From: a virus
DNA: 26,695 bases
Virus record (IMG/VR): IMGVR_UViG_3300030380_005869
Span: 7,332-34,026 of that record
Direction: 5' to 3' (one strand)
Shown here in pieces: positions 1-26,695 of this stretch. Made by a program: the position numbers and the translations under genes. Within the stretch, counting starts at the first letter, position 1. The number at the start of each line of letters is the position of its first letter. The notes under the pieces are model-generated. The model saw nothing but the letters and a program-made list of their open reading frames with translations. It was not told where the DNA came from and searched no databases.

Positions 1-842
1 TCGTAAGAGAAGAAACTTGGACAGAAGTACTTAGGCCAACACTTACTGAAAACAAAGGGGCAGCTTTATTTATTTCAACGCCAATAGGTATGGATAATTG
101 GTTTTACAGATTATGGGAAAAAGCAGAAGTTACAGATGACTGGGCTAGATTCCAATATCCAACAGTTGCTAATCCTATTATTGACCCAAAAGAAGTCGAA
201 TCAGCAAGAGAAGAATTAGGTGAATTAGTTTTTGCACAAGAGTATTTAGCAGAATTTATTTCTGAAGGTGCTCAAATGTTTAGAAGTCATTGGTTTAACT
301 ACTACAAGCTTGGTGTTGGCAGTTTATGGGTAGATGGTGAAAAGTTTGACATCAATAAAGATTTAGTTAGGTATGCAACAGTAGACTTGGCTGCATCAAC
401 AAAAGAATCAGCTGACTATACAGTAATATCTGTTTTTGGTCATCATATTGAATCAGATAGATTATTTATGTTAGATATGTTAAGACAAAGATTAGAAGCC
501 CCAGATATTGTTCCAGCAATTAAAAAAATGTTTGGAATACATAATCTAGAATGGGTAGGGATAGAAAAAGCAGGATTTCAATTAGCAATAGTTCAGTTTG
601 CCAGAAGAGAAGGATTAAGAATTAAAGAATTAAAAGCTGATAAAGATAAGCGTTCACGAGCACTTCCTTTGTCTGCTAAGATGGAAAGAGGACTAGTGTA
701 CTTTCCTAAAGACCAAGAATGGGTCGGCGAAGTTGAGAGAGAACTCTTAACTTTTCCAGTTGGTACTCACGATGATATCGTGGATACTTTAGCGTACGCT
801 TGTCTGGAAAGTGCAACTAAGAGAAAATGGGAAGCTTATTAA
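1..842 (+). CDS. terL: Terminase large subunit, C-terminal part (5' end outside window)
   Basis: This is the ATPase-nuclease motor that packages DNA into the prohead. The reading frame is open from base 3, upstream of the first ATG at 90, so the visible 279 residues are the C-terminal part. They include the end of the ATPase domain, with the coupling motif STPIG just before that ATG. The RNase H-like nuclease follows: an acidic strand in YATVDLAAS (Asp 99 counted from the ATG at 90), Glu 159 in GIEKAGFQ, and Asp 228/229 in HDDIVDTLAYA. These acidic residues fit the usual metal-binding triad. The stop codon directly abuts the portal ATG, which is the usual terminase-portal order. The family is clear; the packaging type (cos or pac) cannot be told from this fragment. 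Confidence 0.93.
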   Translation, partial: VREETWTEVLRPTLTENKGAALFISTPIGMDNWFYRLWEKAEVTDDWARFQYPTVANPIIDPKEVESAREELGELVFAQEYLAEFISEGAQMFRSHWFNYYKLGVGSLWVDGEKFDINKDLVRYATVDLAASTKESADYTVISVFGHHIESDRLFMLDMLRQRLEAPDIVPAIKKMFGIHNLEWVGIEKAGFQLAIVQFARREGLRIKELKADKDKRSRALPLSAKMERGLVYFPKDQEWVGEVERELLTFPVGTHDDIVDTLAYACLESATKRKWEAY

Positions 843-3302
843 ATGGCTGAAAAAAGTTTTTATAGAAAAGCTGTAGATTATCTGCAGAAACCACCACAAA
901 GATTAGAAGTTAAAAGAGGACCTCTAGATAAATACGAACAAACTCAAGGTTCTGTTTGGGGATACAATACGCAATCTGGATATTTTCCAAATAAACTTAT
1001 TGAAGAAATGGGCGATGGCCTTGGAAACTCAGCAGTAGTAGCTTGTTTAAATGTATTAGCTACATCATTTGCAGAGGCACCGTTAAAAGTTTATGAAAAA
1101 ACAGAGAATGGTAGAAAAGAAATTGTTAACCATCCAATGGAAATCCTTATGCAAAGGCCTAATGAATTTATTTCTGGTGCAGTTTTATCTCACTACCTAG
1201 TAACTTCTTTATCTGCACATGGTGATGCATTTTTATTAAAAGTTAAAAACAATAGAGGACAAGTAGTCCAGTTAATACCTTTGATGCCAAGTTATGTAAA
1301 AGTAAGAGGTAATTCAAAAGAACTTATTACTCACTATGAGTATCACGCAATACAGCAAAGTAACTCACTAAATCCAGATTTTGTAGAACTTCCAAGAGAA
1401 AATGTAGTTCACATTCGTCAAGGTATGGACCCAGACGACCATAGAAGAGGTTTTTCACCACTACGCTCAGTAATGAGAGAATTAGCTGGTGATGAAGCAG
1501 CAGGACAATTTGCTGTTGCATTGTTGCACAACATGGCTGTACCCGGAGTTATCTTAAGTCCAAAAGATGACTCTATGGGTGGCCCTTCAAGAGAAGAAGC
1601 TGAAGCAATAGCACAAGCATTTAAATCTAAATTTTCTGGTGCAAACAGAGGAGCACCTATGATTATGACTGGTGCAATGGATGTAGATGTTTTATCCTTT
1701 ACCCCAGAACAATTAAACCTAAAAGCTTTAAGAAGATTACCAGAAGAAAGAGTATCTTCAGTTCTTGGTGTTCCAGCAATACTTGCAGGTCTTGGAGCTG
1801 GTCTTGATGCAGCTACTTACAACAATACAAGAGAACTTAGAGAGTTCTTTACTGAACAAAAAATGATTCCTTTGTGGAGTGCAGTGGCTTCAGAACTAAC
1901 TCATCAATTACTTCATGATGATTTTGAAAATGATAATTACAACATAAGTGCCAATTACGATTTAGATATGGTCAGAGCTTTATCTGGCGATAGACAAGAT
2001 TTAATTAAAACAATGAACTCTGGTGTACAAGGTGGATTTGTAACTATAGGTGAAGCAAGACAATCACTTGGTTTAGATGCACAAGATTCTCATAATGTAT
2101 ATTTAAGGCCTTTAAACATGGTTGCTGTTGCTGAAGGGGATACAGGAATTGTAGTTCCAGAAAAAACTGATGATGAAAAAGCTGCATTGAATACTACTAG
2201 ATTCCAGCCCGAGGTAAGAAGAACAAGAAGAGTAGTTGGGAAAAAACCAAAGAAAAAGAAAACTATAATTGATACTACTATGGAATTTAAATCTAGCGAA
2301 GGTAAGTTCAATTCTGATGACTTTGATGAAAAAGCTCCTATATCTGCAAAAGTTAAAAAAGTTTTACAAAAAAAAGTAAGAGACCATAATGCTAAAAATC
2401 CAAAGCACAGAGCTACATATGGAATGTTGGCTAAAGTTTTTAGAAGAGGAGTAGGTGCTTACAGAGGTAATCCTTCTTCAGTTCGTGGAAATGTAACAGG
2501 TGCAACCCAGTGGGGAATAGCCAGAGTAAATGCTTTCTTGAAAGGACTAAAAGGTAGATTTCCAAGAAGTGCATTTGATAGAGACTTACTTCCATCAGCC
2601 CATCCTTTAAGTTCAAAGAAATCACAAAAAGCTATGTCAGTTGCTATTGGTGATGCAGTATCTTGGTCAATAAATAAAGACCCAGACCCACCATCAATAG
2701 TTCATGGAATAGTTAAGTCAGTCAATGGTGAAAAGAAGGAAGCAACAATGACTGTTTGGGCAATAATGGATAATGGCTCTCATAAAAAAACAGATAGAGA
2801 TGTCACTATGCCATTTTCAAAATTAAGAAAAATTAAAGACTGGAGAGAATCGAAAGCTCCTAAAGATATTACTAACTTTCCTAGAAGTGGAGATAATCAA
2901 AAAATTAGTCTTAGTAATTCACAACATAAACAATTTCCAGACCACGCTTATGTAAAAAATTTAAAAGAAAATTATCCAAAGATTTGGAGAAGAGCAGGTA
3001 CTGGTGGTAATCCTCCAACATCATTTACAGGGAACGATGCATACAGAAACTGGACTAAATATAAAGCAGGAGACAGAAGCTCTTCAGTTTTATCTTGGGT
3101 CAAAAGAAGAGAAAGATTCATGAATCGTCACAAGAAAAACAATAGACTTAACGGTACTATTGCTGTGATGAAATGGGGTGGAGTTACTTCTTCGGGAGTT
3201 TCTGCAATGAAAGCGTTAGTAAATGAGCAAAAGAAAAAAGAAGATGCGAGAAAAAAAGCTGTCGAGCAACTTCTTGCTCCTAACGACAATTTGACAAGCT
3301 AA
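843..3302 (+). CDS. Portal protein with long C-terminal multi-domain extension
   Basis: The portal forms the dodecameric ring at the capsid vertex through which DNA passes. Residues 1 to about 430 look like an HK97/SPP1-type portal, with a conserved patch ATYNNTRELREFF near residues 323-335 followed by the LWSAVASELTHQLL helix. The protein is 819 residues, about twice the usual 400-500. From about residue 480 there are three further segments. Residues 500-590 are basic (PKHRATYGMLAKVFRRGVGAYRG, then QWGIARVNAFL). Residues 598-667 resemble a Tudor/SH3-like barrel (IGDAVSW, HGIVKSV, PFSKLRKIK). Residues 688-800 are Trp-rich and basic (RRAGTGGNPPTSFTGNDAYRN split by short gaps, ending MKWGGV). 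Similar modules occur attached to portals or proteases of marine phages; their function is unknown. I see no frameshift or stop separating the parts. Confidence 0.88.
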   Translation: MAEKSFYRKAVDYLQKPPQRLEVKRGPLDKYEQTQGSVWGYNTQSGYFPNKLIEEMGDGLGNSAVVACLNVLATSFAEAPLKVYEKTENGRKEIVNHPMEILMQRPNEFISGAVLSHYLVTSLSAHGDAFLLKVKNNRGQVVQLIPLMPSYVKVRGNSKELITHYEYHAIQQSNSLNPDFVELPRENVVHIRQGMDPDDHRRGFSPLRSVMRELAGDEAAGQFAVALLHNMAVPGVILSPKDDSMGGPSREEAEAIAQAFKSKFSGANRGAPMIMTGAMDVDVLSFTPEQLNLKALRRLPEERVSSVLGVPAILAGLGAGLDAATYNNTRELREFFTEQKMIPLWSAVASELTHQLLHDDFENDNYNISANYDLDMVRALSGDRQDLIKTMNSGVQGGFVTIGEARQSLGLDAQDSHNVYLRPLNMVAVAEGDTGIVVPEKTDDEKAALNTTRFQPEVRRTRRVVGKKPKKKKTIIDTTMEFKSSEGKFNSDDFDEKAPISAKVKKVLQKKVRDHNAKNPKHRATYGMLAKVFRRGVGAYRGNPSSVRGNVTGATQWGIARVNAFLKGLKGRFPRSAFDRDLLPSAHPLSSKKSQKAMSVAIGDAVSWSINKDPDPPSIVHGIVKSVNGEKKEATMTVWAIMDNGSHKKTDRDVTMPFSKLRKIKDWRESKAPKDITNFPRSGDNQKISLSNSQHKQFPDHAYVKNLKENYPKIWRRAGTGGNPPTSFTGNDAYRNWTKYKAGDRSSSVLSWVKRRERFMNRHKKNNRLNGTIAVMKWGGVTSSGVSAMKALVNEQKKKEDARKKAVEQLLAPNDNLTS

Positions 3303-3320
3303 AATAAATAATGATATACG
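3291..3320 (+). promoter_or_regulatory. Weak candidate promoter before protease and capsid genes
   Basis: A perfect TTGACA lies at 3291-3296 in the last codons of the portal gene. TATACG follows 18 bases later at 3315-3320 and matches only the first four positions of a -10 box. The next gene has an AGAGGA ribosome site and starts at 3339. An extra promoter here could raise protease and capsid output, but one good hexamer in AT-rich coding DNA is weak evidence. Confidence 0.22.
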
Positions 3321-3338
3321 AAAGAGGATATTAATAGT

Positions 3339-4649
3339 ATGAGTGATGAGCAAAAATTAAATAAGTCTATAGAATTTAAAACTATAGATGACGAGAAAGG
3401 TGCTGTCGAAGCAGTATTCTCAGTTTACAATAATTTAGATAGTGATGGAGATGTAGTTATTCCCGGAGCTATCAAATCTGGATTTAAGGACAATCAAGTA
3501 CCGATGGTCTTTGCCCACAAGTGGGACCAGCCAATTGGAAAAGGCGTCATAGAAACAGATGACGATAAAGCAGTATTTAAAGGAAGTTTCTTTATGGGAA
3601 CTGAGGCTGGTAAGGAGGCTTATAACCTAGCTAAGGAAATGGGCGACTTACAAGAATGGTCATTTGGTTTTAGAATCAATGATTATGAAGTTGCACCTTT
3701 TACTAAAGATGGCTCAGACGAAGTTGATGCAAGATATTTGAAAGACTTAGAGGTCTTTGAAGTATCTCCAGTTCTAGTCGGTGCTAACAGAGAAACTTAT
3801 ACTCTTGCTATTAAAAGCGGTGAAGAAGCTGTTTATGAAAATTCAAATATTGAAAAAGCAGCTAACCCAGAAGATGTTTTTGACAATCCAGCAGAAGCTA
3901 TGGAAAGGTCAAAAAAACTTTCTTGTGCAATTGGTGTACACACTCACAAACTAGATGATGGTAAAGAAGTATTTATGCCTTGTAAAACTCATGAAGAATA
4001 TGATGAAGCTACAGGGAATTCAGACAAACCAAAAGAAAAAGATTTAGACCCTAATGAGGAAGAAAATTCTTGCAATTGTAATTGTGGAAAAGAAGATTCT
4101 CAAGAGGGTGAAGAAAAAGTTTCGGAAAACGACTCACTGCTTACAGGGAAGCGTTTTTCTGAAGAGGTCAAAGATGTGCTTGCAGCGTTGGAAAGCCTCA
4201 TTGTGAGAGCGAAAGCTATTGAAGTTTTACGCTCAAAAGATGGAAGGACATTATCGGAGAGAGCTAGTTCTGCTTTAAGAGCAGTACAAGAAGACCTTAA
4301 CGATGCTTGGACTGAGATAGATGATATTTTAGTTGAAGCTACTACAAAACCAGAAACTGAAGAAGTTACTGAAACTCCGGAAGCTGTTGTTGAGGAAACT
4401 CAAGCAGTAGAAGTTGAAGAAGAAATTTCTGAAGATGTTGAGATTGAAGAAGCTGAAACTGAAATAATTGAAGTTGAAGAAGAAGTATCAACTGAGGAAG
4501 AAGCAGAAGAAGTAAGTGAAGAGGTAGTTGAAGAAGTTTCAGAAGTCAGTGTCGAAGATGCTGATGATGAAATTGATGCTTTATTTGCTGAATCACAAAA
4601 TCTTATTGCTGAATCAATTCTTGTAGAACTAGACGACGAAGAAGTATAA
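3339..4649 (+). CDS. HK97-family (S78) prohead protease with Cys-rich insert and acidic C-terminal tail
   Basis: This protease matures the prohead by cutting scaffold and capsid N-termini. The protease domain covers residues 10-155. It has VFSVYNNLDSDGDVVIPGA, the catalytic His 60 in FAHKW, and the catalytic Ser 108 in EWSFGF. The third residue is probably in the following LEVFEVSPV region. The protein is 436 residues, longer than the usual ~200. Residues 170-230 carry NPAEAMERSKKL and a Cys/His stretch (SCAIGVHTH, then MPCKTHEEY), followed by CNCNC. The last ~100 residues are extremely rich in Glu and Val (EVEEE, EEVSEE) and could act as a fused scaffold, since no separate scaffold gene is visible before the capsid. 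That last role is inference. An AGAGGA ribosome site lies about 10 bases before the ATG. Confidence 0.88.
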   Translation: MSDEQKLNKSIEFKTIDDEKGAVEAVFSVYNNLDSDGDVVIPGAIKSGFKDNQVPMVFAHKWDQPIGKGVIETDDDKAVFKGSFFMGTEAGKEAYNLAKEMGDLQEWSFGFRINDYEVAPFTKDGSDEVDARYLKDLEVFEVSPVLVGANRETYTLAIKSGEEAVYENSNIEKAANPEDVFDNPAEAMERSKKLSCAIGVHTHKLDDGKEVFMPCKTHEEYDEATGNSDKPKEKDLDPNEEENSCNCNCGKEDSQEGEEKVSENDSLLTGKRFSEEVKDVLAALESLIVRAKAIEVLRSKDGRTLSERASSALRAVQEDLNDAWTEIDDILVEATTKPETEEVTETPEAVVEETQAVEVEEEISEDVEIEEAETEIIEVEEEVSTEEEAEEVSEEVVEEVSEVSVEDADDEIDALFAESQNLIAESILVELDDEEV

Positions 4650-4671
4650 GCAATTTATTTGGAGAATTATA

Positions 4672-5904
4672 ATGTCAGATTATAACGAAACACTTCAAAA
4701 GAAAAGGGCTGAGTTAAAAGAAGTCTTTGATAATCCAGCAGATGACGGTAAGTATACTGCTGAGCAAAAAAATGCTATCAATGGACTTAATACTGAGCTT
4801 GCTGAGTTAGTAGACGCAGCTAATAATGCTAAAGCCAAAGCTAAGAACGAAAAAGCTATGGAAGAAGCAGTATTTGCAGCTGAAGAAGTTGACAATGCAC
4901 CAAAAACAATTGGTGAATCATTTGTTAACACTGAGGCTTACAAAGGCTATCAAGATGCTGGAGTAAAAGGTCTTGACTCAACAGTTAAGTTCTCACCTAT
5001 GGGCTATAAAGCTACATTAGGTGCAGGTCTATCTCAGAACTTCCCACCAGAAGTGTTAAGACAACCGGGAATCTTAGAGTCCGCTCTTAGAGACCCAGAC
5101 GCAGTGATTGGTCTTTTTGACCAAATCGAAACTGACCAAAATTCATTTGCATATATGGAAGAAACTACATTCACAAATGCTGCTGCTGAACAAGCAGAAG
5201 AGGCAACAACTGCTGAAGCTACATTAGACTTCACAGAAAAAACAGCATCAATTAGAAAAATTGGTGTTTTCTTGCCAGTGACTGAAGAACTTCTTGCAGA
5301 TGTAAATGGAATTCAAGGTTATGTGAACTCAAGACTTGGCACAATGATGAAGCTAAGACTTGACGGACAAATTATGGATGGCGACGGTAGTGCTCCTAAC
5401 CTAGGCGGATTATTAAATACATCTGGAATTAACTCATTTGCATATGGGTCATATTCCGGTGAATTGGCTAGATTAGGACAAATTTACCAAGCTATTACAG
5501 AAATTAGAAAAGATGCATTTGTAGAACCAGATGCAATAATTATGCACCCATCAGATTGGTACGACATCGTAACATCAGTTACTGATATCGCTACTACAAC
5601 ATCTGGTGCTGCTTCCAAGAACCCATTATTTATGGTTGCTGGTGGCTTTGGTGCAGATGTAGCCCCAAGACTTTGGGGTCTTCCAGTCGTTACAACTTCT
5701 GCAGTTGCTGCAGGAACACAAATGGTTGGTAGATTTGGCGGCGGAGAAGCTGCTCATCTTGTGATGCGACAAGGCGTTGACCTTGCTGTATCTGACTCAC
5801 ATAGTGACTTTTTCCTTAAAGGAAAACTTGCTATTAGAGCAACAATGAGAGTAGGTCTCGTAGTCTATAGACCAACTGCATTCTGTAAATTAACACAAAT
5901 GTAA
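4672..5904 (+). CDS. Major capsid protein, HK97 fold
   Basis: This is the subunit of the icosahedral head. Residues 1 to about 75 are a charged helical delta domain (TLQKKRAELKEVF, LNTELAELVDAA), which in this family acts as an internal scaffold and is removed by the upstream protease. The rest matches the HK97 gp5 family in order and size. It has an N-arm region (LGAGLSQNFPPEV), an E-loop-like stretch rich in Glu/Ala (AAAEQAEEATTAEA), and the spine helix with VTEELLADVNGIQGYVNSRL and LRLDGQIMDGDG. It ends in the P-domain strand ATMRVGLVVYRPTAFCKL. The gene has a good GGAG ribosome site at 4661-4664, 7 bases before the ATG, and is followed by a strong hairpin. The Lys-Asn pair needed for HK97 cross-linking was not tested. 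Confidence 0.92.
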   Translation: MSDYNETLQKKRAELKEVFDNPADDGKYTAEQKNAINGLNTELAELVDAANNAKAKAKNEKAMEEAVFAAEEVDNAPKTIGESFVNTEAYKGYQDAGVKGLDSTVKFSPMGYKATLGAGLSQNFPPEVLRQPGILESALRDPDAVIGLFDQIETDQNSFAYMEETTFTNAAAEQAEEATTAEATLDFTEKTASIRKIGVFLPVTEELLADVNGIQGYVNSRLGTMMKLRLDGQIMDGDGSAPNLGGLLNTSGINSFAYGSYSGELARLGQIYQAITEIRKDAFVEPDAIIMHPSDWYDIVTSVTDIATTTSGAASKNPLFMVAGGFGADVAPRLWGLPVVTTSAVAAGTQMVGRFGGGEAAHLVMRQGVDLAVSDSHSDFFLKGKLAIRATMRVGLVVYRPTAFCKLTQM

Positions 5905-5928
5905 TAACATTTCTTGTTAAAAGAATTA

Positions 5929-5956
5929 GTAATGGGGGATTTAGTTCCCCCATTAC
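5929..5956 (+). terminator. Perfect 11-bp hairpin after the capsid gene (possible terminator or mRNA stabiliser)
   Basis: Bases 5929-5939 pair perfectly with 5946-5956 (GTAATGGGGG against CCCCCATTAC plus one A-T pair), leaving a 6-base loop. It starts 24 bases after the capsid stop. The 3' side runs into A-rich sequence rather than a T-run, so it is not a textbook intrinsic terminator in either direction. It may attenuate read-through or protect the 3' end of an abundant capsid message. Confidence 0.5.
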
Positions 5957-5982
5957 CAAAAAATAAAAAGGAAAAATTTTAA

Positions 5983-6222
5983 ATGAGTGAATTTATAAAA
6001 GTAGAGAAAGATATCTGGAAGCTTAAAGATGGTTCTTTGTGGGAAGGCAATGTAAATGAATGCCCAGAAGGTAACCCAGATAATATTGCCCACGCTGGTA
6101 AGGAGTATCAAGAAGATTATTTGAAACTTCACGGTTGGGGTAAGAAAAAAGCTGCTCCTAAAAAAGCTGCAGCCAAAAAAGCTCCAGAGACTAAAGCACA
6201 AAAACCAGCTGAAGACAAGTAG
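5983..6222 (+). CDS. Small unknown protein with histone H1-like Lys/Ala tail
   Basis: This 79-residue protein has no family I can name. Residues 1-48 form a compact acidic-aromatic part with several Trp and a Cys (DIWKLKDGSLWEGN, then NECPEG). Residues 50-79 are a low-complexity Lys/Ala/Pro tail (GKKKAAPKKAAAKKAPETK). The tail resembles nucleic-acid-binding tails of histone H1-like proteins, so DNA or capsid-interior binding is possible but only inferred. The gene sits between capsid and head-tail connector, where small head decoration or completion proteins are common. An AAGG ribosome site about 11 bases upstream and tight spacing to the next gene support expression. Confidence 0.72.
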   Translation: MSEFIKVEKDIWKLKDGSLWEGNVNECPEGNPDNIAHAGKEYQEDYLKLHGWGKKKAAPKKAAAKKAPETKAQKPAEDK

Positions 6223-6232
6223 GTCATAGCCA

Positions 6233-6919
6233 ATGGCACTAAGTACTGTTTCAGATGTTAAAAGTGTTATTGGTGTTGACATGTCCTCAACCGACGAAAC
6301 GGCAGTAACAAATATATTTATCAAGGCAGCTGATGCTGCAATTAAAAACTTTGTTGGTTATGAATTAGAGTATGCAACTGGAATTGTTGATACATTTGAT
6401 GGAAATAGCCAAGAAGAAATATACACAAGTGTTGCCCCTATAATATCTGTAACTTCTGTAGTAGAAGACGCAGTAACATTGACTGAGGGCAATCAAGAAC
6501 ATTATGTTGTATATAAATCCTTAGGTAAAATTAAAAAAACCGGAGAAAAACAATTTTCAAGTATAAGACTGCAAAACATAGTAGTTACCTATGTTGCTGG
6601 CTACTCAGATAGTGAAGCATCTGCAGAAAATATTCCAGTAGATATAAAACTTATAAGTGCTAGAGCTGCTGGTAAGTTATTTGTGGCTGCTGCCGCTTTA
6701 GGGTCTCAACAAAGCACAGGGCAAGTGGGAACTCATGCAGCAGACACTACAAACGATTCACAGTTTCAATTAGTAAAATCTGAGTCATTAGGAGACTATT
6801 CAGCAACTTACGAATCAGTCACAGAACTTTTAGATAATGAAATTTTGACTGATAAAGATAAACAAACACTATCAAAATATAAGAGACAATACTTCACATC
6901 AGCTCACATTTTAGACTAG
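6233..6919 (+). CDS. Head-tail connector protein, gp6-like
   Basis: The 228-residue product resembles the HK97 gp6/phiE125 gp8 adaptor family that docks under the portal ring. The N-terminus is helical (STVSDVKSVIGV, ETAVTNIFIKAADAAIKNFVGYELE), the usual family opening. It is followed by the strand-rich block VDTFDGNSQEEIYTSVAPIISV and the late YVAGYSD segment and helices (DIKLISARAAGKLFVAAAAL). The C-terminal third (residues 150-228) is longer than the minimal family fold. Position right after the capsid block fits this role. The start ATG at 6233 lies 10 bases after the preceding stop and no clear ribosome site is seen. Confidence 0.78.
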   Translation: MALSTVSDVKSVIGVDMSSTDETAVTNIFIKAADAAIKNFVGYELEYATGIVDTFDGNSQEEIYTSVAPIISVTSVVEDAVTLTEGNQEHYVVYKSLGKIKKTGEKQFSSIRLQNIVVTYVAGYSDSEASAENIPVDIKLISARAAGKLFVAAAALGSQQSTGQVGTHAADTTNDSQFQLVKSESLGDYSATYESVTELLDNEILTDKDKQTLSKYKRQYFTSAHILD

Positions 6920-6928
6920 AATATAACT

Positions 6929-7138
6929 ATGTCAGATAATTTAGAATTCAATAAATCACAGCGTAAAGCTTGGTTATCGGGAATAGATTTTGAAGTATTT
7001 GCAGAAGCAGTTATTGAACAAATGAACAGTCTTAGAATGCAAAAAGTTAACTTAGTGCAAGATATGGACGATATTGTCAATGATTATATGCAAGTATGCA
7101 AAAAGTATCCTATTAAAACCAAAAAAACAAAAAAATAA
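6929..7138 (+). CDS. Small unknown protein in head-completion region
   Basis: This 69-residue protein is mostly helical by composition (FEVFAEAVIEQMNSLRMQKVNLVQDMDDIVNDYMQ). It ends in a basic tail (KKYPIKTKKTKK). I do not recognise a family. It starts 9 bases after the connector gene and stops 3 bases before the zinc-ribbon gene, so it is in the same operon. Codon use and A-rich style match its neighbours, and it has no overlapping better candidate on the other strand. A structural or DNA-contacting role is only suggested by position and charge. Confidence 0.62.
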   Translation: MSDNLEFNKSQRKAWLSGIDFEVFAEAVIEQMNSLRMQKVNLVQDMDDIVNDYMQVCKKYPIKTKKTKK

Positions 7139-7141
7139 ATC

Positions 7142-7381
7142 GTGGCTCGTTACGATTATAAATGTTCAAAATGTGAGCATCATTTCGAAGTAGTACATTC
7201 AATCCATGAAGACCCTAAAATCAAATGTGAGAAATGCAAAGGTAAAGCTCAAAGACAAATTAGCACTCGAGTATATCTATATGGAACTGTTGGGGTTGAT
7301 TGGAATACTGACCCTTCTAAAGTTTCTCAATCAATGAAAGATAAAGCTAGAAAAGCTGCTAAACGGAAGCAGTCTTTTTAA
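7142..7381 (+). CDS. FmdB-type zinc-ribbon protein
   Basis: The 79-residue product opens ARYDYKCSKCEHHFEV and has two CxxC knuckles at Cys 8/11 and Cys 29/32. This is the pattern of the FmdB/CxxC putative regulatory family, small zinc ribbons often found in phages and bacteria. After the ribbon comes a conserved-looking RQISTRVYLYGTVGVDW segment and a basic C-terminus (KDKARKAAKRKQSF). The start is GTG at 7142, 4 bases after the previous stop; no ATG is available nearby in frame and no ribosome site is evident, so coupling to the upstream gene is likely. Its 3' end overlaps the leftward SET gene by 23 bases. The biochemical role is unknown; zinc binding is inferred. Confidence 0.8.
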   Translation: MARYDYKCSKCEHHFEVVHSIHEDPKIKCEKCKGKAQRQISTRVYLYGTVGVDWNTDPSKVSQSMKDKARKAAKRKQSF

Positions 7382-7694
7382 CATTATAAAGAGTATATTT
7401 TAGAGTTATCTCTTCATCTGGCATAATGTCAATTGATGTAATTAAATAATAGTAAGGACCTATCTTAATTAATTCACAATTAGGCTCTTCACTATGATTT
7501 ATAAATCCTCCTAAAGGAGTTCTTATTCTGTCGTTTGCAAAATCAGTATTATAGACATGACTACAACCTAAATTCATACCTTTTGATAAAGCAAAGGTAG
7601 CAAAAAGACCATATCCTTCAATAGGTGATTTTCTTATTTCAACTTCTGGTGGTAAAGGCCTGTAGTTTTTATCTTCTTCCATTTTCTCTATCAT
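7359..7694 (-). CDS. Compact SET-domain protein (putative protein-lysine methyltransferase)
   Basis: SET proteins transfer methyl groups from S-adenosylmethionine to lysines of proteins. This 111-residue product has the core SET signatures in order: IEGYGLFAT (residues 25-33), then RTPLGGFINHSEEPNC with the NHS and PN positions of the active-site/AdoMet motif (residues 66-72). DEEITLKYTLY follows at 93-103 and corresponds to the GEELTxDY motif and its catalytic Tyr. There is no Cys-rich post-SET zinc domain, and the fold would be near minimal size. It is the last gene of the leftward cassette and overlaps the 35-aa zinc-ribbon peptide by 26 bases, so its translation may be coupled. An in-frame ATG at codon 5 (7682) is an alternative start. 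The target is unknown; phage or host proteins are both possible. Confidence 0.82.
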   Translation of the reverse strand: MIEKMEEDKNYRPLPPEVEIRKSPIEGYGLFATFALSKGMNLGCSHVYNTDFANDRIRTPLGGFINHSEEPNCELIKIGPYYYLITSIDIMPDEEITLKYTLYNVKKTASV

Positions 7695-7776
7695 TTAATT
7701 TAAATAAACATGAATCACAAATAGTCAGTGCATCTGATTTCATAAGTTCATTTTTACACACTTTACAATTATACAT
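7669..7776 (-). CDS. Tiny 35-aa zinc-ribbon-like peptide
   Basis: Reading leftward from ATG 7776 gives MYNCKVCKNE at the start and TICDSCLFKL further on, ending GRR and TAA at 7671-7669. Two CxxC pairs (Cys 4/7 and Cys 20/23) in 35 residues fit a minimal zinc ribbon. A strong ribosome site AAGGAG lies 6 bases before the ATG, at 7788-7783. It begins 2 bases after the stop of the upstream gene and overlaps the start of the SET gene, as expected for a coupled operon. It is too short for ordinary gene callers. I do not recognise a family; zinc binding is inferred from the cysteines. Confidence 0.66.
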   Translation of the reverse strand: MYNCKVCKNELMKSDALTICDSCLFKLNDRENGRR

Positions 7777-7778
7777 AA

Positions 7779-7973
7779 CTAACTCCTTAATACATTGCCA
7801 CGAACTCGTGGTATTTTCTTTGGTGCATGTTGGTAGCACTTATTGTTGTGATTATACTTACTCATTATTTGCTCACAATCTTTTTCTTCGCATACTCTAT
7901 TTTCACCATAGACAACATTTTTTCTATTTCTACCTGTAGGCTTTGCTCCTGTCATATAAAGATTACTAGACAT
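7779..7973 (-). CDS. Small Cys/His (zinc-finger-like) protein
   Basis: The 64-residue product has a C-x4-C-x12-C-x2-H pattern (Cys 28, Cys 33, Cys 46, His 49) around CEQIMSKYNHNNKCYQH. This looks like the small RYN/KYN-type Cys-His modules seen in actinobacterial and phage proteins. Flanks are basic (TGRNRKN and PKKIPRVRG). The start chosen is the ATG at 7973, which shares its A with the TAA of the lysozyme gene (TAATG) and has an AGGAGG-type site 8 bases upstream; an ATG 21 bases earlier would be buried in the lysozyme gene and lacks this site. Nucleic acid binding is possible but inferred. Confidence 0.7.
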   Translation of the reverse strand: MSSNLYMTGAKPTGRNRKNVVYGENRVCEEKDCEQIMSKYNHNNKCYQHAPKKIPRVRGNVLRS

Positions 7974-8518
7974 TAATATCCCTCCTCTCTCCATCTTTTT
8001 TCAAAATATTGTGGATTACCCCAACACCATTTACTAGAGTTCCAGTCTCTAAAATCTTTTTTTGTATAAATATCTTCTGCTAAATGAGAAGCCATTTTTA
8101 TATTTATATAAGGTACAAACTGAGCTTTTTGAAATTTAAACCCTCCTGCAATAAAAGGTCCATCATGTAAATCATAAGGAATACCTTGATAAGTTAAAAC
8201 ATCTTGATTCCACATTGGCATATCAAACATTTCAGCAACCCAATTCCATGTATTAGGTATAAATTGCATTATTCCAGAATCATTATCTTCTTTTCTAAAT
8301 GCTGTATTTTTGCCTCTACTTTCACACCAACCAATTCTTAGTGCTTTATAATAATGTTTTTCATCATAATGCTCAACAATAAAAGGGACATGTTCAATCA
8401 TAGTAAAAGGCAATATATCAGTACATTCTTTAGTATTTTGAATTAATTCTTTGTTTTCTACTATAGGTACTTCTGGGGTACCAAAACTAGCCAAAAAAAT
8501 CATACAACTTGTTATCAT
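7973..8518 (-). CDS. Lysozyme-like lytic transglycosylase (probable endolysin or virion lysin)
   Basis: This 181-residue enzyme likely cleaves the glycan strands of peptidoglycan. The SLT/goose-lysozyme-like core is clear: LRIGWCESRG with catalytic Glu 66, then SGIMQFIPNTWNWVA (residues 81-95), and a late DWNSSKWCWG (158-167). Cys 65 and Cys 165 could pair. The first ~15 residues (MITSCMIFLASFG) are hydrophobic but nearly uncharged, so this could be a weak or unusual export signal; a classic lipobox is not evident. The gene lies opposite to the structural genes and has its own consensus promoter just upstream plus an AAGGA ribosome site 6 bases before the ATG. No holin is visible beside it. 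CES before the core is common in actinobacterial lysozymes. Confidence 0.82.
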   Translation of the reverse strand: MITSCMIFLASFGTPEVPIVENKELIQNTKECTDILPFTMIEHVPFIVEHYDEKHYYKALRIGWCESRGKNTAFRKEDNDSGIMQFIPNTWNWVAEMFDMPMWNQDVLTYQGIPYDLHDGPFIAGGFKFQKAQFVPYINIKMASHLAEDIYTKKDFRDWNSSKWCWGNPQYFEKRWREEGY

Positions 8519-8541
8519 ATTTTTCCTTTATTCATAACACC

Positions 8542-8570
8542 ATTGTATCTTATGATTTGGTTTTTGTCAA
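8542..8570 (-). promoter_or_regulatory. Consensus sigma70-type promoter for the lysozyme-SET operon
   Basis: On the minus strand TTGACA (8570-8565) is followed after exactly 17 bases by TACAAT (8547-8542), five of six matches to TATAAT. Transcription would start near 8535, leaving a short leader with an AAGGA site before the lysozyme ATG at 8518. The -35 box contains the TGA stop of the upstream 84-aa gene, so the operon can be expressed separately from that gene. Confidence 0.75.
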
Positions 8571-8821
8571 GGATTTATATTAATTGCGTTTTGAACAGCT
8601 TCGTTTTCAGAATTACCAGTTACAGATGTAAAGTAATCATTAACAAAACGACCATATTTATCTTGTTTTTGTATAAATATTTCTGCTTCCCAGCAGTTTG
8701 TATATTTATTCCAAGACAAGTTTATAGTTTTATCACCAATTTTCATTAGTTTTTGTAGCTCGTCTACAGCAATTATTTCGGGTTCTGCTACCAAAATAGC
8801 TTCTCCTTCTTTGTTACACAC
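8567..8821 (-). CDS. Small unknown protein, first gene of leftward cassette
   Basis: The 84-residue product has an N-terminal hydrophobic-acidic part (AILVAEPEIIAVDELQKLM) and a strand-rich part with Trp and aromatic residues (SWNKYTNCWEAEIFIQ, then YFTSVTGNSENEAVQNA). I do not recognise a family. Start choice is uncertain. GTG at 8821 lies only 5 bases after a perfect TATAAT, so the message could be leaderless. Alternatively TTG at 8794 has a good AAGGAG site 8 bases upstream (8808-8803), which would give 75 residues. The coding frame, promoter and position as the first leftward gene make it likely real. Confidence 0.6.
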   Translation of the reverse strand: MCNKEGEAILVAEPEIIAVDELQKLMKIGDKTINLSWNKYTNCWEAEIFIQKQDKYGRFVNDYFTSVTGNSENEAVQNAININP

Positions 8822-8825
8822 TCTT

Positions 8826-8831
8826 ATTATA
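8826..8831 (-). promoter_or_regulatory. TATAAT -10 box for the leftward 84-aa gene
   Basis: A perfect TATAAT reads leftward at 8831-8826. The position 17 bases upstream is TTTATT, a poor -35, so this may be a weak or activator-dependent promoter. Its expected start point (about 8819) falls on the GTG start codon. It lies in the same intergenic region as the strong rightward promoter, making a divergent control region of 104 bases. Confidence 0.45.
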
Positions 8832-8870
8832 GCACCTTTTGACAGAAAAATAAAAAAAATGAAAAAAAAC

Positions 8871-8899
8871 TTGACAATATTCTAGTATTATGGAATAAT
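8871..8899 (+). promoter_or_regulatory. Consensus promoter for the rightward regulator gene
   Basis: TTGACA at 8871-8876 is followed by a 17-base spacer and AATAAT at 8894-8899, five of six matches to TATAAT. Expected start is near 8906, giving a ~20-base leader that contains AGGAGG at 8916-8921 just before the ATG at 8926. Spacing and both boxes are close to ideal, so this is one of the strongest promoters in the window. Confidence 0.75.
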
Positions 8900-8925
8900 T
8901 GGTATAGAAACGAATAGGAGGATAA

Positions 8926-9642
8926 ATGAAACCAACGCTAGACCAAGCAGAGTTTCTATTTAAAAGATTCCCAGATAAAACCCTTAGAGAATGGGCAGAA
9001 GATTGGGAAATGTCTCATGAAAATGTAAGACTGATGAAAATCAAGCTAGGCGTACCTACTAGTAAAAAAGTAGATTACAACGCAGATATAGCTAGACAAA
9101 TAGTTGAATACATTAGAGAAGGAAAAGGTACTGTAAATACTGCTAGAACTTATGAACATTACAATTTTGGCAAAGTAACTTTTAAAAATTGGATGAAAAA
9201 GAATCCATCACTTGCAAATGAAGTTGATATTGCAACAAAGCAAGCTTATGAGAGAAAGCTAAATCCTACTCATAAACGATGTGCTACCACAGGAGAATGG
9301 CTACCTGTATCAGAGTTTTACAAAGACAAGAATACATTAGATGGATATTCTGTTCGAAGTAAAAAAGTTGTAAAAGATATGGCTCGTAAATATTATTATG
9401 ACAGAAATGTACCAGAGCCAACAGTGCAAGAAAAAATATGTTCTGGTGTTCCAGAGTTAGGGCCATTACCACAAGAGTATTTTGCAAAAAATACTAGAAG
9501 TGCAAGTGGGCTACAAACATATTCAAAGAAATTTCAAGGCTTATATCAAAAGTATTTAAGAGAAGGTTTTGATAGTGCTTTTGATATGGCTAAAAATGAA
9601 ACTTTATTGTATTTTAAAGAACTTGGATTTTCCCCTAAGTAG
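8926..9642 (+). CDS. Putative helix-turn-helix DNA-binding protein
   Basis: The 238-residue protein begins with a helix-turn-helix-like segment (KTLREWAEDWEMSHENVRLMK, residues 18-38, with LGVP after it). A second helical repeat at 54-100 (ARQIVEYIREGKGTV, then TFKNWMKKNPSLANEV) has a similar look. Residues 117-160 (KRCATTGEWLPVSEFYKD, then ARKYYYDRN) resemble the small zinc region of phage endonuclease VII-like proteins, but only one Cys remains, so it seems degenerate. The C-terminus is helical. The gene has a consensus promoter, a perfect AGGAGG site and its own terminator, so it forms a one-gene transcription unit. It may control the divergent cassette; that is inference. Alternatives are a homing-type or packaging-related DNA-binding protein. 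Confidence 0.6.
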   Translation: MKPTLDQAEFLFKRFPDKTLREWAEDWEMSHENVRLMKIKLGVPTSKKVDYNADIARQIVEYIREGKGTVNTARTYEHYNFGKVTFKNWMKKNPSLANEVDIATKQAYERKLNPTHKRCATTGEWLPVSEFYKDKNTLDGYSVRSKKVVKDMARKYYYDRNVPEPTVQEKICSGVPELGPLPQEYFAKNTRSASGLQTYSKKFQGLYQKYLREGFDSAFDMAKNETLLYFKELGFSPK

Positions 9643-9665
9643 TACTAATACATTAAAGTAAGATG

Positions 9666-9692
9666 CCCCCTCTGCTGAGGGGGTTTTCTTTT
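9666..9692 (+). terminator. Strong intrinsic terminator
   Basis: CCCCCTC (9666-9672) pairs with GAGGGGG (9677-9683) across a TGCT loop, followed by a T-rich run TTTTCTTTT at 9684-9692. It lies 24 bases after the stop of the regulator gene and closes that unit, keeping its strong promoter from driving the tail genes. Confidence 0.9.
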
Positions 9693-9700
9693 GGTATAAT
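9692..9700 (+). promoter_or_regulatory. Extended -10 promoter for the tail genes
   Basis: TGGTATAAT (9692-9700) is a perfect TATAAT with the TGn extension. It lies directly after the terminator, using its last T. No -35 is needed for this class and none is seen. The predicted start point about 7 bases downstream coincides with the ATG at 9707, so the first tail-module message may be leaderless. No ribosome site is present before that ATG. Confidence 0.62.
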
Positions 9701-9706
9701 ATCAGT

Positions 9707-10048
9707 ATGCCAAAAGTACCAACATCATTATTAAATGAAACAATTTCAATACAAAGTCTTACTGGTTCTGCAGTTGATGACAGGGGATTATCTACAGCTA
9801 GTTTTGGTTCTGGAACATCAGTTCAAGCAAAATTAATTGAAGTAGGTGGTTCTATTGAAAGCGAAACAGAAGGAAGAATAGAAAGAAATGAAGAATTTAA
9901 AGTAATTGTTCCGTCTTCCACTACAGTAAGTCTTGCAGATAGAGTTGTTTTTAACTCAACAAATTACAATATAAGAAATGTAAAATCTGTCAAAGACCGT
10001 TTTGGAAATGAATTTTATAAAGAACTTCGTATAGACTCTGGATTCTAA
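9707..10048 (+). CDS. Head closure (head-tail joining) protein
   Basis: The 113-residue protein opens LLNETISIQSLTGSAVDDRGL, the typical start of SPP1 gp16/HK97 gp7-like head closure proteins. It continues with alternating strands (VQAKLIEVGG, FKVIVPSSTTVSLADRVVF, YNIRNVKSVKD), as expected for their small beta-barrel. This protein would seal the head below the connector ring. It is separated from the gp6-like connector by the accessory cassette, whereas in most phages the two are adjacent. The ATG lacks a ribosome site and sits at the predicted transcription start. Its stop overlaps the next ATG by one base (TAATG). Confidence 0.75.
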   Translation: MPKVPTSLLNETISIQSLTGSAVDDRGLSTASFGSGTSVQAKLIEVGGSIESETEGRIERNEEFKVIVPSSTTVSLADRVVFNSTNYNIRNVKSVKDRFGNEFYKELRIDSGF

Positions 10049-11046
10049 TGGCATCTAAAGCTGTTTTAAAAATGAGTAGGTCCTTAAGGACAGGTAGACA
10101 AGGCGTTTCTAGCCCAAGATTTAATTTTAAAGAAATAAAAAAACTTACAGATTTAAGAAGTTTTTTCTATGAGTATTCTATATTTGTTGGAGACTTGACT
10201 TCACTTCCGGGTGTTCCTTCTTTACAGATAACAAACAAACTAAGAAATGGTTTTCTAAAAACAGGTCGTATTATGGGTGACTTAAGTGCTGCAGCAAATA
10301 CAATGAAAAAATTATCTGATGGTGTAGAAATGTCAGATTTTGAAGGTGCAGGAGAAAGAGCTTTCAGAAGATTTGGTGGTAGGACTACTGGTAAAGTGTT
10401 GATGTCTATTCCCGGAAGTAATGTTTTTTCTCGTGGAGCAAGGTCTGTAGTGGGTGCTAATATGCAAAAAGAATTTGACAATGTAACAAAAAAAATATTT
10501 AGAACTAATCAACCAGATAACACGCCTCTGTCGAAAGCAGTAGGAAGAATTGATTTTAATTCATTAAGTAGAAATTCAAAAGTACAAAGAGTTATTGAAG
10601 AAGTTACTGAGGATATTGTTAGACAAGCTCATAACTTTACACCAGTCAAAACAGGGAAGCTTAGAGGTTCTTTAAGAGCAGAATTAAAACACGAACCAGT
10701 AAAAGGTGGTTCTATACCAGTTGGTCAAGCGAAAATAGGTGGAAGTGGAATTGATTATGCATTAAAAATAGAATTTGGTGAAGGTAAGGGATTTAATGTA
10801 GGAGCATCAGCAACAAAAAAATTATTTCCCTCTATTCCTCCAGCTGCTCAAGCTTTGAGAGCAAATAAAACAAACAGAAGAGCTGTCAATAAAGCTACAG
10901 GTAAAGGTGCTATGATGAGAAGAGGTGCGACTATTGCTCATAATAATTTAGCTTCTAGTGGTTTGCTTGGAAAAATTACAGGCAAGCAAGATGATGTAAA
11001 TAAAATTATATCTGACGCAATAGGCCTTAAGTTAGGAATTAAATAA
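10048..11046 (+). CDS. gp10-like neck/tail completion protein with N-terminal extension
   Basis: The C-terminal part (about residues 190-260) has the HK97 gp10-like signature: a helix, then FTPVKTGKLRGSLRAEL, then IGGSGIDYALKIEFGEG. That family joins head and tail and is usually 110-180 residues long. Here the protein is 332 residues with ~185 extra at the N-terminus, basic and Gly/Ser-rich (RSLRTGRQGVSSPRFNFKEIKK), with a helical middle (LRNGFLKTGRIMGDLSAAANTMKKL) and no recognised domain. The C-terminus is also basic (TGKGAMMRRGATIAHN). Its place between head closure and tail terminator matches. It overlaps both neighbours by one base. Confidence 0.76.
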   Translation: MASKAVLKMSRSLRTGRQGVSSPRFNFKEIKKLTDLRSFFYEYSIFVGDLTSLPGVPSLQITNKLRNGFLKTGRIMGDLSAAANTMKKLSDGVEMSDFEGAGERAFRRFGGRTTGKVLMSIPGSNVFSRGARSVVGANMQKEFDNVTKKIFRTNQPDNTPLSKAVGRIDFNSLSRNSKVQRVIEEVTEDIVRQAHNFTPVKTGKLRGSLRAELKHEPVKGGSIPVGQAKIGGSGIDYALKIEFGEGKGFNVGASATKKLFPSIPPAAQALRANKTNRRAVNKATGKGAMMRRGATIAHNNLASSGLLGKITGKQDDVNKIISDAIGLKLGIK

Positions 11047-11498
11047 TGGTACAACAATTACCGGACGCAGAAGTAATGTTTAGAACTTGGGCTTTGGCTC
11101 AATCAGAAATATCCGCTCTAGTAGGAACAAGAATTGCTACTAGATTACCAAATGGTGGTACTTTACCTTTTTTGACTGTTGCACAATTAGGTGGAACTCC
11201 GAGTGCAGATGAAGCTTTAATTTATGAAGCCAATTTGTTTATAGACGCTTATGGAGGAAAATATGGCAGTACTGGTTCAAAAGGGCAGCCAGATTATGCA
11301 CAAGCTTATGATTTAGCTTCCAAAACTGTAGCTAACTGTTTTGATACAAAGCCAAAAAAATATACTAGCACTGGTGGCGAAGTTGCAACAATACACGGTT
11401 TTAATAATATATCTGGACCATCAAGGATAGAAGAACCAGAGCTCGGTTTAGCACGCTATAATATAGAAGTAGTAATGATATATGGAGCAAATTCATAA
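11046..11498 (+). CDS. Tail terminator protein
   Basis: The 150-residue protein begins PDAEVMFRTWALAQSEISALVGTRIATRLP and continues TLPFLTVAQLGGTPSADEALIYEANLFIDAYGG. That is the pattern of DUF3168/gpU-like tail terminator (completion) proteins, in which a helix and a sheet form a hexameric cap on the tail tube. The central helix (QAYDLASKTVANCF) and the final strand (ARYNIEVVMIYGA) also fit. Position right after the gp10-like gene supports the call. It overlaps both neighbouring genes by one base, consistent with coupled translation. Confidence 0.75.
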   Translation: MVQQLPDAEVMFRTWALAQSEISALVGTRIATRLPNGGTLPFLTVAQLGGTPSADEALIYEANLFIDAYGGKYGSTGSKGQPDYAQAYDLASKTVANCFDTKPKKYTSTGGEVATIHGFNNISGPSRIEEPELGLARYNIEVVMIYGANS

Positions 11499-11776
11499 TG
11501 AAAAATATTAAGTTAAATCCGTTTGTAAGGGATTTCGACTCTATTAGGGACGAAAAACTTGATGTCATTATTGGAAAAGAATGGACAGAAGTAAAAGAAT
11601 CTGATTGGAAAAGGCTTAAAGAAGCAACAACCAAGCAAGGTGATATTTTAATTCCAACATTTGTTTCTGAAGATGAAGGAATGGGAGAAATCAAAAATTT
11701 AGTTTCTCAAAAAGAAACTATTAATAACGATGATGAGTGGTATGGTGCCGACGAACAAGTAGAAGAAGAAGAGTGA
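11498..11776 (+). CDS. Small acidic unknown protein in tail module
   Basis: This 92-residue protein has a possible small folded part with IIGKEWTEVKESDWKRLKEATTKQG and then an acidic, likely unstructured C-terminus (DDEWYGADEQVEEEE). I do not recognise a family. It overlaps the tail terminator by one base and lies just before the tail tube gene, a place where small accessory tail or decoration proteins occur. Nothing else in the sequence points to its job. Confidence 0.62.
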   Translation: MKNIKLNPFVRDFDSIRDEKLDVIIGKEWTEVKESDWKRLKEATTKQGDILIPTFVSEDEGMGEIKNLVSQKETINNDDEWYGADEQVEEEE

Positions 11777-11810
11777 CAAACTCTTTATAAGTATAGGTAG
11801 GTATAAGTAA

Positions 11811-12410
11811 ATGGCACAAAGTATTACAGAAGTAATCTTAGGAACAGGTAACTTGTTTGTGGCTAGTGAAGGAGATATAAATGCAGGAACTGCAGAATTT
11901 CCAACTAACCCAGCAACAACACCTAATGCATCTTATTGGGATAATGTAGGTTTCTCAGAAGGTGGATTTTCCTTAGAGTACGATAAGACTTTTGAGGACA
12001 TCATGGTAGCAGAAGAAGTTGACCCTATTAAGACAATTAAAACTGCCCAAGAAGTCAGAATAACTGGAGAATTAGCCCAAGCATCTTTAAGAAGTTTAAA
12101 GTTTGCAATGGCTGGCGGTACCACAACAGCAAATGCACCAGCATCTGGGTACACAACATTAGTTCCACCAACAACAGACTCTTTTGAAGAAAAGTCTTTG
12201 TTGTTAAGAGTTAATGCTCCGGGACACGACGAAGCTGGAACTGCTAAAGTGAGAGACATTCATGTTCCTCGAGCAGTCAATGTGGGTGCATTCTCAATGA
12301 CACACGCAAAGGCACCACAAAAGGTAACAATTACTATTGAATATAAAGTATTGAAACCTAACACAGGTGCTCCATTCGCAAATATATTTAAAATTATTGA
12401 CACTGTTTAA
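11811..12410 (+). CDS. Major tail (tube) protein
   Basis: The 199-residue product is the likely subunit of the tail tube. It is strand-rich with typical tube-protein features: an N-terminal GTGNLFVASEG, an internal NVGFSEGGFSLEYDKTFEDIMVAEEVDPIKT loop-strand region, the ITGELAQASLRSLKFAMAGG helix, and a C-terminal KVTITIEYKVL strand. Size and position before the frameshifted chaperone and tape measure genes are exactly where the tube gene is expected. A weak GGTAGGTA purine stretch precedes the ATG. Fold assignment rests on pattern and context, not on a search. Confidence 0.82.
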   Translation: MAQSITEVILGTGNLFVASEGDINAGTAEFPTNPATTPNASYWDNVGFSEGGFSLEYDKTFEDIMVAEEVDPIKTIKTAQEVRITGELAQASLRSLKFAMAGGTTTANAPASGYTTLVPPTTDSFEEKSLLLRVNAPGHDEAGTAKVRDIHVPRAVNVGAFSMTHAKAPQKVTITIEYKVLKPNTGAPFANIFKIIDTV

Positions 12411-12435
12411 TAATTAAAACGATTAGGAGGTATTG

Positions 12436-12774
12436 ATGTCAGAATTTATAGATTTTGACGAAGCGGTAGAAGAAGCCGACGATAAAAAGTTATCTTTCAA
12501 GGTAGCTGGTAAAGTGTATGAAGCACCTAGTCAGCTACCAGCGAAAGTAGTGTTAACACAATTAAAGTTAACAAACGAACAAGGTGGCATTGAGCAGAAA
12601 AATCTCGGTGAATGGCTAACAGCCTTAATTGGTGAAGATATATTCAACGATATGCTCGATAACGGAGTTAGCTGGCCTCAATTAGAAAAGGTCCTTAACT
12701 ACTTGTTAGTTGAATATGGGGTTATTCCGAAGACTGAAGAAGTCGAAGGGGGAGAAGAAGAAGACCCAAAATAA
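12436..12774 (+). CDS. Tail assembly chaperone, short (gpG-like) product
   Basis: The 112-residue zero-frame product (FDEAVEEADDKKLSFKVAGKVYEAP, then LGEWLTALIGEDIFNDML and VLNYLLVEYGV) looks like the N-terminal domain of tail assembly chaperones that coat the tape measure during tail assembly. It ends in an acidic tail (EEVEGGEEEDPK). The ATG at 12436 is preferred over the TTG at 12433, because AGGAGG at 12425-12430 lies 5 bases from the ATG and only 2 from the TTG. The last two sense codons sit on a slippery CCCAAAA just before TAA, which would extend some copies into the -1 frame. Confidence 0.85.
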   Translation: MSEFIDFDEAVEEADDKKLSFKVAGKVYEAPSQLPAKVVLTQLKLTNEQGGIEQKNLGEWLTALIGEDIFNDMLDNGVSWPQLEKVLNYLLVEYGVIPKTEEVEGGEEEDPK

Positions 12775-13034
12775 ATATTACTTATAGTGATATTTTACAA
12801 AGATGGCCTGCTGTTGAAGCAGACTTTCATAGGTTTTTTAACTTAGCTCCATTCGATTGTTCTTGGAGAAAATTCAAGAATTTAATATTTAGTTTAGTAT
12901 CTGAAGAGTCCTCATTTTATGCACCTTACTTAAAAGAAATGTATGAAGATATGAGAGAAAATTCAGAATCAAGCGAATCACCAAAAGTGCAAATTTCTCT
13001 TGAAGATGCAATGAAAGACTTAGGTATAGATTGA
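12436..13034 (+). CDS. Tail assembly chaperone, frameshifted (gpGT-like) fusion product
   Basis: Minus-one slippage at 12765-12771 joins the 112-residue N-terminal product to 87 more residues, giving 199 in total. The extension reads INITYSDILQRWPAVEADFH at first, includes FDCSWRKFKNLIF, and ends ISLEDAMKDLGID. That is a helical domain typical of gpT-like regions (short proline/aromatic-rich entry, Trp, acidic end). The 256 bases between the zero-frame stop and the tape measure gene would otherwise be empty and have no good start codon, which supports the fusion. Lambda-type phages use the minor fusion to recruit tail tube subunits. The TGA overlaps the proposed TTG start of the tape measure gene. 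Confidence 0.85.
12765..12771 (+). promoter_or_regulatory. -1 programmed ribosomal frameshift site (CCCAAAA)
   Basis: The heptamer reads C CCA AAA in the chaperone frame, a canonical X XXY YYZ slippery site, and is followed directly by the zero-frame TAA at 12772. Slipping back one base continues as ATA AAT ATT and stays open to TGA at 13032-13034. A purine-rich GGGGGAGAAG about 10 bases upstream (12748-12757) could act as a Shine-Dalgarno-like stimulator, as in E. coli dnaX. No clear downstream pseudoknot was checked. Confidence 0.85.
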
Positions 13035-16000
13035 ACACAATAGTTATAGATGTAGTCCCTAGGCTGCTTGGTGATAAACTTGGTGGTCAAGCAATTAAAA
13101 TGGGGCAACAAGCATCACAAGCCATTGCCAAACCAATGAATGCTGCAGTAAACGCAGCTGGATTAGCTATTATTGCAGGTCTTGCAGTAGCACTTACAGC
13201 AGGTTCAAGAGCAGCTATACAATTTGAAGACGCTTTTGCAATGGTCAAAAAAACTATGGCTGATGTTGATGACCCAAAAGTATTTGAGCAAATAGAAAAA
13301 GATTTACAGAATTTAGCTACTCAAATACCAATATCAGCAACTGAATTAGCTGGTGTAGCTTCTGTCGCTGGACAATTAGGCGTTGCAGCTGATGATATTG
13401 CTGTATTTACTGAAGTTACAGCAAAACTTGGTGTTGCTACAAATATGACAGCTACACAAGCAGCAACCGGCCTAGCAAGATTTTTAAATGTTACAGGTGA
13501 ATCAACTGATTCAGTAGGTAAGTTTGGTTCTGTTTTAGTTCAATTAGGTAACAATGTTGCAGCACAGGAATCGGAAATATTATTATTAGCACAAAATTTC
13601 GGTGCTACTGGTAATGTGGCCGGTTTAGCAACAGCAGATATTTTGGCTTTTTCTGCAGCAACTAGAGCAGCTGGTGTTCAAGCAGCAGCAGGTTCTACAG
13701 CTTTAGGAAAATTATTTATGAATGTAAGTAATGCAGTAAAAGAAGATGATTTAACAAGATTATCAGCAGCAAGCAAATTAATTGGAAGAGATTTCAAAAC
13801 AGCTTTTGAAGAAGATGGTGCTATGGCAGTTCAAGAATTATTGACTGGACTTTCAGCATTAGCACAACAAGGACAATCAGTAACACCTATTTTGCAAACA
13901 TTAGGTTTAAATAATGTCAGAACTTCTAGAGCTGTACTTGCACTAGCAAACAATAATAGAGGTTTAGCAGATGCAATAAAACTAGCAAGAACTGAAGCTG
14001 TGGTTAGTAATGCTTTAAATAACGAAGTAGCTACCAGAATGGATACAGTTTCTTCTAAAGTTCAACAACTAAAAACTGCTTTTAACGCTTTATTAATTCC
14101 CTTAGGTGATGTTTTTATACCAGTTTTTAAAGGAATTCTTGATGTTGCAATAAATATTGTAAACGGTTTTCTAGGACTTCAAAGAATATTTGGAGAACTT
14201 CAAACTGCTGTAAAAGGTGTTATTGGAGTTTTAGCTGGTGCAACAGGTCTTTCAACAGTATTAGATTTTCTAAATAAAGGACTTGGAGCTGCTGCTAAAA
14301 AAGGTAACATGGTTCAAAAAGTATTTACATTTTTAACAAAAGTTTTTTCTAAAATTGGTCCAATAATTAGTAAAGCTTTGCTTCCAATAACTGCAATTCT
14401 TATGGGATTGAATCAATTAGGTAAGCGTGAAAGAGAAATAAGAGATTTTAACAAACAAGTAGAAAGTATGTCAAAAACATTTGAAGACCTTACTTTAGAT
14501 GGCACACCATTTAGTGAAGCTTTCACAGAAGAAATATTTACTGGAATTGCAGAAGGACTACCAGAGGCTATGAGAGAAGGTGTTCAACAAGGTATAGAAG
14601 ATGGAAATATTACAGAACAAGGCCTTGAAGCTTCGCAAGCTTTGGCAGACGGACTTACAACTGGTTTAGTAGACAATTTAAAAAACCTAAGTGATGTTGG
14701 AGATTTACTTTTTGCAAATGTAAACATTGACGACATATTGGAAGGATTACAAGCAGAAGGTATAAGCGAAGATAATGAAATAGTTAAGTTAGTAGAAAAA
14801 ATTAATGTAGAAAAAAATAAAGGTACAAGAGCATCTGCCGAAACTGTAGAGCAATTACAGGAACAACTAAAACTTCACTTATTAATAATTGAAGCTGAGC
14901 GTGGTAATTTAACATTTGCTCAACAACTTAGAGAATTAGTAGTACAAGAATTAAAAGACCAAGGAAGAATTCAAGATATGAAAGATGCTCAGCGAAGAGG
15001 AGATAAAGCAGTTCTTAGTATGGCTATGGGTCTGAAAGATGTAAACAGTGATATATTAGCGTTATTAATACAACAAGGTATTGTTCAAGCAGCTAATTTA
15101 GAATTGACACCTATGCAGAAAATGATGGAGGATGCAGTAAGTCTAAAAGCACAAATAGAAAGCATCTTTTTAGGAGCTGACTTAGATTTTGCAGCTCAGT
15201 TTGCGGAAATGGATTTAGCTGAAGCTAAACAAGAGCAGATTGATTTACAACAAGAAGAAGTTGACCTCAAAGCTGAACAAATAGAATTAGCTGAAGAATT
15301 ATTAGATTTAGAAAAAGAACAAATTGTTACTGCTGAAGAACTCAAAGAACAACAAGATTTAATTAATGAAGCTCTTGAGATTGAAGAAAGAATTCGTACA
15401 GGATTTTCATTAACTGCAAATCAGCAACTTCGTAGAGAAAAACTTCGTAAAGATAGAAGAAGAGTTGAATTAGCTGCTCAGCAAGGTTCACTTGAGTTTT
15501 CAGATTTAGAATTAAAAAATATAGATGAACAAATTGCTGCAATAGAAGATAAAGCTGTTACAGAAGAAGATGCTCAGAAACTTAGAAATCAAGCTGCTGA
15601 GATTACTCAAAAAGCTCAAATTAGAAGAGAAGAAGAAATTGAAAATATTAAAGAGAGACAAGTAGCTATTGCAGAAAGATTAGTTGAACTACCTAGAGAA
15701 CAACTAGAAGCTCAACAAGCTATACATGAAGCTCAAAAAGAAACTTTGCTTACTAACCTAGAAATTATTCTTTCTATGGAAAAATTGTCAGCAGTCAGTG
15801 TAACTGCTGCACAAAAAATGGCTGCAGCTTTAAAATTACCTCAAGTTGCACAACAGGCTCTTGCTGGTGGAGCTGTAACATCTGGCGTTGCGGTTGCAGC
15901 TGCTCAAACTCAATTTCAAATTCCAGAAACTGTAGGAGATTTTAGAACTACTGCTCAAGTAGCTGCTGCAAGTGGAGGAAGAAAAAGAAGTTTTTCAGAA

Positions 16001-16174
16001 ATGCTTCTTCCGGGTGATAGAGAAGCAATGGGTGATACTTTTGTAAATAACACAGATGTTCATGTAAATGGTGTTCCTTCTGACCCAATGGCAGCAAGAA
16101 AAGCAGCAGTAGCAATAAATAATGAATTAGAAAAACTTTATCAATCTACTGGTAGAGGAAGTTCAATCCGATGA
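13031..16174 (+). CDS. Tail tape measure protein (TP901 type)
   Basis: The tape measure sets tail length and is delivered during DNA ejection. The N-terminal domain is the TP901/PhageMin_Tail core: FEDAFAMVKKTMADVDDPKVFE, IPISATELAGVASVAGQLGV and TATQAATGLARFLNVTG (roughly residues 65-155). There are hydrophobic stretches at about 38-63 and 435-465 (FTFLTKVFSKIGPIISKALLP). Residues ~700-920 form a long Gln/Glu/Leu coiled coil. At 1047 residues, the usual 0.15 nm per residue predicts a tail near 155 nm. The start used is TTG at 13031, overlapping the chaperone stop, with a weak TAGGT upstream; an internal ATG at 13100 is possible but would remove the conserved opening. Confidence 0.92.
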   Translation: MNTIVIDVVPRLLGDKLGGQAIKMGQQASQAIAKPMNAAVNAAGLAIIAGLAVALTAGSRAAIQFEDAFAMVKKTMADVDDPKVFEQIEKDLQNLATQIPISATELAGVASVAGQLGVAADDIAVFTEVTAKLGVATNMTATQAATGLARFLNVTGESTDSVGKFGSVLVQLGNNVAAQESEILLLAQNFGATGNVAGLATADILAFSAATRAAGVQAAAGSTALGKLFMNVSNAVKEDDLTRLSAASKLIGRDFKTAFEEDGAMAVQELLTGLSALAQQGQSVTPILQTLGLNNVRTSRAVLALANNNRGLADAIKLARTEAVVSNALNNEVATRMDTVSSKVQQLKTAFNALLIPLGDVFIPVFKGILDVAINIVNGFLGLQRIFGELQTAVKGVIGVLAGATGLSTVLDFLNKGLGAAAKKGNMVQKVFTFLTKVFSKIGPIISKALLPITAILMGLNQLGKREREIRDFNKQVESMSKTFEDLTLDGTPFSEAFTEEIFTGIAEGLPEAMREGVQQGIEDGNITEQGLEASQALADGLTTGLVDNLKNLSDVGDLLFANVNIDDILEGLQAEGISEDNEIVKLVEKINVEKNKGTRASAETVEQLQEQLKLHLLIIEAERGNLTFAQQLRELVVQELKDQGRIQDMKDAQRRGDKAVLSMAMGLKDVNSDILALLIQQGIVQAANLELTPMQKMMEDAVSLKAQIESIFLGADLDFAAQFAEMDLAEAKQEQIDLQQEEVDLKAEQIELAEELLDLEKEQIVTAEELKEQQDLINEALEIEERIRTGFSLTANQQLRREKLRKDRRRVELAAQQGSLEFSDLELKNIDEQIAAIEDKAVTEEDAQKLRNQAAEITQKAQIRREEEIENIKERQVAIAERLVELPREQLEAQQAIHEAQKETLLTNLEIILSMEKLSAVSVTAAQKMAAALKLPQVAQQALAGGAVTSGVAVAAAQTQFQIPETVGDFRTTAQVAAASGGRKRSFSEMLLPGDREAMGDTFVNNTDVHVNGVPSDPMAARKAAVAINNELEKLYQSTGRGSSIR

Positions 16175-16293
16175 TAGATAATAAAGATAAAGATATTTTG
16201 AAACCCTGTCAATCAGATTTTAAATGCGGTAATTATTTTTATCATAGTACTTATAGATACTGTGAACAATGTAGAGTAAAGGACTACTGCTAA
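16171..16293 (+). CDS. Tiny 40-aa Cys-rich protein between tape measure and distal tail genes
   Basis: ATG 16171 overlaps the tape measure stop (ATGA) and its own TAA overlaps the next ATG (TAATG), so the 120 bases between the two genes are exactly one reading frame. The product has five Cys in 40 residues (13, 19, 31, 34, 40) plus one His, in the arrangement LKPCQSDFKCGNYFYHS then RYCEQCRVKDYC. The double overlap and the cysteine spacing argue that it is real. Four of the cysteines could bind one zinc. I do not recognise the family; a small tail-tip or assembly factor is possible by position. Confidence 0.72.
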   Translation: MIDNKDKDILKPCQSDFKCGNYFYHSTYRYCEQCRVKDYC

Positions 16294-17549
16294 TGGCTAA
16301 TACTATAACTGTTGGAAGGATGACTTTTACATCACCACAATCTATTGATATTAGTTCTGTTATTGCTGGTAATAGAAATACACTTGATAGAAGTGTCTCT
16401 CTAAAAGGTCAGTTTGTTGCAGATTCTGTAACTGCAGCAAAAGTTTTAAGAGATGAATTAATCTCAATGGGTAATTCATCTTTGTTAGTGCCTTTTACTT
16501 ATACAGGCGACGATAAATTTGAAGGATATTGTGAAATAAATTCTGCAAGTGTCGATGCTCAAAAATTAGCTACAGGTCTTTTTAGATACAATTTAGATAT
16601 AACAATTAAAGGAAGGGTTTCAGAGATGATGTTCGAAAGCAATATGTCTGGTTCCCTTTTGACTAATAGTCATTCAGTAACAGTTGGAGATACAACTTAC
16701 GCACCTTGGCATGCTGTTCCAGTAGGAACATTTAATTACAATCATGAAAAAGCACCAATTGATGATGTCAGAGCATCTTCAGAGGGTAACTTAGCTTTCT
16801 TTTATGACCCAGATTTAAGAGATGCTGCAGCACAATGGGTAGTAGACCCAGCAAATTATTACAAAGGTGCGGCAAGAGTTATTATAAATAACACAACTAG
16901 AACAGGATATTTATCAGAAAATTCACCAACTGGTTTAACTTTATCAAATGGTATTATCCAATTAACTTCTGGTTCAAATTCAAATCAATCTAGATTTACA
17001 TTAAAATTTTATGACAATGGCAGTTTTGTTAGTGATAGAACTATTGCAATAACTTCCGGTTCTTCTGGAACAGAATATAAACTTTGGCAAACAGCCCAAA
17101 TACTACGAAATGAACCTCATGAATGTGTTGTTCGTTTTACTACCTATTCAGATACTAATGGAGATGGGCGTCTCACAGTTGACGCAACCGTTAAAAGAGG
17201 TGCTCATCACATTGGTCTGAATATTCAACAAGGGCCTACAGCTGATAGAGCAGCAAACTCAAGAGTTAATTTAGATGTAATATCTGGTAGTGGTGCTTTA
17301 ACAACAGGTACTGGATATCTAATAGATTCTGCTGCTGATAATCAAGGACAAAAATTTATGTTTGGTAGTCCACAAGGATTTACTGGAGATACAACAAATA
17401 AACTTATACATTTAACAAATCCTAATTTTAAAACATTTGTAGGTTATGTATATAATGCTGCAAACCCACAAAGTATTGATGCACCAGATGCAGTTAGAGA
17501 CCAATATTTAGAAAGTATGTACGAAAATGTTCGTCTAGTAAGAGCGTAA
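16293..17549 (+). CDS. Probable distal tail protein
   Basis: The 418-residue protein follows the tape measure, where distal tail (Dit) proteins lie. The first ~110 residues look like a Dit/tail-tube-like domain: ISSVIAGNRNTLDRSVSLKGQF, VLRDELISMGNSSLLVPFTY, EGYCEINSASVDAQKLATGLFRYNLDITIKG. The rest is strand-rich with Gly/Ser/Thr/Asn loops (TGLTLSNGIIQLTSGSNSN, DTNGDGRLTVDATVKRGAHH), consistent with an inserted carbohydrate-binding-like domain, as in large 'evolved' Dit proteins. That reading of the C-terminal region is inference. It overlaps the 40-aa gene by one base and ends 1 base before the tip gene. Confidence 0.66.
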   Translation: MANTITVGRMTFTSPQSIDISSVIAGNRNTLDRSVSLKGQFVADSVTAAKVLRDELISMGNSSLLVPFTYTGDDKFEGYCEINSASVDAQKLATGLFRYNLDITIKGRVSEMMFESNMSGSLLTNSHSVTVGDTTYAPWHAVPVGTFNYNHEKAPIDDVRASSEGNLAFFYDPDLRDAAAQWVVDPANYYKGAARVIINNTTRTGYLSENSPTGLTLSNGIIQLTSGSNSNQSRFTLKFYDNGSFVSDRTIAITSGSSGTEYKLWQTAQILRNEPHECVVRFTTYSDTNGDGRLTVDATVKRGAHHIGLNIQQGPTADRAANSRVNLDVISGSGALTTGTGYLIDSAADNQGQKFMFGSPQGFTGDTTNKLIHLTNPNFKTFVGYVYNAANPQSIDAPDAVRDQYLESMYENVRLVRA

Positions 17550-17550
17550 A

Positions 17551-20500
17551 ATGCCAATATCAGAAAGACATATGGGTGGAGGGAACTTCTCAGTTCAGTT
17601 TAACCAAGAGTTTACACCAACAGCAGTAATTGAATCAATAAAAGAATGGGGACATATAGTAATTACCCCACAAGAAGTTGATATTAAAACATTAACTGAC
17701 ACAGAAATAAAATCTTTATCTTCTTACACAGGAATTGTTCTAAATAGAATATTAGAGCAAGGTGTTATAAGTATTACCGGTTCAAGTCTTGACCTTTATA
17801 TGGGTGACGGTGCAGGTAAAGGTATGGTAATAGCTGAATCAAATAGTGTAGGTAAAGTAAGGAACTACACAGGAACCACTCTTGCTGAAACTTTATTTAA
17901 TTCAACTGCTCAAACTAATAAACCACTTGGAATTATGCTTGATGAATCTGGAAATACTCAAGCAATTATTCAAGGAACAATAACTAATCCAGCAGGTACA
18001 TATACTGGTTCTCATTTTGTAGAAACAGCTGGCTCAGCTTTAACATTTGTATCTGAAATACTCAATACAGAATACAGAGTAAATCCAAACGGTACATTAG
18101 ATGCGGGACCAGCAGCAAACTTATTTGAAGGTGTAGGAACAGCAACACCAAAATCTATTGTAGTCAAAACTGCTTATGGTCAAGACCCATCAATGGAAGG
18201 TGTAGTTCCACAAGGATTAAAAACAGAATTTGACGCAAGAGACTTTGTATCAAGAGTAGATTTTACTGGAGAAGTAGGTTTTTTTGATATAGCTACAGAT
18301 GTAGCTGGTGAAGCAAATATATCATCTAATCCTTATAAAGACTTACATGGCAATGCTTTAAAAAGAGTTGCTTTAGTTCAAGAACCAGACATCAAAGCAA
18401 GTCTTCTAAATCAAAGAGCACAAACTATTTTGAATGAATTATCAAGAGTGAAGAAAGTTTTGAATCTTGATTTAGAGCAATATGAAATATCTGGAGATAT
18501 GAAAGTAGGAGACTTTATATTTGCATTTGACCCGGACATTGGTTTTATCGATACAGCTGCCGATGCAACTGCAGAATCAAGAAGTTTAAATGAAATAACT
18601 TTTAGAGGACAAAATATTAATCCAGTAAAAGTTCGTGTAAAAGGTATTACATATCCAATAAGAAACGGTATGGGTGTTTATTTTAGAGACAAAGATGGTA
18701 ACTATACAGACTTAAGTCAATATGCACAGTTCGAACAAGGAAGTGCTCAAATAGAATTAGGCGACACTATGAGGACTATTAAAGACGATTTAAGATTTAA
18801 TGAATTTTCTTTAAGTAGGCAAACTGCTGGAGCTTTTTCTATTCCAGATTTACCTAGCACTCCAACACTTCAAGCTGGTAGTTATTTAGATGGTACAGGT
18901 ATATCAAAAGGTTTTATTAGAGTAGTTGTATCAAGACCTACAAATGAAGACGGTTCACAAATTACTGACGGTCAAAGTTATGGCGTAAGATACAAAAAAA
19001 CAACAGATAGTCAATATTCTTTTGTTTACTTTCCTTATACAGGAGCAGCTACAGAAAGTTTGTTAATACAAGATTTAACTATTGGTGCAACCTATCAAGT
19101 AGGAGTGAATGTAATAGATAAATCTGGTTTTAAGAAAATGTCTGCTTATGACGGTACAGGAGAAGATTTATATACAGACTCTTCATCTGTTAATGCAAAC
19201 TTTGCAACTAATGCAAGAATAGAAATAGATAAAGATGGTCAAGCACCTTCAAAACCAAAACAAGCAACCTCTATAGCTTCTGGACCACTAAAAGTACAAA
19301 TAACACATCACCTTGGAAAAGATGGTACTGACGGCAATGGAAATCCTTTTGGCAATTTTACTTTGGAAGGAGATATAGATTATTTAGCAATTCACGCTGT
19401 AACTCAATCTGGTAACACAGCAAACTTTACAGTTTCTGCTTCAAATAAAATTGGTGAAATAAGAGTAACAGCAGGTAACTTATTACAATCAATACCACTA
19501 GTAGGTGGAGCAGATTTAGCAGACTCTTCCGGACATTTTTTTAGATTTGTAGCCGTAGATAAATCTGGTAATGCTTCAGACCCGTCAGATGGACAAACAG
19601 CTTCTGCCGATTTAATAGAAGAATCACATATTGCTGATGCAACTATTACGACTGCAAAAATTGGTACTGCACAGATTACAAATGCTCTAATAGCTGATGC
19701 AACAATTGATAATGCAAAGATAGCTAATCTATCAGCAGATAAAATAAATGCTGGAACTATAAGTGCGGATAGAATTGCATCTGGAAGTATTAATACTTCA
19801 AAATTAAATTTTACACCAGTAAGTGGTAGTAATGTCGTTGCTACCATAAATGCATCCTCAGAAGGAATAACTATTGACGCAGATACTTTAGATTTATCTG
19901 GTGTTTTGAATGTTGGTGATGCAATAAATATTGGTGGTTCTGATTCATCAAGTTTTCATGTAGACAGTGATGGTAATATGTTTTTAGGTGCGGGAAGTAT
20001 TGGTTCGGCCCCATTTAAAGTTACAAAAACAGGTGACTTAACAGCTACATCAGTTACAGCATCTAATGTTTTTGTTAGTGGTGTAGATATAACTCCTAAT
20101 AAATTAACATCACCAGTTTTTATGGATGATGATTCAGAAGTACAACAAGATTTAAAATTAACTGCAAATGGAGTGTTTAGAACTTCAGACGGAAGCAACA
20201 GAATATCTATGGTAAGTGGTTCTACACAAGTAGCTATAGATTTTATTAAAAGTTCTTCAACAACAGGTGTCCTACAAGCCAATACAGATGAATTTTTAAT
20301 TCGTGGTGGCAATGTCGACGATGATATAAAAATACAGGCTGGTGGTTTAGCTGGTCGTGGTGACATTACTATGCAAATGGAAAATCTAACACTTACTGGT
20401 TCAGCATTAAGTAATGTAAGAATATCAACACCAGTTTCTACCACCATAGACTTTGGCGGAAATATTGGTACAGGTGCATCTGGTTCTGTGTTAACAAGTA

Positions 20501-21312
20501 ATGCTAATGGTATGTCTTGGCAAACAACTACAGGACACTCACATGGTAATTTAAGTTTTCCAAATGCTGGTACAGTATTATCTACAAGTAACCACTCTCA
20601 TGGAAATAACGCCACACCTAATACTCATGGAAACGAAAATCATAATGTTTCTTTTGGAACAGGTAATGGTAATTCTAATTTATCAATAGGTAATGGTGCT
20701 AACAATGCAGCACCGGGTTCACATGCAAATAGTGGTCATCATAGTCACAGTGGAACAGTTTTAACTACAGCAGGTTTAAATAACTTATATGCTGGTCCAC
20801 ATAATCACCCTTATTTAGGAAATAGTCACGCAAACAGCAATGGTGCACATAGTAGTGTAATTGCATCTGCAATTCTTGCACATAGAATTGACCAATCCCA
20901 CTCTGATGAAAGGTTGAAAGAAAACATTGTTGATACAACTTTGGGACTTGATTTTATAAATAAATTACAACCAAGAGATTTTAATTGGAAAAGTTCATAT
21001 TTAGATAATGAATATAGTGAAGAAAATGATGGACAGGCAAAGTTTAAAACCTTACTATCTAATACACAACAAGGGTTTGTTGCACAAGAAGTTAAAACTG
21101 CTGTTTTTGATTTAACAGGTAGTAATACTGCCTTTGGAGGTCTAAAAATAGGTGATATAACTGAAACTGATAAAAATTATACAAGTGAAGCAGATGATTT
21201 TGGAAGAGTTGATTACACGCAATTTATTAGTCCATTAGTGAAATCAGTTCAGCAGTTATCAGCTAAAATAGAAGTATTACAAGCAAGAATAGATGAGTTG
21301 GAGGGAGTGTAA
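17551..21312 (+). CDS. Tail tip/fibre protein with His-rich shaft and C-terminal S74 chaperone
   Basis: This 1253-residue protein likely forms the tail tip and receptor-binding fibre. Residues 1-430 resemble a baseplate hub/tail-associated domain (TPTAVIESIKEWGHIVITPQE). Residues ~433-549 look fibronectin III-like (GFIRVVVSRPTNEDG, IGATYQVGVNVIDKSG). At 694-750 there is a run of short repeats (IADATITTAKIGTAQITNAL, DKINAGTISADRIASGS), as in central fibre proteins. Residues ~996-1115 hold 16 His with HxH motifs. The C-terminus is a peptidase S74 intramolecular chaperone: SDERLKENI with the self-cleaving Ser 1118-Asp 1119, then LQPRDFNW and QQGFVAQEV, ending in a coiled coil (SAKIEVLQARIDELEGV). 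The chaperone would trimerise the fibre and cleave itself off. Confidence 0.87.
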   Translation: MPISERHMGGGNFSVQFNQEFTPTAVIESIKEWGHIVITPQEVDIKTLTDTEIKSLSSYTGIVLNRILEQGVISITGSSLDLYMGDGAGKGMVIAESNSVGKVRNYTGTTLAETLFNSTAQTNKPLGIMLDESGNTQAIIQGTITNPAGTYTGSHFVETAGSALTFVSEILNTEYRVNPNGTLDAGPAANLFEGVGTATPKSIVVKTAYGQDPSMEGVVPQGLKTEFDARDFVSRVDFTGEVGFFDIATDVAGEANISSNPYKDLHGNALKRVALVQEPDIKASLLNQRAQTILNELSRVKKVLNLDLEQYEISGDMKVGDFIFAFDPDIGFIDTAADATAESRSLNEITFRGQNINPVKVRVKGITYPIRNGMGVYFRDKDGNYTDLSQYAQFEQGSAQIELGDTMRTIKDDLRFNEFSLSRQTAGAFSIPDLPSTPTLQAGSYLDGTGISKGFIRVVVSRPTNEDGSQITDGQSYGVRYKKTTDSQYSFVYFPYTGAATESLLIQDLTIGATYQVGVNVIDKSGFKKMSAYDGTGEDLYTDSSSVNANFATNARIEIDKDGQAPSKPKQATSIASGPLKVQITHHLGKDGTDGNGNPFGNFTLEGDIDYLAIHAVTQSGNTANFTVSASNKIGEIRVTAGNLLQSIPLVGGADLADSSGHFFRFVAVDKSGNASDPSDGQTASADLIEESHIADATITTAKIGTAQITNALIADATIDNAKIANLSADKINAGTISADRIASGSINTSKLNFTPVSGSNVVATINASSEGITIDADTLDLSGVLNVGDAINIGGSDSSSFHVDSDGNMFLGAGSIGSAPFKVTKTGDLTATSVTASNVFVSGVDITPNKLTSPVFMDDDSEVQQDLKLTANGVFRTSDGSNRISMVSGSTQVAIDFIKSSSTTGVLQANTDEFLIRGGNVDDDIKIQAGGLAGRGDITMQMENLTLTGSALSNVRISTPVSTTIDFGGNIGTGASGSVLTSNANGMSWQTTTGHSHGNLSFPNAGTVLSTSNHSHGNNATPNTHGNENHNVSFGTGNGNSNLSIGNGANNAAPGSHANSGHHSHSGTVLTTAGLNNLYAGPHNHPYLGNSHANSNGAHSSVIASAILAHRIDQSHSDERLKENIVDTTLGLDFINKLQPRDFNWKSSYLDNEYSEENDGQAKFKTLLSNTQQGFVAQEVKTAVFDLTGSNTAFGGLKIGDITETDKNYTSEADDFGRVDYTQFISPLVKSVQQLSAKIEVLQARIDELEGV
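20530..20910 (+). other. HxH-rich shaft segment of the tip/fibre protein
   Basis: Within about 125 codons there are 16 His, including three HSH and one HNH, in a Gly/Asn/Ser background. In T4 gp37 the slender needle tip is a trimer in which HxH motifs coordinate octahedral iron ions along the axis. The same spacing just before an S74 chaperone suggests a metal-threaded needle here. Metal identity is inference. Confidence 0.65.
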
Positions 21313-21518
21313 TGTCGTTTGAATATAAATACGAAGAAAAAACTGTTACTAATGAAGAAAAACTTCAAGAGTTAGAAGATTACTTAAGAGCTCTTGAAGA
21401 AGTTCATAGAAAACAGTCAGCTGAAGAAACACCGGATGCAGAAATAATATCTAATCTTGAAACAGAGATTGAAGCTAAAAGAACTGAATTCGAAAGTCTT
21501 GGAGGAACATTCGATTGA
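21312..21518 (+). CDS. Small coiled-coil protein A
   Basis: The 68-residue product is charged and helical, with two likely coiled-coil helices (NEEKLQELEDYLRALEEVHRK and ISNLETEIEAKRTEFESLGG). It shares its opening MSFEYKYEEKTV with the later 64-aa protein at 22273 (MSYNYEYLSDEK) and has the same two-helix layout with an acidic turn containing DAEII. It overlaps the fibre gene by one base (TAATG-like) and the following gene by 4 bases. Such small proteins after a fibre gene could be fibre chaperones, but nothing directly shows this. Confidence 0.7.
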   Translation: MSFEYKYEEKTVTNEEKLQELEDYLRALEEVHRKQSAEETPDAEIISNLETEIEAKRTEFESLGGTFD

Positions 21519-22273
21519 AATATTCTTTGGGAGGCAAACAATTTATTGAATTCAAGACTGATGTAAAAGGTCTCGAAGAAATATCACCAGTAAAACCATC
21601 TAAGTTTTTTTTACCTAGATGGTTTAAAAACATGCCAGAATCAATTGAAATGCCAGCAGTTCATGAAAAGGGTAAACCAAACTACTTTGGTAAAAAAGGA
21701 GAAACAGCCAAAAAACATACTGGGGGCACTGTCAAAAGATGCCCTGCAATAGTAGACCTTATAACAGAGGGGTTTATTATTCCAATGTGGTGTGATTTTC
21801 TAATTCAAAGAGATATGGAAACTTTAGAGTGGGACAATAAAAATTTTAGTTACGGAATAGATTTTCATAAAAAAGAACAAATAAAAGGTTGGGATTTAAA
21901 AAAAACTGATTTTCCAGAAGGAGTTAAATTTATTAATCCTTGGAGAATATATACACCAAAAGGCTATTCAGTAATGTTTATGACACCTACATATCAATTT
22001 GAAAAAAGATTTACGGTTTTACCCGGAATTGTAGAAACTGACAGTTATCATCACATAAACTTTCCTTCTATCTGGCACACGACTAAAGATGCTATAATAA
22101 ACAGAGGTACACCATTCATTCAAGTTATTCCTTTCAAAAGAGATGACTGGGAATATGAAACATCCCAAATGAATGACAAAGACTTAGATTTTGATGCGAG
22201 GGAAAAATTAGAACTTAGTACTAAGTTCAAAAACGCTTATAGAAATATAGTAACAAGGAGAAACAAGAGCTAA
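21515..22273 (+). CDS. Unknown protein with dUTPase-like sequence features
   Basis: This 252-residue protein has no signal peptide or membrane segment. The first half contains MPAVH, KRCPAIVDLITEGFIIPMWCDFLIQ; the second half holds INPWRIYTPKGYSVMFMTP (139-157), LPGIVETDSYHHINFPS (169-185) and INRGTPFIQVIPFKRDDW (195-212). That second half has the order and look of trimeric dUTPase/dCTP deaminase motifs (PPGYSA, GVIDxDYxGxI, GDRIAQL), but the catalytic signatures are not fully kept, so a fold relative rather than an active nucleotidase is likely. Similar proteins occur in marine phage tail regions. The start ATT... is not used; the TTG-overlap frame gives MKYSLGGKQF from 21515, overlapping the preceding gene by 4 bases. 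Function is unknown. Confidence 0.58.
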   Translation: MKYSLGGKQFIEFKTDVKGLEEISPVKPSKFFLPRWFKNMPESIEMPAVHEKGKPNYFGKKGETAKKHTGGTVKRCPAIVDLITEGFIIPMWCDFLIQRDMETLEWDNKNFSYGIDFHKKEQIKGWDLKKTDFPEGVKFINPWRIYTPKGYSVMFMTPTYQFEKRFTVLPGIVETDSYHHINFPSIWHTTKDAIINRGTPFIQVIPFKRDDWEYETSQMNDKDLDFDAREKLELSTKFKNAYRNIVTRRNKS

Positions 22274-22467
22274 TGTCTTATAATTATGAATACTTATCAG
22301 ACGAAAAGAAAATTGCTTTTTTACTTAAACAGCTAGAAAGAAAAGAAGAACGCTTATTTGAGCTTTCATTAGCTGACCAAGAAGATGCTGGAATTATTGG
22401 TGATACGGAAGTAGTCACTGCTGAATTAGCTAATTTAAAAACTAAATTAGCTGAATTGGAAGAATAA
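22273..22467 (+). CDS. Small coiled-coil protein B (similar to protein A)
   Basis: The 64-residue product has the helical, charged layout KIAFLLKQLERKEERLFEL then VVTAELANLKTKLAELEE. The opening (MSYNYEYLSDEK) and the central DAGII turn match protein A at 21312, so the two are probably divergent paralogues. It overlaps the upstream unknown gene and the following fibre-like gene by one base each. As for A, a role as assembly partner of an adjacent fibre is plausible but unproven. Confidence 0.7.
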   Translation: MSYNYEYLSDEKKIAFLLKQLERKEERLFELSLADQEDAGIIGDTEVVTAELANLKTKLAELEE

Positions 22468-23708
22468 TGGCTGATTTAATAAATGAGGGCGATTCTAAAA
22501 TAGAAGTAATTGATGCAGGAGCCGCTGGCGACGCACAGATTACTGCAGTTCTAAATAATGTCGAACGAGCAGATATTACTTCAACCCTTATAAGTTTTTA
22601 TAACCCTTCAGACCAGATGGAGACTGGTAACGCCACAGATAATAATTCTGGTGCGGCAACAACTTTTAATGGTTTTCAAGTAAACGATGCAACGGTAAGG
22701 ATACAGTCTGGTGACGGTTCATCTATTCCTCAATCTAATTTATTTATTGATGGTAAATCTATTATTTCTGATAAAACTTTATCAATTGGAACAACTGGGC
22801 AAAAAGAATTAAGACTTGGTACAAATGGAACATCAAGATTCAAAATTACTGAAAGTGGATATGTTGACTTTACAAAAATGGAAATCAACGGACAGCAAGG
22901 TACAGCAGGTCAGTACATAAGAAATACTGGTAATGGTGGTATTGAGTGGGCTACTTTAGATAGTAGAAATGCTTTTGGTACAGTAACTGTTGGTGGTACA
23001 AGTTTAAACGCAGGAAGTGTAGGAGATACTTTTACAATAACTGGTGGTTCAAATATAACTTTGACCCCAGACAATAGCAATAATACTTTGACCATTGCTG
23101 CAACACAACCTAATGTTTTTCAAAATGTAGCTGTATCTGGTCAATCAACAATAGCAGCTGATGCAACTTCTGATACTTTTAACATTGCAGCAGGTACAGG
23201 TATTCAAATAACTACAGACGCTTCGACTGATACTATGACAATAACAAACACAGTAACAGCGGCAGCAGCAGCTGATGCTGTATTTAAAACTTTAGCTGTA
23301 TCCGGTCAAGCAAATGTTATAGCATCATCATCTACTGATACATTAAATCTTTCTGCAGGTGATGGAATGGAGATAAAAACTAATGATGGTTCATCAGAAA
23401 TAGAATTTAGAAATGAAGCATTGGAAAGACTTTCTAAAGAAGGATTTTTGACATTTACTCAATCTGATGGAACAACAGATAAAATGCCACTAAGAAACTT
23501 TTTTATAAATCAAACAACTAGTGAAGCTGTAAATGGTGGTGGTTCTAGCGTTGGAACTTCCACACGAGCAATGAGGATGCTAAAATCAGATGGTAGCACA
23601 TTTAAATTTATGATAATGCCAGCTAATTCCAACGGAGAAAGTTTGGTATTCACCTACACAAAGCAAGATGGTTCAACAGTGACAAAAGACATAACAATGG
23701 CGGCTTAA
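22467..23708 (+). CDS. Fibre-like repeat protein
   Basis: The 413-residue protein is rich in Gly, Ser, Thr and Asn and strand-forming. Three copies of a ~50-residue unit start near residues 170, 218 and 273. Examples are FGTVTVGGTSLNAGSVGDTF, FQNVAVSGQSTIAADATSDT and FKTLAVSGQANVIASSSTDT, each ending in a TITL/ITT-type strand. Residues ~105-145 (LSIGTTGQKELRLGTNGTSR) resemble fibre shaft segments that describe tree-like beta-helix units. The last ~80 residues (LTFTQSDGTTDKMPLRNFF, then LVFTYTKQDGSTVTKDITM) may be a head domain. No S74 or collagen-like motif is present. It is likely part of the tail fibre or adsorption apparatus by position and style. Confidence 0.7.
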   Translation: MADLINEGDSKIEVIDAGAAGDAQITAVLNNVERADITSTLISFYNPSDQMETGNATDNNSGAATTFNGFQVNDATVRIQSGDGSSIPQSNLFIDGKSIISDKTLSIGTTGQKELRLGTNGTSRFKITESGYVDFTKMEINGQQGTAGQYIRNTGNGGIEWATLDSRNAFGTVTVGGTSLNAGSVGDTFTITGGSNITLTPDNSNNTLTIAATQPNVFQNVAVSGQSTIAADATSDTFNIAAGTGIQITTDASTDTMTITNTVTAAAAADAVFKTLAVSGQANVIASSSTDTLNLSAGDGMEIKTNDGSSEIEFRNEALERLSKEGFLTFTQSDGTTDKMPLRNFFINQTTSEAVNGGGSSVGTSTRAMRMLKSDGSTFKFMIMPANSNGESLVFTYTKQDGSTVTKDITMAA

Positions 23709-23709
23709 A

Positions 23710-26695
23710 ATGGCAGTAAAAACACCAGTAAGAGGTGATTTCAACGGTTCCGGTGACCTAACAGGTTTATCGGAATTTCAAGCATCTGATTTTATAGGAA
23801 TATCAGATGGTGGTACAGGTGCAACTACAGCATCTGGCGTAAGAAGCAATCTAGGTTTAGTAATTGGTACAAATGTTCAAGCATTTGATGCTCAATTAAC
23901 AGATGTTGCAGGATTAGCTGTAACTGATGGCGGATTCATTGTTGGTGATGGTTCTAACTTTGTTTTAGAAACAGGTAATACTGCAAGAGCTTCTTTAGGT
24001 TTAGGAACTTCAGACTCACCAACTTTCAATGGATTAACTCTTAGTGGTAATTTAGTAATAAATGGTACAACCACAACAATTAACTCAACAGTAGTAACAG
24101 TAGATGACCCAATATTTACTTTAGGTGGAGATACAGCCCCAGCCTCAGATGATAATAAAGATAGAGGTATTGAGTTTAGATATCACACTGGTTCAGCTGC
24201 AAAAGTTGGTTTCTTTGGATATGACGACAGTAGCGGTAAATTTACTTTTATTCCAGATGCAACTAATACTTCCGAAGTATTTAGTGGTACTGCTGGAACA
24301 ATAGTTGCAAACTTAGAAGGTAATGTTACCGGTACAGTTTCAAGCTTATCTGGATTAGATACTGATAATTTATCAGAAGGTTCAAGTAATCTTTACTTTA
24401 CTAACGAAAGAGTAGACGATAGGGTTTCATCTTTACTTGTAGATTCAGCATCTTCTGGCATAGATATTTCTTATGATGATGCAAACAATCAACTTACAAT
24501 ATCTACTGATTTAGGAGAAATAACAGCTGACTTAAATGAAAGAGTTGACGATAGAGTAGATTCTTTACTTACAGCAGGTTCCAATGTTTCTCTTACTTAT
24601 GATGATGCTGCAGGTACTTTAACAATTGCATCTACTGATACAAACACTCAGTTAACCACTGAGCAAGTACAAGATATAGTAGGAGGAATGGTCGATGGTG
24701 GAACTGAAACTAATGTTACAGTTACCTACGACGATACAAACGGAAGATTAAATTTTGTTGTTGACCAATTAACTGCAGAACAAGTCCAAGATATTATTGG
24801 GCCAATGTTTGCAAGTAATACAGAAACATTTATTGATGTTTCTTATGATGACTCAGATGGAACTCTTGACTTAGTAGTACCAGTAAAAGATGAAGATAAC
24901 ATGGCTAGTGACAGTGCAAGTCATTTAGCTACACAACAATCTATAAAAGCTTATGTAGATTCACAAATTCAAACTGAAGAAAGTATTGAAGACTTTGTTG
25001 CAGGAGCAATTACAGCAGGTACAAATGTATCAGTAACTTACGATGACGCAGCTGGAACAATTACAATCGCATCAACAGATACAAACACTCAACTTACTCA
25101 AGAACAAGTTGAAGATTTTGTTGGTGGTATGGTCAGCAGTAACACAGAAACTTTAATAGGTGTTACTTATGACGATACAAATGGAAAAATAAATTTTGTA
25201 GTTGATAATGACTTAGCAAACTATGACAACAGTACTTCTGGATTTATAACAGCAACTCTAACTCAAGAACAAGTAGAAGACTTTGTTGGTGGCATGTTAG
25301 ATGGAACAGAAACATTAATAACAGTTTCTTATGATGATACTGATGGAAATATAGATTTTGTTGTAGACAATGATTTAGCTAATTACTCTAATACAAACTC
25401 TGCATTTATAACACTTGCAAGTTTATCTGGTGGAACAGGTGTTACTTATAACAATGGAACTGGTGCCATATCAATAGGGCAGGCTGTTGGAACAACAGAC
25501 AATGTAACATTTAATAATTTAGTACTAGATGGTAATTTAACAGTCAACGGAACTACAACAGCTGTTGAATCAACAACAGTAACAATCAACGACCCAATGG
25601 TTCGTTATGCAGATAACAATACTGGTAACTCTGTTGACTTTGGTTTTTATGGTAAATATGTACAGTCATCAACTACTAAGTTTGGTGGTTTAGTATGGGA
25701 TGCATCTCAAACAGATAAATTTAGATTATTTCATGGATTACAGACAGAACCTACTACAACAGTAGATGTTTCTGCAACTGGCCATACAGTAGGAACATTA
25801 ATTGCAAATCTAGAAGGAAATGTCACTGGTAATGTTACAGGTAATGTATCTGGAAGTTCTGGTTCAACAACTGGTAATGCTGCTACAGCAACTGCTTTAG
25901 CTTCTGCACAAAACTTTTCTTTAACTGGAGATGTAACTGCAAGTGCAGTTAGCTTTGATGGTTCTGGTGCAGTAGCTTTATCAACTACAATAACTGATAA
26001 TTCAGTTCAAGTAGGAAATATAGACTTCTTAGTTGACGAAGATAATATGGCTTCAGACTCAGCAGTAAAAGTACCTACACAGCAATCTGTTAAAGCATAT
26101 GTAGATAGTCAAGTAACAGCACAAGATTTAGATTTTCAAGCAGACTCTGGTGGTGCATTATCAATAGATTTAGATAGTGAAACACTAACTATATCTGGTA
26201 CAACAAATGAAATAGAAACATCTGGTTCTGGCAATACTGTAACAGTTGGATTGCCAGCAGCTCCAGAAATCACTACATCTTTAGGTGTAGGTGGCGGTTC
26301 TACAAACGGCGTTGTAATATCACAAGGTTCCATAAAAATTAAAAATGGTGGTACACAATCATCAATAGACTTATATTGCGAGTCTAGCAATGCACATTAT
26401 GTAAGATTACAAGCTCCTGCACACGCAAACTTTAGTGGTAATCATACCATTACACTGCCAAGTACAGCAGGTACTTTACAGCTTGCAGAATCTGCAGTCG
26501 ATTTAAATGGAAATAATTTAGTTTTTGATGCTGATGGAGATACCAAAATTGTTGCTAGTGCTGATGATGTTTTACAATTAAGTTTTGCAGGTCAAACTTC
26601 TACACCAACAGAATTTGGTCCCGGATATATATCTCTAAAAAATCAAGGTACTGAATCTCATATAAGATTTTATTGTGAAGTTAATAATGCTCACT
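23710..26695 (+). CDS. Giant repetitive tail fibre protein (3' end outside window)
   Basis: The frame starting at ATG 23710, 1 base after the previous stop, is open to the window end: at least 995 residues. It begins with the tail-fibre phrase SDGGTGATTASGVRSNLGL (32-50). A segment TFNGLTLSGNLVINGTTTTI recurs near residues 105 and 600 with the same VTVDDP/VTINDP ending. Four QLTxEQVxDfvGGM units lie between about residues 314 and 560, each followed by a YDDTNGxxNFVV-type strand. DEDNMASDSA...QQSxKAYVDSQ occurs twice (394-420 and 776-803). Near the end, IKNGGTQSSIDLYCESSNAH (875-895) is followed by a second copy starting at about 970 and cut off. These are typical of marine phage structural fibres, here in tandem. 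Receptor binding is inferred. Confidence 0.8.
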   Translation, partial: MAVKTPVRGDFNGSGDLTGLSEFQASDFIGISDGGTGATTASGVRSNLGLVIGTNVQAFDAQLTDVAGLAVTDGGFIVGDGSNFVLETGNTARASLGLGTSDSPTFNGLTLSGNLVINGTTTTINSTVVTVDDPIFTLGGDTAPASDDNKDRGIEFRYHTGSAAKVGFFGYDDSSGKFTFIPDATNTSEVFSGTAGTIVANLEGNVTGTVSSLSGLDTDNLSEGSSNLYFTNERVDDRVSSLLVDSASSGIDISYDDANNQLTISTDLGEITADLNERVDDRVDSLLTAGSNVSLTYDDAAGTLTIASTDTNTQLTTEQVQDIVGGMVDGGTETNVTVTYDDTNGRLNFVVDQLTAEQVQDIIGPMFASNTETFIDVSYDDSDGTLDLVVPVKDEDNMASDSASHLATQQSIKAYVDSQIQTEESIEDFVAGAITAGTNVSVTYDDAAGTITIASTDTNTQLTQEQVEDFVGGMVSSNTETLIGVTYDDTNGKINFVVDNDLANYDNSTSGFITATLTQEQVEDFVGGMLDGTETLITVSYDDTDGNIDFVVDNDLANYSNTNSAFITLASLSGGTGVTYNNGTGAISIGQAVGTTDNVTFNNLVLDGNLTVNGTTTAVESTTVTINDPMVRYADNNTGNSVDFGFYGKYVQSSTTKFGGLVWDASQTDKFRLFHGLQTEPTTTVDVSATGHTVGTLIANLEGNVTGNVTGNVSGSSGSTTGNAATATALASAQNFSLTGDVTASAVSFDGSGAVALSTTITDNSVQVGNIDFLVDEDNMASDSAVKVPTQQSVKAYVDSQVTAQDLDFQADSGGALSIDLDSETLTISGTTNEIETSGSGNTVTVGLPAAPEITTSLGVGGGSTNGVVISQGSIKIKNGGTQSSIDLYCESSNAHYVRLQAPAHANFSGNHTITLPSTAGTLQLAESAVDLNGNNLVFDADGDTKIVASADDVLQLSFAGQTSTPTEFGPGYISLKNQGTESHIRFYCEVNNAH
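24649..25386 (+). repeat. Four-copy protein repeat (QLTxEQVxD/YDD module) in fibre gene
   Basis: Copies begin near 24649, 24766, 25090 and 25255. Each encodes [QT]LTxEQVxDf[VI]GxM, a short polar link with TET, and a TYDDTNGxINFVV strand pair. Copies 3 and 4 also share VVDNDLANY. The DNA copies are diverged, so this is an old expansion rather than a fresh duplication, but it is a likely place for recombination between copies. Confidence 0.7.

Follow-up and report, generated by a model that had tools for sequence, protein, structure and literature searches.

Accessory genes of phages are generally expected to lie in early regions or to occur as scattered morons of one gene each, and canonical early control regions have divergent promoters in the gap that separates a DNA-binding gene from the early genes. 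Prophage accessory genes have been described, and in one example these lie antisense to the lytic genes and have their own promoter (PMC7067206). In staphylococcal kayviruses, the secreted transglycosylase Tgl has a host-type early promoter and is distinct from the late LysK (PMC7150955). The unit considered here (the cassette) is located in a 26,695-nt stretch of DNA, hereafter the window (positions 7332-34026 of the 34-kb IMG/VR contig G000), between the connector and zinc-ribbon genes on the left and the head closure gene on the right.

The cassette resembles the prophage morons (PMC7067206) in that it has its own promoters and terminator, uses the opposite strand and shows variable cargo and horizontal exchange. 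Unlike them, its core is fixed and co-linear across the whole clade, and several genes make up a divergent unit whose regulation is conserved. The corresponding unit in the early region of a relative (G034) resembles the canonical divergent early control regions, whereas that of the window and its clade is embedded among virion genes. Like Tgl, the lytic transglycosylase of the cassette (SLT) is a phage enzyme separate from the main late endolysin, with a host-sigma-type early promoter in front of its gene. On the other hand, Tgl has a signal peptide and its gene is close to the lysis module, whereas SLT is encoded in the head-tail operon or the early region and has only a short hydrophobic N-terminus.

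We consider it probable that the interval is an early accessory island of the host-takeover type at a fixed site within the late head-tail operon. What is new here would be a multi-gene, early-type divergent unit that is fixed and insulated in a virion operon and has exchanged genes with early-region copies. If transcription confirms this, the cassette would be a conserved exception to the strict arrangement of these genomes in early and late blocks, and the slot would be a predictable place for takeover or anti-defence genes in uncultured marine phages.

Layout and proteins of the divergent unit

The initial annotation had described the interval 7359-9706 as six genes, five pointing left and one right, coding for a SET-domain protein, a cell-wall enzyme, two small zinc-type proteins and a DNA-binding protein; every coordinate was verified and each of these proteins was identified at its position (Table 1).

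Table 1. Features of the cassette and its flanking genes, in window coordinates
Feature	Position	Strand	Basis
Head-tail connector/adaptor, left flank	6233..6919	+	phrog_442 E 4e-18, PF05135
Small 69-aa gene in the gap between connector and zinc ribbon	6929..7138	+	position kept in relatives
FmdB-type zinc ribbon protein	7142..7381	+	TIGR02605 E 1e-14, PF09723
SET-domain protein, 111 aa	7359..7694	-	PF00856 E 1e-8, phrog_28741 E 1e-21
35-aa CxxC...CxxC protein	7669..7776	-	homologues adjoin SLT in other contexts
64-aa small zinc-type protein	7779..7973	-	homologues near SLT in other contexts
Lysozyme-like lytic transglycosylase (SLT), 181 aa	7973..8518	-	PF01464, invariant columns
Promoter into SLT, TTGACA-17-TACAAT	8542..8570	-	consensus and conservation
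g84, 75-aa small protein	8567..8794	-	alignment of homologues
Third promoter, into g84, extended -10 box TGCTATAAT	8826..8834	-	conservation
Promoter into HTH gene, TTGACA-17-AATAAT, TGn before -10	8871..8899	+	consensus and conservation
DNA-binding-type HTH protein, 238 aa	8926..9642	+	domain and structure comparison
Intrinsic terminator 3' of HTH gene	9665..9692	+	stem-loop and T run
Restart promoter, extended -10 box TGGTATAAT	9692..9700	+	6 nt 5' of head-closure ATG
Head closure/completion protein, right flank	9707..10048	+	PF05521, phrog_793, both with weak E-values

The SET and zinc-ribbon genes overlap tail-to-tail by 23 nt (7359-7381), and a similar overlap is seen in several relatives, e.g. 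L009. The SET protein scores 36 bits against PF00856, above the gathering score of 22.4, with the best stretch covering profile positions 63-104 of 105, and may be a methyltransferase. The 64-aa zinc-type protein matched no Pfam family. The ORF of g84 spans 8567-8821, and we prefer the TTG at 8794 as its start because of a Shine-Dalgarno sequence (AAGGAG) and because the alignment of homologues begins there. Its AF2 model (pLDDT 91) has five strands and a helix as the predicted fold; a Foldseek search gave no match at E≤0.001, and such matches as there were proved weak and PUR/PC4-like. The best VIA Z of g84, 6.3, lies in the range of common arrangements. A mini-ORF located 5' of SLT in some relatives was dropped, its frame not being conserved. 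No Rfam family was found in the interval, and the proteins tested matched no PADLOC defence family.

The SLT protein of the window reaches 22.0 bits against PF01464 (gathering score 21.3), and the family is detected in 22 of 26 SLT members at E≤0.01 (best 2e-7). Glu 66, a catalytic-type residue, is invariant among the members and lies within the likewise invariant WCESRG. The N-terminus is a short hydrophobic stretch and not a clear signal peptide, so that export of SLT is putative. A scan of bacterial genomes for SLT found none, and a PDB sequence search gave no credible relative.

The HTH protein combines a sigma70 region-4.2-like HTH (residues 1-47) with an HTH resembling that of the Sf6 small terminase subunit, TerS (residues 48-110; VIA Z 9.5, r.m.s.d. 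1.7, 60 residues), the latter match being limited to the DNA-binding domain. It also contains two degenerate treble-clef units, the cysteines of which are kept in L053, L057-L060, L068, L071 and L077 and largely lost in the clade of the window. Sigma-70 region 4 (PF04545) was found in 7 of 26 members, at a best E of 0.0042 and below the cut-off where shown; L068 and L071 have the motif SRERVRQI. Weak TerS-type Pfam matches were obtained as well, PF20901 in four members and PF10668 in three, whereas nothing reached E≤0.001 when the modelled structure was searched with Foldseek.

Promoters, terminator and restart signal

The two consensus promoters, into SLT and into the HTH gene, each have 11 of 12 matches and are the top two of 23 in the scanned region; single weaker matches are uninformative because 17.4 are expected by chance. 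Conservation was analysed across 24 loci made up of the window plus 23 relatives, with some close kin among them. The score was the number of matches out of 12, plus 2 for TGn, over the 100 nt upstream of a gene, with a threshold of ≥11. This score is reached upstream of the HTH gene in 88% of the loci (3.7% in shuffles), upstream of SLT in 96% (2.0%) and upstream of g84 in 71% (1.6%), compared to 0% in the same set upstream of MCP, the connector and four other structural genes. Since they are conserved across loci while the structural-gene controls stay at 0%, we take the promoters to be real.

The strong terminator and restart promoter that had been annotated between the HTH and head closure genes are also present, the former with its signal at 9665-9684. 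A stem-loop with a T run follows the HTH gene in all listed cassette relatives, and the restart box comes after it. TGnTATAAT followed by 5-7 nt and a start codon is located 5' of the head closure gene in 22 of 22 loci (0.0 expected) and is absent before nine other genes tested, and an exact TTGACA upstream of head closure occurs in none of the 22. The 6-nt spacing would set the transcript start at the ATG, so that the head-closure mRNA looks leaderless. This signal supports a promoter class for head closure and the tail operon that is separate from that of the cassette.

Sites of the TTGACA/extended -10 class are clearly enriched in two of four genomes, both of them long relatives. G001 has 19 against 1.4 expected; 17 of these fall in the stretch from the left gene block to TerL, another lies within the minus-strand block at the left, and the last belongs to the cassette and is the sole match of this class in the structural region. 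G002 has 19 against 3.0 expected, with 14 left of TerL, three in the cassette and two weak ones far to the right; G000 (6 against 1.8) and G003 (5 against 2.2) are too near expectation to count. In L132-L163, which are deeper cassette relatives, no promoter of this kind can be made out just upstream of SLT. With the early region defined by this promoter class and by neighbours such as SSB, the comparison supports the view that the cassette promoters belong to a class that is dense in the early region and, the cassette apart, seldom seen among structural genes. Promoter and terminator conservation thus supports a separately transcribed divergent unit; as to the time window different from that of the virion genes, which had also been proposed, the promoter comparison adds evidence for it and points to early-type expression, the timing itself being read from sequence.

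Distribution, alternative locations and history

According to a capsid scan, 80 contigs formed the first set of relatives, of which 38 are members of the window's clade that cover the site, 30 could not be assigned, mostly because of truncation, and the other 12 fall into a sister clade; most are fragments, with genes called by a simple in-house caller. The core, consisting of SLT, HTH and mostly g84, is present and co-linear in all 38, none of which combines intact flanks with a missing core; absence is confined to more distant relatives, and in the 12 sister-clade contigs the site is empty or holds HTH only. The distal genes, SET and the small ORFs, vary between relatives. A scan with an SLT profile added deeper relatives of the same layout, down to about 59% capsid identity, and further relatives with SLT elsewhere. 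Comparison with isolated phages at the DNA level gave nothing useful (one 52-bp match at 88.5%), and tblastn of the SLT and HTH proteins against the isolated-phage collection gave no match.

SLT occurs once per genome in 16 of 16 genomes tested. In G031, G032, G033, G035 and G037 the site between connector and head closure holds HTH, co-directional with the late genes, without SLT (in G035 with an additional zinc ribbon), and SLT is located about 25-31 kb from MCP. It lies upstream of an SSB gene in G031; in G037 it is near SSB and immediately follows a g84-like gene (HMM E 1e-4). Nothing separates connector from head closure in G034, where the whole divergent unit is found in the early region instead, with an HTH homologue (profile E 4e-32) leftward and a 77-aa ORF, SLT, a CxxC protein and SET in rightward order. 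SLT and SET come after the major tail protein in G041 and G043, and homologues of the 35-aa CxxC protein adjoin SLT elsewhere (L159, 75%; L235, E 4e-16). The slot cargo of L240/L241 includes C5-methylase, MT-A70 and PAPS-reductase-like ORFs. SLT was not found in 13 sister contigs, many of them fragments without the early region and so not counted as absence. Taken together, these locations support travel of the cassette genes between phages and loci.

In the connector tree, all 25 cassette rows lie on one side of a single branch (100/99; all 200 bootstrap trees). The arrangement requires at least three changes in the capsid tree compared to one in the connector tree, and this disagreement implies recombination. 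In the SLT tree the slot copies need at least three changes, and early copies are nested among them; L174, for example, clusters with five copies from the slot (100/100). Most simply, the trees can be read as showing an old arrangement of single origin, exchange of the SLT allele, and recombination of the capsid and connector genes as well.

Alternative readings, expression and host

How far is the cassette a moron? The initial annotation had called it a moron-like insert and had named the same gene order in all relatives as evidence to the contrary; that order is what the comparison across relatives found for the core, while SET and the small ORFs vary. The self-transcribed character (own promoter and terminator, as conserved sequence signals) and the mobility between phages and loci stand, and a recent, dispensable insertion is not supported. 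A classical moron, recently acquired, dispensable and self-transcribed within the late operon, would account for these signals, the opposite strand, the variable distal genes and the SLT allele exchange, but we judge it improbable: the core is co-linear in every covered relative, both within the first set and among the deeper ones, the connector tree gives a single origin, and the cassette is interlocked with the zinc-ribbon gene by the tail-to-tail overlap. For the core this reading is largely refuted. A different history, which agrees with an early accessory island on function, has the slot arrangement as ancestral, the genes having left it for the early region in relatives and not the reverse. 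On the capsid tree a single ancestral state followed by several losses is feasible, but the connector tree puts all slot bearers on one branch, and the trees, being unrooted, give no direction of movement; we regard this history as possible, though somewhat unlikely.

Could the HTH protein instead be a displaced small terminase subunit, and the site a packaging locus that captured the leftward genes? The match of its second HTH to the Sf6 TerS DNA-binding domain, the TerS-type Pfam matches, the finding of no recognised TerS upstream of TerL and the co-directional HTH genes of several relatives favour this. It is nevertheless unlikely in our view, given the early-type promoter and own terminator in the clade of the window, the early-region HTH gene of G034, how common such HTH domains are, and the lack of an HTH match in 9 of 13 sister contigs, which may be fragments. 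Still less probable, indeed very unlikely, is a lysis cassette in which SLT, with its invariant Glu, serves as the endolysin of the phage under a promoter of its own. The record of the window ends before the region concerned, and in the three relatives long enough to judge (G002, G003 and G004) a separate Amidase_2 endolysin is encoded on the late strand some 34 kb downstream. The G002 enzyme carries a PG_binding domain as well, and next to its gene come DUF5675 and an annotated r1t-type holin. Because of this separate amidase SLT is unlikely to be the main endolysin, understood as the main wall-degrading enzyme encoded with a holin, and SLT is found among early genes in other relatives. The lysis role that had been assigned to the cassette is thus not borne out; SLT is probably not the main lysis gene, although by analogy with Tgl it could still play an auxiliary part.

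In the early accessory island that we favour, host-sigma-type promoters (TTGACA, 17 nt, TGn-extended -10) would drive the leftward genes, for the 75-aa protein, the transglycosylase, the small zinc proteins and the SET protein, early in infection. The HTH gene would be transcribed divergently, also early, its transcript ending at the terminator, and the extended -10 promoter without a -35 box would start the head-closure/tail operon separately. The HTH protein would bind DNA, perhaps at the divergent promoters of its own unit. The transglycosylase may be an early-made accessory wall enzyme beside a separate late amidase, like kayvirus Tgl, and SET and the distal genes may be exchangeable takeover or anti-defence cargo. 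The position of the unit differs between lineages, the same genes being found in the early region of relatives, and the slot transglycosylase has been swapped with early-region copies more than once. More doubtful, and rather unlikely, is an extension in which the site serves as a dedicated docking site, where conserved divergent early promoters on one side and the terminator-restart arrangement on the other let early accessory genes swap with virion expression undisturbed and the two-HTH protein controls the promoters.

The phages containing the window are a family of uncultured marine phages, and no tRNAs that could serve as a host clue were found in 19 loci. Capsid relatives in cellular genomes are mostly from Actinobacteria (33-41% identity), and together with the r1t-type holin and the leaderless-looking start this suggests, as a guess, an actinobacterial host. 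The GC content of the sequence, 35%, is near the value of about 32.5% for Actinomarinales (PMC7771536).

Cysteines of the HTH protein and the transglycosylase

The DNA-binding-type HTH protein (window 8926-9642) contains two treble-clef units whose cysteine pairs, according to alignment A2, are retained in related loci L053, L057-L060, L068, L071 and L077 and mostly gone in the clade of the window. In the family of the lytic transglycosylase SLT (window 7973-8518), the four invariant cysteines at positions 5, 32, 65 and 165 suggest that disulphides may form, but the family shows no clear signal peptide.

Gene content and placement in related phages

In the deeper relatives L240 and L241, the slot of the window cassette additionally holds methylase and PAPS-reductase-like ORFs. 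An alternative location of the SET gene is seen in sister phages, where it is grouped with an HNH protein upstream of TerL, joined in one genome (G009) by a zinc ribbon. In L014 (6914-7657) and similar relatives, the 69-aa gene and the zinc ribbon are separated by an inserted gene that by eye resembles the phrog_7084 gene of the window.

Coordinates and strands of the compared features
Feature	Location	Strand	Context
C5 cytosine methylase (PF00145) + MT-A70 methylase	L240 1169-3312	minus	slot cargo
Dcm-like ORF + PAPS-reductase-like ORF	L241 5542-9262	minus	slot cargo
SET + HNH protein	L102:861-1545	late strand	upstream of TerL, sister phage
SET + HNH protein + zinc ribbon	G009 40139-41068	late strand	upstream of TerL, sister phage
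phrog_7084 gene	window 21515-22273		tail region

TerL at the left edge of the window

In G000, the record that holds the window, a stretch of N at about 7310-7330 (L088) interrupts TerL; it appears to be a gap in the scaffold, and both halves of the gene match the TerL of the related genome G001.
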